Source: Saccharomonospora piscinae (lineage in GTDB: Bacteria; Actinomycetota; Actinomycetes; Mycobacteriales; Pseudonocardiaceae). From it: a stretch of DNA of 64,000 nucleotides. The DNA lies in assembly GCF_005862235.1 (NCBI RefSeq), contig NZ_VCEK01000001.1, forward strand, positions 558,001 to 622,000. The letters run 5' to 3'. Below the pieces are notes generated by a model. It had not been told where the DNA came from, did no database searches, and saw nothing but the letters and a program-made list of their open reading frames with translations. Shown in pieces: positions 1 to 64,000 of the stretch. A program made the translations under genes and the position numbers. The first letter of the stretch is position 1. Each line of letters starts with the position of its first letter.

Positions 1-459
1 TCGCCCGAGCACCCCGAGCAGGTCGAGATATCCCGGCCGTCCGACGCGCTCCAAGCGCGGCACGCGGCCGACCGGGCGTTCACCGGCCTGCTCGTGGCGG
101 TCGGGTCGGTGGCGTTGCTCGTCGGGGGAATCGGGGTCGCGAACACCATGGTCATCGCCGCGCTCGAACGGCGGCGCGAGATCGGGCTGCGGCGCGCGCT
201 CGGTGGCACGCGCGCGCACATCCTCGCGCAGTTCCTCACCGAGGCCCTGCTGCTGTCCGCCCTCGGCGGCGTGGCGGGATGCGGCATCGGCGCGGCCGTG
301 ACCGGTGTGCTGGCGTTCGGCAACGACTGGCCGTTCGCGCTGCCCCTGATCGCCCCCGCGGCGGGGCTCGCGGCGACCGTCGTCATCGGCGCGATCGCGG
401 GCTTCTACCCGGCGCTGCGGGCCGCGAGAACCCCGCCCACAGCGGCGTTGAACTCCTAG
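1..459 (+). CDS. MacB/FtsX-family ABC transporter permease, C-terminal part (5' end outside window)
   Basis: The reading frame is open from base 1 and ends at TAG 457-459, so only the last 152 residues are present. They contain the FtsX/MacB permease domain: a hydrophobic segment, the family motif LLVGGIGVANTMVIAALERR followed by REIGLRRALG, then two more hydrophobic segments and a short cytoplasmic tail. The REIG-[IL]RRALG motif is characteristic of MacB/LolC-type permeases that extrude substrates with a partner ATPase instead of importing them. The ATPase and the N-terminal half should lie upstream of the window. The substrate cannot be told. The gene is followed by a separate TetR operon. 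Confidence 0.9.
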   Translation, partial: SPEHPEQVEISRPSDALQARHAADRAFTGLLVAVGSVALLVGGIGVANTMVIAALERRREIGLRRALGGTRAHILAQFLTEALLLSALGGVAGCGIGAAVTGVLAFGNDWPFALPLIAPAAGLAATVVIGAIAGFYPALRAARTPPTAALNS

Positions 460-531
460 CCGGCTCGACGCGCGGCGGGTCCTCGCGGGCCACACTCGCC
501 GCCTACTGACACGTCGTGCTAAATTTTGGCC

Positions 532-1173
532 ATGCTGCCAAACACTGAGCACGACGGCCAGTCGCGCTCCTTCATCGAAGAGGCGCGGCGCGCTCAGATC
601 GTGACCGCCGCCGTCGAGACCATCGCCGAGGTCGGTTACCACCGGGCGTCGATGGGCCGGATCGGCGCCCGGGCGGGAATCAGCCGTGGGCTGATCTCGT
701 ACCACTTCGCGGGGAAGTCCGAACTGATCGCCCAGGTCGTCACCACCGTCTACACCGACGTAGCGGCCTTCATGACACCCATGATCGACGCCGAGACCAC
801 CTACGCCGGCGAACTGCGCGCCTACATCCGCTCGAACCTGGAGTACATGCGCGCCCACCCTGCCCGGATGGTCGCGCTCGTCGAGATCCTCACCAGCGGC
901 GGCCTGGCCGACCTGCCCGAGGCCGACCCGGACGCGTTCGACCGGCAACTACGGGAACCACTCGAACAACTCTTCGAGGCGGGGCAGGCCAGCGGCGAAT
1001 TCCGGGACTTCGACGTCACCGTCATGGCCCGGATCGTGCGCGGCGTGATCGACGCCGTTCCCACCGCGTTGTCCCGCGATCCGGACCTCGACATCGACTG
1101 TCACCTGCGCGAGATCACCACCGCCCTCGACCTCGCCACCCGGCCGGTCCCGTCCACCCCGGAGCAGACATGA
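532..1173 (+). CDS. TetR/AcrR family transcriptional regulator
   Basis: A 213-residue protein with an N-terminal TetR helix-turn-helix (about residues 18-60; it includes AGISRGLISYHFAGKSELIA) and a helical ligand-binding C-terminal half. ATG 532 is chosen; an in-frame TTG lies two codons upstream. The stop overlaps the start of the following SDR gene by ATGA, so it is the first gene of a four-gene unit (TetR, SDR, ABC ATPase, ABC-2 permease). Autoregulation of this exporter operon is likely, as is usual for TetR genes leading an efflux operon. The ligand is unknown. Confidence 0.92.
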   Translation: MLPNTEHDGQSRSFIEEARRAQIVTAAVETIAEVGYHRASMGRIGARAGISRGLISYHFAGKSELIAQVVTTVYTDVAAFMTPMIDAETTYAGELRAYIRSNLEYMRAHPARMVALVEILTSGGLADLPEADPDAFDRQLREPLEQLFEAGQASGEFRDFDVTVMARIVRGVIDAVPTALSRDPDLDIDCHLREITTALDLATRPVPSTPEQT

Positions 1174-1943
1174 GCCACCTCGACGGCAAAGTCGCACTCG
1201 TGACCGGCGGGTCCGGCGGGATCGGTGCGGCCATCGCCCGCCGCTTCGCGTCCAGCGGAGCCGACGTCGTCATCGCCGACGTCGACCCGGCCGGGGAGGC
1301 ACTCGCCCGGGAGATCGGCGGAGCCTTCGTCCACACCGACGTGACCCGGCCGGCCGACAACCGTGCCGTCGTCCGAACCGCGACCGAGCACTTCGGCGAC
1401 CTCGACATCGCCGTGCTGAACGCCGGAATCGGCGAACAGGGCAGCTTCCTCGAGGATTTCCGGCCCGAGCACTACCGCGACCTGGTCTCGGTCAACCTCG
1501 ACGGGGTGGTCTACGGGCTGCACGCCGCACTGGAGGTGTTCACCGAACGGGGCTCCGGCGCGATTCTCGCGACCTCCAGCCTGGCGGGCCTGAGCGAGAG
1601 CCCGACCAACCCGCTCTACGCGGCCACCAAGCACGCCGTGACCGGACTGGTCCGCTCCGTCGCGCCGCTCGTCGCCGAGCAGGGCATCACCGTCAACGCG
1701 CTGTGCCCCACCTTCATCGACACCCCGATCCTGGGAGAAGCGATCCCCTACATCACCGACATGGGAGTGGCGGTGCTCTCGCCCGAGCGGGTCGCCGAGG
1801 TCGCGGAACTGGTGCTGGCACACGGCGGGACCGGACAGGCGTGGCCGGTGGTGCCGCACGGCGACCCGGAACCTGTTGCCTTCCCCGAACTGCCGTCGAT
1901 CATGTCCGACCCGAACCGGCAGATCCCGGAGGCCACCTCATGA
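1170..1943 (+). CDS. short-chain dehydrogenase/reductase (SDR)
   Basis: A classical SDR of 257 residues. It has the Rossmann glycine motif TGGSGGIG near the N-terminus, the NAG motif (VLNAGIG), the catalytic Ser in TSSLAG and the YAATK catalytic Tyr/Lys pair. It reduces or oxidises a hydroxyl/keto group with NAD(P)(H); the substrate is not predictable. The start overlaps the TetR stop (ATGA) and the stop overlaps the ABC ATPase start (ATGA). This tight coupling suggests the SDR modifies the compound that the TetR senses or the exporter pumps. That link is inference. Confidence 0.92.
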   Translation: MSHLDGKVALVTGGSGGIGAAIARRFASSGADVVIADVDPAGEALAREIGGAFVHTDVTRPADNRAVVRTATEHFGDLDIAVLNAGIGEQGSFLEDFRPEHYRDLVSVNLDGVVYGLHAALEVFTERGSGAILATSSLAGLSESPTNPLYAATKHAVTGLVRSVAPLVAEQGITVNALCPTFIDTPILGEAIPYITDMGVAVLSPERVAEVAELVLAHGGTGQAWPVVPHGDPEPVAFPELPSIMSDPNRQIPEATS

Positions 1944-2818
1944 CCGTCCTCGCCCGCGCACTCGACCTCACCCGCCGCTACAACGGCACGATCGCGCTGG
2001 ACGGCGTGTCCCTGGAGATCGCCGCCGGGCAGGTGGTCGGATTGCTGGGCCCCAACGGCGCGGGGAAGTCCACGCTGATCAACGTGATGACCGGCGTGGT
2101 GCGGCCTGATGCCGGCAGGGTCGACCTGTGCGGCGGCGACCCGCGCAGCGAGTCGACCCGCCGCGTGATCGGCGTGACGCCGCAGGAGACCGGGCTCCCG
2201 GAGACCTGGCGGGTCGCCGAACTGGTGGACTTCGTGTCGGCGCACTTTCCCGAGCCGGTGGACCGCACCGAACTACTCGACCGCTTCGACCTCGCCCCAC
2301 TGGCCGACCGGCAGGCCGGCGGCCTCTCCGGCGGGCAGCAGCGGCGGGTCGCGGTCGCGCTGGCCTTCGCCGGGCGGCCCCGGCTGGTGTTCCTGGACGA
2401 GCCCACCACCGGTCTCGACGTGGACGCCCGGCGGGCGCTGTGGGACGGCATCCGTTCCTTCAACGCCGACGGCGGAGCCGTCCTGCTGACCAGCCACTAC
2501 ATCGAGGAGGTGGAGGCGCTCGCCGACCGGGTCGCGGTGATGGACCGCGGCCGGATCATCGCCGACGGCGGCATCGCCGAAATCCGCGGCCGGGTCCGGC
2601 TCAAGCGGGTCACGCTGACCGACCCGGTGCTGCCCGAGCTGGTCGGGGTTTCCTCGGTCGAGCGAGACGCCGACCGCACCCATCTGCTCACCAACGACGC
2701 CAGCGCGCTGGTCCGGGAGCTGGTGACCGCCGGTGCGTCCTTCACCGACATCGAGATCGAGTCCGCCTCGCTGGAGGACGCCTTCCTGGCGATCACCGGC
2801 GATCGGCGGGCCACCTGA
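1940..2818 (+). CDS. ABC-2 type exporter, ATP-binding subunit
   Basis: A 292-residue ATPase of the DrrA/CcmA-like exporter class. Walker A is GPNGAGKST (residues 37-45), the signature is LSGGQQRR, Walker B runs into DEPTTGLD, and the H-loop is in LLTSHYIEE. A C-terminal extension of about 80 residues follows the nucleotide-binding domain, as in drug and lipid exporters. The ATG overlaps the SDR stop. A longer in-frame opening upstream exists but overlaps the SDR in another frame and is not used. The partner permease follows 16 bp downstream. Confidence 0.94.
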   Translation: MTVLARALDLTRRYNGTIALDGVSLEIAAGQVVGLLGPNGAGKSTLINVMTGVVRPDAGRVDLCGGDPRSESTRRVIGVTPQETGLPETWRVAELVDFVSAHFPEPVDRTELLDRFDLAPLADRQAGGLSGGQQRRVAVALAFAGRPRLVFLDEPTTGLDVDARRALWDGIRSFNADGGAVLLTSHYIEEVEALADRVAVMDRGRIIADGGIAEIRGRVRLKRVTLTDPVLPELVGVSSVERDADRTHLLTNDASALVRELVTAGASFTDIEIESASLEDAFLAITGDRRAT

Positions 2819-2834
2819 GGCGAAAGGCCGATCA

Positions 2835-3578
2835 ATGTCCTCCTTGACCATGACCTACACCCGGCGAAACCTCGCCGAGAACATCCGGACGCCCACGATG
2901 TTTCTGACCGTGGCGCTGGTCCCGGTCGGCGTCATGGTGTTCTTCGTCGTGCCGTTCATCGGACAGGACGCGGTGGCGATCACCTCCGCCACCGCGACCC
3001 TGGTGGTCTTCGGGGTGCTCATGGCCTGCGTCGGCCACTTCAGCGTCGCCATCGCTGCGCAACGGGAGTCCGCCTGGGGTAGCTACCTGCGCACCCTCCC
3101 AGGCGGGATCACGCCGCAGATCCTCGGATATCTGCTGGTCGGGCTGGTGGTCGTCGCCGCAGCGATCATCCCGATCCTGCTGGTGGCCGGACTGTTCACC
3201 GCCGCCTCGGCTCCGCCGCCGCGGGTGCTGCTGGCGTCGGGGGCGCTGCTGGTCGCGGTCGTGACCTTCACCTTGCTGGGCCTGGCGATGGGTTACCTGT
3301 TGTCGATGCGGGTGGCCGCCATCGCCAACAGCATCGGTTTCCTGCCGCTGGCGGTGGCCGGCGGGATGTTCTTCGACGAGGCGGACACACCGGAGATCAT
3401 CGCGCAGATCGCGCCCTTCGTCCCCACCCGGGGCGCGACCGACCTGGTGCTGGTCGCGCTGACCGGGGAGTCCGTCGGCGGTGCGCTGTCACTGGTGATG
3501 CTCGCGGTGTGGATCGTGGTCCTCGCCGGGCTCACCGTCTGGGGCTACCGCCGCGATCAGGTCCGCCGCTTCGACTGA
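2835..3578 (+). CDS. ABC-2 type exporter, permease subunit
   Basis: A 247-residue membrane protein with about six predicted hydrophobic segments, typical of ABC-2 permeases. ATG 2835 is preceded by a GAGG/AAAGG ribosome binding site. The C-terminus (VLAGLTVWGYRRDQVRRFD) is the usual short basic tail after the last helix. It pairs with the ATPase just upstream to form an exporter. The operon ends here. A decayed second ABC-2 permease end lies on the opposite strand 39 bp downstream, which suggests exporter genes have been rearranged here. Confidence 0.92.
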   Translation: MSSLTMTYTRRNLAENIRTPTMFLTVALVPVGVMVFFVVPFIGQDAVAITSATATLVVFGVLMACVGHFSVAIAAQRESAWGSYLRTLPGGITPQILGYLLVGLVVVAAAIIPILLVAGLFTAASAPPPRVLLASGALLVAVVTFTLLGLAMGYLLSMRVAAIANSIGFLPLAVAGGMFFDEADTPEIIAQIAPFVPTRGATDLVLVALTGESVGGALSLVMLAVWIVVLAGLTVWGYRRDQVRRFD

Positions 3579-3616
3579 GGCCGGACCCGCCCGCCGGGTG
3601 GACGCGCGCGACCCGT

Positions 3617-3814
3617 TCACTCCCAGCGGAAGGTACGCGCGGCGATGGCGCCGAACACGACGGTGTAACCGGCCATGAGCGCCAGCTCGACGAGGCCCGG
3701 AAAGGTGCCGCCCCACAAGTCGCGAATGGACTGAAGAGCCGCACCCATGGGGGTGGCCGTGCCGATGGTGGAGAGCGCACCCGGCAGGACCTCCGGCACC
3801 GGAATAAATGCGCC
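3617..3814 (-). pseudogene. C-terminal remnant of an ABC-2 type permease
   Basis: On the minus strand about 65 codons ending at TGA (3617-3619) read like the end of an ABC-2 permease: VPEVLPGALSTIGTATPMGA, a hydrophobic helix (ELALMAGYTVVFGAIAARTF) and the characteristic terminal FRWE. Upstream of about 3814 the same frame loses any resemblance to a permease, with no ATPase partner and no hydrophobic N-terminal half. I read it as a truncated gene. The boundary is approximate. Confidence 0.65.
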
Positions 3815-4455
3815 CGAGCCGTCGTGCGTCTGGCGACACTCGACGCGGACACTCCGGGGGAACCTTCCAGGACGAGAGCGGGGAACTGCGCTGTAGTCGC
3901 GGGTGAAGCGGGCCGGGCCCCGCGCGGGTTCCGAGTCAGGCGCCTGCGGGAGCCCGGAGGGCGAGGGCAAACCACTGCTCACTCACCCCGGTCGCTTCCC
4001 ATTCCCGGCGGGGTCTCCTCAATCGTGGCCAACAGGGACAGGTAGGCAATACCGAGCAGGCCGACCTCGGAGGCGAATCACTCAGCCTGCTGTCGCCCGG
4101 CGCAGTCCGGGTCGGGATCGGTCAGGGAGTAGCGCAGCCACGTCAGTCCTCGCTCGTCGAGCGGTGCCCCGGTGGCGAGGGCGGAAGTCGGCGGTCGAGA
4201 CGAAGTGCGGTTCGGCGATCTCGCGCGCCTGCGGTGACCGTGCGGACAATCCGGACCGTTCGGCCTCCCCGGTCGGACCCACATTGGCAGGCCCATCGGG
4301 TCCGGCGTTTCCCGCACGCAGTTGTCGAGGTCGCCGCGTCGCCGGAGCGCTACGAATCTCTTCGATGATCCCGGCCCCGGCGCGACGGGCTGCTGGCGTG
4401 GTCCTCTCGTGCTCGGCCGCCGCCCGCGGTCCAGCACGACGTCAGGGGTCCCTGC
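3815..4455. other. gene-poor, apparently degraded stretch
   Basis: No convincing full gene. Several short overlapping open frames exist on both strands, but none has a start, ribosome binding site and family resemblance. Two minus-strand frames around 4080-4440 have protein-like composition in alternating frames, which would fit a frameshifted remnant. I cannot name the ancestor. Confidence 0.4.
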
Positions 4456-5385
4456 TCAACGGGGTGAGACCTTGCGTACCCGGTACTCGCAGAAGTCGGC
4501 GACGAACAGATTCCCGTGGGCGTCCGCAACAACGCCGCGTGGATCCAGCGGAATCCCGGTAGCGGGGCCCGATTCCTCTCCGTCGCCCGCGGCACCGTTG
4601 GCGGCGATGGTGCTGATGGTGTTGTCAGTAGCTGAGACCTTGCGCACCCGGCAGGTGTCGGAATCGGCGATATAGAGGTTCCCCTTTCCGTCCACCGCGA
4701 GGCCGATCGGAAAGGTCAAGGTCGCACGATTCGCGGGACCGCCGTCACCGGTCCCGCCCTTGTCCCCCGTGCCTGCGACGGTCGTGATCGTGTTGTCGGC
4801 GGCCGACACCTTCCGCACCCGGTGGGTACCGTTGTCGCCGAAGTAGAGGTTGCCGTCCCCGTCGACCGCCAGGCTGTTCGGATACATGATCTCCGCTTCA
4901 CTGCCCGGCCCGCCGTCGCCGCTGTCGCCTTCCCGCCCCGTGCCGGCCACGGTGGTGATGGTGTTGTCGGTGGCCGAGACCTTCCGCACGCGATGGCTTC
5001 TCGGGTCCGTGACGAAGAGGTTGTCGTGGCCGTCGACCACCACACAGTTCGGCAATCGGAAGTCCGCCTCGGTCGCCGGTCCCCCATCGCCGCTGTCGCC
5101 TTCCCGGCCCGTGCCGGCCACCGTCGTGATTCTGCCGTCGGCAGCCGAAACCTTGCGCACCCGGAAACTGTCCGAATCCGTGATGTAGACGTTCCCGTGC
5201 CGGTCCAGCGCGACGGTCGTCGGGTGCCGCAGCTGCGCTTCGACCGCGGGCCCGCCGTCACCGCTGTCCCCGATCCGCCCGGTACCCGCGACGGTTGTGA
5301 CCGAGCCACCGTCCGACGAGATCCGCTGCACTTGGCGCTGATCCCCGTCGGCGATGTAGAAGTTCCCGTGCTCGTCCACAGCGAG
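4456..5385 (-). repeat. tandem 171-bp coding repeats (NHL units)
   Basis: Six consecutive units of about 57 codons within the NHL gene. The middle units are strongly conserved at DNA level: the codons for AGTGREGDSGDGGP recur almost unchanged in two adjacent units. This suggests expansion by unequal recombination. Confidence 0.7.
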
Positions 5386-5763
5386 GCCCCACGGCCTTCC
5401 GGCGGTGCGCGTAGCGGTCCTGATCGTCCACACCGTCGCCGGTGCGGCGGGATGGTGTGGCGCCGGGCGCGGCGAGGCGTCCCCGTCGATCTCGAACGTG
5501 TCCGGTGACCAGACGCGGCCGGTCGTCCAGGGCCCGGCCTCATCGGGGGCGACGTAACGAGCACGCCACTCGGTCTTGATCGCGGACGCGGCGTACACGT
5601 GGACCAGGTGTTCAGCGCCCTGCACTGCCGCCGGGGACCAATCGCCGTCGACGTACTCCTGCACCTCGGTCGTGCACCCCGGTCGTGGCGGCACCGACAG
5701 AAAGGCCCACCCGGACGTGAACCGGACCCGCAGGCCCTCGGGACGCGGAATCGACACTGGCAC
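4456..5763 (-). CDS. NHL-repeat beta-propeller protein
   Basis: A 435-residue protein. Residues 1 to about 110 form an N-terminal region with beta-type composition (many W, V, T) and no recognised family. Residues from about 128 to the end hold six NHL repeats of about 57 residues, each with a core such as GNLYIAD, then RVRKVSA and TITTVAGTGREGDSGDGGPA. Six repeats would close a six-bladed propeller. No signal peptide or membrane segment is seen. NHL propellers usually mediate protein or ligand binding; some are lyases or lactonases, but no catalytic set is evident. It lies between decayed regions. Confidence 0.85.
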   Translation of the reverse strand: MPVSIPRPEGLRVRFTSGWAFLSVPPRPGCTTEVQEYVDGDWSPAAVQGAEHLVHVYAASAIKTEWRARYVAPDEAGPWTTGRVWSPDTFEIDGDASPRPAPHHPAAPATVWTIRTATRTAGRPWGLAVDEHGNFYIADGDQRQVQRISSDGGSVTTVAGTGRIGDSGDGGPAVEAQLRHPTTVALDRHGNVYITDSDSFRVRKVSAADGRITTVAGTGREGDSGDGGPATEADFRLPNCVVVDGHDNLFVTDPRSHRVRKVSATDNTITTVAGTGREGDSGDGGPGSEAEIMYPNSLAVDGDGNLYFGDNGTHRVRKVSAADNTITTVAGTGDKGGTGDGGPANRATLTFPIGLAVDGKGNLYIADSDTCRVRKVSATDNTISTIAANGAAGDGEESGPATGIPLDPRGVVADAHGNLFVADFCEYRVRKVSPR

Positions 5764-6312
5764 TCCTTCTCGATCGCGGCTAAGAACACCACACCGGTGG
5801 CGAGGTCACGGCGACCGTGCGCCACTGGCATGTGTGTCCGCCCTACCCAGAACATCGGCCGCAGTGAGACTAGAGATCCGCGTCCCGGAAAGGGAGAACG
5901 GTTCACGCGAAGGGGTACGCGGCTATTCGGGTGATCCTTCCTTGACATGCCGCACCGGAGCGCATGGGCCGACATCAACGGCCGAGCCACTGCTCTCGGG
6001 CCTCGTTCTCGGAGAGTTCGGGCGTCGGCGACTCCGGCCGCTCAGCCGGACCGGTCGCGCCCGGCGATATCGGCCTCGACCGCCGCCACAGCCCCTTCCG
6101 GCTCGGCCGAGCATCCCAAGACCAGGCCGTCACAGAGCACCGCACAAGCCTGGGTCGCTGCATTGACCTGTTTCAACGCCGCACGCCGCGACAGTCCACG
6201 ACGCCGCGCGTCGCGCCACACCGCGGGCAGGAGCCACGCCGTGTTGCGGGGATCGACCACGGTGAGAAGAGCCGACCGTCTAGGTATCAGCCGGTTCTCG
6301 TTTGAATACTGT
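5764..6312. other. gene-poor region upstream of the NHL gene
   Basis: Apart from one doubtful short frame (6042-6260, minus), I see no gene. The part next to 5763 should contain the NHL gene promoter, but no clear -35/-10 pair stands out. Confidence 0.4.
6042..6260 (-). CDS. short hypothetical protein or gene fragment
   Basis: An open frame of 72 residues from GTG 6260, beginning VVDPRNTAWLLPAVWRDARR and ending GRDRSG. Its composition looks protein-like: an amphipathic, Arg/Ala-rich helix, then a Cys-containing segment LCDGLVLGCS. The frame stays open upstream as far as 6368, across the repeated tRNA end at 6313. No ribosome binding site precedes the start, so it may be the tail of a gene cut by the insertion. 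No family recognised. Confidence 0.3.
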   Translation of the reverse strand: MVDPRNTAWLLPAVWRDARRRGLSRRAALKQVNAATQACAVLCDGLVLGCSAEPEGAVAAVEADIAGRDRSG

Positions 6313-6327
6313 GAGTGTCCGAGGGGG
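6313..6327. repeat. attL/R-like direct repeat copy (tRNA-Leu 3' end duplicate)
   Basis: GAGTGTCCGAGGGGG, identical to 8537-8551 inside the tRNA-Leu gene. It marks the distal boundary of the inserted segment. Confidence 0.65.
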
Positions 6328-6553
6328 AGTTGCACACTAATAACCACACGGATTCGCCTTCCCGGCATCGGATAAGTCGGAGGGCTTTACTGTCCGGTCT
6401 GTCCCCTCACGGTTCAACCCTGAGACCCTTTGACGAGACAGGGGCCTGTGGCAGCTCTACCTTCTGCTGTGCATCCGGATCGGTGTCAAATCAGCGAGCA
6501 ACTCATGCTGGGTCGAACCGCGGTCGTGCAACGCAGGCGGTCGAATCGTCACG

Positions 6554-8149
6554 TCAGGAGAGCAGACGCATGGCGAGCACGGTTCCATCCGGGTGGACCG
6601 ACACCGGGCCATTCCACGAGACGTTCGAAGAATTGCTGGGCCAGCTGGAGCGGCGCTCGTAGATCTCGCGGCGGTACTGCTCCACCCGTCCTTCGGCCAG
6701 GAGATGGAGCAGGTCGTCCGCTACACCGGAGAAGGCCTCAACCCGGGTCCCGTTCAGTCGGAAGACATGGTCAGTGCCGGTGAATCTGATGCCGAAGAGT
6801 GTGTGGGCCACATCTTGCACGCTGCCGGCTGCCGCATGCGCGAATCCGGTGAAGTTTTTCGCCCCTTGGCGATCGGTCAAGTACTGAGTGGTCGCTCCGC
6901 CGTCGCCTGCGAAAGCTGTCAGTCCAGCGGCGTCCGTGCGAGCGATCACCCGCCTGAACCATTCGTATCGCTCCGGTGTGACGTGAAATCCGGTGACCGA
7001 AGATGGGGGGTTGTCGCTCTCGGTGGGCAGTCGTATTTCGGGGAAGTAGTTCTCATCGCTGAGCTTGACGTCCAGCCCTTCACTCTCGGCGTGCGGCCTG
7101 CTCAGCCAGCCGCCACGTCCGAGGGCGCAGAGTGCGTGGACGGTGACATGGCCGTCGGGCGGCAATTCGGTGCTGAAGATGAACACGGGAGTCTCGTTCC
7201 AAGGCCCGATGTGCACTGTCTCCACATGAGCTGATGCGGAGGCGAGTTGGCTGTAGGAGCGCGCGGCGTTGCTGTGGTTGCCCTTGCAGGCGATCGGGAG
7301 TACCAGGGAAGGCTCCCCCGGCTTCCACAGTTCGGCGAAGTACTGCGGACGGTACGTACCTCGTGCGCTCCAGCCGGCGCTCAGCGTCGTGTCCGCGGGC
7401 ACGATCGAGACGACGCGGTCCGGGTAGCGCTGCGTCAAGACACGCTGCGCTGCCACCAGGGCGAAGCCGATGCCGAGCTCGCGCGACTGGAGGTTCTTGT
7501 AATGCTCCGCCGTCATCTTCCCCTCGGCGGACAACTTCATGAAGGATCTGGTGTCACCGGTCAGCGCCTGGCTGTACTTCAGCGCTCCCCAGTGCTCGGC
7601 GAGTCCACGTGCGGCTCCTCGCCTTGACAGCGCGATGGCCCGGCCGAGCACGTGCAACACGTCCCACGGCGTAATCTCGATGGATCGCCCTCCCCACGCG
7701 GGTACAGGCTTTAGCCCGGGCTTCCGTCGTAAGGCGGTGTCCTTGTCGTCCTTGTCTTTCGTGTCTTTTTCAGCTTGCTTCTTCGCGCGTTGTTCGTCGT
7801 CATGCGCTGCGGCGGTGACCACGGCGCCAACCAGGCTGGAATCAGAGCGAAGAGAGATGTTCGAGTATTGGGCGAGATCTTTCAGCACGTTTGCTGCCGG
7901 CTTCAACACGGTTCTCCCATGGGCCACGAGACGCACTGCACTTGGTACTGCGTGATCGACACCGAGGTGCAACATTACGGTCCTGATCACACGTGCACAT
8001 CCGCGTAACGAGTGATGTGGGGCGAGAGCCCTGTCATGCCACTGACCAGCTGGGGCTTCGGATGACCATCCTCTGGTCGCAAGAAGATCGATAGGTTCAG
8101 GGCTCTGCTCGATCGACTGCCACCTCGGCGCTGACGCGGGCACCAACAC
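6554..8149 (-). CDS. hypothetical protein, cargo of the tRNA-Leu element
   Basis: A 531-residue soluble protein that I do not recognise. An N-terminal region is followed by a highly charged Lys/Asp linker (about residues 118-140, KKQAEKDTKDKDDKDT), then a helical segment and a compact alpha/beta part. That part includes SIVPADTTLSAGW, YFAELWKPG and VLPIACKGNHSNAARS. The spacing of an acidic residue, a Glu and a Lys in this central stretch recalls PD-(D/E)XK nuclease-like folds, but the expected acid before the Lys is replaced (ACK). This is a weak suggestion only. No membrane segment. The atypical composition and att-like flanks suggest horizontal transfer. An anti-phage role is possible but unproven. 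Confidence 0.75.
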   Translation of the reverse strand: MLVPASAPRWQSIEQSPEPIDLLATRGWSSEAPAGQWHDRALAPHHSLRGCARVIRTVMLHLGVDHAVPSAVRLVAHGRTVLKPAANVLKDLAQYSNISLRSDSSLVGAVVTAAAHDDEQRAKKQAEKDTKDKDDKDTALRRKPGLKPVPAWGGRSIEITPWDVLHVLGRAIALSRRGAARGLAEHWGALKYSQALTGDTRSFMKLSAEGKMTAEHYKNLQSRELGIGFALVAAQRVLTQRYPDRVVSIVPADTTLSAGWSARGTYRPQYFAELWKPGEPSLVLPIACKGNHSNAARSYSQLASASAHVETVHIGPWNETPVFIFSTELPPDGHVTVHALCALGRGGWLSRPHAESEGLDVKLSDENYFPEIRLPTESDNPPSSVTGFHVTPERYEWFRRVIARTDAAGLTAFAGDGGATTQYLTDRQGAKNFTGFAHAAAGSVQDVAHTLFGIRFTGTDHVFRLNGTRVEAFSGVADDLLHLLAEGRVEQYRREIYERRSSWPSNSSNVSWNGPVSVHPDGTVLAMRLLS

Positions 8150-8492
8150 GCTAGGAGGCCAAGGAGCACTGTCGCGGACTTGGCCGGGGTCTTGTGCCGC
8201 TGCTACCTCCGACCCATGTAGGAGTACCGCCCGCCGCCTGGCTGAGGGACGGTCGGTGCCGAAAATTTTCGTCGAACCCCGGCTGCGGCGTCACCGAGCT
8301 GTATGCACGGGCCGAACATGCTGCCGCGCGGACCGGAATCGAGGATGCGCCGGCCACCACCAGAGTCACTGACACTGAGAACCGCGCCATGATCGGTCCA
8401 CAGCGGCGATGTCGGGGCTACCCTGGTCGATGTCAGCCAGCCGGACTCAGCCACCTGTATCAGGCGCAACGGCTGAGAACTCGCGATGAAAC
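8150..8492. other. non-coding stretch of the element
   Basis: Between the cargo gene start and the tRNA terminator. Short frames exist on both strands, including one with a signal-like start at 8390 (minus), but none is supported by a ribosome binding site or family resemblance. It probably contains the promoter of the 6554-8149 gene. Confidence 0.35.
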
Positions 8493-8523
8493 AAAAACCG
8501 GCCGCCTACGACGACCGGTTTTT
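8493..8523 (-). terminator. intrinsic terminator of tRNA-Leu
   Basis: AAAAACCGG at 8493-8501 pairs with CCGGTTTTT at 8515-8523. Read on the minus strand it is a hairpin ending in a run of T, 17 bp past the mature tRNA 3' end. Confidence 0.75.
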
Positions 8524-8536
8524 CATCAGACACACA

Positions 8537-8551
8537 GAGTGTCCGAGGGGG
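8537..8551. repeat. att-like direct repeat copy within tRNA-Leu
   Basis: GAGTGTCCGAGGGGG, the tRNA-proximal copy of the repeat found at 6313-6327. It covers the 3' acceptor strand and the start of the T stem. Confidence 0.65.
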
Positions 8552-8623
8552 GACTTGAACCCCCACGCCCTTTACGGGCACTAGCACCTCAAGCTAGCGC
8601 GTCTGCCATTCCGCCACTCGGAC
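8540..8623 (-). tRNA. tRNA-Leu (anticodon GAG)
   Basis: An 84-nt class II tRNA on the minus strand. The acceptor stem GTCCGAG pairs with CTCGGAC and the discriminator is A. The anticodon stem CTAGC/GCTAG carries loop TTGAGGT, giving anticodon GAG. There is a long variable arm (TGCCCGTAAAGGGCG) and a T arm with GGTTCAAGTCC. CCA is not encoded. The 3' end doubles as the attachment-like repeat. Confidence 0.93.
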
Positions 8624-8723
8624 TTGCTGGTGAATAGAGTAGCGGACGCCCACCGGCTCGTGCACAGGGGGTGCGCCCGCGCGCCCGCAGCGAGCTCACC
8701 TGCGTGAATGATAGGAATGTGCG

Positions 8724-10046
8724 GTGACCGAACCGAACCTGATCGACGAGGCCGCCGACGAGGCGGTCACGCTGACGAGCGAACTGATCCGGATCGACAG
8801 CACCAACACGGGTGATCCGGCGACGCTGACCGGCGAGCGGGAGGCCGCGGAGTACGTCGCGGGCAAGCTCACCGAGGTCGGCTACGAGATCACTTACGTG
8901 GAGTCCGGCGGGAAGAACCGGCACAACGTGATCGCGCGGCTGGCTGGTGCCGATCCGGGCCGGGGCGCGCTGCTGGTCCACGGCCACCTCGACGTGGTGC
9001 CCGCCGACGCCTCCGAGTGGTCGGTACACCCGTTCTCGGGCGCGGTCCAGGACGGTTACGTGTGGGGCCGGGGCGCGGTCGACATGAAGGACATGCTCGG
9101 CATGTCGCTGGCGCTGGCGCGGCACTACAAGCGGCACGGCATCGTCCCACCGCGGGACATCATCTTCGCGTTTCTGGCCGACGAGGAGGCGGGCGGCCAG
9201 TACGGCGCGCAGTGGCTGGTCGACAACCGGCCGGAGTTGTTCGAGGGCGCCACGGAGGCCGTCAGCGAGGTCGGCGGCTTCTCCATCACGCTGCGCGACG
9301 GCGTGCGCGCGTATCTCATCGAGACGGCCGAGAAGGGCATCCGCTGGATGACGTTGCGGGTGCGCGGCACGGCGGGCCACGGCTCGATGCTGCACCGCGA
9401 CAACGCGGTCACGACGTTGTCGGAGGCCGTGGCCCGGCTCGGCAACCACCGCTTCCCCCTGGTGCTCACCGACTCGGTGCGGGAGTTCCTCGCCGGGGTC
9501 ACCGAGATCACCGGCTGGGACTTCCCCGAGGACGACCTCGAGGGCTCGGTGGCCAAGCTCGGCAACATCTCCCGCATGATCGGGGCCACGCTGCGCGACA
9601 CGGCCAACCCGACCATGCTCAAGGCGGGCTACAAGGCCAACGTGATCCCGTCGGTGGCCGAGGCGACCGTGGACTGCCGCATCCTGCCCGGCCGCGTCGA
9701 GGCGTTCAACCGGGAGCTGGACGAGATCCTCGGCCCGGACATCGAGAAGGAGTGGCTGGAGCTGCCGCCCGTCGAGACGACGTTCGACGGCGCGCTGGTG
9801 GATGCCATGAGCGCCGCCGTCGTGGCCGAGGACCCCGGCTCGCGCACGCTGCCCTACATGCTCTCCGGAGGCACGGACGCGAAGGCGTTCTCCAAGCTCG
9901 GCATCCGCAACTTCGGTTTCGCGCCGCTGCAGCTGCCGGAGGACCTGGACTTCTCGGCGTTGTTCCACGGGGTCGACGAACGGGTGCCCGTGGAGGCACT
10001 GCGGTTCGGCACGCGGGTGCTCGACCGGTTCTTCCGCAACTCCTGA
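8724..10046 (+). CDS. M20 family metallopeptidase (DapE/ArgE/CPG2-like)
   Basis: A 440-residue cytosolic zinc peptidase or deacylase. Metal ligands are visible in HGHLDVVPAD (His and Asp), GAVDMKD (bridging Asp) and the catalytic DEEAGG pair. A central dimerisation domain (about 200-320) separates two halves of the catalytic domain, and a distal His sits in LFHGVDERVP. GTG 8724 is preceded by a weak AGGAA. Actinobacteria carry several M20 paralogues that hydrolyse dipeptides or N-acyl amino acids; the exact substrate cannot be assigned. It is transcribed alone. Confidence 0.93.
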   Translation: MTEPNLIDEAADEAVTLTSELIRIDSTNTGDPATLTGEREAAEYVAGKLTEVGYEITYVESGGKNRHNVIARLAGADPGRGALLVHGHLDVVPADASEWSVHPFSGAVQDGYVWGRGAVDMKDMLGMSLALARHYKRHGIVPPRDIIFAFLADEEAGGQYGAQWLVDNRPELFEGATEAVSEVGGFSITLRDGVRAYLIETAEKGIRWMTLRVRGTAGHGSMLHRDNAVTTLSEAVARLGNHRFPLVLTDSVREFLAGVTEITGWDFPEDDLEGSVAKLGNISRMIGATLRDTANPTMLKAGYKANVIPSVAEATVDCRILPGRVEAFNRELDEILGPDIEKEWLELPPVETTFDGALVDAMSAAVVAEDPGSRTLPYMLSGGTDAKAFSKLGIRNFGFAPLQLPEDLDFSALFHGVDERVPVEALRFGTRVLDRFFRNS

Positions 10047-10052
10047 AGGGCT

Positions 10053-10894
10053 CTAACGACGGTTGTAGAGGCGCAGGGTGGCGGTGCCGAACACCGCGGT
10101 GAGCACCGCCGCCGCGCCGAGGGTCGCGCCAATCGCGGCCAGGTCCGGTGTGCCGTGGACGAGGCCGCGTACCGCGCTGACGGCGTGGCTCACGGGATTG
10201 ACGTTCACGAACACCTGCAGCCAGCCCGGCATGGTCGCCGGATCGACGAGCACGTTGGACAGGAAGGTCAGCGGGAAGACGACCATCGAGCTGACTCCGG
10301 TCACCGACTTCTCGCTGCGCAGCAAGAGGCCGAACATCGTCCAGATCCACGAGAACGCGAACGCGAAGACCACCAGCAGCGCGATCCCCGCGGCGACGCC
10401 GAGCACTCCCCCGCCGGGCCGGAAGCCCAGCACGAGCCCGAAGACGACCATCGTCACCGACGCGGCGGTGTAGCGGAAGGCGTCGCCGAGCAGCGCGCCC
10501 ACCAGCGCGGCCGGCCGCCACACCGGCAGGGTGCGGATGCGGTCGAACACGCCCTTGGCGATGTCGGTGTTGACGCTGATCCCGGTATACATGGTGATCA
10601 TGACGACGCTCATCACCATGATCCCCGGGAGCAGGTAGTCCAGGTACTCGTCGGTGGAGCCCGCCAGCGCGCCACCGAACAGGTACGTGAACATCAGCGT
10701 CATGACCACCGGGAACAGCGTCACGTCGATGAGCTGGTCGGGCACGTGCTTGATCTTGAGCATAGCGCGCCACCCGAACGCCAGCGACGCCGCGACGGCG
10801 CGCGCCGGCGCGGGTCTGGTGCCCGCCGCGAGCACGTCGCGCAACGCGGAGCGCCCGTCGTCCCGGATGTCCTCCGTGCCCGGCCGGGTGATCG

Positions 10895-10898
<4 letters not shown>
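10053..10898 (-). CDS. DrrB-like ABC-2 exporter permease
   Basis: A 281-residue membrane protein with about six hydrophobic segments and the ABC-2/DrrB features: [20 protein letters not shown] before the first helix, [20 protein letters not shown], and [21 protein letters not shown] in the second half. This class exports daunorubicin-like drugs or lipids. The GTG start overlaps the stop of the ATPase gene by GTGA, so the two form one translationally coupled exporter. Substrate unknown; the neighbours are not a biosynthetic cluster. Confidence 0.92.
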
Positions 10899-11878
<980 letters not shown>

Positions 11879-11939
11879 GAGCAGGACTCTCGCATCAACG
11901 GGTCCCGTGCCGCCAACGGTTTTCGCCAGAGTTACTGAC

Positions 11940-13397
11940 CTAACGATCGCCGTGTTCGGCCGTGCCCGCGATGTTGCGGGCCATCCCGCCGAACACCGCC
12001 GCGTGGAACGGGGCGATGGCCTTCCAGTAGACGTGTCCCGCGAGTCCCTTCGGCGCGAACAACGCACGTTGCCGGTAGATCGCGCCGCCGTCGCCGTCCG
12101 GCTCGACGGACAGCTCCAGCCACGCCCTACCGGGCAGCCGCATCTCCGCGCGCAGCCGCAACAGCCGGGGACGCTCGACGGCCTCGACGCGCCAGAAGTC
12201 CAGCGCCTCACCGACCCGCAGGTGCCGGGGATGCCGCCTTCCCCGCCGCAAGCCGACTCCCCCGGTGAGCCGGTCAATCCAGCCCCGCACCGACCACGCC
12301 AGCGGGAACGAGTACCAGCCCCGCTCCCCGCCGATCGACTCGACGACCTCCCACAGCGCCTGCGGGTCGGCGCGCGTGCGGCTCTCGCGCACGTCCTCGT
12401 AGAGCGAGCCGCCGGACCACACGGGGTCCAGCGGCATCGGGTCGGACGGGCTGCCCGGGGTGGCGTCGGACCACCGGGTCGGCACGTCGGCGCGGCGGAC
12501 CCGCGCCAATGCCATGGCGATGGCCGTCTCGTAGCCGGTGAGCCCGCCCTCGGGATCGGGGACGTACTCGGCGATGGCGTGGTCGCGGCACACCACCTCG
12601 CTGATCAGCGACTCGATCAGCGGCAGCGCGATGGTCTTCGGGACGGGTGTGACGAGGTTGATCCACTGCGCCGACAACCACGGCGTGAGCACGGGCACCA
12701 CCAGGATGACGCGGCGGCGCAGTCCCGCCACGGCCGCGTAGCGGCGCATCATGTCCAGGTAGGTGAGTACGTCCGGGCCGCCGATGTCGAACGACGCGTT
12801 GACGTCGCCGGTGATCGTGGCCGCACCGACGAGATAGTGCAGTACGTCCTTGACGGCGATGGGCTGGATCCGGTTTCGCGCCCACCGGGGCGTCACCATC
12901 ACCGGCAGGTGCTCCGTGAGGTAGCGCAGCATCTCGAAGCTGGCCGAGCCCGCGCCCAGGACGACCGCGGCCCGCAGTTCGACCGTGGGCACCGGTCCGT
13001 CGAGCAGGATGCGCCCGACCTCGGAGCGTGATGCGAGGTGCTCCGACAGCGGCTGCCCCTCCGGGGTGATCCCGCCGAGATAGACGATGCGCGTGACCCC
13101 GGCATCCTTCGCGCTGTCGGCCAGCACGTGGGCGGCCCTGCGGTCGATCTCGGCGAACCCGCGCTGGGACAGCGAATGCACCAGGTAGTAGACGACTTCC
13201 TGGCCCCGCAGTGCCTCGGCGACGCTGCCGGGATCGGTCACGTCGCCGCGCACGACCTCCACGCGGTCGCGCCAGTCGACTCCGGCCAGCTTCGCCGGAG
13301 TCCTGGCCACCGCCCTGACCTCGTGTCCCGCGGCCAGCAGCTCGGGAATGAGCCGCCCGCCGAGATATCCCGTCGCCCCGAAGACCACACATCGCAT
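11940..13397 (-). CDS. NAD(P)-binding Rossmann protein with C-terminal DUF2867
   Basis: A 485-residue two-domain protein. The N-terminal part is an atypical SDR/NmrA-like Rossmann domain beginning [21 protein letters not shown], with [11 protein letters not shown] and VYYLVHSL. The C-terminal part from about residue 320 ([55 protein letters not shown]) is DUF2867, an SRPBCC-like fold. The arrangement is common in actinobacteria as an uncharacterised oxidoreductase. ATG 13397 gives the complete Rossmann start; the longer opening upstream is a shadow of the aminotransferase gene. It may share a transcript with the exporter 61 bp downstream. Confidence 0.9.
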
Positions 13398-13456
13398 GGG
13401 TCCGGGTACCCGCGGCGCTCGATCTCTACCGGGTCCACTGTGGTCCACGCCCGGCC

Positions 13457-14650
13457 CTACCGCAGGGCCGCCGCCACCTCGGCGCCGAAGCGGGCGACCT
13501 CGTCGGGCGTGTTGTAGTAGTGCACCGAGGCGCGCACGAGCGCGTCGAGACGGCGCTGTTCCATGTCCCACGGCGTCGACGCCGCCGCCGACACGGAGAC
13601 GTTGCATCCCCGCGCTTTGAGGCGTGCCGCCAGCTCGCCCGCCGCCACACCGCCGGCCTGGAACGTCACGATGCCCGAACGGCGTGCGCCGATGTCGGTG
13701 ACGGTGACGCCCGGGATGTCGTCGAGGGTGCGGCGCAGGTGCTCGGCCAGGGCGGTGAGGTAGTCGTGCGCCCAGTTCGGCCCCACGTCGCGGTAGTACC
13801 GCACGGCCTGCCCGAGCCCGAGCACGGCGGCCACGCCACGCTCGAACAGCTCGAACCGGCGGGCGTCGCCGCGCAGCCGCAGGCGATCGTCGTCGAGCCA
13901 CGCGGAGTGCAGGTCCAGGTGCGCGGGCGTGAGCCGGTCGAGCACCCCACGGCGGACGGCGAGGAAACCGGTGCCCCGTGGGGCACGCAGGTACTTGCGA
14001 CCGGTCGCCGTGAGCGCGTCCGCACCGATGGCGGCGAGATCGAGCGGGATCTGCCCCGCGCTCTGGCAGGCGTCGACGAGGTAGAGGGCGGGGCTGTCCG
14101 CGACGACGGCGCCGATCTTCTCGACCGGCTGCACGAGACCGCCGTTGGTGGGCGCGTGGGTGACGGCGACCAGCCGCACGCGGTCGTCGAGCATCGTCGT
14201 GAGGGCGTCGAGGTCGATGTCGCCGTCGGGGGTGCTGGGGACGACCTCGACCGTGACCCCGCGCTCGCGTGCGGCCGATCGCATCGCGATGATGTTGCTG
14301 GAGTACTCCGGCGCGGCGGTGAGGATGCGGTCGCCCTCGCGCCACGGCAACGCCGTGAACACCGACAGCCACGAGCGGGTGGCGCTGTCGGTCAGCGCGA
14401 TCTCGTCGGCTCCGGCCCCCACCAGCTCGGCGATCGCGGCGTAGCAGGCCTCGATCTCGTCGTGTGCCTCGTCGGCGGCCTCGTAGCCGCCGATGGCCGC
14501 CTCACGCCGCAGGTGCCGCATCATCCGCTCCACCACCGGCTCGGGCGGCAGGGCCGCTCCGGCGTTGTTGAAGTGCACGAGGTCGGCACTGGCAGGCGTG
14601 TCCGCCCGCAGCAGGCCGACCTTCTCCCGGGTGTCGGTGTCGTGGATCAA
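13457..14650 (-). CDS. class V aminotransferase / cysteine desulfurase-like PLP enzyme
   Basis: A 397-residue fold-type I PLP enzyme. The N-terminus has the NNAGAALPP substrate loop. Cofactor contacts appear in DACQSAGQIPLDL, and the Schiff-base lysine is in TGRKYLRAPRGTGF. It groups with isopenicillin-N-epimerase-like and cysteine-desulfurase-like proteins. No desulfurase active-site Cys loop is obvious, so the reaction is uncertain. TTG 14650 is chosen because AAGGGGAG precedes it by about six bases and it removes a long unrelated N-terminal opening. Confidence 0.85.
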   Translation of the reverse strand: MIHDTDTREKVGLLRADTPASADLVHFNNAGAALPPEPVVERMMRHLRREAAIGGYEAADEAHDEIEACYAAIAELVGAGADEIALTDSATRSWLSVFTALPWREGDRILTAAPEYSSNIIAMRSAARERGVTVEVVPSTPDGDIDLDALTTMLDDRVRLVAVTHAPTNGGLVQPVEKIGAVVADSPALYLVDACQSAGQIPLDLAAIGADALTATGRKYLRAPRGTGFLAVRRGVLDRLTPAHLDLHSAWLDDDRLRLRGDARRFELFERGVAAVLGLGQAVRYYRDVGPNWAHDYLTALAEHLRRTLDDIPGVTVTDIGARRSGIVTFQAGGVAAGELAARLKARGCNVSVSAAASTPWDMEQRRLDALVRASVHYYNTPDEVARFGAEVAAALR

Positions 14651-15211
14651 CCGTCGCTCCCCTTCTCTCCGGACGGGCCCGCCGTCCCCGGCCACCCTAC
14701 TCCGGTGGCCAAACGAAAAACGGCAGGACACAACCCGAACCGGCTCATTACCAGACCCGAACGGGTCAGCGGTCGCGATTCCAAAAGAGCACTCCGGAAG
14801 TGCGTTCGCACGAAATCGGCGGCACCGCAATGCACCCGTTCCGGCCAACGGAATCACCTCGGCCGGTAGCCGGCTTCCCCCACACCGGGCCGGGCGGCCG
14901 ACGCCGCGTCCGGCGCGTGCGATAGGGTCCGCCGAACTCGTTCTGTGCCACGGAAAGCCCGCGCGGAACCAGGACACCGCGGTCGGGCGCCGGCGGCGCG
15001 ATCCGATGTCCATCCGAGACGAACACTCCCCGCTTCCCCGCCACTGCGGCGCGCATTCCTGGTCGCATCCGCAGGGCATCCGAGCAGGCTTTTTCCCGCA
15101 CCCGCAGAACGCGGCAAACCGCGCGTGCTGGCCCCCCGGTGCCATCCGGTACACTTCGCGCCCAGCGGAGAACAATTCATTCCCCGAACCGGCGTGAAGC
15201 AGGAGGAACCG
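14651..15211. other. long intergenic region upstream of lsr2
   Basis: A 561-bp region without a credible gene between the divergent PLP enzyme and lsr2. It should hold both promoters. A possible -10 box TACACT at 15150-15155 lies about 57 bp before the lsr2 start, but no convincing -35 accompanies it. Nothing else stands out. Confidence 0.4.
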
Positions 15212-15565
15212 GTGGCGCAGCAGATTCTTGTCTCCCTCGTGGACGACCTTGACGGGTCGGAGGCCGACGAGACGGTGCAGTTCGGTCTCGACGGCGTGAC
15301 CTACGAGATCGATCTGTCGGCGGACAACGCCGAGGAACTGCGGGACGCGCTCGCGCACTACGTGGAGCACGCCCGCCGGTCGGGGGGCCGCAAACGCACG
15401 AGCGGCCGTCGCCGCTCCAACGGCCAGGCACCCTCCCGGTCGTCGTCGGCCGAGCGGGAGCAGAACCAGGCGGTGCGCACCTGGGCCCGCAAGAACGGCT
15501 ACGAGATCTCCGATCGTGGGCGCATTCCGTCCGAGGTGACCGACGCCTATCGCAAGGCACACTGA
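15212..15565 (+). CDS. lsr2: Lsr2 family nucleoid-associated protein
   Basis: A 117-residue histone-like protein. The N-terminal dimerisation domain (QQILVSLVDDLDGSEADETV, GLDGVTYEIDLS) is followed by a basic Arg/Ser-rich linker. The C-terminal DNA-binding domain (RTWARKNGYEISDRGRIPSE) carries the RGR AT-hook-like motif that inserts in the minor groove of AT-rich DNA. Lsr2 silences AT-rich, often acquired, genes in actinobacteria. GTG 15212 is preceded by AGGAGGA. It is monocistronic, with a strong hairpin downstream. Confidence 0.96.
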   Translation: MAQQILVSLVDDLDGSEADETVQFGLDGVTYEIDLSADNAEELRDALAHYVEHARRSGGRKRTSGRRRSNGQAPSRSSSAEREQNQAVRTWARKNGYEISDRGRIPSEVTDAYRKAH

Positions 15566-15580
15566 CGCGAACGGGGCCAC

Positions 15581-15634
15581 AACGGCGGGCACGGCGACAC
15601 GTGAGCCGCGACACACGCCGCACTTCCCGCCGTT
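15581..15634 (+). terminator. probable terminator hairpin after lsr2
   Basis: AACGGCGGG (15581-15589) is the perfect inverse of CCCGCCGTT (15626-15634), starting 16 bp past the lsr2 stop. No U-run follows, as is common in high-GC actinobacteria. Confidence 0.5.
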
Positions 15635-15670
15635 CTCGCGCGCACCCGTGAGGACGCTTACAGTGAGTGT

Positions 15671-16018
15671 GTGAGCACAGACTGCCTGTTCTGCCGGATC
15701 GTCCAGCGCTCCGTGCCTGCCACCGTGGTACACGAGACCGACACCGTGCTCGCGTTCCGCGACATCAATCCCCAGGCCGAGACGCACGTTCTGGTCATCC
15801 CCAAGGAGCACTACCCCGACGCCGCCGCCATCGCGACCGCCGATCCCGCCCTCGCGGGGGAGGTCATGGCGGTCGCGGGCGAGGTCGCCAAGATCGACGG
15901 CGTCGATGCGACGGGCTACCGCCTCGTGTTCAACACCGGTGCGGATGCCAACCAGACGGTCTTCCACGCCCACTGTCACGTCCTCGGTGGGCGCACCCTC
16001 ACCTGGCCTCCTGGCTGA
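15671..16018 (+). CDS. HIT family (histidine triad) nucleotide-binding protein
   Basis: A 115-residue HINT-type protein, full length. It begins with the CLFCRIVQR zinc-knuckle-like segment, contains FRDINPQAETHVLVIPKEHY, and ends with the histidine triad HAHCHVLGG. It hydrolyses purine nucleoside phosphoramidates (AMP-lysine-type substrates). GTG 15671 is used; the ribosome binding site is weak. The SRPBCC gene follows 28 bp downstream on the same strand. Confidence 0.94.
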   Translation: MSTDCLFCRIVQRSVPATVVHETDTVLAFRDINPQAETHVLVIPKEHYPDAAAIATADPALAGEVMAVAGEVAKIDGVDATGYRLVFNTGADANQTVFHAHCHVLGGRTLTWPPG

Positions 16019-16046
16019 CGGCTCACGCATGGGGAGGGGACCAGAG

Positions 16047-16676
16047 ATGATCGACATCGCCGACCGGCTCACCGCGACCTACCGCGAGGCTCGGCTCACC
16101 ACAGCCGACCCCGCCGCCGACGCCACCACGAGCTGCGGCCTGGTGGTGCGTCGTCGCGTTCGGTGCGCGCTCGACACGGCCTGGAGCGCGCTCACCGAAC
16201 CGAGCGGGCTCGATCGCTGGCCGGCCGCGACGGCGGGAGCCCTGGAGGCGGGCGCGGCCGTCCGGGTGGCCGACGCCGACGGCACCGTGCTGGACCGCGT
16301 GCCGCCGCATCTGCTCGCCGTGACGTGGGGCCCGCGGCTCGGCACGGTGACGATCCGGCTCGCCGCCGACGACCAGGCCACGACCGTGCTCGAACTCGTC
16401 CACACCGGGCTGTCGCCGGAGGACGTGGTGTACGAGGGTCCGATGTGGGACGTGGCGATCGCCGTGCTGGAACACCGGCTCGCCGGAAACGCGGGCAGCG
16501 ACTGCGGGAACTGGCGCGTCTCCACCGCGGTGCAGACGTTCGGCCAGCACGCGGTGAGCGCGTGGGTCCGGGCCACGGAGGTGTCCGGGCTCGCCACGGC
16601 CGAGGCGCTCGCGCCCGCCGCCGGACGTTGCCTGCGGCGGGTCGCCCCCGATCTGACCCGGCCCGCTCCGGCCTGA
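16047..16676 (+). CDS. SRPBCC (START/AHSA1-like) domain protein
   Basis: A 209-residue soluble protein whose central part fits an AHSA1-type SRPBCC fold: RRRVRCALDTAWSALTEPSG, LLAVTWGPRLGTVTIRL and TTVLELVHTGL. ATG 16047 follows GGGGAGGGG. Members bind hydrophobic ligands or act as ATPase activators or toxin-antitoxin-like partners; the role here is unknown. It probably shares a transcript with the HIT gene and converges on the ROK gene. Confidence 0.82.
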   Translation: MIDIADRLTATYREARLTTADPAADATTSCGLVVRRRVRCALDTAWSALTEPSGLDRWPAATAGALEAGAAVRVADADGTVLDRVPPHLLAVTWGPRLGTVTIRLAADDQATTVLELVHTGLSPEDVVYEGPMWDVAIAVLEHRLAGNAGSDCGNWRVSTAVQTFGQHAVSAWVRATEVSGLATAEALAPAAGRCLRRVAPDLTRPAPA

Positions 16677-16683
16677 GAGCCCG

Positions 16684-17892
16684 TCAGCTCGCGAGCCAGC
16701 GCGCCGGTTCCTCGACCAGCCTGCGGGTGACGCTCGCGGCGGCGGCACGGGCGACCGCGTCCCCGTCGAGCCGCGAGACCGACACGGCCGGGCACGCGCC
16801 GGGACACCGTTGCTCCAGTTCCGCGGCCACCCGGTCGGCGAAGGCGGGGCCCAGCAGTGCGAGCGCGCCGCCCACAACGACCGGTGCGGGGCCCACGAGC
16901 AGCACCGTCCCCGCGAGCGCGTCGGCGAGGGCGGACGCGGCAGGCCGCACCACGGCGTCCCCGCCACCGGAGCCGGGCGTCGGCAGCAGGCGCCGCAGCC
17001 GGTCGCCACCGACCAGCCGGGACGCCGCCCTGGCCTCGGGCGCCAATCCGGCCAGCAGTGTGCGCGGTCCCGCCACGGTGTCCAGGCAGCCACGCCGCCC
17101 ACAGCGGCACCGCGCTCCCCGGGCTCGCACCCGCACGTGTCCCAGTTCGCCCGAGTGACCATCGGTCTCGGATTCGGCGTCGCCCGCACTCGTCACCGCC
17201 GCGCCGAGGGAGAGCTCGCCGCTCACGACGACCACGGGAGCACCGCTCGGCGGCGACTCACCGAACCACCGCTGCGCCAGCGCCGCGAGCCGGAACGCGC
17301 TCCGGACGGCGACCGGGATCGTGCCGCCGCTGAGTTCGGCGATCCGGCGCGTGAGCAGCCGCGACAGCTCCGCCCCGGTCCAGCCCAGTTCGCGCGAACT
17401 CGCACGGCCGTCACCTGTCACCGTGCCGGGCACCCCGGCCGTCACTCCCGCGACCACGGTGTCCCGCGCGGCGGCGGAGGCGAGCAACCGCCGCAGCACC
17501 GGCTCGGCGGCCTTCACGGCGGCGGCCGGATCACCTCGCAGGTCCTCCGCCCGGCGCAACGCCCTGTCGCGCACCCGGCCGCCGAGGTCGAACAGGCATC
17601 CGGCCACATGATCGGCCTCGATCTGGAGGCCGATCCCGACCGGGCCCGAGGAGTTCAGCACCAGGTGCGTCGCGGGTCGGCCCGGCCCGCTCGTCCGCGC
17701 GGTGCCCAGCTCGCGCACGAGGCCCGCGTCGATCAGCTCGCCCGCCAGCTGGGCGACGGTGGTCTTGGTCAGACCGCTGTGCGAGGCAAGCCCGGCTCGC
17801 GAGGCCGGCCCGTGCTCCGCGACCAGCCGCGACACCAGCGCGAGGTTGTGGTCGTGCTGCTGCCGGGGTGAGGCAGGGCTGTGCCGGTCCAC
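16684..17892 (-). CDS. ROK family transcriptional regulator
   Basis: About 400 residues: an N-terminal winged helix (RAGLASHSGLTKTTVAQLAG) followed by a ROK kinase-like sugar-binding domain. Its zinc site CRCGRRGCLDT is intact and GELGH precedes it. Such proteins repress sugar transport and metabolism genes and respond to sugars. The frame opens at ATG 17931, but a perfect palindrome lies within those codons and AAAAGGA lies about 11 bases before GTG 17892, so I prefer the later start; GTG 17901 is an alternative. It is divergent from the MsiK-like ATPase gene. Confidence 0.88.
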   Translation of the reverse strand: MDRHSPASPRQQHDHNLALVSRLVAEHGPASRAGLASHSGLTKTTVAQLAGELIDAGLVRELGTARTSGPGRPATHLVLNSSGPVGIGLQIEADHVAGCLFDLGGRVRDRALRRAEDLRGDPAAAVKAAEPVLRRLLASAAARDTVVAGVTAGVPGTVTGDGRASSRELGWTGAELSRLLTRRIAELSGGTIPVAVRSAFRLAALAQRWFGESPPSGAPVVVVSGELSLGAAVTSAGDAESETDGHSGELGHVRVRARGARCRCGRRGCLDTVAGPRTLLAGLAPEARAASRLVGGDRLRRLLPTPGSGGGDAVVRPAASALADALAGTVLLVGPAPVVVGGALALLGPAFADRVAAELEQRCPGACPAVSVSRLDGDAVARAAAASVTRRLVEEPARWLAS

Positions 17893-17913
17893 GGGGCTCA
17901 CCGTCCTTTTGTC

Positions 17914-17926
17914 AGTCCACTGGACT
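17914..17926. promoter_or_regulatory. palindromic operator in the ROK / sugar-ATPase divergent promoter
   Basis: AGTCCACTGGACT, a perfect inverted repeat (AGTCCA, C, TGGACT) in the divergent intergenic region. It is a good candidate binding site for the adjacent ROK protein. Confidence 0.55.
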
Positions 17927-18018
17927 ATCAAACTCTAGCCACGACCGAGTGATGACCGGTAGACAGTGCGCACCGCGAGTCACCGGGGGCTCGCCTGTCG
18001 GAGAGGAAACACCGCAGT

Positions 18019-19116
18019 ATGGCCGAGGTCTCGTTCGCCGAAGCATCCCGCCTCTTTCCCGGGAATCCCCCGGTCCGGGCCGTGGACAAGCTCTCCCTCG
18101 ACATCGCCGACGGCGAGTTCCTCGTGCTGGTCGGTCCGTCGGGTTCCGGCAAGTCGACCGCGCTGCGCATGCTCGCCGGGCTGGAGGACATCGACGAAGG
18201 CGCCATCACGATCGGTGGCAAGGACGTCACCGGAGTGTCCCCCAAGAACCGGGACATCGCGATGGTGTTCCAGTCCTACGCCCTGTACCCGCACATGACG
18301 GTGGCGGAGAACATGGGCTTCGCCCTGAAGATCAAGCGGATCAGCAAGGCGGAGATCGCGGAACGGGTCGCCGAGGCGGCGCGCCTGCTGGACCTCACCG
18401 ACTACCTCGACCGCAAGCCGAAGGCACTGTCGGGCGGCCAGCGCCAGCGGGTCGCGATGGGGCGCGCGATCGTGCGGGAACCCGCCGTCTTCCTCATGGA
18501 CGAGCCGCTGTCCAACCTGGACGCGAAGCTGCGCGTCGAGACCCGCGCCAACATCACGGCGCTCCAGAGCAGGCTCGGCACGACCACCGTCTACGTGACC
18601 CACGACCAGGTGGAGGCCATGACGATGGGTCACCGCGTGGCTGTGCTGAAGAACGGCGTGCTGCAGCAGTGCGACACCCCGAAGACGCTGTACGCCTCCC
18701 CGGCCAACGTGTTCGTGGCCGGATTCATCGGCTCCCCCGCCATGAACCTCACCACCGTGCCGTTGAGCGACGAGGGAGCCAAGCTTGACGGGCTGACCGT
18801 GCCCGTGGCCCGCGACCTGCTCTCCGGTGAGGCGGCGAACCTGCGCGAGGTGACCGTCGGCATCCGGCCCGAGGGGCTGCGCCATGCCTCGGAGGGCGAG
18901 CCCGCGCTGGAGATGAAGGTGGAGCTGGTCGAGGTACTCGGCTCCGACGCCTACGTCTACGGCCAGGTCGACGTCGGCGGTAAGCACGAGCGGTTCATCG
19001 TCCGCACCGAGGCCGACCGCACGCCGTCCTTCGGCGAGACGATGCGGGTGGCCCTGCGCCACGCCGACGCCGCGCACACCTTCAACCCCGAGACGGGCCT
19101 TCGCCTCTCGGCCTGA
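18019..19116 (+). CDS. msiK: MsiK/UgpC-like multi-sugar ABC transporter ATPase
   Basis: A 365-residue CUT1-type ATPase. Walker A is GPSGSGKST, Q-loop VFQSYALYPHMTV, signature LSGGQRQRVAMGRAIVR, Walker B runs into MDEPLSNLDAKLR, and the H-loop is VTHDQVEAMTMGHR. A C-terminal regulatory TOBE domain begins near FIGSPAMNLTTV. In actinobacteria this orphan ATPase energises several sugar importers encoded elsewhere, which fits the absence of binding protein or permease genes here. ATG 18019 follows GAGAGGAAA. The divergent ROK gene is the likely regulator. Confidence 0.93.
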   Translation: MAEVSFAEASRLFPGNPPVRAVDKLSLDIADGEFLVLVGPSGSGKSTALRMLAGLEDIDEGAITIGGKDVTGVSPKNRDIAMVFQSYALYPHMTVAENMGFALKIKRISKAEIAERVAEAARLLDLTDYLDRKPKALSGGQRQRVAMGRAIVREPAVFLMDEPLSNLDAKLRVETRANITALQSRLGTTTVYVTHDQVEAMTMGHRVAVLKNGVLQQCDTPKTLYASPANVFVAGFIGSPAMNLTTVPLSDEGAKLDGLTVPVARDLLSGEAANLREVTVGIRPEGLRHASEGEPALEMKVELVEVLGSDAYVYGQVDVGGKHERFIVRTEADRTPSFGETMRVALRHADAAHTFNPETGLRLSA

Positions 19117-19121
19117 TCGTC

Positions 19122-19164
19122 GGCCTCACGCCCGGCCGGGTGACATCGTCCCGGGCGTGAGGCC
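19122..19164. terminator. perfect 14-bp hairpin between convergent genes
   Basis: GGCCTCACGCCCGG (19122-19135) is the exact inverse of CCGGGCGTGAGGCC (19151-19164), loop 15 nt. It sits just after the ATPase stop and overlaps the last codons and stop of the converging TetR gene, so it can act as a bidirectional terminator. No U-run. Confidence 0.6.
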
Positions 19165-19743
19165 GGCCAGCACGGTGTCCGCCAGGCGTTGTCCGTCGTG
19201 CCGGCGCTGCGAGGCGTCGCGCGTCCCGCCCTCGAACACCGTGAGGAAAGCCTGCTGGAAACAGGCCCCGAGCAGGAGTGCGGCCACCGAGTCGGCCGCG
19301 ACGTCGCCGCGGATTCGGCCGCGCCGCTGCTCCGCGGCGACGTAGCGCGCGAGTTCCTCCAGCGGGAACCGGGGCCCGGGGCCGCCGATTTCGGCCAGCC
19401 GCGCCCGGTGGGCTGCCAGGAGTTCGGTGGCGGAGAACAGCGACATCGCGACGGGGAAGTTCTCGGCGTAGAAGCCGAGCGCGGCCGCCGCGACGTCGGC
19501 CAGGTTGTCCCGCACGTCGCGACTCGGCCCGTGCTCGTGGAGCCCCGCCAGCGTCGGCACCAGCCCGGGCGATCGTTCGGAGAGGACGGCCAGGAATATC
19601 TCGGTCTTGTCGGCGAAATGCTTGTAGAGCGTGGCCTCGGAGTACCCGGCCTCCCTGGCGATCTCCTTGGTGGTCGCGTGCGCGTAGCCGCGCTCGCTCA
19701 TGATGTGTCCCGCCGCCGCGACGATGTCGTCCCGTGTCGCCAC
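19126..19743 (-). CDS. TetR/AcrR family transcriptional regulator
   Basis: A 205-residue regulator starting at GTG 19743. The N-terminal HTH is clear (GYAHATTKEIAREAGYSEATLYKHFADKTEIF), followed by a helical effector domain. It is divergent from the DHFR-fold gene about 100 bp away, although no palindrome is obvious there. A promoter-like palindromic segment TGAGTGAGTGTTCACTCT at 19759-19776 lies just upstream and could be its own operator. Ligand unknown. Confidence 0.9.
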   Translation of the reverse strand: MATRDDIVAAAGHIMSERGYAHATTKEIAREAGYSEATLYKHFADKTEIFLAVLSERSPGLVPTLAGLHEHGPSRDVRDNLADVAAAALGFYAENFPVAMSLFSATELLAAHRARLAEIGGPGPRFPLEELARYVAAEQRRGRIRGDVAADSVAALLLGACFQQAFLTVFEGGTRDASQRRHDGQRLADTVLAGLTPGTMSPGRA

Positions 19744-19758
19744 CTGCGCTCCTCCCGT

Positions 19759-19776
19759 GGTGAGTGAGTGTTCACT
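19759..19776. promoter_or_regulatory. imperfect palindrome upstream of TetR gene
   Basis: The segment reads TGAGTGAGTGTTCACTCT; its core GAGTG/CACTC forms an inverted repeat just upstream of the TetR start. It is typical of a TetR autoregulatory site, but the identification is tentative. Confidence 0.4.
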
Positions 19777-19846
19777 CTACCCCGGCGCGGGTGTCGGACC
19801 CGCGTGGTTGACTCCGGTGACATGCCCCGAGACGCGGAGGATCACG

Positions 19847-20401
19847 ATGGGAATCGTGCGCTGGCACACCTCGATGTCGTTCGACGGCTTCGTCGCCGGA
19901 GTCGACGACGCGATGGATTGGGTCTTCGAGTTCACCGACCCGATTCCCGAGGTCCAGGAGGTGATCGACAGCACCGGCGCCATCCTCGGTGGCCGCCGCG
20001 GCTACGACGTCGGCCGCCGTCCCGGGCAGGTGCCCGAGGCGAGGCAGCCGTTCGGCGGCGCCTGGCAGGGACCGCAGTTCGTGCTGACCCACCACCCACC
20101 CGAGGACGAACCGGATCCGTCGATCACGTTCCTCTCCGGCGACATCACCGCGGCCGTGGCCACGGCGCTCACGGCCGCCGACGGTCGTGACCTGCTGGTG
20201 CTCGGTGCCGACACGGGCAGGCAGTGTGTCGAACACGGGCTCGTCGACGAACTGCTGGTCCACGTACTGCCGACCTTGCTCGGCGCCGGGGTGCGGCTGT
20301 TCGAGAGCGACCGGGGACGGGTGCGGCTCCAGCGGATCGGGTTGAGTTCGGCCGGCGAGATCACCACGCTGCGCTACCGGCTTCCGCGCGGCACCCGCTG
20401 A
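19847..20401 (+). CDS. dihydrofolate reductase family protein (RibD C-terminal-like)
   Basis: A 184-residue single-domain protein of the DHFR/RibD-C fold: N-terminal MSFDGFVAGVDDAMDW, ILGGRRGYDVGR, VLGADTGRQCVEHGLVDELL and HVLPTLLGAGVRLFE. These stand-alone proteins are NADPH-dependent reductases of unknown substrate, not folA. ATG 19847 follows GCGGAGGATC. It lies divergent from the TetR gene, which may regulate it. Confidence 0.9.
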   Translation: MGIVRWHTSMSFDGFVAGVDDAMDWVFEFTDPIPEVQEVIDSTGAILGGRRGYDVGRRPGQVPEARQPFGGAWQGPQFVLTHHPPEDEPDPSITFLSGDITAAVATALTAADGRDLLVLGADTGRQCVEHGLVDELLVHVLPTLLGAGVRLFESDRGRVRLQRIGLSSAGEITTLRYRLPRGTR

Positions 20402-20457
20402 GGCGCCCCGTCCGGGCGAGCCCGGCTTAACTCCACCGGGGACGGGTATGGACCGGA

Positions 20458-21210
20458 GTGTGGTCACCTCGGGAACGGGTGCTGGTCTCCACCGCGACGA
20501 TGATTCCGCGGCTGGTGCGCCACCCCGTGTGGCGGTCGGGCCAGGCCGGAGACGGTGCGGGGCAGGGCGTGCTGCTCGTGCCCGGTTTCGGCTTCGGTGA
20601 CTGGAGCCTGCGGCCGCTGCGGTCCTGGCTGGCCGCGCGCGGCTACCGCCCGTGCGGCACGCGAACCGGCCTCAACCTCGGCTGTACCACTCAGCTGCTC
20701 GACCGCATCGAGCGCACACTGGAGGACCTCGCCCGCGCCACCGGCCGACGGGTGATCGTGGTGGGCCAGAGCCGGGGCGGCTGGCTGGGCAGGTTGGCCG
20801 CTGTCCGCAGGCCGGACCTCGTCCGGGCACTGGTGATGCTGGCGGCGCCCGTGCTCGACCCGCTCGGTGTCCATGCCAAGGGACTGGACGTCGCGCAGGC
20901 ACTGGTACGGCTGTCCGCCCGGGGAATGCCGGGGCTGCTCGATGCCGACTGCTTCGGCGGCGACTGCTACCGCGTCAACTCGGCACTGCTCCGGGCCGCC
21001 CTGCCGCGCCAGGTGGCCGCCCTCTCGGTGTTCTCGCGCCAGGACGCCGTCGTGCCCTGGTGGCTGTGCCAGGACCCGTGCGCGGAGTGCGTCGAGGTAC
21101 ACAGCTCCCACACCGGCATGGGCCTGGACCCCGACGTGTACGCGGCGCTGGGGCCACGGCTGGCCCGCTGGAGCGGCGATCCGCGACCGACCCCGTTCGC
21201 GGTGTCGTGA
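20458..21210 (+). CDS. alpha/beta hydrolase
   Basis: A 250-residue alpha/beta hydrolase with VLLVPGFGFGDWS (oxyanion region), the nucleophile elbow GQSRGG and a C-terminal His in HSSHTGMG. It is short and lipase-like (triacylglycerol lipase/PGAP1-like), with no signal peptide, so probably cytosolic. GTG 20458 is used; an internal ATG at 20500 is an alternative. It contains several Cys (DADCFGGDC, CQDPCAEC) that could form a metal site or disulfides, an unusual feature. Confidence 0.85.
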   Translation: MWSPRERVLVSTATMIPRLVRHPVWRSGQAGDGAGQGVLLVPGFGFGDWSLRPLRSWLAARGYRPCGTRTGLNLGCTTQLLDRIERTLEDLARATGRRVIVVGQSRGGWLGRLAAVRRPDLVRALVMLAAPVLDPLGVHAKGLDVAQALVRLSARGMPGLLDADCFGGDCYRVNSALLRAALPRQVAALSVFSRQDAVVPWWLCQDPCAECVEVHSSHTGMGLDPDVYAALGPRLARWSGDPRPTPFAVS

Positions 21211-21215
21211 CCGGC

Positions 21216-21344
21216 TCAGTCGGCGCCCGCAGCGGCAGGCTCCCGCCCCGGCGCAGCAGCTGGACCGGTGAAGATGCCGTAGTCGTCGTGGTGTACCGGC
21301 ACCACCTGGGTGGGCCGCAGCCACTCCAGCAGGTCGGCGCCCCG
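21216..21344 (-). pseudogene. C-terminal remnant of an MBL-fold metallohydrolase
   Basis: The minus strand encodes GADLLEWLRPTQVVPVHHDD, then YGIFTGP and a TGA at 21216. This matches the end of UlaG-type metallo-beta-lactamase-fold proteins, in which a late VPVHxDD motif supplies a metal-ligand His. Upstream the frame continues but shows no further MBL motifs and no start, so it is a truncated copy. Confidence 0.5.
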
Positions 21345-21527
21345 CCGTGCTGGAGTACGCCAACGGTAGCGGGACCGGCCCGCCCACTCCCCGTGGCGGA
21401 CCGGTTCCCTGCCGCGGACACCGGACCCTGTCGTTCCGCTCCACCCCGCGGCGCGGCGGGGGAACGTCTGCCAGCATGCCCGCCGCCCCGCGCTCGGCGG
21501 CAGGGTCGAAGGACCCGCCGCCGGGAG
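21345..21527. other. non-coding spacer
   Basis: No gene or clear signal. It possibly contains further decayed sequence of the MBL-fold gene. Confidence 0.3.
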
Positions 21528-21845
21528 TCAGGCGGCGCTACGCTGCACCGGCGCGATCTCCATGACCGGCGGCCCGCGCACGAGGTCCAGATCCGCGTAA
21601 CACCCGGGGCAGAGCAGCGCATGATCACGAACGGCGACCAGTGTCGCCTCCGACTCGTGGCGACAGTGCCCGCACCGGAACTCGATCGCCACGGCCAGGC
21701 TGTAGAGATCGGCATCCGGGCGTACCGGATACGACGCGAGGATCTCCACGGCCAGGCCGTCCGCGAGCACGATCCGGTGGCTCGGGTCACCCACGACGTG
21801 GACCGAACCCATTCCCAATCCGGGAGCCTGCGGCGCGATGCTCAT
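21528..21845 (-). CDS. small zinc-ribbon-like hypothetical protein
   Basis: A 105-residue protein starting at ATG 21845 (an alternative start is 21878). Residues about 53-85 contain paired cysteines, FRCGHCRHE and LLCPGCYADL, which together make a four-Cys zinc ribbon. The preceding part (HRIVLADGLAVEILASYPV) looks like a small beta domain. No family recognised. It may be an adaptor or a DNA/RNA-binding protein. Confidence 0.6.
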   Translation of the reverse strand: MSIAPQAPGLGMGSVHVVGDPSHRIVLADGLAVEILASYPVRPDADLYSLAVAIEFRCGHCRHESEATLVAVRDHALLCPGCYADLDLVRGPPVMEIAPVQRSAA

Positions 21846-21941
21846 GCAGGCAGGCGTACCCCTGTCAGGGGGCCGCAAACGGTGGGGGCTGCGCCGGTTC
21901 AGGCCACCCGATCGATCCAGAGTCCCCCATCCGCACCACTA

Positions 21942-22457
21942 TCACGGACGGTCACGGTGGAGGCCACGATGGACATTCCTCCGACACTGTGCGTCAGCAC
22001 CCCCAGCGCTCAACCGGTCGAGAAAACGTCGTTGCGCCACCACGAGCGCCTCGCTCGCCCGGGACAGGTCGAACCACGCGACGCGGTCCAGCTCGGGAAA
22101 CTCACGGGTGACTCCCGACCCCCGGGGCCACTCCAGGGTGAACGTGCCCGGCACCACCGCGGCAGGGTCCAGATCCCCGCACAGGGCGAACGCGGTCACG
22201 ACCTTGCCCCCGGACTGGCGCACGTCGCCCAGCGGCACGAGATCCCCCTCCGGTGGCGCGACGCCGAGCTCCTCCTCGAACTCGCGCCGCGCCGCCGCCT
22301 CGGGCTTCTCACCGGCGCCGTACTCCCCCTTCGGGATGGTCCACGCCCCCGCGTCACGGCGCGCCCAGAACGGTCCACCCATGTGCCCGAGCAGCACCTC
22401 GGGTTCCTCTCCCGCCAAGCGGTACAACAGGATTCCCGCACTACGCCGGGGCGCCAT
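21942..22457 (-). CDS. NUDIX hydrolase
   Basis: A 171-residue protein with a complete Nudix box: the G of KGEYGAGE, then AAARREFEEELG, matching GX5EX7REUXEEXGU. The start SAGILLYRLAGEEPEVLLGH and the WTIPKGE motif recall the bis(5'-nucleosyl)-tetraphosphatase/ADP-ribose class, but substrate specificity is not certain. Its start overlaps the end of the nrfD-like gene by 17 bp, so it is co-transcribed with the formate dehydrogenase operon as the last gene. This odd coupling may be incidental. Confidence 0.92.
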   Translation of the reverse strand: MAPRRSAGILLYRLAGEEPEVLLGHMGGPFWARRDAGAWTIPKGEYGAGEKPEAAARREFEEELGVAPPEGDLVPLGDVRQSGGKVVTAFALCGDLDPAAVVPGTFTLEWPRGSGVTREFPELDRVAWFDLSRASEALVVAQRRFLDRLSAGGADAQCRRNVHRGLHRDRP

Positions 22458-23496
22458 CGCCCGCCTGCCGCGCCGCTTGCTCCCGCCGCCGCAGTCGCTG
22501 CCGTTGCGGCACGACCGTGTACTTCGGATCGGCGGCCGACACCCTGCCCGCCTCGAACACGCCCCACTTGGTCAGCGCCGATCCGGTGAGCAGGGCAGCG
22601 CCGGCCAGCACCCGGCCGAGCCTGCCGCGCCGCGCGAGGAACGCCGAGGCGGTCCCGGCGACCGCGAGCGCCTCCCCCACGCGCACCAGCCGCCCCGAAC
22701 GCCCCTGGCGGTACGGTTCGGCGACCATGCCGAGCCGGTGTTCCGCGAGCCGCGTGGCCGCCACCTCCAGCGCCGTCCCGAACAGGGCGAAGTGCCGCGC
22801 GGGCCCGGTCTCGGACCGGTGGGTGGCCGTGATCAGGCTCAGCCCGCCCGCCGCGACGGCGCCGGACCCGACGAACACGTACGGCAGTTCGCGGTGGGCG
22901 TCGTGCCAGGCGGGCACGGCGGTGTCGGCGACCAGCGCGGCCGTGTACGACGCGACGGCGGGCCCGGTGAGCGCGGCTCCCGCCGTGGCCGCCACGCCGA
23001 CACGCGGCACCAATCCCGTCACCGCCGAGGCGGCGGAGAGCCCGCTCAGCGGCCCGTACACGGCCAGCAGCCACGATCCCATGCTCATGGGCGAGGTGGG
23101 CTTGACCACCCGGAGCATGTTCACGAACCGCGAGGGCCTGCCCAGGTCGTGGACGAGCGCCACGACGGACCCGCCGATGGAACCCAGCGCGCCGACTTTC
23201 GCCGCCGTGGCCGCGCGGTGGTGGCCCGTGGCGTGGTAGCCCGCCGCGAGCAGCGACGATCCGCCCGCGAGCCCACCGAGGAAGAGATAGCCCGGAACAT
23301 CGGGAACTTTCCACACCGGCCCGTTGAGCACCGGTTTTCCGTAGTAGGACGTGAACTCGGCGTCCGGCACCACCGGCTGCTCACCACGGCGCCGGCCTCG
23401 GCGGCGCCCGCCCCGGCCCACGGCGCCGGTGATGGCCTCACGCCCCGGCCGTGGCGCCACGCTGCCCCGGTCCCCGTCGTTGCGCTCGCTGTTCAC
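22441..23496 (-). CDS. nrfD: NrfD-type membrane subunit of formate dehydrogenase
   Basis: A 351-residue polytopic membrane protein of the NrfD/PsrC family. A cytosolic Arg-rich N-terminus (about residues 20-40) is followed by about eight hydrophobic segments, starting at PGYLFLGGLAGGSSLLAAG. HDLGRPSRFVNMLRVVKPTS is a family hallmark. It exchanges electrons between the iron-sulfur subunit and the quinone pool without heme. GTG 23496 lies 2 bp from the stop of the 4Fe-4S gene. It replaces the cytochrome b (FdnI) subunit of the E. coli enzyme. Confidence 0.9.
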   Translation of the reverse strand: MNSERNDGDRGSVAPRPGREAITGAVGRGGRRRGRRRGEQPVVPDAEFTSYYGKPVLNGPVWKVPDVPGYLFLGGLAGGSSLLAAGYHATGHHRAATAAKVGALGSIGGSVVALVHDLGRPSRFVNMLRVVKPTSPMSMGSWLLAVYGPLSGLSAASAVTGLVPRVGVAATAGAALTGPAVASYTAALVADTAVPAWHDAHRELPYVFVGSGAVAAGGLSLITATHRSETGPARHFALFGTALEVAATRLAEHRLGMVAEPYRQGRSGRLVRVGEALAVAGTASAFLARRGRLGRVLAGAALLTGSALTKWGVFEAGRVSAADPKYTVVPQRQRLRRREQAARQAGDGAPA

Positions 23497-23497
23497 G

Positions 23498-24427
23498 TCA
23501 CCGCCTCCCTCGCGCGCCGAGGAACGCGGCGGCGGCTCCCGCGAGCAGCGTCATCGCCGCCGAGCCGACATGCCGCCACATCCGGGGCAGGTCACGGGTG
23601 GTGACCACCGGGTCGGGCGGCAATCCGTACACCTCGGGTTCGTCCAGCAGCAGGAAGAACGCGCCGTCCCCGCCGACGCCGTCGGCCGGGTCGGCGCCGT
23701 AGAGCCGGGCGTCGGTGATACCCGCGTCGTGCAGGGTCTCCACCCGGCGTGCGGCCCGTTCGCGCAGCTCGTCCAGTGGTCCGAACTGGATGGATTCGGT
23801 GGGACACGCCTTCGCGCACGCCGGTTCGAGTCCGGTGCCCAGCCGGTCGTAACACAGGGTGCACTTCCACGCTCTGCCGTCGTCCTTGCGCTGATCGATG
23901 ACGCCGTAGGGGCACGCGGGAATGCAGTAGCCGCATCCGTTGCAGATGTCCTCCTGAACCACCACGGTGCCGAACTCGGTACGGAACAGCGATCCGGTGG
24001 GGCACACGTCGAGGCACGCGGCGTGGGTGCAGTGCTTGCACACGTCCGACGACATGAGCCAGCGGAACTCGCCCGGCTCCCCCGCCGTGGTCGGGGTCAT
24101 GCCCGCCTCGGGCGGCGGCGTGGCCGAGCCCTGTTCGGCCAGCGCCAGGACGTCCGTTCCGGCGTGCAGATTGGTCTCCTGCGCGCCCAGGGGTTTGCGC
24201 TGCTCGATGAAGGCGACGTGCCGCCAGGTGTCGGCCCCGAGCCCCACGGTGTTGTCGTAGGACATGCCGGTCAGCTCGGCGCCGTCGCTGGGAATGGCGT
24301 TCCACTCCTTGCACGCCACCTCGCAGGCCTTGCAGCCGATGCACACCGTCGTGTCGGTGAAGAACCCCATCCGTGGCGGCGGGTCCACGTACCCGGTCCG
24401 CGCCGCGGGATCGTTCGTGGTGCTCAT
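23498..24427 (-). CDS. fdhB: formate dehydrogenase iron-sulfur subunit (FdnH-like)
   Basis: A 309-residue four-cluster ferredoxin. The cysteine motifs are CIGCKACEVACKEWN, CKHCTHAACLDVCPTGS, CNGCGYCIPACPYG and CTLCYDRLGTGLEPACAKAC, giving four [4Fe-4S] clusters. A single hydrophobic helix near the C-terminus (about residues 284-304) anchors it in the membrane, as in E. coli FdnH. It passes electrons from the selenocysteine subunit to the NrfD protein. ATG 24427 is 2 bp after the catalytic subunit stop. Confidence 0.94.
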   Translation of the reverse strand: MSTTNDPAARTGYVDPPPRMGFFTDTTVCIGCKACEVACKEWNAIPSDGAELTGMSYDNTVGLGADTWRHVAFIEQRKPLGAQETNLHAGTDVLALAEQGSATPPPEAGMTPTTAGEPGEFRWLMSSDVCKHCTHAACLDVCPTGSLFRTEFGTVVVQEDICNGCGYCIPACPYGVIDQRKDDGRAWKCTLCYDRLGTGLEPACAKACPTESIQFGPLDELRERAARRVETLHDAGITDARLYGADPADGVGGDGAFFLLLDEPEVYGLPPDPVVTTRDLPRMWRHVGSAAMTLLAGAAAAFLGARGRR

Positions 24428-24429
24428 GT

Positions 24430-27400
24430 TCAGACCTCGGTGCCCGTGTCGTCGGTGATACCCGCCCGCTGCCGGTACTCCAGCACCAGCCGCAGCCGGT
24501 CAGGGCCGCGAGGCCGCCGTCCCGGCCGGATGTCGCACGCCAGCGCCTTCACCTCCTGGATGTGGACGTTCGGATCCAGCGCCATACCCGCCAGTTCGTT
24601 GGCCGCGTCGCCGGTGGACAGCCCGTTGGGGCCCCAGTGGTACGGCAGGCCGATCTGGTGCAGCGTCCGGTCCCGCACGCGCAGTGGGCTCATCCGGTCG
24701 GTGACGAGCACCCTGGCCTCGATGGCGCCGCGCGCCGACACGATCGTGGCCCAGCCCCGGTGTTCGAGGCCGCGTTCCGCCGCGAGCTGCGGCGAGACCT
24801 CGCAGAACATCTCCGGTTGCAGCTCGGACAGATACGGCTGCCATCGCGACATTCCCCCGGCGGTGTGGTGTTCGGTGAGCCGGTAGGTCGTGGTCACGTA
24901 GGGGAACACCTCCGAACCCGGCTGCGTACCGCTGGGCTGGTAACGGCTGTACCGGTGCCGCAGGACCTCCCGCACCGGGTTGCGCTGCTGCGAGTAGAGC
25001 AGGTTGTCGAACGGCGACTCCTGCGGTTCGTAGTGCGCGGGCAGCGGTCCGTCCGTGAGCCCGGCCGGCGCGTACAGCCATGCCTTGCCGTCGGCCTGCA
25101 TGATGAACGCGTCGGTGCCGGCCAGTGCCTGCGGTCCGAGCGTGCCCGGCTCCGCCACGAAGTCCGGCGGTTTGGTCGCCTGGAAGTCGGGCACGTCGTG
25201 ACCGACCCAGCGCCGCCGTTCGGCGTCCCACCACACGTACGCCTTGCGTTCGCTCCACGGCCTGCCGTCGGCGTCGGCCGAGGCCCGGTTGTACAGGATG
25301 CGCCGGTTGAGCGGCCACGCCCACGCCCACTCACCGGCCACCCAGTCCTGTTCGGAGGACGGTTTGCGGCGCGCGGCCTGGTTGACGCCGTCGGCGTGGA
25401 CACCGCAGTAGATCCAGCAGCCGCACGCGGTCGAGCCGTCCGCCCGCAACTGCTCGTAGGTGGACAGCGGGGTGCCGTCGGCGTCGTGGCCGCTGATCTC
25501 GGCGAGCACGGCCTCCGCGTCAGGCTCGGCGAGTGGGCCGTGAGTGGGATAGTGCCAGGTCAGATCCAGCACCGGGCGGTCGCGTTCGCGCTGCGAACCC
25601 GCCAGTTTCTCGCGGACGATGCGGCCGAGGTGGTAGGTGAACCACAGGTCGCTGCGCCGGTCCCCCGAGGGCTCGACAGCCTGGTGATGCCACTGCAACA
25701 ACCGCTGCGTGTTGGTGAAGCTGCCGTCCTTCTCCGTGTGCGCCGCGGCGGGCAGGAAGAACACCTCGGTGCCGATGTCGGTGGTGCGCAGCTCACCGCT
25801 TTCGATCTCGGGGCCGTCCTGCCACCACGTCGCGCTCTCGATCAGCGAGAAGTCCCGTACGACCAGCCAGTCGAGGTTGGCCATGCCCATACGCTGGGCC
25901 TTCGCGTCAGCCGAACCGACGGCGGGGTTCTCGCCCACCAGGACGTAGCCCTTGCACGTGCCGGCCATCTGTTCGAGCACGGTCTCGTAGGTGTTGTGGT
26001 CGCCCGTCAGCCGCGGGAGGTAGTCGAAGCAGAAGTCGTTGTCCGCGGTGGCGGCCTCGCCCCACCACGACTTCAGCAGGCTCACCACGTACGAGCGCAT
26101 GTTGCCCCAGTAGCCCTTGTGCGCCGCCTCCGCCGCCACGAAGGTGTCGAGGCTGACGTTGCTGTGCGCGTGCGGCATCGGGATGTAGCCGGGCAGCAGG
26201 TTGAACAGCGTCGGGATGTCGGTGGAGCCCTGGATGGAGGCGTGGCCGCGCAGGGCGAGGATGCCACCGCCGGGACGCCCGATGTTACCCAGCAGCAGTT
26301 GCAGGATCGCCGCCGTGCGGATGTACTGCACGCCAACAGTGTGCTGGGTCCAGCCCACCGCGTAGGCGAAGGCGCTGGTGCGGTCACGACCCGAGTTGCT
26401 CGTCAGCAGCTCGCACACCCGCAGGAACGTGTCCCGGGGCACGCCGCAGATCTGCTCGACGACCTCCGGCGTGTAGCGCGCGAAGTGCCGTTTGAGGATC
26501 TGGTAGACGCAGCGTGGGTGGGTCAGGGTCGGATCGGTCTCCGGTTCGGCGCCGATCTCGGCGCCACCCGAGCCGTGGGACTCGCCCCTGGCCGCGTCGC
26601 GGATCTCGGCCGTGTCGTCGTGGACGCGCTCGTCCCAGTGCTGATCGCGCTGGCCCGACGCCGCCTGCACGACGCTGCCCTGGTACTGCCAGGTGGAGAC
26701 GTCGTACTGCCGGTGCTCCGCATCGAACCCGGAGAACAGCCCGTCGAGGTCCTCGGTGTCGGCGAACTCCTCACCGACGATCGATGCCGCGTTGGTGTAG
26801 GTGAGCACGTACTCACGGAAGTCGCGCTCGTTGTCCAGCACGTAGCGGACGATGCCGCCCAGGAAGGCGATGTCACTGCCCGCGCGCAGCGGCACGTGAA
26901 CGTCGGACAGTGCGCTGGTGCGGGTGAACCGGGGATCGACGTGGATCAGCGTGGCACCCCGCGCTTTGGCCTCCATCACCCACTGGAACCCGACGGGATG
27001 GCACTCGGCCATGTTCGAGCCCTGGATGACGATGCAGTCGGCGTTGGCCAGGTCCTGCTGGAACGTCGTCGCGCCACCGCGACCGAAGGAGGTCCCCAAA
27101 CTGGGAACCGTGGAGGAGTGTCAAATCCTCGCCTGGTTCTCGATCTGCACCGCGCCCAGTGCCGTGTAGAGCTTCTTGAGGAGGTAGTTCTCCTCGTTGT
27201 CGAGGGTGGCGCCCCCGAGGTGGGCGAAGCCGAGTGTCCGGTTCGTCACCAGTCCATCCACTTCGGACTGCCAACCGTGCTCCCTGGCGTCGAGCACCCG
27301 GTCGGCGATCATGTCCATCGCCGTGTCGAGATCCAGCGACTCCCACTCGGTGCCGTAGGGCCTGCGGTAGAGCACCCGGTCCTCGCGGGCAGGGCCGGTG

Positions 27401-27687
27401 GTGAGTTGCAGGCTGGCCGAGCCCTTCGGGCACAGCCGCCCCCGGCTGACGGGCGAGTCGGGATCGCCCTCGATGTGGGTGACCTCGCCGTCCTTGACGT
27501 AGACGTTCTGCGCGCAACCCACCGCGCAGTACGGGCAGATGGACTTCACGACCTTGTCGGCGCCGCTGGTGCGGGGCGTGAGGGACTCACTGACCCGGCT
27601 CTTGGCCGCCGCGCCGCGTCCCGTGCGGTCGCCGTCCGTGAACTGGCGCAGGACCGGCCAGCTCTCGATCCACCGTCGAGGTCCCAT
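24430..27687 (-). CDS. fdhA: formate dehydrogenase catalytic subunit, selenocysteine-containing (UGA at 27121-27123)
   Basis: The coding frame is continuous from ATG 27687 to 24430 except for one in-frame TGA at codon 189, within the motif NQARI-U-HSSTVPSLGTSFGRGG. This matches the active-site selenocysteine position of FdnG/FdhF, so the product is a 1,085-residue Mo/W-bis-MGD selenoprotein, not two ORFs. N-terminal CPYCAVGC plus a later CPKG motif bind a [4Fe-4S] cluster. The C-terminal MopB domain ends in the molydopterin-binding region. No twin-arginine signal with a hydrophobic core is seen. AGGGGAA precedes ATG 27687. A SECIS-like hairpin follows the UGA, and the sel genes lie at 33.8-38.1 kb. 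Confidence 0.95.
27091..27123 (-). promoter_or_regulatory. bacterial SECIS-like element downstream of the Sec codon
   Basis: Eleven nucleotides after the UGA (27121-27123) the minus strand reads GGTTCCCAGTTTGGGGACC (27091-27109). It folds as a 7-bp stem (one G-U pair) with a 5-nt AGUUU loop. Position and size fit a bacterial SECIS recognised by SelB. Confidence 0.8.
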
Positions 27688-27844
27688 CGCGTTCCCCTCG
27701 CCTCTCGGCCGGGTTCCGGGTCCGATCTCGATCACCCGGGCGGGTGCTTCTCTCGATCAAACCATGCCGTCGGCGATGACGCACGGGGAACGCCACCGTG
27801 TCCGCAGCCCACGTCGCCGTGTTCGCACCGCACGATGCGGACTC

Positions 27845-27907
27845 GACTACGCAGACTGCGGACACGGCTACGCAACTTGAGGACACGGCTACGCAGGCTG
27901 CGGACAC
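27845..27907. repeat. three 21-bp tandem repeats in the fdh / flavodoxin intergenic region
   Basis: Units at 27845-27865, 27866-27886 and 27887-27907 share the pattern G(A/G)CTACGCANNCTTG-like followed by GGACAC. If translated in the downstream frame they would give heptads TADTATQ/LEDTATQ. A good ribosome binding site and ATG lie after them (27957), so they are more likely 5' leader sequence. Confidence 0.65.
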
Positions 27908-27956
27908 GGGTCGTTCGGCCCTGCCCACGCAGGGCGCGGCGGGTGAGGCTGGCGCC

Positions 27957-28475
27957 ATGCGAGCACTGGTCGTGTACGAGTCCTGTTTCGGCAACACGCG
28001 AGCCGTCGCCGAGGCGGTGGGCGACGGGCTCGGCGAGCACGCCAGGGTCGAGCTGGTTGAGGTGGGCGAGGCCGCCGAGGAGATCGCTGACGGCGTCGAC
28101 CTGCTCGTCGTGGGAGCGCCGACCCATGCGTTCGGGATGAGCAGGCCCGCGACGCGCCGCGACGCCGAACAGCGCGCGCAGCGCGCCGGTGCGCATCTGT
28201 TGTCGCGCGAGCGCGGGGTCAGGGAGTGGGTCGCGGCACTGCGCCTGCCGAAGGGGACCGACGTGGCGGCGTTCGACACCAAGATCTGGCGTCCCCGGCT
28301 ACCGGGTTCCGCGGCGAAGGCGCTTGGTCGCCGGCTGAGCGCCGCGGGTGGGCAGCTCGCGGCCCCACCGCTCAGCTTCTACGTCGACGACGCGCTGGGG
28401 CCGCTCCTCGACGGCGAGCTCGCCCGCGCCCACGACTGGGGAGCCCGCCTGGCCGGGCGGCTGGCGGCACACTGA
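27957..28475 (+). CDS. flavodoxin domain protein
   Basis: A 172-residue flavodoxin-like protein. The N-terminal phosphate-binding loop is VVYESCFGNTRAVAEAV, with LLVVGAPTHAFGM as the second FMN-binding loop. ATG 27957 is supported by GGTGAGG. A frame open upstream to GTG 27798 would add a repeat-coded N-terminus, which I consider less likely. It is divergent from the formate dehydrogenase operon. It may be an electron carrier or a menaquinone/heme-related protein; its partner is unknown. Confidence 0.88.
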   Translation: MRALVVYESCFGNTRAVAEAVGDGLGEHARVELVEVGEAAEEIADGVDLLVVGAPTHAFGMSRPATRRDAEQRAQRAGAHLLSRERGVREWVAALRLPKGTDVAAFDTKIWRPRLPGSAAKALGRRLSAAGGQLAAPPLSFYVDDALGPLLDGELARAHDWGARLAGRLAAH

Positions 28476-28509
28476 GGACAAACCAACGCCGCCATCGCCG
28501 CCGTCGGGT

Positions 28510-28788
28510 TCACTCGGGCGAGGCGGTCTCCAGCGGCCCCCGGCTGGGCGCACCCACCGACGCCTCCTTGCCGGGATGCACCCAGAGCACGACCTCGGCT
28601 CCCTCGACGGCGCCCGCCGTGCCCACCGGACGCTGGGCGGTGACGATGCCGGACATGGGCAGTTCGGTGCCGTCCGGCGGCACCGGGATGAGCCCGGCGC
28701 GCCGCACGATGTCAACGGCGTCGTCGGCGCCGAGGCCCACGACGTCGGGTACCTCGGTCACCGGTCGAGGTCCGTGCATGGCACTCAT
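28510..28788 (-). CDS. small PASTA domain protein
   Basis: A 92-residue protein containing a single PASTA domain (about residues 13-70: VPDVVGLGADDAVDIVRRAG, SGIVTAQRPVGTAGAVEGAEV, VVLWV). No signal peptide or transmembrane segment and no attached kinase or penicillin-binding domain. It is a stand-alone cytosolic-looking PASTA, a form seen in actinobacteria with unknown role. ATG 28788 lacks a Shine-Dalgarno; 28779 is an alternative. It is preceded on its strand by a large inverted repeat and the thioredoxin gene. Confidence 0.82.
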   Translation of the reverse strand: MSAMHGPRPVTEVPDVVGLGADDAVDIVRRAGLIPVPPDGTELPMSGIVTAQRPVGTAGAVEGAEVVLWVHPGKEASVGAPSRGPLETASPE

Positions 28789-28791
28789 TGT

Positions 28792-28835
28792 AAGTGCTCA
28801 CGAACGCGAACGGCAGTACGCGATCGTGAGCACTT
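28792..28835. repeat. 17-bp-arm inverted repeat between trx and PASTA genes
   Basis: AAGTGCTCACGA (28792-28803) is the exact inverse of TCGTGAGCACTT (28824-28835). Pairing continues inward for four more bases past one mismatch (ACGCG against CGCGA). It lies 16 bp beyond the thioredoxin stop and 4 bp before the PASTA start, so it can be a terminator, an operator or a dispersed palindrome. Confidence 0.7.
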
Positions 28836-28850
28836 CGGCTGTCACGGCAC

Positions 28851-29210
28851 TCAGCTGGCGCGTTCGATCTCGACGCGTACTTCGGCCATGTCGACCTGCC
28901 GCACCTTCTCGATCAGGTCGTCGAGCGCGGGCGCGGGCAGCGCGCCGGGCTCGGCGTAGAGCACGACGCCGTCGCGCACAGCCAGCAGCGTGGGGATCGA
29001 CGAGATGCCGAACGCCTGGGCCAGTTCCACCTGCGCCTCGGTGTCCACCTTGCCGAAGGTGATGTCCGGGTTGCGCTCGGACGCCTGCTCGAACACGGGG
29101 GCGAAGGTCCGGCACGGGCCACACCACGACGCCCAGAAGTCGACGAACACCGTTCCGTCGCCGCCGACGATCTCGTTGAAGTTGTCGCTGGTCAGTTCGA
29201 CTGTCGCCAC
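28851..29210 (-). CDS. trxA: thioredoxin
   Basis: A 119-residue thioredoxin with the active site WASWCGPCRT, the cis-proline segment SSIPTLLAVRDG and FVDFWASWCGP preceding the redox Cys pair. It is a cytosolic disulfide reductase. GTG 29210 gives the usual length and follows GAGG; the frame's upstream extension is not thioredoxin-like. No thioredoxin reductase is adjacent. The C-terminus VRQVDMAEVRVEIERAS is slightly extended compared with E. coli TrxA. Confidence 0.95.
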   Translation of the reverse strand: MATVELTSDNFNEIVGGDGTVFVDFWASWCGPCRTFAPVFEQASERNPDITFGKVDTEAQVELAQAFGISSIPTLLAVRDGVVLYAEPGALPAPALDDLIEKVRQVDMAEVRVEIERAS

Positions 29211-29286
29211 TGGGGGCCTCGCTCCCTGGTCTCGGGGGTGTTCTTCCTCGTCAACACGCGGAAGGAGCCCACCATTCCCGCGTCGA

Positions 29287-29673
29287 TCAGGGGTGGCGGC
29301 CTGCGAGGAGGCAGAACTCGTTGCCCTCCGGATCGGCGAGCACCACCCAGCTCTCATCGCCCTGGCCGACGTCGACGCGGTGAGCACCGAGATCGAGCAG
29401 CCGGGCGAGTTCGTCGTCCTGTTCCCTGTCCGTGGGATTGAGATCGATGTGGAGCCTGTTCTTGCCGGTCTTGCCCTCGGGTACCGGCGCGAACGTCAAC
29501 GTCGGCGGCACCGGGCCCGGCCGGCTCCTGCCCTCGGGCACGAGCGGGGAACCGATCGTGACGACTCCGCCCTCGTCGTCCTGCACCTCGTAGTCGAGGA
29601 CCGCACACCAGAAGCGGGCGAGGCCGTGCGGGTCGGCGCAGTCGATCGCGAGTTCGGTGAACTTGCTGCTCAT
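29287..29673 (-). CDS. VOC family (glyoxalase-like) protein
   Basis: A 128-residue protein of the vicinal oxygen chelate fold. Features include SKFTELAIDCADPHGLARFW, a central FAPVPEGKTGKNRLHIDLNP and the terminal ADPEGNEFCLLAG, where Glu and His provide metal contacts. Such small VOC proteins in actinobacteria are often unassigned; some are antibiotic-binding or dioxygenase-like. ATG 29673 is the true start; the large frame continuing to 32235 is a shadow of genes on the other strand. Confidence 0.9.
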   Translation of the reverse strand: MSSKFTELAIDCADPHGLARFWCAVLDYEVQDDEGGVVTIGSPLVPEGRSRPGPVPPTLTFAPVPEGKTGKNRLHIDLNPTDREQDDELARLLDLGAHRVDVGQGDESWVVLADPEGNEFCLLAGRHP

Positions 29674-29784
29674 GTCGGGCTCTCCCGGAGGTGTCGTGGA
29701 TTTCGCGACGAGCAGGTTAACCCGAGGGCAGCCCCCTCCATCAGCCGGGTAGAACACACGTTCGATCAGAGGTAGGCTTCGGCT

Positions 29785-30423
29785 ATGGACCTCGCACTCC
29801 AGGGTTCGCTGTTCGACGCGCTCGGTCCCGGTGACCAGCCGTCGCTGCGACCGCTCGACGGCGTGCGCCGGACGGCGCTGAGCCACGGCGCATGGATCGA
29901 CGTCCTGCCCGGCTGGCTGTCGGGCGCCGACGCGCTGTTCGAACGGCTGGCCCAGGACGTGCCCTGGCGGGCCGAGCGCCGCGTGATGTACGACCAGACG
30001 GTGAGCGTGCCCCGGCTGCTCTGCTTCTACGACGAGCACGACACGCTGCCGGAGCCGGTCCTGACCGCGGCGCGGTCGGCGTTGACGGCCCGCTACGAGT
30101 CCGAGCTGGGGGAACCCTTCCGCACGGCGGGGCTGTGTTACTACCGCGACGGCCGCGACAGTGTCGCCTGGCACGGCGACCGCATCGGCCGGGGCAGGCG
30201 GGAGGACACGATGGTCGCGATCCTGTCGGTCGGAGCTCCGCGGGCCCTGCTGCTGCGGCCGCGGTTCGGCGGCGGCGCGTCGGTACGCCACCAGCTCGGG
30301 CACGGCGACCTCATCGTGATGGGCGGCTCCTGCCAGCGCACCTGGGAGCACGCGATCCCGAAGACCACCAAGCCGGTCGGGCCCCGGATCAGCATCCAGT
30401 TCCGGCCGCGCGGGGTGCGCTGA
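29785..30423 (+). CDS. AlkB-like 2-oxoglutarate/Fe(II) dioxygenase
   Basis: A 212-residue member of the AlkB family. The iron ligands HxD are in WHGDRIGRG, the distal His in TWEHAIPK, and the 2-oxoglutarate-binding Arg in RISIQFR, all intact. The nucleotide-recognition lid is suggested by VPRLLCFYDEHDTLPEP. It probably removes alkyl groups from DNA or RNA bases. It lies upstream of the ATP-grasp/CocE pair but 72 bp away, so cotranscription is only possible. Confidence 0.92.
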   Translation: MDLALQGSLFDALGPGDQPSLRPLDGVRRTALSHGAWIDVLPGWLSGADALFERLAQDVPWRAERRVMYDQTVSVPRLLCFYDEHDTLPEPVLTAARSALTARYESELGEPFRTAGLCYYRDGRDSVAWHGDRIGRGRREDTMVAILSVGAPRALLLRPRFGGGASVRHQLGHGDLIVMGGSCQRTWEHAIPKTTKPVGPRISIQFRPRGVR

Positions 30424-30495
30424 GCACGCCCGGTTTGCCCGGCGTGTGGCGGGACAACCTGTGCGGGGACGTGCCGCTCCCGCAGGAGGTGGGTC

Positions 30496-31770
30496 GTGGT
30501 CGCGAACGTCTTCGTGCTCGGGTTGGACGAGGGCAACGCCGCGGTGCTGCACCGCCTGCCCGGTGCGGCGCGGCTGCGGTTCCACGCCCTGCTCGACGTG
30601 GCGGAGGTGCGCATCGGCCACAGCGACTTCCGGCGCTGCCTGGCGCACGCGCAGGAGCGGCTGGCCGGCTTCGACGGGCCGGTCGACGCGATCACCGGCT
30701 ACTGGGACTTCCCGGTGACCTCCCTGGTGCCGGTGTTGTGCGAGGACTACGGCCTGCCCAGCACCAGCCTCGAATCGGTCGTGAAGTGCGAGCACAAGTA
30801 CTGGAGCAGGCTGGAACAGCTCCGGGTCACCGACGCCTGCCCTCGGTTCGGGCTTCTCGACCTGCGTGCCCGCGAACCGCGACTGCCCGACGGGCTCGAC
30901 TTTCCCGTGTGGGTGAAGCCGGTGAAGTCGGCGTCGTCGAAGTTCGCCTACCGGGTGGCCGACGAGCGGCAGCTGACCCGCGCGGTCGCCGAGGTGCGGG
31001 AGGGCATCGGCACGGTGGGCGGCCCGTTCGACGCGGTGCTCGAACGGGTGAACCTGCCGCCGGAGGTCGCGAAGGCCGGTGCGCGGGCGTGCCTGGCCGA
31101 GGAGGCCGTCGACGGCGCCCAGGTCACCGTGGAGGGCTACCGGCACCACCACGAGCCGCACGTGTACGGGGTCGTGGACTCGGTCCGGTATCCGGGCGAG
31201 TCGAGTTTCCTGCGCTACCACTACCCGTCCACGCTCCCGGCGGAGCTGATCCACCGGGTGTCGGACATCGCGAAGGCGATCGTGGTGCGGGTGGGGTTGC
31301 GTTCCACCACGTTCGATGTCGAGTTCTTCGTCGACACCGACTCGGGCCGGGTGTGGGTGCTGGAGGTCAATCCCCGGCTGTCCCAGTCGCACGCCCGGCT
31401 GTTCGAGCAGGTCGACGGCGTGTCGAACCTGCACTGCATGGTGAGCCTGGCGCTCGGGCACGATCCGGAGATGCCGCACCGCGAGGGCGGCTACGCCGTG
31501 GCGGCCAAGTGGTTCCTGCGCCGCTTCCACGACGGTGTGGTGCGCAGGGTGCCCTCCGCCGACGAGATCGCCGCCGTTGAGCGCGACCTCGGCGGTGTGA
31601 CCGTCGAGCTGACGACCGAGCCGGGCACGCGGCTGTCCGAGCAGTACGCCAGGGACAGCTACAGCTACGAACTGGCCGACATTCACGTGGCCGCCGACGG
31701 CGAGGCGGAGCTCATCGGCAAGTACGAACGCTGCGTCGCCTCGCTTCGGTTCGAGATCGACGACGTCTGA
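30496..31770 (+). CDS. ATP-grasp domain protein
   Basis: A 424-residue ATP-grasp ligase-like protein. An N-terminal domain (about 1-110) is followed by the ATP-grasp fold: FPVWVKPVKSASSKFAYRV binds ATP, ERVNLPPEVAKAGA..EEAVDGAQVTVEGY is the hinge, and DVEFFVDTDSGRVWVLEVNP plus RLSQSH carries the Mg-binding Glu/Asn. A C-terminal beta-rich domain ends SLRFEIDDV. It forms amide-type bonds via an acyl phosphate. GTG 30496 follows AGGAGGT. The hydrolase gene follows 13 bp later, suggesting a shared ligation/hydrolysis job. Confidence 0.85.
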   Translation: MVANVFVLGLDEGNAAVLHRLPGAARLRFHALLDVAEVRIGHSDFRRCLAHAQERLAGFDGPVDAITGYWDFPVTSLVPVLCEDYGLPSTSLESVVKCEHKYWSRLEQLRVTDACPRFGLLDLRAREPRLPDGLDFPVWVKPVKSASSKFAYRVADERQLTRAVAEVREGIGTVGGPFDAVLERVNLPPEVAKAGARACLAEEAVDGAQVTVEGYRHHHEPHVYGVVDSVRYPGESSFLRYHYPSTLPAELIHRVSDIAKAIVVRVGLRSTTFDVEFFVDTDSGRVWVLEVNPRLSQSHARLFEQVDGVSNLHCMVSLALGHDPEMPHREGGYAVAAKWFLRRFHDGVVRRVPSADEIAAVERDLGGVTVELTTEPGTRLSEQYARDSYSYELADIHVAADGEAELIGKYERCVASLRFEIDDV

Positions 31771-31783
31771 AGCGGAGGCATTC

Positions 31784-33808
31784 GTGCGTACCGTCACCTC
31801 GCTGCCCCACAAGGTCCGCCGGGACGACCATCTCTGGGTCCCGCTGTCGGACGGCACGCGCCTGTCCGCGCGGGTGTGGCGGCCGGACTCGTCCGACGTC
31901 GAGCCGGTACCGGCCGTGCTCGAGTTCCTGCCGTACCGGCTCGGCGATCTGACCGCGCAGCGCGACTCGATCCACCACCCGTACCTCGCGGGCCACGGCT
32001 TCGCCGGCGTGCGTGTGGACCTGCGCGGGAGCGGCGACAGCGACGGCGTCCTCACCGACGAGTACACCGAGCAGGAGCTGCGGGACGGTGAGGAGGTGCT
32101 GGCGTGGCTGGCCGCGCAGCCGTGGTGTGACGGCAACACGGGCATGATGGGTATCTCGTGGGGCGGCTTCAACGCCCTGCAGCTCGCGGCGCGGCGCCCG
32201 CCGAGCCTGCGGGCCATCGCGACGCTCAGCTCCACCGACGACCGCTACGCCGACGACGTGCACTACATGGGTGGCTGCCTGCTGTCGGACAACCTGTCGT
32301 GGGCGTCGACGATGTTCGCCTACAACTCGTGCCCGCCGGACCCGGCCGTGGTGGGACACCGCTGGCGGGCGCTGTGGCGGGACCGGCTCGAAGGCTGCGA
32401 GCCGTGGCTGATCGAGTGGCTGCGGCACCAGCGGCGCGACGAGTACTGGCGGCACGGCTCGGTATGCGAGGACTATTCGGCCGTGGAGTGCGCGGTGCTC
32501 GCCGTCAGCGGCTGGGCCGACGGCTACTCCAACTCGGTGTTCCGTCTGCTGCGGCACCTGAGCGCGCCGAGGCAGGGGCTGATCGGGCCGTGGTCGCACA
32601 AGTATCCGCATCTGGGCAGGCCGGGTCCCGCGATCGGGTTCCTGCAGCAGCTGGTGCGCTGGTGGGAGCACTGGCTGGCCGGTGTGGACAACGGCGTGAT
32701 GGCCGAACCGATGCTGCGGATCTGGATGCAGGAGAGCGCGAAACCGGCCACGGCGTACGAGCAGCGGCCCGGGCGGTGGATCGGCGAGCCCGCGTGGCCG
32801 TCACCGCACGTGGCACCGACCGAACTGACGATGCTGCGCAACCGGCTCGTCACCCGCTCCGACGGCGACGTCCCCGAGGAGGAGCTGACGATCGAGTCGC
32901 CGCTGTCGGTCGGCCAGTTCGCGGGCAAGTGGTGCTCCTACAACGCTCCCCCGGACCTGCCCTACGACCAGCGGGAGGAGGACGGCGGTTCGCTGGTGTT
33001 CGACACCGACGTGCTCACCGACCGCCACGAGGTGCTGGGCTCCCCGGTGGTGAACCTGGAACTGAGCGCCGACCGGCCGAACGCCATGGTGACCGTGCGC
33101 CTGTCGGACGTCGCTCCCGAGGGCAGGGCCACGCGCGTGAGCTACGGCCTGCTCAACCTCACGCACCGCGACGGGCACGACCGCCCCGAGCCGCTGGAGC
33201 CGGGACGACGCTACCGGGTTTCGGTGCCGCTCAACGGTGTGGCGCAGGCGTTTCCCGCCGGGCACCGCATCCGGATCGCGGTGTCGACGTCGTACTGGCC
33301 CCTGGCCTGGCCACCGCCGGAGCCGGTGCGGCTGACCGTGTTCGCGGGCAGCAGTTCGGTGACGCTGCCGCTGCGGCCCGCGCGGGACGGTGAGACCGGG
33401 CCCGAGCCGTTCGACGAGCCGGAGGGAACACCGCCGGTTCCGGTGCAGCGGCTGGAACCGGGTGACGGGGGCTGGACGGTCTCCCGCGACCTGGTCGACT
33501 ACCGCTCGGCGCTCGACGTCGTGAAGGATCTCGGTGTCGTCCGCTTCGACGACACCGGCCTCGACGTGCGCCGCCGCGCCGACGAGCGCTACGAGTGGGT
33601 GGCCGACGACTTCGAGTCCGCGCGCGGCACGGTGGACTGGACCATGCGGTTCACCCGAGGAGACTGGGACGTCCGCACCACCACCCACACCACCCTCTCG
33701 TGTACCCCGACCGAGTTCGTCGTCCACGCCAGGCTGGACGCCTACGAGGGGGAGGTCCGGGTGCTGTCCCGCAACTGGCGTACCGCGATCCCCCGCGATC
33801 ACGTGTGA
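31784..33808 (+). CDS. CocE/NonD family hydrolase (X-prolyl dipeptidyl aminopeptidase fold)
   Basis: A 674-residue three-domain hydrolase. The alpha/beta part has VLEFLPYRLGD, the RVDLRGSGDSDG strand and the nucleophile elbow GISWGGFN. The cap and C-terminal jelly-roll (LSADRPNAMVTVRLSDVAPEG; GHRIRIAVSTSYWPLAW) are complete. The family includes cocaine esterase, acylase and X-Pro dipeptidyl peptidase, and glutaryl amidases. No signal peptide, so cytosolic. The 13-bp spacing from the ATP-grasp gene suggests an operon. The last 10 bp overlap the converging selB. Confidence 0.92.
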   Translation: MRTVTSLPHKVRRDDHLWVPLSDGTRLSARVWRPDSSDVEPVPAVLEFLPYRLGDLTAQRDSIHHPYLAGHGFAGVRVDLRGSGDSDGVLTDEYTEQELRDGEEVLAWLAAQPWCDGNTGMMGISWGGFNALQLAARRPPSLRAIATLSSTDDRYADDVHYMGGCLLSDNLSWASTMFAYNSCPPDPAVVGHRWRALWRDRLEGCEPWLIEWLRHQRRDEYWRHGSVCEDYSAVECAVLAVSGWADGYSNSVFRLLRHLSAPRQGLIGPWSHKYPHLGRPGPAIGFLQQLVRWWEHWLAGVDNGVMAEPMLRIWMQESAKPATAYEQRPGRWIGEPAWPSPHVAPTELTMLRNRLVTRSDGDVPEEELTIESPLSVGQFAGKWCSYNAPPDLPYDQREEDGGSLVFDTDVLTDRHEVLGSPVVNLELSADRPNAMVTVRLSDVAPEGRATRVSYGLLNLTHRDGHDRPEPLEPGRRYRVSVPLNGVAQAFPAGHRIRIAVSTSYWPLAWPPPEPVRLTVFAGSSSVTLPLRPARDGETGPEPFDEPEGTPPVPVQRLEPGDGGWTVSRDLVDYRSALDVVKDLGVVRFDDTGLDVRRRADERYEWVADDFESARGTVDWTMRFTRGDWDVRTTTHTTLSCTPTEFVVHARLDAYEGEVRVLSRNWRTAIPRDHV

Positions 33809-35550
33809 GCGCCGCGCACCGTGCGCCTGCCGTCGGTGTCGCGCCGCGTGTGGCCCTGCGCGTCGAGTAGTTCCAGAAGAGGGACGGCGACGCGGCGGGT
33901 GGTGCCGAGCGCGCGGCGTGCCTCGCTCACGGTGAACGGTTCCGGCAGCCGGGACAGGATCGCGGTCGCCGCCTCGACGGCGTCGGGGCGCGCGACGACG
34001 CCGTCGGCGAGTCGCAGCAGCCGCCCGGCGCGCTCGGCGGCGGCGAGCTGCCGGGGTCCGAGGCCGAGCCCGGCGAGGTCGTGCGCGTCGGGAGCGGCGA
34101 ACGGCTCGCGGGCCAGTCGCCGTTCCACCTCCCGGACGGCGCGCTCGACGGGGGCGGGCAGCGACGGGGCGGCGCCCGCCGGGCGCACGAGGCCATCGCC
34201 CACCACCAGGTCCGTGCGGCCGACGGCGACGGTGACCAGCTCGCCGGGAAGGTCGAGTTCGCGCCGCAGCTCCTCCAGCGCCAGGCCGGGTGACAGCGGG
34301 TCGCGGGCGTGCGCACGTGCCACCGCCTCCCGCGCCCGCGTCGCGGCCTCGTCGAGCAGCCCGTCGGCCACCGCCCAGCGGCCCACCCGCTCACTTGCGT
34401 GCGACTGCCAGCCGAGCGCGCGCAGCTCGTCGAGCGCCACCGCGCCGTGGCGGCGCACGAACGCGGCGGCGGGATCACCGGCGAGTTCCACCGCCCTGGC
34501 CCTGGCCGCGCCCCGGCGCCGCAGCGCGGGCGGGCTCGGGTCGAGCACGTCGACGCCCGCGGGCACGCGGTGCTCACCGGGGTCCCGCACCAGGCCACGA
34601 TCACCGGCGCGCACCGGTAGCGCGCGCGACAGCGACAACCGCACCACGTCAGTCGCGAGTGGACGGACTCGGCAGGCGACGGCGGCGGCGCCGAGATGCA
34701 GCACCAGCTCCCGGTGCAGTTCCCCGGCCTTCGCGCCCCGCAGCCGCACGTCCAGCTCGTCGATATGGCGCCACCGGCCCGGTGTCAGCAGGGTGTCGCC
34801 GCGGCTGAGATCGTGGCGATCGAGGCCGCGCAGGTTCACCGCGACCCTGGCCACGGCGGCGACGGCCGCGCTCGGGCGGCCGAGCGATTCCAGTCCCCTC
34901 ACCACGCACCGGCGGCCCGAACGGCCGAGCACGAGTTCGTCGCCCACCCGCAGGGTTCCCGCGCCGAGTGTCCCGGTGACCACGGTGCCCGCGCCCCGGA
35001 CGCTGAACGCCCTGTCGATCCACAACCGGACGTCGGCGCCGGTGTCGGGCACGGGCAGCCGGTCGCCCAGCGCGGCGAGTTCGGCCCGCAGCGCGGCGAG
35101 TCCCCGCCCCGAGCGCACGCTGACCGCGACGGCGGACACCCGGCCGAGGCTCGTGAGTGCCAGCCGCTCCCCCGCGTCCGCGAGCACGGGCCCGGGGTCG
35201 GCGCGGTCGGCCTTGGTGACCACCAGCAGGCCGTGCCGGACGCCGAGCGCGTCGAGTGCGGCGAGATGCTCGGTGGACTGGGCCTGCCAGCCCTCGTCGG
35301 CCGCCACCACGAACAGCACGGCCGCGACCGGCCCGGTACCGGCGAGCATCGTCGGCACGAACCGCCGGTGTCCCGGAACGTCGACGAACGCGAACGTCCG
35401 CTCCCGCACTTGCGTCCACACGAACCCGAGCTCGACGGTGAGTCCCCGGCGGCGTTCCTCCGCGAGCCGGTCGGGTTCCATCCCGGTCAGCGCCCGCACG
35501 AGCGTGGACTTGCCGTGGTCGACGTGACCCGCGGTGGCTAGGACGTGCAT
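33799..35550 (-). CDS. selB: selenocysteine-specific elongation factor SelB
   Basis: A 583-residue GTPase. G1 is AGHVDHGKSTL near the N-terminus, DVPGHRRFVPTML is G3, and VTKADRADPGP is G4, each recognisable. EF-Tu-like domains 2 and 3 (SVRGAGTVVTGTLGAGTL) follow, then C-terminal winged helices that bind the SECIS hairpin. It delivers Sec-tRNA(Sec) to UGA in the fdhA message. ATG 35550 is chosen because the GTPase motif follows immediately. The start overlaps selA by 13 bp (selA-selB operon). The 3' end overlaps the convergent CocE gene by 10 bp. Confidence 0.95.
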   Translation of the reverse strand: MHVLATAGHVDHGKSTLVRALTGMEPDRLAEERRRGLTVELGFVWTQVRERTFAFVDVPGHRRFVPTMLAGTGPVAAVLFVVAADEGWQAQSTEHLAALDALGVRHGLLVVTKADRADPGPVLADAGERLALTSLGRVSAVAVSVRSGRGLAALRAELAALGDRLPVPDTGADVRLWIDRAFSVRGAGTVVTGTLGAGTLRVGDELVLGRSGRRCVVRGLESLGRPSAAVAAVARVAVNLRGLDRHDLSRGDTLLTPGRWRHIDELDVRLRGAKAGELHRELVLHLGAAAVACRVRPLATDVVRLSLSRALPVRAGDRGLVRDPGEHRVPAGVDVLDPSPPALRRRGAARARAVELAGDPAAAFVRRHGAVALDELRALGWQSHASERVGRWAVADGLLDEAATRAREAVARAHARDPLSPGLALEELRRELDLPGELVTVAVGRTDLVVGDGLVRPAGAAPSLPAPVERAVREVERRLAREPFAAPDAHDLAGLGLGPRQLAAAERAGRLLRLADGVVARPDAVEAATAILSRLPEPFTVSEARRALGTTRRVAVPLLELLDAQGHTRRDTDGRRTVRGAHT

Positions 35551-36839
35551 CGCGCCACGGCCTCCACCAGCCGGTCGTCCGAGGCGGCCACCACCGTGCG
35601 CAGGTCGAGCAGGCACCGGCCCCGCTCGACGCGGCCGACCACGGCGGGACGCCCGTGCCGCAGCAGGACCGCGTACTCCTCAGGCAGGCTCACGGCCGCG
35701 CTGGGCAGCTCCACCTCCGGCGCCCCGCCACCCCCCACGGCGGCGACCGACGGGACGGCCACGGCGTCGACGCCGCGCCGGCTCAGCGTCTCGGCGACTC
35801 GCTCGGCGCGGGACCGCACCGTGCCGGGATCGGCGTCCAGAAACGCCCGCACCGGCGGCGCCGGTCCGCGCACGGTCGCCTCCAGCGCGGCGAGCGTGAG
35901 CTTGTCGACGCGCAACGCCCGCGCCGCCGGATGCCGCCGCAGCCGGTGAAGCAGGCCGTGCTCGCCGAACAGCAGGCCCGCCTGCGGGCCACCGAGCAGC
36001 TTGTCCCCGCTGGCGGTGACGAGGTCGGCACCGGCGGCGAGCGCACTCGCGGCGTCGGGCTCGCCGGGCAGCGCGGGATGCGGGCGCAACAGCCCGGAGC
36101 CGATGTCGGCCACCACGGCGACGCCGAGCCGCGCGAGGTCCGCGATCGGCACGGTGGACGTGAACCCGCTGACGACGTAGTTCGACGGGTGAACCTTCAA
36201 CACGAAGCCGGTGTCGGGCCCGATCGCGTCGGCGTAGTCGGCCAGGTGGGTACGGTTCGTGGTCCCGACCTCGCGCAGCCGCGCGCCCGCCGAGGTGACC
36301 AAGTCGGGGATGCGGAACGAGTCGCCGATCTCGACCAGCTCGCCCCGGCTGATCACAATCTCCTTGCCCGGCGCCAGTGTCAGCGCGCAGAGCAGCAGCG
36401 CGGCGGCGTTGTTGTTGACCACGTGGACGCCGTCGGGCCCGCCCGCCTCCGGCAGCGCCTCGGCGAGCGCCGCGAGCGTGCCCCTGCCCCGCCGGGCGCG
36501 CCTGCCGTCGGTGAGGTCGAACTCGACGTCGGTGCTGCCACCGGCCTCGGCCACCGCGCGCACGGCGGCGGCCGAGAGCGGCGCGCGCCCCAGATTGGTA
36601 TGCACCACGATTCCGGTCGCGTTGACGACCTCGCGCAACGACGACGCCGAGGACGGCAGCGAGGCCACTGCCTCGTCCGCCACCGCCTCCGGGGCCAGCT
36701 CACCGGAACGGGCACGCTCCTGCGCGGCGGCGACGACGGCCTTCACCACGCCCCGCCCGAGGTCGTCGGCCGCCTTGGCCAGCCGGGGGTCGGCCAGCAG
36801 CAGGTCGGTCCGCGGGATGCGCCTGCGCGCGTCACCCAC
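35538..36839 (-). CDS. selA: L-seryl-tRNA(Sec) selenium transferase SelA
   Basis: A 433-residue PLP enzyme that converts Ser-tRNA(Sec) to Sec-tRNA(Sec) with selenophosphate. The N-terminus is GDARRRIPRTDLLLADPRL. The PLP-binding lysine is in TASGDKLLGGPQAGLL, with HTNLGRAPL and VVNNNAAALLL as earlier family motifs. GTG 36839 is favoured because it leaves the tRNA-Sec gene (which ends at 36869) intact; 36848 is an alternative. It follows tRNA-Sec by about 30 nt on the same strand and is coupled to selB downstream. Confidence 0.94.
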   Translation of the reverse strand: MGDARRRIPRTDLLLADPRLAKAADDLGRGVVKAVVAAAQERARSGELAPEAVADEAVASLPSSASSLREVVNATGIVVHTNLGRAPLSAAAVRAVAEAGGSTDVEFDLTDGRRARRGRGTLAALAEALPEAGGPDGVHVVNNNAAALLLCALTLAPGKEIVISRGELVEIGDSFRIPDLVTSAGARLREVGTTNRTHLADYADAIGPDTGFVLKVHPSNYVVSGFTSTVPIADLARLGVAVVADIGSGLLRPHPALPGEPDAASALAAGADLVTASGDKLLGGPQAGLLFGEHGLLHRLRRHPAARALRVDKLTLAALEATVRGPAPPVRAFLDADPGTVRSRAERVAETLSRRGVDAVAVPSVAAVGGGGAPEVELPSAAVSLPEEYAVLLRHGRPAVVGRVERGRCLLDLRTVVAASDDRLVEAVARCTS

Positions 36840-36868
36840 GGCCACCACCCCGGGCGAGGGCGGATCGG

Positions 36869-36960
36869 CGGAGGCGAACGGGAATCGAACCCGCCAACGA
36901 CGGTGTCCGCCGTTCAACGGTTTTGAAGACCGTGCCGGTCACCAGGCCGGAAGCGCCTCC
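36869..36960 (-). tRNA. selC: selenocysteine tRNA (anticodon UCA)
   Basis: A 92-nt tRNA on the minus strand beginning GGAGGCG and ending CGCCTCC plus discriminator G, followed by CCG and not CCA. The anticodon stem ACGGT/ACCGT carries loop CTTCAAA (anticodon TCA). A long variable arm (AACGGCG paired with CGTCGTT) and the extended acceptor/T arrangement (GGTTCGATTCC) mark tRNA-Sec. It sits immediately upstream of selA. Confidence 0.95.
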
Positions 36961-37054
36961 CTGGGACATACGGCCATCCTGCCAGCAAGATTCACGGCAC
37001 GCAGCACACGAACGGGCGCCTGCGGCCCCGGCCGGGCGGGGGCAGCATGGGGAC

Positions 37055-38056
37055 ATGGCTCACCGACTCACGCAGTACGCGCACGGTGGCGGCTGTGCGT
37101 GCAAGATCCCACCGGGCGAGCTGGAGGAGGTCGTACGTGGCCTCACCGGCGACGGCGCGCCCGTGCCCACCTCGCCCCCGGGGGAGCTGCTGGTGGGACT
37201 GCACGACGGGGACGACGCCGCGGCCGTGCGCCTGGACGGCGAGCAGGCCGTCGTCGCCACCACCGACTTCTTCACCCCGGTCGTGGACGACGCCTACGAC
37301 TGGGGCCGGATCGCCGCCACCAACGCGCTGTCGGACGTGTACGCGATGGGGGGCACGCCGCTGGTGGCGTTGAACCTGCTGTGCTGGCCGAGGGAGACAC
37401 TGCCGTTCGAGCTGGCCGCGGAGGTGCTGCGGGGCGGCGCCGAGGTGTGCGCGCGCGCCGGGTGCCATCTCGCAGGTGGGCACAGCGTCGACGATCCCGA
37501 ACCGAAGTACGGGCTGGCCGTCACGGGCCTGGCCTCGGCGTCCACGCTCCTGCGCAACGACACGGGCCGCCCGGGCATGCCGCTGTCGCTGACGAAACCG
37601 CTGGGAATCGGGGTTCTGAACACGCGGCACAAGGCCACCGGCGAGTCGTTCGGCGAGGCCGTCGAGGTGATGACGACGCTCAACGACACGGCCGCGCGGG
37701 CGGCCGTCGCGGCGGGGCACCGCTGCGCCACCGACGTCACCGGCTTCGGCCTGCTCGGGCACCTGTTCAAGCTGGCGAGGGCCAGCGGGGTGTCGGCGGT
37801 GCTCGACGCGGCGGCGGTGCCCGTGCTCGACGCCGCGCGTGCGGCCGTGCGCGACGGGTACGTCTCCGGCGGAACCCGCCGCAACCTGGACTGGGTCCGC
37901 CCGCACACGGAGCTGACCGGCATCGCCGAGGACACGGCGTTGCTGCTCGCCGACGCGCAGACCTCGGGCGGGCTGCTGGTGGCCGGAGAGATCCCCGGCG
38001 CCGCCGTGGTGGGTGAACTGGTGCCGCGCGGCGAGCACGCCGTGGTGGTGCGGTGA
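37055..38056 (+). CDS. selD: selenide, water dikinase SelD
   Basis: A 333-residue ATP-dependent enzyme that makes selenophosphate from selenide. The catalytic N-terminal motif GGGCACKIPP contains the usual Cys and Lys, so this copy is the cysteine form and not a selenoprotein. TTDFFTPVVDDAYDWG and AGGHSVDDPEPKYGLAV are PurM-like ATP/Mg-binding segments. ATG 37055 is the family start. It is divergent from the tRNA-Sec/selA/selB unit, with a 94-bp intergenic region that must contain both promoters. Confidence 0.95.
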   Translation: MAHRLTQYAHGGGCACKIPPGELEEVVRGLTGDGAPVPTSPPGELLVGLHDGDDAAAVRLDGEQAVVATTDFFTPVVDDAYDWGRIAATNALSDVYAMGGTPLVALNLLCWPRETLPFELAAEVLRGGAEVCARAGCHLAGGHSVDDPEPKYGLAVTGLASASTLLRNDTGRPGMPLSLTKPLGIGVLNTRHKATGESFGEAVEVMTTLNDTAARAAVAAGHRCATDVTGFGLLGHLFKLARASGVSAVLDAAAVPVLDAARAAVRDGYVSGGTRRNLDWVRPHTELTGIAEDTALLLADAQTSGGLLVAGEIPGAAVVGELVPRGEHAVVVR

Positions 38057-38117
38057 ACGGTTTGCGCCGTGGGGGTCCGGGAACGCCACTCGGGAAGCCC
38101 TGACGGGAGGTGCCCAC

Positions 38118-38567
38118 ATGGTCGAGTTGGAACTGTCCAGTCCGGCGTTCGACGACGGCGCGCCCATCCCGGCACACCACGCCCGGCAGGGCGGCAACGA
38201 GGTGCCGCCGCTGCGCTGGTCACCCGCTCCCGAGGGCACGGAGGAGCTGGTCCTGCTCTGCGAGGACCCGGACGCGCCGGGCGGGACGTTCACGCACTGG
38301 GTCGTGACCTCGATCCCGCCCGAGGTCACGCGCGTCGACGACGCCGTGCCGTCCGGCGCGGTTCTGGGGCGCAACAGCTTCGGCGACCTGGGCTGGGGCG
38401 GGCCGCACCCGCCGGTGGGCGACGAGGCACACCGCTATGTCTTCCGGGTGTCCGCCGTGGACCGGCCGCTCGGCCTCGGCGAGGGGGCGACGGCCGAGGA
38501 CGTGCATGCCGCGGCCGACGGGCACGTCCTGGCCGAGGGCACGCTGGTCGGTTCGTTCGCGCGCTGA
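38118..38567 (+). CDS. YbhB/YbcL family PEBP-like protein
   Basis: A 149-residue Raf-kinase-inhibitor-like (PEBP) protein with the motif CEDPDAPGGTFTHWVV and GWGGPHPPVGDEAHRY, both diagnostic for YbhB/YbcL. The ligand pocket residues Asp-Pro-Asp-Ala-Pro and the distal His are conserved. Function in bacteria is unknown. ATG 38118 follows GGGAGGT. The gene ends 13 bp before the MITE-like insertion at 38581, which may carry or disturb its terminator. Confidence 0.93.
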   Translation: MVELELSSPAFDDGAPIPAHHARQGGNEVPPLRWSPAPEGTEELVLLCEDPDAPGGTFTHWVVTSIPPEVTRVDDAVPSGAVLGRNSFGDLGWGGPHPPVGDEAHRYVFRVSAVDRPLGLGEGATAEDVHAAADGHVLAEGTLVGSFAR

Positions 38568-38580
38568 GCCGTACCCCTCA

Positions 38581-38742
38581 GAGCCCCTAACACATTGGCG
38601 TTCGATCAGGGAGCGGCGGCCAGGCGGATGGATCGCAAGGCGGAGGGGCGTCCGCGTACTGGAAGTACGTGGGCTCCTCCTCCAACGCGGCGAGGCGCCG
38701 TCTGGGCGTCGCGAGCCGAACAGATCAATGTGTTAGGGGCTC
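38581..38742. mobile_element. MITE-like element, 162 bp with 17-bp terminal inverted repeats and TCA target duplication
   Basis: GAGCCCCTAACACATTG (38581-38597) is the perfect inverse of CAATGTGTTAGGGGCTC (38726-38742). Immediately outside, TCA (38578-38580) and TCA (38743-38745) form a 3-bp direct duplication. The interior (128 bp) has no transposase, only an internal hairpin CGTACTGGAAGTACG (38655-38669). TIRs beginning GAGCC and TNA duplications are traits of IS5-family (IS1031-like) transposons, so it could be a non-autonomous derivative. The right TCA is the complement of the stop codon of the adjacent gene. Confidence 0.7.
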
Positions 38743-40134
38743 TCAGGGCGCGGGCTCGATGTGGACGACCTTGGTGGCGGTCAGCTCGTCCAGTAGTTCC
38801 GGCCCGTAGCCGTAGCCGTGCCCGCTGGCTCCGCGAGGGTGCGCGGCGCCGCCGGGGGCCCCGCCGAACACCGAATTGATTTTCACGGTCCCGACGGGGA
38901 GAGTCCGCCACGCGCGCTGGGCGTGTTCCATGGAGCGGGTCAGCACGGTGGCGGCGAGGCCGAACGCGCCGTCGCACGCGCGGGACAGGCCGTGCGCGAA
39001 GTCGTCGACCACACACACCGGGGCCACGGGGCCGAACGTCTCCTCCCGCATGATCCGCATCCTCGGTTCGCATCCGCTGAGCACGGTGGCGGGATAGCGC
39101 GCACCGGGCCCGCCCGGCACGGCGCCGCCCGCGACGGCCCGCGCCCCGGCGGTGAGGGCGTCGTCGACGTGCTCCTGCACGGCGATCCGGTGGCGCACGT
39201 CCACCAGCGGCAGTAGTCCGGTGCGCTCGGCCGCCGCGACGAGCGCGTCGAGGAACGGCCGCGCCACGGCGCGGTGTACGAAGATCCGCTCGACGGCGAC
39301 GCAGATCTGGCCGCTGTTGGCGAACGCGCCCGTGGCCGCCTGTTCGGCCGCCCACCCGGGGTCCACGTCGGCGTCGACGAGCAAGGGATCGTTGCCGCCG
39401 TTCTCCAGCAGCACCTTGGCGCCGGTGCGGGCGGCCGTGGCGGCCAGTGTCCTGCCGGTGGCCGTGCTGCCCACGTGCGCGATCACGTCCACCCCGGGGT
39501 TCTCGGCCAGCCGCTGCCCGACGGTGCCGTCGCCCGCGAGGTGGCTCAGCACCCCTTCGGGCAGGTGCGGGCGCAGCACCGCACCCAGCAGCAGCCCGGT
39601 GTGCGGGCAGCGTTCACTCGGCTTGGCGACCACCGTGTTCCCGGTGACGAGCGCGGCGCCCACCAGACCGCAAGCCACGGCGACAGGGTCGTTCCAGGGT
39701 GTCAGCACCGCCACGACACCCCGCGGCTCGGGCACCATCAGGTCGGTGGCCGAGGGCGCGCCCTGGAGGCTGCGGCCCCGGTGCAGCGGGCCGAGCTCGG
39801 CGTACTGGCGCAGGGTGGCCACGCCAGCCAGCACCCCGTCCACCGCGTCGGCGGCGGGGCGGCCGGTCTCGACCTCGTTCACCTTCGCCAGTTCGTCGGC
39901 GCGGTCGGCGAGCGCGTCGGCTGCCGCCCGCAACGCCGAGGCTCGTTCCTCGGCGGGCGTGGCGGCCCAGGACGCGAAGGCAGCTCGTGCTCCCGTGACC
40001 GCCGAGGCCACCTGTTCGGGCGTGGCCATCGCGACCCGGCCGACGAGCGTGGAGTCGGCGGGGCTCTCGATGCGCAGGTGCGGGACGTCGGCACTCGCGG
40101 ACGGCAGGTCGAGTTCGACGGCGAGATCGGTCAT
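38743..40134 (-). CDS. aldehyde dehydrogenase family protein
   Basis: A 463-residue NAD(P)-dependent aldehyde dehydrogenase. The general-base Glu is in LLENGGNDPL and the catalytic Cys in NSGQICVAVERI. VVAVLTPWNDPVAVACGLVG, VAKPSERCPHT and EETFGPVAPV are the usual cofactor and structural motifs. ATG 40134 is preceded by AAGGGATG. Its stop codon (minus TGA = plus TCA at 38743-38745) lies at the right boundary of the MITE-like element, and target duplication regenerated it, so the protein stays intact. Substrate unknown. Confidence 0.93.
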   Translation of the reverse strand: MTDLAVELDLPSASADVPHLRIESPADSTLVGRVAMATPEQVASAVTGARAAFASWAATPAEERASALRAAADALADRADELAKVNEVETGRPAADAVDGVLAGVATLRQYAELGPLHRGRSLQGAPSATDLMVPEPRGVVAVLTPWNDPVAVACGLVGAALVTGNTVVAKPSERCPHTGLLLGAVLRPHLPEGVLSHLAGDGTVGQRLAENPGVDVIAHVGSTATGRTLAATAARTGAKVLLENGGNDPLLVDADVDPGWAAEQAATGAFANSGQICVAVERIFVHRAVARPFLDALVAAAERTGLLPLVDVRHRIAVQEHVDDALTAGARAVAGGAVPGGPGARYPATVLSGCEPRMRIMREETFGPVAPVCVVDDFAHGLSRACDGAFGLAATVLTRSMEHAQRAWRTLPVGTVKINSVFGGAPGGAAHPRGASGHGYGYGPELLDELTATKVVHIEPAP

Positions 40135-40294
40135 CGGCGGACATCCCTTCGCGGACGGCGCGGGTGGGAGCGGGGGCGGGGTCAGGGCAACTCCGCGAGA
40201 ACTCCGCACTGGCGGCGTCCGGGCCGTCGTCGGTGCGGTCGGCTCTCACTTCCACGCCTGGCATACCCGGGGTGCGCGGGGGTAACCGGTTTGC

Positions 40295-40894
40295 ATGGAG
40301 GCCGAGCCGGTCGAGTTGCTCCGCACCGCCATGCGGGTGGCCAACACGCTGCGGGCCCACGGAGTGCGGTTCGCGCTCGCCGGGGGTTGCGCGGTGTACG
40401 CGCACGGTGGCCCGGCCTTCGAACACGACGTGGACGTGTTCGTCACCGAGGCCGACGCCCCGGTGGCGCGCAAGGCGCTCGTCGAGGCGGGAATGCGGGC
40501 GGTGGACCCGCCCGAGGACTGGCTGACCAAGGTCTACGACGGTGACTGCCTGGTGGACCTCATCTTTCGTCCCAACGGGCGCGAGGTCACGCCGGAATCA
40601 CTCGACCGGGCCGAGATGCTGCGGGTCGGCGCCACGACGGCTCCGGTGCTGCCCGCGACGGACCTGCTCGTCGACAAGCTCCTGGTCCTGGGGGACCACC
40701 GCTGCGACTTCACCCCACTGCTGCCGATCGCGCGCGCGGTGCGCGAGCAGGTGCGCTGGCCGGAGGTCGCCGACCGCACCGAGGGCTCGCCGTACGCGCT
40801 GGCCTTCCTGACGCTGCTCGCCGCGCTCGGCATCGCCGATCTCGCGCGCCCCACCGAGGAGGGAGAGCACCGTGCCCGGCCACGACCCCGCTGA
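40295..40894 (+). CDS. nucleotidyltransferase-fold protein
   Basis: A 199-residue protein with a nucleotidyltransferase fold: ALAGGCAVYAHGGPAFEHDVDVF gives the GG and DxD active-site pattern, and CLVDLIFRPNG a later Asp. The family includes AbiEii/antibiotic-nucleotidyltransferase-like enzymes of diverse roles; the substrate is unclear and no HEPN partner is next to it. It overlaps the BON gene by 23 bp, and three genes (this, BON, phosphoesterase) seem cotranscribed. Confidence 0.85.
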   Translation: MEAEPVELLRTAMRVANTLRAHGVRFALAGGCAVYAHGGPAFEHDVDVFVTEADAPVARKALVEAGMRAVDPPEDWLTKVYDGDCLVDLIFRPNGREVTPESLDRAEMLRVGATTAPVLPATDLLVDKLLVLGDHRCDFTPLLPIARAVREQVRWPEVADRTEGSPYALAFLTLLAALGIADLARPTEEGEHRARPRPR

Positions 40895-41174
40895 CCGTTC
40901 CGCCCGTCCCGGTTCCGCCGCCGGGGCCGAGCCGCCCGAGTACCGCGCGGCGCGGTTGCGGCGTGCGCTCGCGGAGGACCCTCGCACCGCCGAGCTCGGC
41001 ATCCAGGTCGACGTGCGGGGTTCCCACGCCTACCTCAGCGGCACGGTGGCGTCGGCGGCCTGCAAACAGCAACTGGCCGAGGTGCTGGGCGAGCGCGAAC
41101 CCGGCCTGCGCGTCCACAACGACGTCCGGGTCGTCGAGGCGGGGGAACCGGGCGAGGCCGAGGTGCTGCGATGA
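40872..41174 (+). CDS. BON domain protein
   Basis: A 100-residue protein with one BON domain (about residues 27-88: RLRRALAEDPRTAELGIQVD, YLSGTVASAACKQQLAEV). No signal peptide, unlike periplasmic OsmY-type BON proteins. GTG 40872 follows GGAGGGAG and overlaps the preceding gene. The stop overlaps the next start (ATGA). BON domains bind lipids or membranes; function here unknown. Confidence 0.88.
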   Translation: MPGHDPADRSARPGSAAGAEPPEYRAARLRRALAEDPRTAELGIQVDVRGSHAYLSGTVASAACKQQLAEVLGEREPGLRVHNDVRVVEAGEPGEAEVLR

Positions 41175-41896
41175 TCCGCATCGCGGCGGTCGGCGACGTC
41201 CATCTCGGCCGGGACGCACAGGGCAGGTTGCGGCCCGCGCTGGAGCACCTGCCCGAACGCGCGGACGTGCTGCTGCTCGCCGGGGATTTGACCCGGCACG
41301 GCACGCCCGAGGAGGCGCGCATCGTGGCACGGGAGTTCGGCGGGCTCGGTGTTCCCGTGGTGGCGGTGCTCGGCAACCACGACCACCACAGCGACGCCGT
41401 GGCCGAGGTGACGGCCGTCCTGGGCGGCGAGGGCGGCATCGAGGTGCTGGAGGGCAACGGTGTGGTGCTGCCGGTCGACGGCACCCGGCTGGGCGTGGCC
41501 GGGGTGAAGGGCTTCGGCGGCGGATTCGAGGGGCGCTGCGCCAGCGCGTTCGGCGAGCCGGAGATGAAGGCGTTCGTCGGGCACACCCTCGACATCGCGG
41601 GCAGCCTGCGCTCGGCGCTGGCCTCGCTCGACGCCGACGTGCACGTCGCGCTCACCCACTACTCCCCCGTGCCGGACACCCTGCACGGGGAACCGCAGGA
41701 GATCTACCCGTTCCTCGGTGCCTACCAGCTCGGGGAGGCCATCGACGAGTCACGGGCGGCGCTGGCCGTCCACGGCCACGCCCACTCGGGCTGCGAACAC
41801 GGCGTGACGCCCGGCGGGGTGCGGGTGCGCAACGTCGCCCAGCCGGTGATCCGCTCGGCCTTCGCGCTGTACTGCCTGGACGAGGCCACGCCGTGA
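41171..41896 (+). CDS. metallophosphoesterase (calcineurin-like)
   Basis: A 241-residue calcineurin-like phosphoesterase with all motifs: GDVH, GDLTRHG, GNHDHH, a middle His (HYSPVPD) and GHAHSG. Two metal ions are expected in the active site. It may hydrolyse phosphodiesters or cyclic nucleotides; no partner domain suggests which. It overlaps the BON gene (ATGA) and converges on the kinase gene. Confidence 0.93.
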   Translation: MIRIAAVGDVHLGRDAQGRLRPALEHLPERADVLLLAGDLTRHGTPEEARIVAREFGGLGVPVVAVLGNHDHHSDAVAEVTAVLGGEGGIEVLEGNGVVLPVDGTRLGVAGVKGFGGGFEGRCASAFGEPEMKAFVGHTLDIAGSLRSALASLDADVHVALTHYSPVPDTLHGEPQEIYPFLGAYQLGEAIDESRAALAVHGHAHSGCEHGVTPGGVRVRNVAQPVIRSAFALYCLDEATP

Positions 41897-41915
41897 GCGA
41901 ACCCCGCGACGACGC

Positions 41916-43616
41916 TCAGCCGTCGTCCCCGTCCCCGTCCCCGTCCTCGTCACCGTCGTTGTCCCCGTCGTCCTCCCCGTCACCGCTGCCGCCGCTGTCG
42001 GCGGCGCCCAGATCGACGATCGAGACCGTCTCGTCGGTGTCGATCAGCACCTGTCCGTCCCGGGCAAGGGTGCCGAGGCGGTGGACCTCGCGGATGACGT
42101 CGCCGTCCGGCATGAGGAAGTCGAGCGTCACCTCGACCGTGTTCTCCCCGACGGCGTTCGGCCCGCCACTGATCACGATCTGGTCCACGCCCGACCAGAA
42201 GCCCCGGTAGGAGTCCTTGCCCTGCTCACGCAGGCCCGGCCCGAGGCGCTCCCACGCCTGGTCGACGTCGCCCGGCAGCAGCGCGTAGTAGTCGGCGACC
42301 GCCTGTTCGAGCTCCTGCGGGCTCGCGGTCTGTGACTCGGCCGACGGTGAGCTGGGCGGGGATTGCGCGGAAGTCGTGGTCTGCGAAGCCGCCGAGTCGC
42401 CCTGCGACTCCCCTGCCGCCGTGGTGACCGCGGAGGCCCCGGTGGCGGGCGGGCTCGCCCCGGCGGAGTCGTCCTCGCCGGACCCGCTGACGAGCAGCTC
42501 GGCCACGAGGATGCCCACGGCGGCCGCGGCGAGCACGGCCAGTGCTGTGGTGACCACGCGCGCCCGAGACCAGCCGCCCCGGCTTTCCGCCGGAGCCGCA
42601 GGCTGGCCCGACGGCGGGTGCGGCGCGTGCTGGGTGGTGTGGGCGGCCGGTGGTCCCGGCGCGGCGCCCGGTGGTGACGACGGGGCCGGCACGGCAGCGA
42701 CGGCGGCGGGCTGGAGATCCACTCGCGTGGCGGGCCTGGCGGGAGTGGCCGGGAGGGTCGGTGGCTCGACCGGCCTTCCTTCCGCGACCGCGTGCAGGGA
42801 GCTCTCCACGTCGGCCATCGCGGGCCGGGCGTGGGGTTCGGGATGCAGCATGGCCCGGAGCGGGCCGTCGAGCACACCCGCCTGCCGGGGTGGGATGACC
42901 TTGCCGGACGCGACGAGGTGCAGCATGGCGATCTCGTTGCCCGGGTTCTCGAAGGGCGGCCTGCCCTCCACGGCCGCGTAGAGGGTCGCCCCGAGCGAGA
43001 AGACGTCGGCCGCGGGCCCCGGCTCGGCGCCCCGCGCCGTCTCGGGCGAGAGGAACGCGGGCGTGCCGGCCAGCAGGCCGGTGCTCGTCACGGTGATGTC
43101 GCCCGCGGCACGGGAGATGCCGAAGTCGGTGATCTTGGCGGTGCCGTCGTCCGCGAGCAGCACGTTGCCGGGTTTGACGTCCCGGTGGATCACACCGGCC
43201 TCGTGCGCGGCGGTGAGTGCCGCGGCCACCTGCGCGCCGAAGCGCGCGACGTCCTGGGGCGGCAGCGTGCCGCGTTCTCCGAGCACGTCGGACAGGCTCC
43301 GGGACGGCAGGTACTCCATGACGAGCACCGGGTGCCCCTCGTGGTCCGCGACGTTGTAAACCGAGATCGCGTTCGGGTGCTGCAACCGGGCCGCGATCCG
43401 GCCCTCGCGAAACGCGCGCTGCCGCGCCTTCTCCGTCTCGGTGTCGTTGAGTCCCGGTGGGAGCAGCAGTTGCTTGACCGCGACGGTCCGGTCGAGCCGG
43501 ACATCCACGGCACGCCAGACCACCCCCATCGCGCCGCTGCCGACCCGGCTGTCCAGCCGGTAGCGCCCCGCGATCAGCGTTCCGTCGCCGTCACTGCCGT
43601 CACTGCCGTCACTCAC
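41916..43616 (-). CDS. PknA/PknB-like serine/threonine protein kinase
   Basis: A 566-residue receptor kinase. After SDGSDGSDGDG the kinase domain begins YRLDSRVGSGAMGVVWRAVD, with VAVKQL (lysine), HRDVKPGNVLL (catalytic loop), TDFGIS and GTPAFLSPE (activation segment). A Pro/Ala-rich linker, a transmembrane helix (ALAVLAAAAVGILVAELLVS) and an extracytoplasmic domain of about 140 residues follow, ending in an acidic run GGSGDGEDDGDNDGDEDGDG. There is no PASTA domain. GTG 43616 is supported by GGAGGTGG. It lies back to back with the gas vesicle operon. Confidence 0.93.
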   Translation of the reverse strand: MSDGSDGSDGDGTLIAGRYRLDSRVGSGAMGVVWRAVDVRLDRTVAVKQLLLPPGLNDTETEKARQRAFREGRIAARLQHPNAISVYNVADHEGHPVLVMEYLPSRSLSDVLGERGTLPPQDVARFGAQVAAALTAAHEAGVIHRDVKPGNVLLADDGTAKITDFGISRAAGDITVTSTGLLAGTPAFLSPETARGAEPGPAADVFSLGATLYAAVEGRPPFENPGNEIAMLHLVASGKVIPPRQAGVLDGPLRAMLHPEPHARPAMADVESSLHAVAEGRPVEPPTLPATPARPATRVDLQPAAVAAVPAPSSPPGAAPGPPAAHTTQHAPHPPSGQPAAPAESRGGWSRARVVTTALAVLAAAAVGILVAELLVSGSGEDDSAGASPPATGASAVTTAAGESQGDSAASQTTTSAQSPPSSPSAESQTASPQELEQAVADYYALLPGDVDQAWERLGPGLREQGKDSYRGFWSGVDQIVISGGPNAVGENTVEVTLDFLMPDGDVIREVHRLGTLARDGQVLIDTDETVSIVDLGAADSGGSGDGEDDGDNDGDEDGDGDGDDG

Positions 43617-43731
43617 CTCGGACCCACCTCCTTGCCCGGGACAGACTAGAGCGTCACGATCACAGCGCCCGGCCAGGTCCGGCAAGCCCGTGGGCCTTAT
43701 GGATCATTTGTCCGGCCGACGCAAGAGCTGC

Positions 43732-43757
43732 GTTTTCCTTTCACTCGAACGGGGTAT
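43732..43757 (+). promoter_or_regulatory. SigB/SigF-like stress promoter of the gas vesicle operon
   Basis: GTTT at 43732-43735 and GGGTAT at 43752-43757, spaced 16 bp. This matches the actinobacterial alternative sigma factor consensus GTTT-N14-16-GGGTAT. The first gene begins 38 bp downstream at 43796. Confidence 0.65.
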
Positions 43758-43795
43758 CAATCCTGGGTCCGTGACTCCGGCCCGAGGAGACATTC

Positions 43796-44464
43796 ATGAA
43801 ACGCGGTGCGCAGACCGCCGTCGCCGTCGTTGCCGGGTATCTCCTGGGACGCACCAAGAAAATGCGCCTGGCGCTGATGATCGCGGCGGCGGGAGCGACG
43901 GGCAAGGTCGGATCCAGCCCGCAAAGCCTGGTGAAGGACGGGTTCAAGAAGCTGTCCGAGACCGCGGACTTCGGTCAGATCACTGACAGCGTGCGCGGTG
44001 AACTCGCGGGGGCGGCCAAGGCCGCGGCGACGAGGGCGGCCACCTCCCGGGTCGAGTCGCTGAGCAGGCGACTCCAGGAGGGCCCGTCCGAGGGTGCCGA
44101 CGACGGCGAGGAAGCGGAGCAGCGGGAATCCGGTCGCGAGGAACCGGAACAGCAGGATTCCGAGCAGCGGGAACCGGAACGGAAGCGTCCGGCCACCCGG
44201 GAGCGGCCCGCGCGCCGGTCGTCATCGCGGCGCGGCGACGACTCCGGCGGTGACAGCGACAGCGGCGCCGAAGAGGGCGAGCGCCGCGGCCGCCGCGCCA
44301 CGGCGGGCTCGCGCCGCCCGGCGAAACGGTCGGCGCCGTCCCGGTCCCGCGAGGAGCAGTCCGACGAGGCCGAGAGTGACAGCGATGCCGGGGAGCAGGA
44401 GCGCCCCCGGACCCGAGCGCGGTCGGCGGCCGGGCGCTCCCCCGTCCGCAGGGCAGGGAGGTGA
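43796..44464 (+). CDS. gas vesicle cluster accessory protein, Lys/Arg/Glu-rich
   Basis: A 222-residue protein. A short hydrophobic N-terminus (RGAQTAVAVVAGYLLGRTKK, IAAAGATG) is followed by a coiled or disordered tail rich in E/R/S/Q from about residue 90. The first part is helical and basic, with a pattern resembling small membrane-associated proteins found next to actinobacterial gvp operons. ATG 43796 follows CGAGGAG. Three base pairs separate it from the SRPBCC gene. Its function is not known; genes at such positions have been labelled gvpY/gvpZ in Streptomyces, but I do not assign the name. Confidence 0.8.
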   Translation: MKRGAQTAVAVVAGYLLGRTKKMRLALMIAAAGATGKVGSSPQSLVKDGFKKLSETADFGQITDSVRGELAGAAKAAATRAATSRVESLSRRLQEGPSEGADDGEEAEQRESGREEPEQQDSEQREPERKRPATRERPARRSSSRRGDDSGGDSDSGAEEGERRGRRATAGSRRPAKRSAPSRSREEQSDEAESDSDAGEQERPRTRARSAAGRSPVRRAGR

Positions 44465-44467
44465 GCT

Positions 44468-45619
44468 GTGACCAGGGCAGCAGGCAGGACCGCGGGTAAG
44501 GCCGCGGACACGGCGGGCAAGGCAGGCGACACAGCGGGCAAAACCGCGAAGAAGGCCGGTTCCGCCGCACCCGGCGGCGCACTGACCGACGCGCTGGGCA
44601 CGCTGGCGGGCACGTTGGCCAATCGCGCGGCCTCGTCGGTGGCCGGCACGGTGAGCCGGTCGGCCCAGCGGCTCACGGACTACGCCGACGGCGGTGGCGG
44701 TGACGGTGACGGTGGCGGGGGTCTCGGCACGGCACTCACCGGAGCGAAGAAGCTCGCGGAGGGCCAGACCCCGGTCCGCGCCGCGCTGAGCACGGGCGCG
44801 TCCAAGGTCAAGGAGAAGGTCAAGAGCGCGTTCGGCGGCGGAGGATCGGGCAAGAAGGGCGGCGGGCTCAAGCTCACCAACATCGTCGAGGCGATCGACG
44901 TCGGCGTGCCGGTGGATGTGGCCTACGACCAGTGGACGCGCTTCACCGACTTCCCGACCTTCATGAAGAAGGTCGAGAACGTCGAGCAGGAGTCCGACGA
45001 AAAGCTGTCGTGGAAGGCGCAGGTGCTCTGGTCGCACCGGTCCTGGGATTCGACGATCACCGATCAGGTTCCCGACCAGCACATCGTGTGGCGCTCGAAG
45101 GGCGAGAAGGGCTACGTCGACGGCGCGGTGACGTTCCACGAGCTGGGACCGAACCTCACCCGCATTCTGCTGGTACTGGAGTACCACCCGCAGGGGTTCT
45201 TCGAGCAGACCGGCAATCTGTGGCGCGCCCAGGGCCGCCGCGCCCGCCTGGAGCTGAAGCACTTCCGCAGGCACGTGATGACGAAGACGCTCCTGCATCC
45301 CGAGGAACTGGAGGGCTGGCGCGGCACCATCCACGACGAAGAGGTGGTGGACGACGGCAGCGACGCGCGACCGCCCCGCGAATCCGGCGGCTCCGAGGAC
45401 GAGGACGAGCGGGACGACGACTACGACGAGGGCGAGGGAGACGGCGAGGACTACGAGGACGAGGAGTACGACGACTCCGACGACTCCGAGGAATCCGAGG
45501 ACGAAGAGGACGACGAGGACCAGGACCGCGACGAGACCGAGCAGGACGACAGCGGCGACGACCGCGAGACCCCCGCCCGGCGGGGCGGCGGACGCCGGGG
45601 ACGAGGAGGACGTGCGTGA
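44468..45619 (+). CDS. SRPBCC (polyketide-cyclase-like) protein of the gas vesicle cluster
   Basis: A 383-residue protein. A low-complexity Ala/Lys/Gly N-terminus (about 1-130) leads to an SRPBCC domain (about 137-280: [63 protein letters not shown]). A very acidic tail follows (Asp/Glu-rich, 310-370) with a short basic end. The acidic tail is unusual for the fold. GTG 44468 is used; the stop overlaps gvpA's start (GTGA). Such SRPBCC genes recur in actinobacterial gas vesicle operons, but the role is not established. Confidence 0.85.
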
Positions 45620-45984
45620 CCTCTGTACAACCAGCGGGCGGCGGGGGCGGTCCCTCGCCGTCGGGACTCGCCGACGTCATCGACACGATCCTGGACAAGG
45701 GACTGGTGATCGACGCCTACGTGCGGGTGTCGCTGGTCGGGATCGAACTGTTGACCATCGACGCCCGGATCGTGGTGGCCAGTGTGGACACCTACCTGCG
45801 GTTCGCGGAGGCCACCAGCAGGCTCCAGATCGGCGACGACCAGAAGCAGGGGCTGCCCGAGCTGGTGGAGGGCATGACGTCCGGCGCGGCCAAGTCCAAG
45901 ACCAAGGGCGCCCTCGACGCGGCGGGCGACAAGCTGCGCGACGTCTTCGGTGAGACCGAGGCCGAGACCGAGAGGAGGGCCTGA
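45616..45984 (+). CDS. gvpA: gas vesicle structural protein GvpA
   Basis: A 122-residue GvpA-family protein. The core [20 protein letters not shown] and [20 protein letters not shown] is the canonical beta-hairpin shell sequence. [19 protein letters not shown] follows, and a hydrophilic C-terminal extension of about 40 residues makes it longer than typical GvpA (about 70-80 residues). GTG 45616 overlaps the previous stop. The main shell subunit forms the gas-filled cylinder wall. Confidence 0.95.
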
Positions 45985-46809
45985 ATGGCGGGGACGGCGA
46001 CGACCACCGACCGGCGCGAACACGACGAGGGCAACGAGGACCACGGTGAGTCGCGGCGCACCCGAGGGGCGTACGTCTACGGCATCGTGCCCGCCGACGT
46101 CGAGACCGACCCGGAGGTGCGCGGCCTCGGCGACCCGCCCGGCGAGATCACCGTGGTGCGCCACGGGGACGTCGCCGCGCTGGTCAGCGACCTGACGATC
46201 GACCGCCCGCTGGGCACGCCCGAGGACCTGCGCACCCACGCGGAGATCCTCGACGCCACCGCGGCCGAGGTCCCGGTGCTGCCGCTGCGGTTCGGTGCGG
46301 TGCTGACCGACACCGACGCCGTGTCGGCCGAGTTGCTCGCCGAGCACCACGACGAGTTCGCGGCGGCACTCACTGAACTGGAGGGCAAGGCCGAGTACGT
46401 CGTCAAGGGCCGCTACGACGAGCGGGCCGTGCTCGCCGAGATCCTGTCGGAGAACGACGAGGCCAGCCGCCTGCGGGACGCGATCCAGGACAAGCCCGAA
46501 GAGGCCACCCGCAACGAGCGCATCGCACTCGGCGAACTCATCGCGAACACCATCACGGCCAAGCGCGAGCAGGACACGCGCACAACCGTGGCGGCGCTGG
46601 AGGAGCTCGGCCTCACCGTGGCCGAACGGGAACCGACCCATGAACGCGACGCCGTCTACGTCGCCTGCCTCGCCGACACGGGCGCCCAGGCCGACCTCGA
46701 AAACCTCGTCGACGACCTGGCCGGACGCTGGGGCGAGCGGGTGGACCTGCGGTTGCTCGGCCCGCTCGCGGCCTACGACTTCGTACTCACCGCCCGGCAG
46801 GGCGGGTAG
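45985..46809 (+). CDS. gvpF: gas vesicle protein GvpF/GvpL family (GvpF position)
   Basis: A 274-residue GvpL/F protein. An acidic 30-residue N-terminus is followed by AYVYGIVPADV, and VLPLRFGAVLTD is the family signature. EYVVKGRYDERAVLAEIL and AAYDFVLTARQGG complete the two-domain fold. Required for vesicle assembly as a minor component or chaperone. ATG 45985 directly follows the gvpA stop. Confidence 0.94.
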   Translation: MAGTATTTDRREHDEGNEDHGESRRTRGAYVYGIVPADVETDPEVRGLGDPPGEITVVRHGDVAALVSDLTIDRPLGTPEDLRTHAEILDATAAEVPVLPLRFGAVLTDTDAVSAELLAEHHDEFAAALTELEGKAEYVVKGRYDERAVLAEILSENDEASRLRDAIQDKPEEATRNERIALGELIANTITAKREQDTRTTVAALEELGLTVAEREPTHERDAVYVACLADTGAQADLENLVDDLAGRWGERVDLRLLGPLAAYDFVLTARQGG

Positions 46810-46825
46810 GAAGGACGGTGCCGAG

Positions 46826-47077
46826 GTGGGACTGGTGACGATGATCCTGGGACTGCCGCTGGCCCCGGTGCGGGGCGTGGTGTCCCTGGCCGACGTGATC
46901 CGCGAGCAGGTCGACAAGGAGCTCTACGACCCGGCGTCCGTGCGGCGGGAGCTGGAGGCCGCCGAGGAGGCCAGGGCGGCGGGCGAGATCTCGGCCGAGG
47001 AGGAGGCCGAGATCCAGCAGCGCGCGCTGAGCAGGCTTACCGGCAGTGACCCGGCCCCGCCCGCCGAAGGGAGCTGA
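46826..47077 (+). CDS. gvpG: gas vesicle protein GvpG
   Basis: An 83-residue helical protein: LVTMILGLPLAPVRGVVSLA, DVIREQVDKELYDPASVRRE, ISAEEEAEIQQRALSRL. This is diagnostic for GvpG, a minor assembly protein acting with GvpF/L. GTG 46826 follows a weak GAGG. It lies 16 bp after gvpF. Confidence 0.93.
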   Translation: MGLVTMILGLPLAPVRGVVSLADVIREQVDKELYDPASVRRELEAAEEARAAGEISAEEEAEIQQRALSRLTGSDPAPPAEGS

Positions 47078-47084
47078 GGCGGCG

Positions 47085-47357
47085 ATGACCGAGGACCTCG
47101 GCGAGGTGACCGCGGCGCAGGCGGCCGAACGCGCGCTGGACCACGTCGAGCGGCTCACCCGGCGGCAGCCGCTCGGCGTGACCTCCGTGGCGCCCACCGA
47201 GGAGGGCTGGCTCGCGGAGGTGGAGGTCGTGGAGGAGAGCCGGGTGCCGTCGACGGCGAACATTCTCGGCCTCTACGAGGTCGACATGGAGGTGAACGGT
47301 GACCTGGTGTCGTACCGCAGGACCCGTCGCTACGCGCGGGGCCGCACCGAGGGGTGA
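47085..47357 (+). CDS. gvpO: gas vesicle protein GvpO
   Basis: A 90-residue GvpO. The family motif W(L)AEVEVVEE is followed by RVPSTANILGLYEVDMEVNG and SYRRTRRYARG. GvpO proteins are needed for vesicle formation, possibly in regulation. ATG 47085 is used; the gene follows gvpG by 7 bp. Confidence 0.93.
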   Translation: MTEDLGEVTAAQAAERALDHVERLTRRQPLGVTSVAPTEEGWLAEVEVVEESRVPSTANILGLYEVDMEVNGDLVSYRRTRRYARGRTEG

Positions 47358-47389
47358 CACGTGAGGCCGGAACGTGACGGGAGGCGTAC

Positions 47390-47803
47390 ATGACCAGCGC
47401 GGGACGGCCGGGTTCGGCCCTGACCTCGTCGACCGGCTCGGCGGCGAGCCACCAGCCCGCCAACCTCGGCGACATCCTCGAACGGGTGCTCGACAAGGGG
47501 CTCGTGATCGCCGGGGACATCCAGGTGAACCTGCTGGACATCGAGCTGCTGACGATCAAGCTGCGGCTGGTGGTCGCCTCGCTGGAGACGGCGAAGGAAG
47601 TCGGCATCAACTGGTGGGAGAACGACCCCTGGCTCACCGGCCGTAGCGCGGACGGCGAGCGCCAGCACGAGCTGGAACGCGAGAACCGGGAACTGCGGCG
47701 GCGCGTGGAGGCCCTGGAAGCAGGCTCTGCCGGACAGGCGCACGGCGCGGCCACCGACGAGGTGATCGAGGCGGAACCGGTGCGGGAGGACCGGGATGGC
47801 TGA
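47390..47803 (+). CDS. gvpJ: gas vesicle protein GvpJ (GvpA-like)
   Basis: A 137-residue GvpA-family paralogue. The core NLGDILERVLDKGLVIAGDI and IELLTIKLRLVVASLETAKE is followed by WWENDPWL, typical of GvpJ/GvpM. A Glu-rich coiled-coil tail (ELERENRELRRRVEALEAG) follows. It is a minor shell protein thought to act at vesicle nucleation. ATG 47390 follows GGGAGG. The last codons overlap gvpL by 8 bp. Confidence 0.9.
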   Translation: MTSAGRPGSALTSSTGSAASHQPANLGDILERVLDKGLVIAGDIQVNLLDIELLTIKLRLVVASLETAKEVGINWWENDPWLTGRSADGERQHELERENRELRRRVEALEAGSAGQAHGAATDEVIEAEPVREDRDG

Positions 47804-48617
47804 GGTCGGCGCCGCCGCTACGGGTCGCGGTCTGTGGCTGTACGCGGTGGCACGCGGACTCGACCCCGGCGCCGTCGCGGAGGCGCGCGGGGTCGCCGAC
47901 GGTGCCGTGCGCATCGTCTCGGTGCCCCTCCCGGAGTCCGGGCGGACGGTGTCGGCTGTGGTCTCCACCGTCGCACTGGCGGAGTTCGGCGAGGCCGCCC
48001 TGCACCGCAACCTGGAGGACCTCGACTGGCTCGCGGCCACCGCGCGCGCCCACGACGCGGTGGTGGCCGCCGTGTCCGGGGCGGCCGACGCCGCGGTTCC
48101 GCTGCGGCTGGCCACCGTGTGCTACGACGAGGACCGGGTGCGGGCGCTGGTCGCCGAACGGGACCGCGAGTTCGCCACGACCCTGGACGCGCTGAGCGGG
48201 CGCACGGAATGGGGCGTCAAGGTCTACACCGAGCCCGGGCGGCACACCGGCGGGGAGGAACCCGCGGCCACGGCGACCGGACCCGGTGGCGCGGGAGCGG
48301 CCTACCTGCGCAAACGCAAGGCGGCGCTGTCGGCGAGGGAGACGGGCGAGCGGGTCGCGGCCGAGCACGCCGAGCGCCTGCACGGCACACTGGCCGCGAC
48401 CGCGGTGGCGCACCGCCGCCATCCACCACAGGATCCCAAGCTCTCGGGCGAGCGCGCCCGCAACGTGCTCAACGGTGCCTACCTGGTCGACGACGACCGC
48501 GCGCGCGAGTTCGCCGAGCTGGTCCGCGCGCTCGACGCCGAGCACGAGAGCGTCCGGGTGGAGCTGACCGGCCCGTGGCCTCCGTACTCGTTCGCCTCCG
48601 TGGGGCTGGCGGAATGA
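47796..48617 (+). CDS. gvpL: gas vesicle protein GvpL/GvpF family (GvpL position)
   Basis: A 273-residue second GvpL/F protein: GLWLYAVARGLDPG, PLRLATVCYDEDRVRALVAE, GPWPPYSFASVGLAE at the C-terminus. It lacks the acidic N-terminus of the gvpF product and is more diverged, consistent with the GvpL role. It is translated in a tight chain, overlapping gvpJ by 8 bp and gvpS by 4 bp. Confidence 0.93.
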   Translation: MAEVGAAATGRGLWLYAVARGLDPGAVAEARGVADGAVRIVSVPLPESGRTVSAVVSTVALAEFGEAALHRNLEDLDWLAATARAHDAVVAAVSGAADAAVPLRLATVCYDEDRVRALVAERDREFATTLDALSGRTEWGVKVYTEPGRHTGGEEPAATATGPGGAGAAYLRKRKAALSARETGERVAAEHAERLHGTLAATAVAHRRHPPQDPKLSGERARNVLNGAYLVDDDRAREFAELVRALDAEHESVRVELTGPWPPYSFASVGLAE

Positions 48618-48880
48618 CCGTGACGGAACCCGAGGCGCGGCGAGCGGACCCGGCGGAGACGTTGCTCGGCGCGGGCGCGAGCCCGCTGGGCGAGCCGGCG
48701 GCGACCGCCGCGCCCGAGCGCCGGATCGCGCTGGTGGACCTGCTCGACCGCGTGCTCGCGGGAGGGGTCGTGCTCTCCGGTGAGGTCACGCTGGCCATCG
48801 CGGACGTCGATCTGGTCCACGTCTCGTTGCGGGCACTCATCACCTCCGTGAGCACCCTGGAGCAGGGAGGCAGGCCGTGA
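48614..48880 (+). CDS. gvpS: gas vesicle protein GvpS (GvpA-like)
   Basis: An 88-residue small GvpA-family protein: IALVDLLDRVLAGGVVLSGE, VTLAIADVDLVHVSLRALIT. Position between gvpL and gvpK and the sequence fit GvpS. Probably a minor shell component. ATG 48614 overlaps the gvpL stop (ATGA). Confidence 0.9.
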   Translation: MTVTEPEARRADPAETLLGAGASPLGEPAATAAPERRIALVDLLDRVLAGGVVLSGEVTLAIADVDLVHVSLRALITSVSTLEQGGRP

Positions 48881-49191
48881 GTGACAGCACCGGTGAGCCG
48901 GAACACCGCAACCCGCTCGCGGAGCGCATCGACAGCGATCCCGAATCGGTCGAGCACGGCCTCGCGAGCCTGGTCCTGACCATCGTCGAGCTGCTCCGCC
49001 AGCTCATGGAACGGCAGGCACTGCGCCGCGTCGATTCCGGTGACCTGAGCGACGAGCAGGTCGAACGCATTGGTCTGACCCTCATGCGGCTGGAGGAGCG
49101 CATGGAGGAACTGCGCGAGCACTTCGGGCTCGAACCGGAGGACCTGAACATCGATCTCGGGCCGCTGGGCCCGCTGCTGGCCGACGAGTGA
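48877..49191 (+). CDS. gvpK: gas vesicle protein GvpK
   Basis: A 104-residue helical protein: SVEHGLASLVLTIVELLRQL, MERQALRRVDSGDLSDEQVE, RIGLTLMRLEERMEEL and the terminal DLNIDLGPLGPLL are diagnostic of GvpK. It completes the set for assembly. GTG 48877 overlaps the gvpS stop. Confidence 0.94.
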   Translation: MSDSTGEPEHRNPLAERIDSDPESVEHGLASLVLTIVELLRQLMERQALRRVDSGDLSDEQVERIGLTLMRLEERMEELREHFGLEPEDLNIDLGPLGPLLADE

Positions 49192-49212
49192 GCTTTCGTA
49201 TGCTGTCGCGCC

Positions 49213-49578
49213 ATGGGTTGGTTGTCAGGCGCACGGCAGGCCGCCTACGCCCGGCGTGATCTCGACGCGCTCGCCGCGCGGCTCGCCTCGGCGGGACTGA
49301 GCACGGCCGGGTTGGGACCGGGCCTGCTCGCCGACGTCGACCAGCACGCGGCCGCGGTGCGGGACATCCTGGAAGCCGACGGTGGTCGCGCCGGGCTGGT
49401 GGAACTCGCGGCGTACGCGCAGGGCGCGCTGGACGCGGCGGCCGAGCGCGGGTGTGCCCCGGAGCAGGGGCCGGAACCCGACTCGTGGATCGTGCTACGC
49501 CTGCTCGCCGTGTGCGCGCTCGCCGACGCCCCGTTCGCCGACGACCGCCCCGGCCTGGACCCGCTGCTGCCGACCTGA
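49213..49578 (+). CDS. hypothetical protein, possibly DUF6401-like
   Basis: A 121-residue soluble helical protein (RDLDALAARLASAGLSTAGL, VDQHAAAVRDILEADGG, LDAAAERGCAPEQG). It resembles small actinobacterial proteins annotated DUF6401, but I cannot confirm. It starts 21 bp after gvpK on the same strand and could be cotranscribed with the gas vesicle operon. No known role. Confidence 0.7.
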   Translation: MGWLSGARQAAYARRDLDALAARLASAGLSTAGLGPGLLADVDQHAAAVRDILEADGGRAGLVELAAYAQGALDAAAERGCAPEQGPEPDSWIVLRLLAVCALADAPFADDRPGLDPLLPT

Positions 49579-49634
49579 ACCCGCGGCCCGGGCGCGTCGC
49601 CCGCCACCTGGGCTCGGCGCCGCCACCGCAGCTA

Positions 49635-50408
49635 TCAGCCGCGGGGCGGCTGCGTGGTACGGGTCTGGTCCTCGGGGGTCTGGATCGGTTCGGTCTGTGC
49701 CCGGGTCACGTCCTCGTGGCCGCGCTGGTAGGCCTCGGCCTGGGCCTTCGCGTGCGGCATCTCCTCCTCGGCCCGGTCCAGCCACCGCTCCCAGCGCTGC
49801 TGCATGGGCCGCATCAGGCCACCGCCGACCCCGATCGCCAGTACCAGCCCCACCGTCGCGAGCACGGTGATCAGAACCGGGGTGGTGACCGTGGTGGCCA
49901 CCCCGATCTGGTTCAGCGCGGCGATCACCCCGAGCCCGATGATGAACACCTGCGCGACCGTGGCCAGCACCGGACCGTAGCTGAGTCCGCCCAGCGCGCC
50001 GCGGATGATGTCCTTGACGGCGCTGGCGATGGCGGCGGCCACGACGACGATCACGATGGCCACGATCGCCCTCGGCAGCCACGCCACGATGCCTGCGAGC
50101 ATGTCGCTCACCGGGTTCGGCCCGAACACCCCGAAGGCGATCTGCAACGCGATCAGCAACACGGCGTAGTACACGATGGCCGCGACGAGACTGCTCGCGT
50201 CGTACTTGGACCGTTCCAGTGCGCGCTTGATGCCGCCGCGCTCCACCGCGCGGTCGAAGTTCAGCCGCTCCAGGACGATGTCGACGAGCTTGCGCAGCCC
50301 CTTCGCCACCAGCCATCCGATGAGGAGGATGACGAGGAACGCGGCGAACTTCGGCAGGAAGGTGATGACCGACCGCAGCGCGTCGTTGAACGATTCGGTG
50401 ATGTTCAT
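49635..50408 (-). CDS. mechanosensitive-channel-like membrane protein
   Basis: A 257-residue membrane protein with about five hydrophobic segments: VITFLPKFAAFLVILLIGWL, two more in VAAIVYYAVLLIALQIAFGV and AIVAIVIVVVAAAIASAVKD, then VFIIGLGVIAALNQIG, VLITVLATVGLVLAIGVG. Two conserved TM-helix repeats match CmpX/MscS-associated proteins, but the MscS beta domain is missing. The soluble C-terminus (about 45 residues) is polar. ATG 50408 is used. Probably a turgor- or membrane-related channel-like protein. Confidence 0.85.
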   Translation of the reverse strand: MNITESFNDALRSVITFLPKFAAFLVILLIGWLVAKGLRKLVDIVLERLNFDRAVERGGIKRALERSKYDASSLVAAIVYYAVLLIALQIAFGVFGPNPVSDMLAGIVAWLPRAIVAIVIVVVAAAIASAVKDIIRGALGGLSYGPVLATVAQVFIIGLGVIAALNQIGVATTVTTPVLITVLATVGLVLAIGVGGGLMRPMQQRWERWLDRAEEEMPHAKAQAEAYQRGHEDVTRAQTEPIQTPEDQTRTTQPPRG

Positions 50409-50544
50409 CGGGGTTCACATCCTTTCCGTGGGCCGGCTGGTCTTCACCTCCGCGCACGGACTGGGTCGGTCTCGACGCCGGGCCACACCGTTCGGCTGTG
50501 CGCTGGACTACCCGCTGCGCGGCGGGACACTCGCGCTCCGCACC

Positions 50545-50579
50545 CACCCTTTCGGGGCGCTGTACGCCCTGAAAGGGTG
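50545..50579 (-). promoter_or_regulatory. strong hairpin in the leader of the channel-like gene
   Basis: CACCCTTTCGGGGCG (50545-50559) pairs with CGCCCTGAAAGGGTG (50565-50579), 15 bp (one G-U) and loop CTGTA. It lies about 140 bp before the start of the minus-strand channel gene. It could be a leader structure, or a terminator or dispersed palindrome. Confidence 0.6.
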
Positions 50580-50704
50580 AACAACCGGCCGGAACCACCC
50601 GAACCGACCACCAATAGCACACGATGCGTGACCGAACATCCACAGGTCGTTGTCACCGCATCGCGGCGACACGCCATGATGTGTGCGCGCGAGCGGAGGT
50701 GAAC

Positions 50705-51826
50705 GTGGCCCACGACAGCGACGACTACTACGCGGTGCTGGGTGTGGCGAGTGACGCCACGTCGACCGAGATCAAGTCGGCCTACCGGGCACTGGTCCGT
50801 ACCGCACACCCGGACGCGGGCGGATCGGCCGCGGAATTCCAGTTACTGCGGCAGGCCTACGACACGCTGTCCGACCCGGCCCGGCGCGCGACCTACGACC
50901 GCCGGGGACGCCGCCCGTCCCGGGCGGTCGCGGCCGAGACGCGATCGAGGCGCTGGGCGACGCCACGCCGGTTCGGCGAGGACCCCGACTTCGTTCCCCC
51001 GGCACCGGTCGTCGACGTGACGAGCCTGCCGTGGTGGAGGCTGATGGACGGCGTGTCCCGGGTGCACTACGCGCATCCCGGCTCGCCGGGGCACGCGACG
51101 GTGGCGGCGGCCGCGACCGGAACGCTGCTGCTGCCGCTGCCGCTCGTGGTGCCGTTCGCCTTCTCGGTGTGGCTGACGGCCGTGTGGCTGCTGCTGGTCG
51201 TCTCGGCCGTGGCCGCCGCGGTCCTGCTCGTGCGGCGGCATCTGGAGTCGCTGCGCACGGTCCGCGCGTTTCGCGGCGAGTTCGGCGAGCGCGTGGTGTT
51301 CGGCTCTCCGGGCACGGAGCCCGACCAGGTGGCCGAGCGGCTGACGGCCGATCTTGTCGAACGCTACCTCCGGCGGCTGCCGGGGGTCCGCGTGTTCCAC
51401 GGCCTGGCCTGGCCCGGCTCGGTGTTCGCCGACGTGGACCACGCGGTGCTGTGCGGAAGCAGGCTGGTGCTCGTGGAGTCGAAATCCTGGCTGCCGGGCC
51501 ACTACGACACGGACCCCGACGGCACGCTCACCCGCAACGGCCGCCGCTTCCGGGGCGGCGGCACCAGACTGGCGGAGAGCCTGGAAGCCTTCCGCGCGCT
51601 GTTGCCCGACGTGGAGATCCGGGCAGCGCTGGTGCTCTACCCGAGCCGCTCGGGCGAGCTGACCACCGGCGGACGGTTCCACGGCGACTCCCCGCCGATG
51701 ACGCCGGAGCAGTTCGTGCGGCAGGTCGGCGACTGGCTGGCCGACGAGCCCGTGACAGTGGACCGCCACGTGTTCCGCACGGTGCTCGGCCAGGTGGTCG
51801 GCCACTCCCCCGCACCGTCGGCGTGA
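50705..51826 (+). CDS. J-domain / transmembrane / NERD fusion protein
   Basis: A 373-residue protein of unusual architecture. Residues 5-65 form a DnaJ domain (DYYAVLGVASDATSTEIKSA, HPD in RTAHPDAGG). Two hydrophobic helices (about 140-185: LLPLPLVVPFAFSVWLTAVW and the following LLLVVSAVAAAVLLV) anchor it. The C-terminal half is a NERD (nuclease-related) domain (VFADVDHAVLCGSRLVLVESK with the conserved Glu-x-Lys, and RNGRRFRGGG). GTG 50705 follows GGAGGTGAAC. The combination suggests a membrane chaperone-nuclease adaptor; function unknown. Confidence 0.9.
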   Translation: MAHDSDDYYAVLGVASDATSTEIKSAYRALVRTAHPDAGGSAAEFQLLRQAYDTLSDPARRATYDRRGRRPSRAVAAETRSRRWATPRRFGEDPDFVPPAPVVDVTSLPWWRLMDGVSRVHYAHPGSPGHATVAAAATGTLLLPLPLVVPFAFSVWLTAVWLLLVVSAVAAAVLLVRRHLESLRTVRAFRGEFGERVVFGSPGTEPDQVAERLTADLVERYLRRLPGVRVFHGLAWPGSVFADVDHAVLCGSRLVLVESKSWLPGHYDTDPDGTLTRNGRRFRGGGTRLAESLEAFRALLPDVEIRAALVLYPSRSGELTTGGRFHGDSPPMTPEQFVRQVGDWLADEPVTVDRHVFRTVLGQVVGHSPAPSA

Positions 51827-51888
51827 CACCGCCTGCAGGTCGTGTGGCGGGGCAGTACGGGCGCCGGAACCCGCTCGTCATCATGGCC

Positions 51889-52323
51889 TCAGTCCGGGGA
51901 CTTGAGCATCTCCAGAAGGATGCGCTGCAGCTCGGTGCGGTCCCTCGGGGTAATCCGCGCCAGCCTGCGGTCGAACTCCGCCGCGAGCGCTGAGAGCGCG
52001 CGGTCCCGCGCCGCCTCGCCCTGGGCAGTCAGTAGGAGCCGATGCCGCCGCAGGTCCTCGTCGTCGATCTCGCGCCGTATGAACCCCTTTGCGACGAGGT
52101 TGCGGACGTAGACCGTCACGCTGGCTTTCGGGATCATCAGCGCCGCCGCGAGTTCGGCAGGGTACGGCGACGCGGCCACCTCGGCCAGCACGAAGAACTC
52201 CTTCGTCTCCAGCCCAAGCTCGGCCAGTTCGACGCTGCAGGTTTCCAGCACGACGCTCAGCAGACGCTGGTTCAGCGTCCACAGCTGTGCCCCGTCAACC
52301 GCCACGCGAGTCCCTCCGTCCAT
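51889..52323 (-). CDS. MarR family transcriptional regulator
   Basis: A 144-residue winged-helix regulator. The HTH is PAELAAALMIPKASVTVYVR and the wing LVAKGFIRREIDDEDLRRHRLLL. ATG 52323 is used; GTG 52302 is an alternative. Divergent from the hydrolase gene, with an inverted-repeat operator in between, so it most likely represses that gene. Ligand unknown. Confidence 0.92.
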   Translation of the reverse strand: MDGGTRVAVDGAQLWTLNQRLLSVVLETCSVELAELGLETKEFFVLAEVAASPYPAELAAALMIPKASVTVYVRNLVAKGFIRREIDDEDLRRHRLLLTAQGEAARDRALSALAAEFDRRLARITPRDRTELQRILLEMLKSPD

Positions 52324-52328
52324 CCAGG

Positions 52329-52362
52329 TGATACAGTTCTGAATTAGTTCGATAATGTATCA
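52329..52362. promoter_or_regulatory. inverted repeat operator between marR and hydrolase genes
   Basis: TGATACA (52329-52335) is the exact inverse of TGTATCA (52356-52362), 20 bp apart, in an AT-rich intergenic region. This fits a MarR-type operator controlling both divergent genes. Confidence 0.55.
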
Positions 52363-52419
52363 GAAGTTCTTCGTACTGGACGACTATGGAACAAACACCG
52401 ACGCGGAAGGCGCCATCAG

Positions 52420-53334
52420 ATGCTTCAGCACCTCACGATCCCGCGTGGGCCGATCGATCTCGCGGCCGACCTCTACCTGCCCGACAGCATCGACGACGCG
52501 GCGCCGCTGCGCACCGTGGTGCTCTCCACGCCCGGCAGCAGCGTGAAGGAGCAGATCGGCGCGAACTACGCATCCCGCCTCGCCGCCCGCGGCATCGCGG
52601 CGCTCGTGTTCGACCCCGCCCATCAAGGTCAGAGCGGCGGAGAACCCCGCGACCTCGAAGACCCCTACCGCCGCGGTGAGGACATCTCCTACGCGATCGA
52701 CGCGCTCAGCACGATCCCCGGCATCGACCCCGAGCGCGTCGGCGTCCTCGGCATCTGCGCCGGCGGAGGCTACGCAGTGCACACCGCCCGCACGGACCAC
52801 CGCATCAAGGCGGTCGGCACGGTCGTCCCCAGCAACATGGGCACCTCGTTCCGCAGCTTCCAGCCGGACGGCGCATCAGTGGCACTCGACACCATGGCCG
52901 ACGCGCGCATCGAAGAGACCCGCTCCGGCGAGCTGACCCGCGTGAACTGGCTGCCCGACACCCTGGAGGAAGCCGAAGCAGTCGGGCTGACCGATATCGA
53001 CACGACCCAGGCAATCACCTACTACCGCACCGAGCGGGGCAGGAACGAACACTCCACGAACCGCCGCCTCTCGCGCGGCGACTCGATGCTGCTGGGCTAC
53101 GACGCCTATCATCTGGTCGATCAGCTCATGACCCAGCCGCTGCAGGTCATCCTCGCCGGACGCATCGGCAACACCGGCTCCTACGAGTCCGGCATGCAGC
53201 TGTGGAAGCTGGCACCCAACCCGGTCGACCTCATGGTGATCGACGGTGCTGGCCACTACGAGATGTACGACGAGCCCGAGTATGTCGACGACGCTGTCGA
53301 CCGGCTCGTCAACTTCTACTCGAACAACCTGTAA
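52420..53334 (+). CDS. alpha/beta hydrolase with Cys nucleophile (dienelactone hydrolase-like)
   Basis: A 304-residue alpha/beta hydrolase of the YcjY/DLH-like group. The strand TVVLSTPGSSVKEQIG and DPAHQGQSGGEP precede the nucleophile elbow GICAGGG, in which Cys replaces the usual Ser. An acidic residue and the C-terminal His (DGAGHYEMYDEP) complete the triad. Cys nucleophiles are typical of dienelactone hydrolases and some peptide hydrolases. ATG 52420 is used. The MarR gene is divergent, suggesting inducible detoxification of a small aromatic or lactone. Confidence 0.9.
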   Translation: MLQHLTIPRGPIDLAADLYLPDSIDDAAPLRTVVLSTPGSSVKEQIGANYASRLAARGIAALVFDPAHQGQSGGEPRDLEDPYRRGEDISYAIDALSTIPGIDPERVGVLGICAGGGYAVHTARTDHRIKAVGTVVPSNMGTSFRSFQPDGASVALDTMADARIEETRSGELTRVNWLPDTLEEAEAVGLTDIDTTQAITYYRTERGRNEHSTNRRLSRGDSMLLGYDAYHLVDQLMTQPLQVILAGRIGNTGSYESGMQLWKLAPNPVDLMVIDGAGHYEMYDEPEYVDDAVDRLVNFYSNNL

Positions 53335-53410
53335 ATCGTCCAACCCGGTGAACCCATGCGGTCACAGCACTAGCGTGTGTGCCTCGTGGTTCGCGGCGAG
53401 GAGTGGCCCC

Positions 53411-54109
53411 ATGACCGAGAGCGTTCCCGCCGCCCGGCCGGGACGCGCGGTGTCTGTCCCGGCGCTGGCGGGGCTGGCCGCACTGGTGACCGGCGCCGCC
53501 GTGCTGGGTGTGCTCCACGTGCTGCCCTCCAGTGCCGGGGTCGATCCGGTGCGCGACACGATCAGCGAGTACGTGTACGGCCCGGACCGGTGGCTGTTCC
53601 ACACGGCCGTCGTGCTGGTCGCACTCGGCTCGGCCTGCGCGTTCGCGACGATGGTGGGGCGCGCTCTGGTCCGTCCCGTCTCGGCGGCCACGGTGTTCGC
53701 CGCGTTGTGGGTGGCCGGGCTCGTCGCGGTCGTCGTGTTCCCGAAGACGGACTGGTCGGTCGGGCCGAGCCTCGCGGGCACGATTCACCGGTACGCGAGC
53801 GTGGTCGCGTTCGCGAGTCTGCCGCTGGCCGTGTGGTCGGCGGCCGGTGCGGTCTACCCCACCGCCGCCCGGCCGCGGCGCACCGCGCGCCTGCTCGCAC
53901 TGGCTTCACTGGCCTGGCTCGGGATCGTGGCGGGCGCGGTCGTGGTGATGCTGTTCGGCGGTGAACCCTGGTGGCGGTCGATCCCGCTGGGGCTCGTGGA
54001 ACGGCTGCTGGCCGCGACGGAGGTCCTGGCGATCGGATCGCTGCTGCCCGGGCTCCTGCGCGTGGACGATCTCACCTCCTCCGAGGCCGATCCCCTGGTA
54101 CCGTGCTAA
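53411..54109 (+). CDS. DUF998 family membrane protein
   Basis: A 232-residue membrane protein with six hydrophobic segments (first ALAGLAALVTGAAVLGVLHV). The loop SAGVDPVRDTISEYVYGPDR is the DUF998 hallmark. ATG 53411 lies after GAGTGGCCCC, a weak ribosome binding site. Function unknown. Its TAA stop (54107-54109) forms part of the palindromic operator for the downstream SDR gene. Confidence 0.9.
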   Translation: MTESVPAARPGRAVSVPALAGLAALVTGAAVLGVLHVLPSSAGVDPVRDTISEYVYGPDRWLFHTAVVLVALGSACAFATMVGRALVRPVSAATVFAALWVAGLVAVVVFPKTDWSVGPSLAGTIHRYASVVAFASLPLAVWSAAGAVYPTAARPRRTARLLALASLAWLGIVAGAVVVMLFGGEPWWRSIPLGLVERLLAATEVLAIGSLLPGLLRVDDLTSSEADPLVPC

Positions 54110-54120
54110 GCGCACGCTTA
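54107..54120. promoter_or_regulatory. TetR-type operator upstream of fabG-like gene
   Basis: TAAGCGCACGCTTA, a perfect 6-2-6 palindrome, identical in arms to the site at 62291-62304. It overlaps the preceding stop codon and lies 47 bp before the SDR start. Confidence 0.7.
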
Positions 54121-54167
54121 CTCAACGAGGAGGTGCGGGTGTTCCCGCAGAACGCAGGAGGATTGCA

Positions 54168-54929
54168 GTGACCGAGTCTCCTTCCCGGGTCGCCATCGTC
54201 ACCGGCGCGGGCCGTGGTATCGGCGCGGCCGTCGCCCGGCGGCTCGCGTCCGACGGCTTCGCCGTCGCTCTGGCCGATCTCGACGAGGCCGCCGTCAAGG
54301 CCGGAGCCGACGCCATCACCGCGGACGGGGGCCGCGCGATGGGCGTGGGCGTGGACGTCGGTGACGCCGACTCCGTGAACGCCGCCGTCGCCACTGTGGC
54401 CGACGAACTCGGGCCGCCGACCGTGCTCGTCAACAACGCCGGCATCACGCGCGACAACATGCTGTTCAAGATGAGCGAGTCCGACTGGGACTCCGTCATG
54501 ACCGTGCACCTGCGAGGCTCGTTCCTGATGAGCCGCGCCGCCCAGCAGCACATGACCCAGCAGCAGTGGGGCCGCATCGTCAACCTCTCCAGCACGTCCG
54601 CGCTGGGCAACCGGGGCCAGGCCAACTACGCGACCGCCAAGGCGGGACTGCAGGGCTTCACCAAGACACTGGCCATCGAGCTGGGCAAGTTCGGCGTCAC
54701 CGCCAACGCCATCGCGCCGGGCTTCATCGAGACCGACATGACCGCCGCGACGGCGGAGCGGGTGGGAGTGCCGTTCGAGGACTTCAAGAAGGCCGCCGCC
54801 GCCGAGATCCCGGTACGCAGGGTCGGCAGGCCCGCCGACATCGCGGGCGTCGTGTCGTTTCTCGTGAGCGAGGACGCGTCGTTCGTGTCGGGGCAGGTCA
54901 TCTACGTCGCCGGCGGGCCGAGGGCATGA
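54168..54929 (+). CDS. FabG-like SDR (3-oxoacyl reductase type)
   Basis: A 253-residue SDR. TGAGRGIG near residue 12, VLVNNAGITRD, NLSSTSALGNRGQANYATAK (Ser, Tyr, Lys) and IAPGFIETDM are all present, close to FabG sequences. GTG 54168 follows AGGAGGATTGCA. It probably reduces or oxidises a 3-hydroxyacyl-CoA/ACP-type substrate. Its stop overlaps the MaoC start (ATGA), so both serve the same acyl pathway. Confidence 0.93.
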   Translation: MTESPSRVAIVTGAGRGIGAAVARRLASDGFAVALADLDEAAVKAGADAITADGGRAMGVGVDVGDADSVNAAVATVADELGPPTVLVNNAGITRDNMLFKMSESDWDSVMTVHLRGSFLMSRAAQQHMTQQQWGRIVNLSSTSALGNRGQANYATAKAGLQGFTKTLAIELGKFGVTANAIAPGFIETDMTAATAERVGVPFEDFKKAAAAEIPVRRVGRPADIAGVVSFLVSEDASFVSGQVIYVAGGPRA

Positions 54930-55387
54930 GCGGGGTGCGTGTCTTTCCCGACCTCGGCGCGTTCGCCGGTGCCGTGGGTGAGCCGCTGGGCACCGGCGAG
55001 TGGCACACCATCACCCAGGAGCAGGTAAACCTCTTCGCCGACGCCACGGGTGATCACCAGTGGATCCACGTGGACGTGGAGCGCGCGCGGCAGGGACCGT
55101 TCGGTGCGCCGGTCGCCCACGGCTACCTCACCCTGTCACTGATCCCGCAGCTGGGCGCCGAGATCTACCGCGTCGAGGGCCTGCGCATGGGCATCAACTA
55201 CGGGCTGAACAAGGTGCGGTTCCCGCAGGCGGTGACCGTCGGCTCGCGGATCAGGGCGAGCGCCGACCTCGTGTCGGTCACCGAGACGGCTCAGGGCGCG
55301 CAGGCCGTCGTGCGCTGGACGCTGGAGATCGAGGGGCAGGCCAAACCCGCGTGCGTCGCCGAGACCGTCGCACTGCTGGTGCCCTAG
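54926..55387 (+). CDS. MaoC-like (R)-specific enoyl-CoA hydratase
   Basis: A 153-residue hot-dog-fold hydratase. The hydratase 2 motif FADATGDHQWIHVD gives the catalytic Asp and His, and GPFGAPVAHGYLTLSLIPQL is conserved. It adds water to trans-2-enoyl-CoA giving the 3R-hydroxy product. Overlap with the SDR gene (ATGA) supports a shared pathway. About 90 bp separate it from the kinase gene. Confidence 0.93.
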   Translation: MSGVRVFPDLGAFAGAVGEPLGTGEWHTITQEQVNLFADATGDHQWIHVDVERARQGPFGAPVAHGYLTLSLIPQLGAEIYRVEGLRMGINYGLNKVRFPQAVTVGSRIRASADLVSVTETAQGAQAVVRWTLEIEGQAKPACVAETVALLVP

Positions 55388-55429
55388 GAACGACGACGGC
55401 AAGGACGCGCGCGGTGCCGCCCTCGGACA

Positions 55430-55445
55430 TACCGACTGGTCGGTA
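55430..55445. promoter_or_regulatory. TetR-type operator upstream of the kinase / acyl-CoA dehydrogenase operon
   Basis: TACCGACTGGTCGGTA, a perfect 16-bp palindrome (core ACCGAC, TG, GTCGGT), 30 bp before the kinase gene. ACCGACNNGTCGGT-type sites are common for actinobacterial TetR repressors. Confidence 0.7.
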
Positions 55446-55475
55446 CCGCCGCGTCCGCCGTGACAAGGAGGTCAC

Positions 55476-56495
55476 ATGAGCGAGGACTCCCCACCGGGAC
55501 TGGACCTGGCACGCCTGCGTACCCACCTCGACGCCGAACGCCCCGGCCTGGTCACCGGAGAGCTGCGCGCCCGGGTGATCGAGGGCGGCCGGTCCAACCT
55601 CACCTACGTCGTCGAGGACGGCACGCACCGCTGGGTGGTGCGCAGGCCGCCGCTGGGCCACGTGCTGCCCACGGCGCACGACATGCGCCGCGAACACACG
55701 GTCATCAGCGCGCTCGGCCCCACCCCGGTCCCCGTGCCGGCGACCCTGCTGCTGTGTACGGACGAGTCCGTCCTCGGGGCGCCGTTCTACGTCATGGACC
55801 ACGTCGAGGGCACGCCGTACCGGCAGCGCGACCAGCTCGTGCCGTTGGGCGCCGACCGCACGCGGCGGATCGCCGAGTCGATGGTCGACACGCTGGCCGA
55901 GCTGCACGCGGTCGACCACCGCGCCGTGGGACTGGCCGAATTCGGCAGGCCCGACGGATTCCTCGAACGGCAGTTGCGGCGCTGGGGCAAGCAGCTCGAC
56001 GCCTCCCGCAGCCGCGATCTGCCCGGCGTCGACCGGCTGCGCGAGCGCCTCGCGGCGCGGCTGCCGCCGTCACCGCCGCCCACCGTGGTCCACGGTGACT
56101 ACCGGCTCGACAACCTGCTGGTCGCGGGCGACGACACGATCACGGCGGTGCTGGACTGGGAGATGTCCACCGTGGGCGACCCGCTCACCGACATCGCACT
56201 GCTCATCGCCTACACGGAGGGCGAGGCGCTGGGCGACGACCTCAGCAGCGTCGCGTCCGCGCCGGGATTCCCGCCGGTGGCCGACCTCGTCGCCCGCTAC
56301 ACGGCGACGTCCGGCCGGGACACCTCGGCGATGGGCTGGTATCTCGGCTTCGCGTTCTTCAAGCTCGCCGTGATCCTGGAGGGGATCTACTACCGGTTCA
56401 ACCAGGGCAAGACGGTCGGCGAGGGGTTCGACCGCATCGGAGCCAGTGTCGCGCCGCTGGTCGCGCGCGGCAACGCCGTGCTGGAGGAGGACTGA
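55476..56495 (+). CDS. APH-family phosphotransferase (ACAD10/11-kinase-like)
   Basis: A 339-residue aminoglycoside-phosphotransferase-fold kinase. VIEGGRSNLTYVVED is the nucleotide loop, VVHGDYRLDNLL the catalytic loop with Asp, and VLDWEMSTVGDPLTDIALL the metal-binding DxD region. It matches the kinase domain fused to human ACAD10/ACAD11 and the stand-alone LvaA, which phosphorylates 4-hydroxyacyl-CoA. ATG 55476 lies after AAGGAGG. It is directly followed by the matching dehydrogenase (stop/start overlap). Confidence 0.9.
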   Translation: MSEDSPPGLDLARLRTHLDAERPGLVTGELRARVIEGGRSNLTYVVEDGTHRWVVRRPPLGHVLPTAHDMRREHTVISALGPTPVPVPATLLLCTDESVLGAPFYVMDHVEGTPYRQRDQLVPLGADRTRRIAESMVDTLAELHAVDHRAVGLAEFGRPDGFLERQLRRWGKQLDASRSRDLPGVDRLRERLAARLPPSPPPTVVHGDYRLDNLLVAGDDTITAVLDWEMSTVGDPLTDIALLIAYTEGEALGDDLSSVASAPGFPPVADLVARYTATSGRDTSAMGWYLGFAFFKLAVILEGIYYRFNQGKTVGEGFDRIGASVAPLVARGNAVLEED

Positions 56496-57706
56496 TGGAT
56501 TTCGCGTTCGACGCCACCACCGAGCGCTACCGCGAGAAGCTGTTCGCGTTCCTGGACGAGGAGGTCTATCCCGCCGAGGCGGTGCTCGCCGAGCAGACCC
56601 GTGAGGCCACCGAGCCGTGGCGCACGCCCCCGATCGTGCGGGAACTCCGGTCCCGCGCCCGCGACCGTGGTCTGTGGAACCTGTTCCTGCCGGGCGAGCA
56701 CGGCGCCGGACTGACCAACACCCAGTACGCGCCGCTGGCCGAGATCACGGGCCGCAGTCCCCACCTGGCCCCGATCGCCACCAACTGCGCGGCCCCGGAC
56801 ACCGGCAACATGGAACTGCTGGCCGAGTTCGGTTCGGCCGAACAACAGCAGCGGTGGCTCGCACCCCTGCTCGACGGCGAGATCCGCTCGGCGTTCGCCA
56901 TGACGGAGCCCGACGTCGCGTCCTCCGACGCGCGCAACATCGGCACCCGCATCCGGCGCGACGGCGACGACTACGTGATCACCGGCCGCAAGTGGTTCAT
57001 CTCGGGTGCCATGAACCCGGACTGCCGGGTCTTCATCGTCATGGGCAAGACGGACCCCGACGCGGCCCCACACCAGCAGCAGAGCATGATCCTCGTGCCC
57101 CGGGACACGCCGGGCGTCCAGGTGAAGCGGGCCATGACCGTCTTCGGCTACGGCGACGAGGAGTCCAGCGGGCACGCCGAGATCGTGTTCGACGGAGCGC
57201 GGGTGCCCGCCACCCACCTCGTGGGCGGCGAGGGCGAGGGGTTCGCCATCGCGCAGGCCCGGCTCGGCCCCGGCCGCATCCACCACTGCATGCGGGCCAT
57301 CGGCATGGCCGAGCGCGCGATCGAGCTGATGTGCCGCCGGGCGGTCTCGCGCGTCACGTTCGGGACCCCGCTCGCCCAGCAGGGTGTGGTCCAGGACTGG
57401 ATCGCCGAGTCGCGGGTGCGGGTGGAACAGCTGCGCCAGCTCGTGCTCAAGACCGCGTGGCTGATGGACACGGTCGGCAACAAGGGTGCCCACACCGAGA
57501 TCCAGGCGATCAAGATCGCGACGCCGATCACGGTGGAGTGGATTCTCGACAAGGCCATCCAGCTGCACGGCGCGGGCGGGGTGAGCCAGGACTTCCCGCT
57601 GGCCTCCCTCTGGGCCGCCGTGCGGACATTGCGGCTGGCCGACGGCCCCGACGAGGTACACAAGCGCTCGCTCGCCCGCCGCGAACTGAAGAGGTACCAG
57701 TCATGA
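56495..57706 (+). CDS. ACAD10/11-like acyl-CoA dehydrogenase
   Basis: A 403-residue flavoprotein. TEPDVASSDARNIGTRIRRD, GRKWFISGAMNPDCRVFIVM, LGPGRIHHCMRAIGMAERAI, VSQDFPLASLWAAVRTLRLA and DGPDEVHKRSLARREL are near-identical in pattern to mammalian ACAD11. At the usual Glu position of MCAD (YEG) this class reads ADG, which favours phosphate elimination rather than classical alpha,beta-dehydrogenation. Coupled to the kinase gene. Its stop overlaps the next dehydrogenase start (ATGA). Confidence 0.92.
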   Translation: MDFAFDATTERYREKLFAFLDEEVYPAEAVLAEQTREATEPWRTPPIVRELRSRARDRGLWNLFLPGEHGAGLTNTQYAPLAEITGRSPHLAPIATNCAAPDTGNMELLAEFGSAEQQQRWLAPLLDGEIRSAFAMTEPDVASSDARNIGTRIRRDGDDYVITGRKWFISGAMNPDCRVFIVMGKTDPDAAPHQQQSMILVPRDTPGVQVKRAMTVFGYGDEESSGHAEIVFDGARVPATHLVGGEGEGFAIAQARLGPGRIHHCMRAIGMAERAIELMCRRAVSRVTFGTPLAQQGVVQDWIAESRVRVEQLRQLVLKTAWLMDTVGNKGAHTEIQAIKIATPITVEWILDKAIQLHGAGGVSQDFPLASLWAAVRTLRLADGPDEVHKRSLARRELKRYQS

Positions 57707-58911
57707 GCCAGGACCAGCACCAACCTGACGACGCACGAACCGCGGCGCTGCGGGAGCGAGTAGCCGCGTTCCTCGCCGCGCACGACCCCGCGGGCACCGA
57801 TCGGCTGGACTTCCTGCGGGCGCGGTTCGACGCCGGGCTGGCCTGGGTCCACTTCCCCGAGGGACTCGGCGGGCTCGACGCGCCGCGCGCGCTGCAGTCC
57901 GTGGTCGACGCGGCGTTCGCGGCGGCGGGTGCGCCGGACAACGACCCGCGCCGCAACGGTATCGGGCTCGGGATGGCCGCCCCGACGATTCTCACCGTCG
58001 GCACCGACGAGCAGCGACAGCGCTTCCTGCGTCCGTTGTGGACCGGAGAGGAGGTCTGGTGCCAGCTGTTCAGCGAACCGGGCGCCGGCTCCGATCTCGC
58101 GGCACTGGCCACCCGCGCGGTCCCCGACGGCGACGACTGGGTGGTCACCGGGCAGAAGGTGTGGACCTCGTCCGCGCACACCGCGCGCTGGGCGATCCTG
58201 CTCGCCCGCACCGATCCCGACGCGCCCAAGCACCGCGGACTCACCTACTTCGTGTGTGACATGACCGCGCCCGGTGTGGAGGTGCGCCCGCTGCGCCAGC
58301 TCACCGGCGAGGCCGAGTTCAACGAGGTGTTCCTCACCGACGTGCGCGTGCCCGACGCCCACCGGCTCGGCGCGGTCGGCGAGGGCTGGCGGGTCGCGCA
58401 GACCACACTGATGAACGAGCGGGTGGCCATCGGCGGGCACGCGGCCCCGCGCGAGAGCGGGATGCTCGGCCGGGTCGCAGCGACCTGGCGGGACCGGCCG
58501 AGCGCGCGCACCGCCGAGTCGCACGCGCGACTGCTGCGGCTGTGGGCCGAGCAGGAGGCGTTCCGCCTGGCCGGGGTCCGGTTGCGCCAGCAGCTGGCGG
58601 CGGGGGCGCCGGGGCCGGAGGGCTCGGCGATGAAGCTCGCGTTCGCCCGGCTGGCGCAGGCCGGCTCGGCTCTGGAGCTGGAGCTGCTGGGCGAGGACGG
58701 ACTGCGCTACGACGACTGGTCGCTGCGCAGGCCCGACCTCGTGGACTTCACCGGCAGGGAGGCGGGTTACCGCTACCTGCGCGCCAAGGGCAACTCCATC
58801 GAGGGCGGCACCTCGGAGGTCCTGCGCAACATCATCGCCGAACGGGTGCTCGGACTTCCGGCCGAGCCGAGGACGGACAAGGACGTCGCATGGAAGGACC
58901 TGCCCCGATGA
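57703..58911 (+). CDS. acyl-CoA dehydrogenase (catalytic subunit type)
   Basis: A 402-residue acyl-CoA dehydrogenase. FSEPGAGSDLAALATRA and GQKVWTSSAHTARWAILLAR bind FAD, and NSIEGGTSEVLRNIIAERVL near the C-terminus carries the catalytic Glu of the family. The start overlaps the previous stop, and the stop overlaps the next start (ATGA). Paired with the following, Glu-lacking paralogue it could form an alpha2beta2 enzyme as known for FadE pairs in mycobacteria. Confidence 0.92.
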   Translation: MSQDQHQPDDARTAALRERVAAFLAAHDPAGTDRLDFLRARFDAGLAWVHFPEGLGGLDAPRALQSVVDAAFAAAGAPDNDPRRNGIGLGMAAPTILTVGTDEQRQRFLRPLWTGEEVWCQLFSEPGAGSDLAALATRAVPDGDDWVVTGQKVWTSSAHTARWAILLARTDPDAPKHRGLTYFVCDMTAPGVEVRPLRQLTGEAEFNEVFLTDVRVPDAHRLGAVGEGWRVAQTTLMNERVAIGGHAAPRESGMLGRVAATWRDRPSARTAESHARLLRLWAEQEAFRLAGVRLRQQLAAGAPGPEGSAMKLAFARLAQAGSALELELLGEDGLRYDDWSLRRPDLVDFTGREAGYRYLRAKGNSIEGGTSEVLRNIIAERVLGLPAEPRTDKDVAWKDLPR

Positions 58912-60068
58912 GCACACCGGACCTGCTCTACTCCGACGTGGAGGACGACCTGCGGGCCACGGTGCGGGACCTCGTCCGCGACCACTGCCCCCCGGACTCG
59001 CTGATCGCGAGGGCCGACAGTGCCGAGCCGTACGACCTCGCACTGTGGCGCACGCTCGCGGCCGACCTCGGGCTGGCGGGACTGGCCGTGCCGGAGGCCT
59101 CCGGCGGGCAGGGGGCGTCCGCCCGCGAGGTCGCGCTGGTGCTGGAGGAGCTGGGGCGCGGCCTGGCGCCCGTGCCGTTCCTCGGTAGCGCGGTGCTCGC
59201 CACGTCGGTGCTGTCGCGGGTGGCGGCCGCCGAGCCGGGCGAGCACCCCACGGCGCTGCTACGGCGGCTTGCCGACGGCAGCGCGACCGGAGCGCTCGCG
59301 GTATCGCTGGCCGCCCTTCCCGACGGGGAGTTCCCCACCACGGTGAACGCAGAATCCCTGGGCGACGCGATCGTGCTCGACGGGGCCGTCACCACGGTCG
59401 CCGACGCCTCGGTGGCGGACGAGTTCGTGGTGCCCGCCGTGGGGCCGGACGGTCCCGGCCTGTACGCCGTGGCCGCGGGCGCGCACGGCGTGACCGTGTC
59501 CGAGGCCGTGTCGTTCGACCTCACCCGGCGCGTCGGCGACGTGGCGCTGCGGCGGGCACCGGCGCGGGTGCTGGCGACCGGGGAGACGGCACGGACCGCG
59601 CTGCGAGAGGGGCTGCTGACGGCCGCGGGGTTGCTCGCGTCCGAGCAACTCGGCGTGGCGCAGTGGTGTCTGGACACGACGGTGGCGTACGTGAAGCAGC
59701 GCCACCAGTTCGGCAGGCCCGTCGGCTCGTTCCAGGCGGTCAAGCACCGGCTCGCCGACGTGTGGCTGTCCCTGGTGGGGGCACGCGCCGCCGCGCGCTA
59801 CGCCGCCGACGTGCTCGCGTCGCCGGAGGCGTTCGAGCCCGGCTCCGATGTGGAGGTCGCGGTGGCCGTGGCGCAGTCGTCCTGCGCGGTCCTCGCCGTG
59901 CAGGCCGCCGAGGAGGCCGTCCAGCTGCACGGCGGCATCGGCATGACGTGGGAGCATCCGGTGCATCTCTACCTCAAGCGCGCCAAGGCCGACGAGCTGG
60001 CCCTCGGCACCCCGGCCCGCCACCGCGCGGCCCTGGCGACCCCGGCGAACCTGCCCCCGCCGCCGTGA
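58908..60068 (+). CDS. acyl-CoA dehydrogenase paralogue without the EGGTSE motif
   Basis: A 386-residue acyl-CoA dehydrogenase-fold protein. RHQFGRPVGSFQAVKHRLAD and AEEAVQLHGGIGMTWEHPVH are conserved, but the C-terminal motif with the catalytic Glu (EGGTSE) is absent and the N-terminal half is diverged. It resembles the second partner of heteromeric FadE pairs. ATG 58908 overlaps the previous gene. It ends the kinase/dehydrogenase operon and converges on the TetR gene at 60090. Confidence 0.9.
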   Translation: MSTPDLLYSDVEDDLRATVRDLVRDHCPPDSLIARADSAEPYDLALWRTLAADLGLAGLAVPEASGGQGASAREVALVLEELGRGLAPVPFLGSAVLATSVLSRVAAAEPGEHPTALLRRLADGSATGALAVSLAALPDGEFPTTVNAESLGDAIVLDGAVTTVADASVADEFVVPAVGPDGPGLYAVAAGAHGVTVSEAVSFDLTRRVGDVALRRAPARVLATGETARTALREGLLTAAGLLASEQLGVAQWCLDTTVAYVKQRHQFGRPVGSFQAVKHRLADVWLSLVGARAAARYAADVLASPEAFEPGSDVEVAVAVAQSSCAVLAVQAAEEAVQLHGGIGMTWEHPVHLYLKRAKADELALGTPARHRAALATPANLPPPP

Positions 60069-60089
60069 GCGGGATCGCGACGGAGCGGG

Positions 60090-60680
60090 TCAGGTCGGCC
60101 GGAGGGAGTCCAGAAGCAGGTCCGCGAAGTGGTCGCCCACCTCGCGGGCGGAGAGACTTCCGCTCGGCCGGTACCAGAATCCGAGGTGGTGCACCGCGCC
60201 GAAGAAGAAGTCCACGATGATCTCGGCGGGCTTGTCCGAGCGGAACTCGCCCCCGCGCTGGCCCTGTTCGATGAGCGAACGGAACCGCTCGTGGTAGCGG
60301 CGGCGCTGTGTGCGCACCGCCTGGCGCGTGGCGGGGTCGAGCCGGTGCATCGACTGGAAGAAGATCGCCGTGTCGTCGAGGTTCGCGATGGTGCTCACCA
60401 CCACGTCGGCGGCGATGGCACGCAGCCGCGCCGCCACCGGTTCCTCGCTCGCGGCCAGCTCGTCGAGCCTGCGGGTCTGCTCCCGCAGCACCCGCGCGTA
60501 GATCTCGTGGAGCAGGTCGTCCTTCGAGCGGAAGTAGTGGTACATCGCGCCCTTGGTGACCCCGGCCGCCTCGACGATGCGGCTCACCGACGTGCGGTCG
60601 AACCCGTGCTCGGCGAACAACCGGGTGGCCGCCGACAGCAGTCGCCGCTGCACACCACGCCGGTCGTCGGGAACGCTCAT
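60090..60680 (-). CDS. TetR/AcrR family transcriptional regulator
   Basis: A 196-residue TetR. RLFAEHGFDRTSVSRIVEAA and GVTKGAMYHYFRSKDDLLHE form the HTH; the C-terminal half is helical with the TetR_C pattern IIVDFFFGAVHHLGFWYRP. ATG 60680 is used; the ORF opens nine codons earlier. Converges with the dehydrogenase operon, so it is a good candidate for binding the palindrome at 55430. That link is inference. Confidence 0.9.
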   Translation of the reverse strand: MSVPDDRRGVQRRLLSAATRLFAEHGFDRTSVSRIVEAAGVTKGAMYHYFRSKDDLLHEIYARVLREQTRRLDELAASEEPVAARLRAIAADVVVSTIANLDDTAIFFQSMHRLDPATRQAVRTQRRRYHERFRSLIEQGQRGGEFRSDKPAEIIVDFFFGAVHHLGFWYRPSGSLSAREVGDHFADLLLDSLRPT

Positions 60681-60720
60681 CGCGGCGAGCATACCCACGG
60701 TCGCCACGCGCTCCGGCGCG

Positions 60721-61521
60721 TCACCCCGCGGCGCCGGAGCGGCCCTCGGGTTGCTCCAGGGTGCGCTGGAGCTTGTTCATCCCGCCGAGCCAGCGGTCGG
60801 TCTCGGTGGCCCGGCGCGCGTAGTACTCGGCGACTTCCGGGTGCGGCAGGATGAGGAACCGCCCGTCCCGCAGGCCCTCCACGGTGACCTCGGCGACCCG
60901 CTCGGCGGTGATCGCGCCGGGGCCGAGCAGAGCCGCCCCGGCGGGGCCCGCGTCCGCGAGCATCCCGGTGCGCACGCCCTGCGGGCACACGGCCTGCACG
61001 CGAATGCCCCGGTGCCGGTAGGTCGCCGCGAGCCACTCCGCGAAGCCCAGTGCGGCGTGCTTGCTCGCCGAGTACGGCGCCGAGCCCAGGCTCGTCAGCA
61101 GGCCGGCCGCCGAGACGGTCGCGAGGAAGTGACCCCGCCCGCGCTCCAGCCAGCGCGGCAACAACTCGCGGGTGGCGCGCACGTGGGCCATCACGTTGAC
61201 CTCCCACACCCGCGCCCATGCGTCCTCGGACGCCTCCGGCCCGCCGGGCACGGCGATTCCCGCGTTCGCGCTGAACAGATCGATCTCGCCGAGGGTCTCG
61301 CGAGCGGTGCCCACGAGCGCCCGCACGCCCTCCTCGGACGCGACGTCGCCCGCGAAGGCCGTGCCGCCGATGCGCTGCGCGACGGCCGTCGCGGCGTCGG
61401 CGTCGAGGTCGGCGACGACGACCCGCGCCCCTTCCGCCGCGAACCGTTCGGCCAGCGCGGCCCCGATGCCGTTGCCGCCACCGGTGATCACCACACCGGC
61501 GTCGGCGAGTTCGGTGGTCAC
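60721..61521 (-). CDS. short-chain dehydrogenase/reductase
   Basis: A 266-residue SDR: TGGGNGIGAALAERFAAEGA, NAGIAVPGG, and TVSAAGLLTSLGSAPYSASK (Ser, Tyr, Lys). It resembles SDRs of lipid or xenobiotic metabolism with a C-terminal extension (ATETDRWLGGMNKLQRTLE). GTG 61521 overlaps the stop of the preceding SDR gene (GTGA), so both are in one operon read away from the TetR at 62315. Confidence 0.9.
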   Translation of the reverse strand: MTTELADAGVVITGGGNGIGAALAERFAAEGARVVVADLDADAATAVAQRIGGTAFAGDVASEEGVRALVGTARETLGEIDLFSANAGIAVPGGPEASEDAWARVWEVNVMAHVRATRELLPRWLERGRGHFLATVSAAGLLTSLGSAPYSASKHAALGFAEWLAATYRHRGIRVQAVCPQGVRTGMLADAGPAGAALLGPGAITAERVAEVTVEGLRDGRFLILPHPEVAEYYARRATETDRWLGGMNKLQRTLEQPEGRSGAAG

Positions 61522-62270
61522 AGGCCACCGCCGAGAGTCACGCCGCCGTCGACGACGAGCGTCTGCCCGGTGATCCACGCGGACTGCTCGGACAGCAGGA
61601 AGGTCACCGCCCCCGCCACGTCGGACGGAACGCCGAGCCGCCGCATCGGGTACGCCGAGGCCACCTCCTCCTCCCGGTCCTCGTAGAGGGCGGTGGCGAA
61701 GGAGGTCTTCACCACGGCGGGCGCCACGGCGTTCACCCGGATCGCCGGGGCGAGTTCCCCGGCCAGCTCGGTGGTCAGCCGCATCAGCGCCGCCTTGCTG
61801 ACGCCGTACATGCCGATGCCGGGCGAGTTCCGCAACCCGGCGATCGAGGCGACGTTGACGATGGCGCCACCGTGTTCACCCATGCCCGCGTCGCGCACCT
61901 TCCGGGTCCACGACAGCGGGGCGAGCACGTTGACGCCGAAGATCTTCGCGGCAGCCTGGGGGTCGACGTCGAGCAGCGAGCCGTACACCGGGTTGATGCC
62001 GGTGTTGTTGACGAGGAAGTCGACGCGCCCGAACGCCCGCCGGGTGCGTTCGATCACCTCGTCCTGGTGCTCGGGGTCGTCGGCCTTGCCGGGCACCCCG
62101 AGCGCGACGGCGTCGCCACCGAGTTGCGCCGCGGCCTCGGCCAGCGGCTCGGGCTTGCGGGCGGTGATGGTGACCTTCGCGCCGGCGGCGACGAGGGCCT
62201 GCGCCACCCCGAAACCGATGCCCCTGCTGGCCCCTGTCACAATCGCGACACGGTCGGTCAGTGATTCCAC
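61518..62270 (-). CDS. short-chain dehydrogenase/reductase (FabG-like)
   Basis: A 250-residue SDR: TGASRGIGFGVAQALVAAGA, LVNNTGINPVYG, NVASIAGLRNSPGIGMYGVS with the downstream Lys, and terminal SEQSAWITGQTLVVDGG. It is close to short-chain fatty-acyl or sterol/secondary alcohol reductases. GTG 62270 is used. It is divergent from the TetR gene at 62315, with the TAAGCG operator in between. Confidence 0.92.
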   Translation of the reverse strand: MESLTDRVAIVTGASRGIGFGVAQALVAAGAKVTITARKPEPLAEAAAQLGGDAVALGVPGKADDPEHQDEVIERTRRAFGRVDFLVNNTGINPVYGSLLDVDPQAAAKIFGVNVLAPLSWTRKVRDAGMGEHGGAIVNVASIAGLRNSPGIGMYGVSKAALMRLTTELAGELAPAIRVNAVAPAVVKTSFATALYEDREEEVASAYPMRRLGVPSDVAGAVTFLLSEQSAWITGQTLVVDGGVTLGGGL

Positions 62271-62290
62271 GGCCGTTCTCCTCTCCAGGC

Positions 62291-62304
62291 TAAGCGCTCG
62301 CTTA
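62291..62304. promoter_or_regulatory. TetR-type operator in SDR / TetR divergent promoter
   Basis: TAAGCGCTCGCTTA, a perfect palindrome located 10 bp before the TetR start and 20 bp before the SDR start. Arms are identical to those at 54107-54120. Confidence 0.75.
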
Positions 62305-62314
62305 CAATTCGGGG

Positions 62315-62950
62315 ATGACGATGTCGCTGTCGGCCGAACTGTGGCCGGATGTCCAACCGGACGCGGCGCGGCGGCTCATGCTCGCCGGTGTCGAGTCCTT
62401 CGCCCAGCGCGGCTATCACGCCACCACCACCCGTGACATCGCGACCAACGCGGGCATGAGCCCGGCCGCGCTGTACGTCCACTTCCCGTCGAAGGCGGCG
62501 CTGCTGTTCGCCATCAGCCGCAGCGGACACGAACAGGCGCTCGCGCTCGTGCAGAACGCGGCCGAGCAGGCCGACACGCCGATGACGGCGTTGCGCGAGA
62601 TCGTGGAACGGTTCGTGGCCTGGCACGCGCGGCGGCACACGGTCGCGCGGGTGGTGCAGTACGAACTGGGCGCGCTGCCCGAGCAGGAGTACCGCGTGGT
62701 GGCCGAACTGCGCCGCGGCATCGAGCGCATCGTCCACGACATCGTGGTCCGCGGCGCCGAGGCCGGGCAGTTCACGGTGTCGGACCCGATGACCGCCGCA
62801 CGCGCGGTGCTCTCACTGGGCGTGGACGTCGCCCGCTGGTACACCGACCGCTCCCGCACATCGCCCGCCGAGCTGGGACGGCAGTACGGCGAACTCGCCC
62901 TGCGCATGCTGGGCGCCGACCCGGCCCGTGCGGCGAGCCCGCGCAACTGA
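62315..62950 (+). CDS. TetR/AcrR family transcriptional regulator (probable regulator of the TAAGCGNNCGCTTA sites)
   Basis: A 211-residue TetR. FAQRGYHATTTRDIATNAGM and SPAALYVHFPSKAALLFAIS form the HTH, and the effector half is of the type found in fatty-acid/acyl-CoA-responsive repressors. ATG 62315 follows GGGG. Its own promoter contains the TAAGCG operator, and a second copy precedes the SDR-MaoC operon at 54.1 kb. An acyl-CoA ligand is likely but unproven. Confidence 0.9.
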   Translation: MTMSLSAELWPDVQPDAARRLMLAGVESFAQRGYHATTTRDIATNAGMSPAALYVHFPSKAALLFAISRSGHEQALALVQNAAEQADTPMTALREIVERFVAWHARRHTVARVVQYELGALPEQEYRVVAELRRGIERIVHDIVVRGAEAGQFTVSDPMTAARAVLSLGVDVARWYTDRSRTSPAELGRQYGELALRMLGADPARAASPRN

Positions 62951-63017
62951 GCACCGCGCACGCACACCTCCGCTGACGTCGTGGCGCGGGAGCACTCCCG
63001 CCGGACCAGCCACATAC

Positions 63018-63031
63018 TAAGCGGTCGCTCA
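63018..63031. promoter_or_regulatory. imperfect copy of the TAAGCGNNCGCTTA site
   Basis: TAAGCGGTCGCTCA differs by one base from the other two sites. It lies between the TetR stop and the convergent DeoR gene, with no obvious gene to regulate. Confidence 0.4.
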
Positions 63032-63060
63032 CCACTCCCGCCACCCCCGGCGGGTCCCCG

Positions 63061-63846
63061 TCACACGCGCACGACCTCCACCCCGCTGTGCCGGAACTCC
63101 CTCACCAGAGCGCGGTCGGCACCGGTGTCGGTGACCAGCGTGTCCACCGCGTCGATGCCACAGATCGCGGCGAAGGCGGTGCGGCCGAGCTTGCCCGAGT
63201 CGGCCACCACGATCACCCGGTTGGCCCGCTCGACGAACGCGCCGTTGACGGCGGCCTCACCCTCGTGCTGGGCCGCCGCGCCCCTGGTGACGTCGAGCGC
63301 GTCGACCCCGAGGAACAGCACGTCGAGCGAGATGCGTTCCAGGATCGGCGTCGCCAGCGGCCCGGTCAGCTCGTAACTCAGTGCGCGAGCCACTCCCCCG
63401 GTGACCACCACGCGAAGGTGCGGGCGCACGGTCAGCTCGTTCGCGATGTTGACCGCGTTGGTGACGACGACGACCTCGTCACCCGGCGCCGGACCCCGCA
63501 GTTCCGGCCGTAGCGCGATCTCGCGGGCGACCTCCGTGGTCGTCGTGCCGCCGTTGAGGCCCACCACCGCGCGCGGCTCCACCAGAGACGCCGCCTCCCT
63601 GGCGATCCGGGTCTTCTCCTCGGCATGGCGGGTGGTCTTGTACCGCAGCGGCAGATCGGACGAGCCGGGTGCGGTGGTGGCGCCGCCCCGGGTCCGCGTG
63701 ATGAGCTGCTGCTCGGCGAGTTCGTCGAGGTCGCGCCTCGCCGTGGCCGCCGACACCCCGAGTTCCCGCACGAGGTCGTCCACGTGAACGCTCTCCCGCT
63801 CGATGACGAGTTCGAGCAGGCCCGCTAGTCTCTCGTGGCGGTTCAT
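63061..63846 (-). CDS. DeoR family transcriptional regulator (FruR-like)
   Basis: A 261-residue DeoR regulator. HTH: NRHERLAGLLELVIERESVH, VDDLVRELGVSAATARRDL and AEQQLITRTRGGATT. The sugar-phosphate domain follows (VGLNGGTTTTEVAREIA; VVTNAVNIANEL; VFLGVDALDVTRGA). ATG 63846 follows GGAAAGGGGG. Divergent from 1-phosphofructokinase, so a fructose operon regulator sensing a fructose phosphate is likely. Confidence 0.93.
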   Translation of the reverse strand: MNRHERLAGLLELVIERESVHVDDLVRELGVSAATARRDLDELAEQQLITRTRGGATTAPGSSDLPLRYKTTRHAEEKTRIAREAASLVEPRAVVGLNGGTTTTEVAREIALRPELRGPAPGDEVVVVTNAVNIANELTVRPHLRVVVTGGVARALSYELTGPLATPILERISLDVLFLGVDALDVTRGAAAQHEGEAAVNGAFVERANRVIVVADSGKLGRTAFAAICGIDAVDTLVTDTGADRALVREFRHSGVEVVRV

Positions 63847-63955
63847 CGGAGACCCCCTTTCCGCTATCGTCCTCATCGTACTGCTCCCGTGACGGATTCT
63901 GACGAGAAGTCCGGGAAAACGAACAGTATCGCTCACGCGCGGAAGCGAGTTCTCG

Positions 63956-64000
63956 ATGATCCTCACCATCACGCCCAACCCCGCCCTGGACGTCACCTAC
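63956..64000 (+). CDS. fruK: 1-phosphofructokinase, N-terminal fragment (continues past the window)
   Basis: Only 15 codons are present: MILTITPNPALDVTY, the highly conserved start of PfkB-family 1-phosphofructokinase (LacC/FruK), which phosphorylates fructose 1-phosphate. ATG 63956 lies after GGAAGCGAG. The divergent DeoR gene supports a fru operon, probably followed by fructose PTS genes outside the window. Confidence 0.75.
   Translation, partial: MILTITPNPALDVTY

What the first reader, a model, noticed from the sequence alone, without database searches (positions are those of the whole stretch)
6313..8551. Single-gene insert bounded by a 15-bp copy of the tRNA-Leu 3' end
Seen: GAGTGTCCGAGGGGG occurs at 6313-6327 and at 8537-8551, the second inside the 3' end of tRNA-Leu(GAG). 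Between them lies one long lower-GC gene and no integrase. Known: tyrosine recombinases integrate at tRNA 3' ends and leave such repeats. Inference: a compact or decayed mobile element, or cargo moved in trans.
Basis: partly seen in the sequence, partly recalled or inferred. Interest (0 to 1): 0.75.

Follow-up and report, generated by a model that had tools for sequence, protein, structure and literature searches.

The report
Stranded end of a tRNA-targeting island
A small DNA insert next to a leucine tRNA gene is the leftover end of a mobile island that a serine-type integrase places at that tRNA in many related soil bacteria; it still carries one uncharacterised gene whose relatives usually sit beside antiviral defence genes.

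Summary
GAGTGTCCGAGGGGG occurs exactly twice in the 4.9-Mb genome: in the 3' end of tRNA-Leu(GAG) and 2.2 kb downstream. The far copy is the core of a conserved island right end, CGTGTGGTTAGTGYGCAACTC-N3/4-CTCGGACAC. A core pattern of this end occurs in 51 of 299 Pseudonocardiaceae genomes and never in the reversed control.

The integrase of these islands is a large serine recombinase, not a tyrosine recombinase. In at least 22 genomes it lies immediately downstream of tRNA-Leu(GAG), convergent with it, and in LSR1-type islands its last codons overlap the tRNA 3' end. The islands form tandem arrays; 11 of 28 mapped units have no integrase. G000 itself has no PF07508 recombinase.

The window's insert is best read as a deletion derivative (CIME-like): one gene plus the right end, with the integrase and true left end lost. 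The gene was acquired horizontally: it is closer to Saccharopolyspora/Amycolatopsis copies than to congeneric ones. It is a new 451-aa family, probably PD-(D/E)XK-like, repeatedly adjacent to Wadjet and helicase defence genes. Defence function and mobility are untested.

The parts
8539..8623 (-). tRNA-Leu(GAG), the integration target (attB)
   Evidence: ARAGORN, Rfam RF00005
8537..8551 (.). 15-bp core copy in the tRNA 3' end (tRNA-side att)
   Evidence: only two copies in the genome
6313..6327 (.). 15-bp core copy at the far end
6315..6350 (-). Right end of the island (attR): conserved arm CGTGTGGTTA(TTA)GTGTGCAACTC plus core CCCCTCGGACAC, with a 3-base insertion relative to the consensus
   Evidence: consensus from 33 sites; 0 hits in reversed control; alignment with S. 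spinosa
6554..7909 (-). Single gene: 451-aa protein of a new family, PD-(D/E)XK-like by topology, with P188-Q189 and A-C-K-G in place of PD...(D/E)XK
   Evidence: no hits in Pfam, NCBIfam, PADLOC or PHROGs; alignment of 33 homologs; AlphaFold pLDDT 86.4, pTM 0.90
7910..8026 (-). Upstream region of the gene conserved between genera (promoter or leader), contains CATCACTCGTTRCGCGGA
   Evidence: nucleotide homology of other homolog loci also ends at 8019-8026; sequences
8027..8487 (.). Stretch without homologs among the compared loci; presumed site of the deletion that removed the left end and integrase
   Evidence: no match among loci compared; no LSR remnant in six frames
8488..8538 (-). tRNA-proximal hairpin/terminator shared with congeners
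   Evidence: blast match to tRNA loci of G001, G003, G004, G009 extends to 8488-8493; sequences
6023..6266 (-). Remnant (3' part) of a host gene cut off 48 bp beyond the att core
   Evidence: 92% to G006:C141 and 80-82% to other congeners, all but one match ending at the same base 6266

Best explanation
The 2.2-kb segment is a decayed, CIME-like derivative of an integrative island inserted at the 3' end of tRNA-Leu(GAG). The islands use a large serine recombinase (LSR) encoded next to the tRNA; crossover in the shared core rebuilds the tRNA 3' end and leaves an attR made of the island's own arm (CGTGTGGTTAGTGYGCAACTC) and the core. New islands integrate at existing att copies, giving tandem arrays whose older units lose integrase and transfer genes but keep their ends and cargo. 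In this genome the integrase, left end and other genes are gone; one cargo gene and attR remain. Shown: core pair, shared right end, LSR/tRNA adjacency in other genomes, arrays, integrase-less units, discordant ancestry of the gene. Inferred: that this LSR family made this insert, that a deletion at 8027-8487 removed the left part, and that the gene is a defence-associated PD-(D/E)XK-like protein.
For: Core unique to two places in the genome. Right-end core pattern in 51/299 family genomes, 0 in reversed control; by my count, where att and tRNA-Leu(GAG) lie on one contig within 200 kb, 22 of 23 are co-oriented and downstream of the tRNA. Arm conserved over 33 sites. LSR (PF00239+PF07508+PF13408) directly downstream of and convergent with tRNA-Leu(GAG) in at least 22 genomes; LSR1 ends in VRGGT* encoded by the antisense of the tRNA end. 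Intact arrangement tRNA-LSR-gene in G023, and att-LSR-gene-Wadjet-att in A. taiwanensis. The same gene as a 2.2-kb two-ended unit inside an array in S. spinosa. Left end identical from the core outward between S. spinosa and S. indica although one abuts another island and the other the tRNA; right end shared between window and S. spinosa up to the core, then diverging. Gene dS to S. spinosa 0.36 but 0.85-0.90 to congeners, whereas the M20 gene gives 0.43-0.47 to congeners and 0.54 to S. indica; tree places it with Saccharopolyspora copies, SH-aLRT 88-90. No PF07508 protein in G000, so the integrase is lost rather than overlooked.
Against: No close relative with the same far flank and a single core copy was found. 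The DNA next to the tRNA (8488-8538) is shared with congeners, so the present structure is not a simple fresh insertion. The window's attR has a 3-base insertion in the arm. None of the 12 genomes of the genus has this LSR at E<=1e-30. LSR specificity is inferred from adjacency only. Gene calling in the arrays used a home-made codon-bias method.
Confidence: 0.8

Rival explanations
1. A genuinely compact non-autonomous element: one cargo gene between two functional att ends, moved in trans (or in tandem, in cis) by serine integrases of resident or incoming islands, like a serine-integrase gene cassette.
For: S. spinosa carries the same gene as a precise two-ended 2.2-kb unit and S. indica has the same left end at the tRNA; 11 of 28 units have no LSR; a 180-bp unit with both ends exists in G137.
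Against: In the window the left end is not that of the S. spinosa/S. indica unit, the arm carries an insertion, and G000 has no LSR. The S. indica copy looks damaged in its N-terminal part. CIMEs are held to move in cis by accretion (PMC7563491).
Confidence: 0.25
2. Remnant of a tyrosine-integrase element at the tRNA 3' end.
For: Most actinomycete AICEs use tyrosine integrases at tRNA 3' ends (PMC3218068).
Against: The islands with this exact right end carry LSRs abutting the tRNA; the tyrosine recombinases near the S. spinosa array lie outside the att-bounded units.
Confidence: 0.05
3. Chance repeat beside a locally rearranged, low-GC gene; no integration.
For: Flanks are rearranged and no empty site was found.
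Against: Exact 15-mer found only twice in 4.9 Mb; extended arm conserved across genera in the same position and orientation; gene phylogeny discordant.
Confidence: 0.02

Closest known systems
CIMEs (cis-mobilizable elements) and microCIMEs, described for streptococcal ICEs (PMC5704250, PMC7563491)
   Same: Decayed elements keeping att ends and cargo but no recombination or transfer genes, in tandem with full elements at one target gene; classical CIMEs 1.2-13 kb, microCIMEs 130-220 bp.
   Different: Here the att belongs to a serine integrase and a tRNA-Leu gene in actinomycetes; the window copy has lost its left end; several units carry defence genes.
AICEs with serine recombinases in a tRNA-Leu gene of Mycobacterium (Ghinet et al. 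2011, PMC3218068)
   Same: Serine recombinase using a tRNA-Leu gene, called rare there; AICE-like islands with an FtsK/TraB-type protein.
   Different: Pseudonocardiaceae hosts, long arrays, integrase-less units; I did not compare the recombinases or att sequences directly.
AICE accretion at tRNA-Arg in Streptomyces (PMC9513070)
   Same: Several elements and remnants stacked at one tRNA between direct repeats.
   Different: That tRNA and those elements are other families.
Wadjet and PDC-S37/Mokosh-like helicase defence systems (PADLOC)
   Same: Neighbours of the gene in several genomes.
   Different: The window has the lone gene without them; it is not a listed component.

Membership tests
CIME | Flanked by attL and attR of an ICE/IME family | tested here: inconclusive
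   attR met; tRNA core met; the element's own left end not identified, tRNA-proximal DNA shared with congeners
CIME | No recombination, mobilization or transfer genes | tested here: met
   one gene only, no family hits; no PF07508 in genome, nearest PF00589 about 144 kb away
CIME | Derived from a larger island with the same att | tested here: met
   LSR-bearing islands with the same right end; tRNA-LSR-gene in G023 and LSR-gene-Wadjet in A. taiwanensis
CIME | Mobilization after accretion | not testable with these tools
   needs experiment
AICE | Integrase, replication initiator and TraB/FtsK in one att-bounded unit | tested here: not met
   absent from the window insert; related islands have an LSR and a 711-aa protein with weak FtsK/TraB matches, but no replication protein was recognised
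Tyrosine-integrase tRNA island | Cognate tyrosine integrase beside the att in related intact elements | tested here: not met
   LSR instead
PD-(D/E)XK nucleases (for the gene) | alpha-beta-beta-beta-alpha-beta core | tested here: inconclusive
   secondary structure at 135-248 fits by eye; Foldseek finds no match at E<=0.001 in PDB or BFVD, best viral hits UL24 at E 0.085
PD-(D/E)XK nucleases (for the gene) | PD...(D/E)XK residues | tested here: not met
   window has PQ...ACK; several distant homologs have PD...ECK
Known anti-phage systems | Match to PADLOC models | tested here: not met
   no hit for the gene; neighbours of homologs match JetA/C/D, PDC-S37 and MkoA/MkoC

The most novel reading that the evidence does not exclude
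tRNA-Leu(GAG) in Pseudonocardiaceae works as a serine-integrase counterpart of an integron: single defence genes or systems, each closed by one conserved half-site, are added, stacked and exchanged at the tRNA by integrases supplied by other units, so that many cassettes need no integrase of their own; and the gene here is a new defence effector or regulator distributed by this route.
Probability: 0.15. Interest if true: 0.8.

Novelty: new variant of a known kind. Interest (0 to 1): 0.5.

Why it matters
Serine-recombinase integration at tRNA genes has been called rare, yet one tRNA-Leu gene in this family is a hotspot of such islands, with a defined right-end sequence that lets islands, stacked arrays and integrase-less remnants be found and delimited by sequence alone. 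Some of the cargo looks like anti-phage defence (Wadjet, helicase systems) and includes an undescribed protein family that keeps company with different defence systems. The integrases and their short att sites could also be useful for genome engineering.

Tried and rejected
Tyrosine integrase next to the insert: none. LSR remnant in 8100-8560: none seen in six frames. Empty site in congeners: the far flank (6266 and beyond) is not collinear with the tRNA loci of relatives, so no clean empty site; only a 244-bp gene remnant could be placed. Known protein families, PDB sequences and fold searches gave nothing significant for the gene. Plain 21-mer matching of the right-end arm in the window fails because of the TTA insertion; the match is seen only in alignment. 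The tRNA-Arg call in the S. spinosa locus lies inside the helicase ORF and was taken as false. The sigma-70 promoter scan was empty, not informative for actinomycetes.

Full report
OBSERVATION. The two 15-mers are exactly where reported and are the only copies, even with one mismatch, in the 4.9-Mb genome. One is the 3' end of tRNA-Leu(GAG). The gene between them runs on the minus strand from GTG at 7909 to 6554, 451 aa. GC3 is 77% against 96% for the neighbouring M20 peptidase gene.

THE FAR COPY IS AN ISLAND RIGHT END. In Saccharopolyspora spinosa (L023) the same gene is followed by the same 230-250 bp and ends in the same sequence up to CTCGGACAC, after which the two genomes diverge. The S. 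spinosa locus holds further copies of this end in tandem. Oriented like the tRNA, the end reads CGTGTGGTTAGTGYGCAACTC-N3/4-CTCGGACAC. A 16-base pattern from it was found in 51 of 299 Pseudonocardiaceae genomes, with none in the reversed control, and in only 4 genomes from other families in a sample of 220 from the order. By my count, of 23 sites on the same contig as, and within 200 kb of, a listed tRNA-Leu(GAG), 22 lie downstream of it in the same orientation. Over 33 mapped sites most positions of the arm are nearly invariant. The window's copy has a TTA insertion after GTGTGGTTA and otherwise matches.

THE INTEGRASE. In Amycolatopsis taiwanensis the tRNA is followed by a 586-aa protein, and the next att by a 460-aa protein, both on the opposite strand. 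Both have the large-serine-recombinase (LSR) domain set PF00239, PF07508 and PF13408. Searching 299 genomes with the second one gave hits in 140, and comparison with the tRNA positions shows the gene directly downstream of and convergent with tRNA-Leu(GAG) in at least 22: G023, G024, G076, G088, G108, G122, G132, G135, G177, G211, G213, G237, G242, G244, G250, G260, G266, G294, G295, G326, G327, G331. In the first type (LSR1) the last codons, VRGGT-stop, are the antisense of the tRNA 3' end, so integration also completes the integrase reading frame. None of the 12 genomes in the window's genus has this LSR at E<=1e-30, and G000 has no PF07508 protein at all.

ARRAYS AND INTEGRASE-LESS UNITS. 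Mapping 28 att-bounded units: 12 hold a full or nearly full LSR, 5 a fragment, 11 none. LSR1 units of 8-28 kb carry an AICE-like set including a 711-aa protein with weak FtsK/TraB matches (no replication protein was recognised). Others are small: LSR plus two genes (3.7 kb, G091), a Vsr endonuclease unit (3.5 kb, G091; Vsr), the single-gene unit of S. spinosa (2.2 kb), and a 180-bp unit with both ends (G137). Cargo is not only defence: G233 and G107 share a unit whose genes look like a carotenoid-type pathway (by eye, not tested).

WHERE THE GENE SITS. Intact arrangement: tRNA, LSR, gene in G023 (L083); att, LSR, gene, Wadjet II, att in A. taiwanensis. Without LSR: S. spinosa unit, S. indica beside the tRNA, and the window. 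S. spinosa and S. indica share the left end from the core outward for about 350 bp although one follows another island's right end and the other the tRNA: direct evidence for a unit with fixed ends. In G303 and G265 the gene lies 1.4-1.5 kb before a degenerate att followed by an LSR fragment.

HISTORY OF THE WINDOW COPY. The gene's synonymous distance is 0.36 to S. spinosa but 0.85-0.90 to the three congeners that have it, while the M20 gene beside the tRNA shows 0.43-0.47 to congeners and 0.54 to S. indica; the tree agrees. So it came from outside the genus. But the 51 bases after the tRNA (8488-8538) match congeners, the stretch 8027-8487 matched none of the compared loci, and the far flank begins with a 3'-terminal remnant of a gene that is longer elsewhere in the genus (6023-6266). 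The simplest inferred path is accretion of an island downstream of older DNA at the tRNA, then a deletion taking the left end and integrase. The pairwise dN/dS of 0.24-0.32 shows constraint on the family as a whole, not specifically on this copy.

THE GENE PRODUCT. No hit in Pfam, NCBIfam, PADLOC or PHROGs or PDB sequences. AlphaFold gives a confident model (pLDDT 86.4, pTM 0.90). Residues 135-248 run helix, strand, strand, strand, helix, strand, and several distant homologs carry PD on the second strand and ECK on the third, the pattern of PD-(D/E)XK nucleases; the window's clade has PQ and ACK. Foldseek found nothing significant; the best viral hits are UL24 proteins at E 0.085, a group I recall as PD-(D/E)XK-like (own knowledge). 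In the close clade the neighbours are Wadjet I (G001, G005, G003), Wadjet II (A. taiwanensis), caspase-helicase (G023) and PDC-S37-type helicases with a 280-308-aa companion (S. spinosa, Streptomyces). G003's Wadjet and G023's helicase assignments are by reading the sequence, the others by profile. Defence association is therefore well supported, defence activity is not tested, and the window's copy may be catalytically dead.

PRIOR WORK. Decayed att-bounded elements are known as CIMEs and microCIMEs (PMC5704250; PMC7563491). Stacking of AICEs at a tRNA is known in Streptomyces (PMC9513070). Serine-recombinase AICEs in a tRNA-Leu gene are known in Mycobacterium and were called rare (PMC3218068). 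My literature search was limited to open papers and found no description of this Pseudonocardiaceae system; absence of a hit is weak evidence of novelty.

LIMITS. Genes in arrays were called with a simple codon-bias method. Only the best matches of large searches were listed, so counts are lower bounds. LSR specificity is inferred from adjacency. Some unit boundaries may hide degenerate att sites.

Noticed in passing
G293:C1:803942-910230 (L213-L216): Six perfect right-end sites in one orientation over 106 kb, spaced 7-58 kb: the longest array seen, cargo largely metabolic or transport by eye.
   Followed up: partly
L219 (G137:C147), tRNA 6104-6128 to att 6276-6307 in reverse orientation: A unit of about 180 bp with both ends and no gene (microCIME size) directly after tRNA-Leu(GAG).
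   Followed up: no
L217 (G079:C1:1078000-1097900): Two divergent tRNA-Leu(GAG) copies about 1.7 kb apart, each with its own att-bounded island; G139 and G112 have the same tRNA pair.
   Followed up: no
L228/L229 (G233) and L231/L232 (G107): Same att-bounded unit start with a carotenoid-type gene set shared by two genomes; integrase absent.
   Followed up: no
L100:8745-10502 and other LSR1 loci: The integrase's last codons (VRGGT*) are supplied by the antisense of the tRNA 3' end, so its C-terminus should change on excision.
   Followed up: partly
L023:2411-3337 and L029:7086-7928: Unnamed 280-308-aa protein next to PDC-S37-type helicases, no Pfam or PADLOC match; possible second component of that candidate system.
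   Followed up: no
L097 (G061:C1:827878-832916): Three neighbouring tyrosine recombinases about 5 kb beyond the S. spinosa array; two neighbouring ones also near the gene homolog in G066.
   Followed up: no
window 33799-38056: Selenocysteine cluster: selB, selA, tRNA-Sec (36867-36960) and selD by sequence reading; ordinary.
   Followed up: partly
window 4456-5763: NHL-repeat beta-propeller protein gene beyond the far flank of the insert; not conserved at the tRNA loci of congeners.
   Followed up: no
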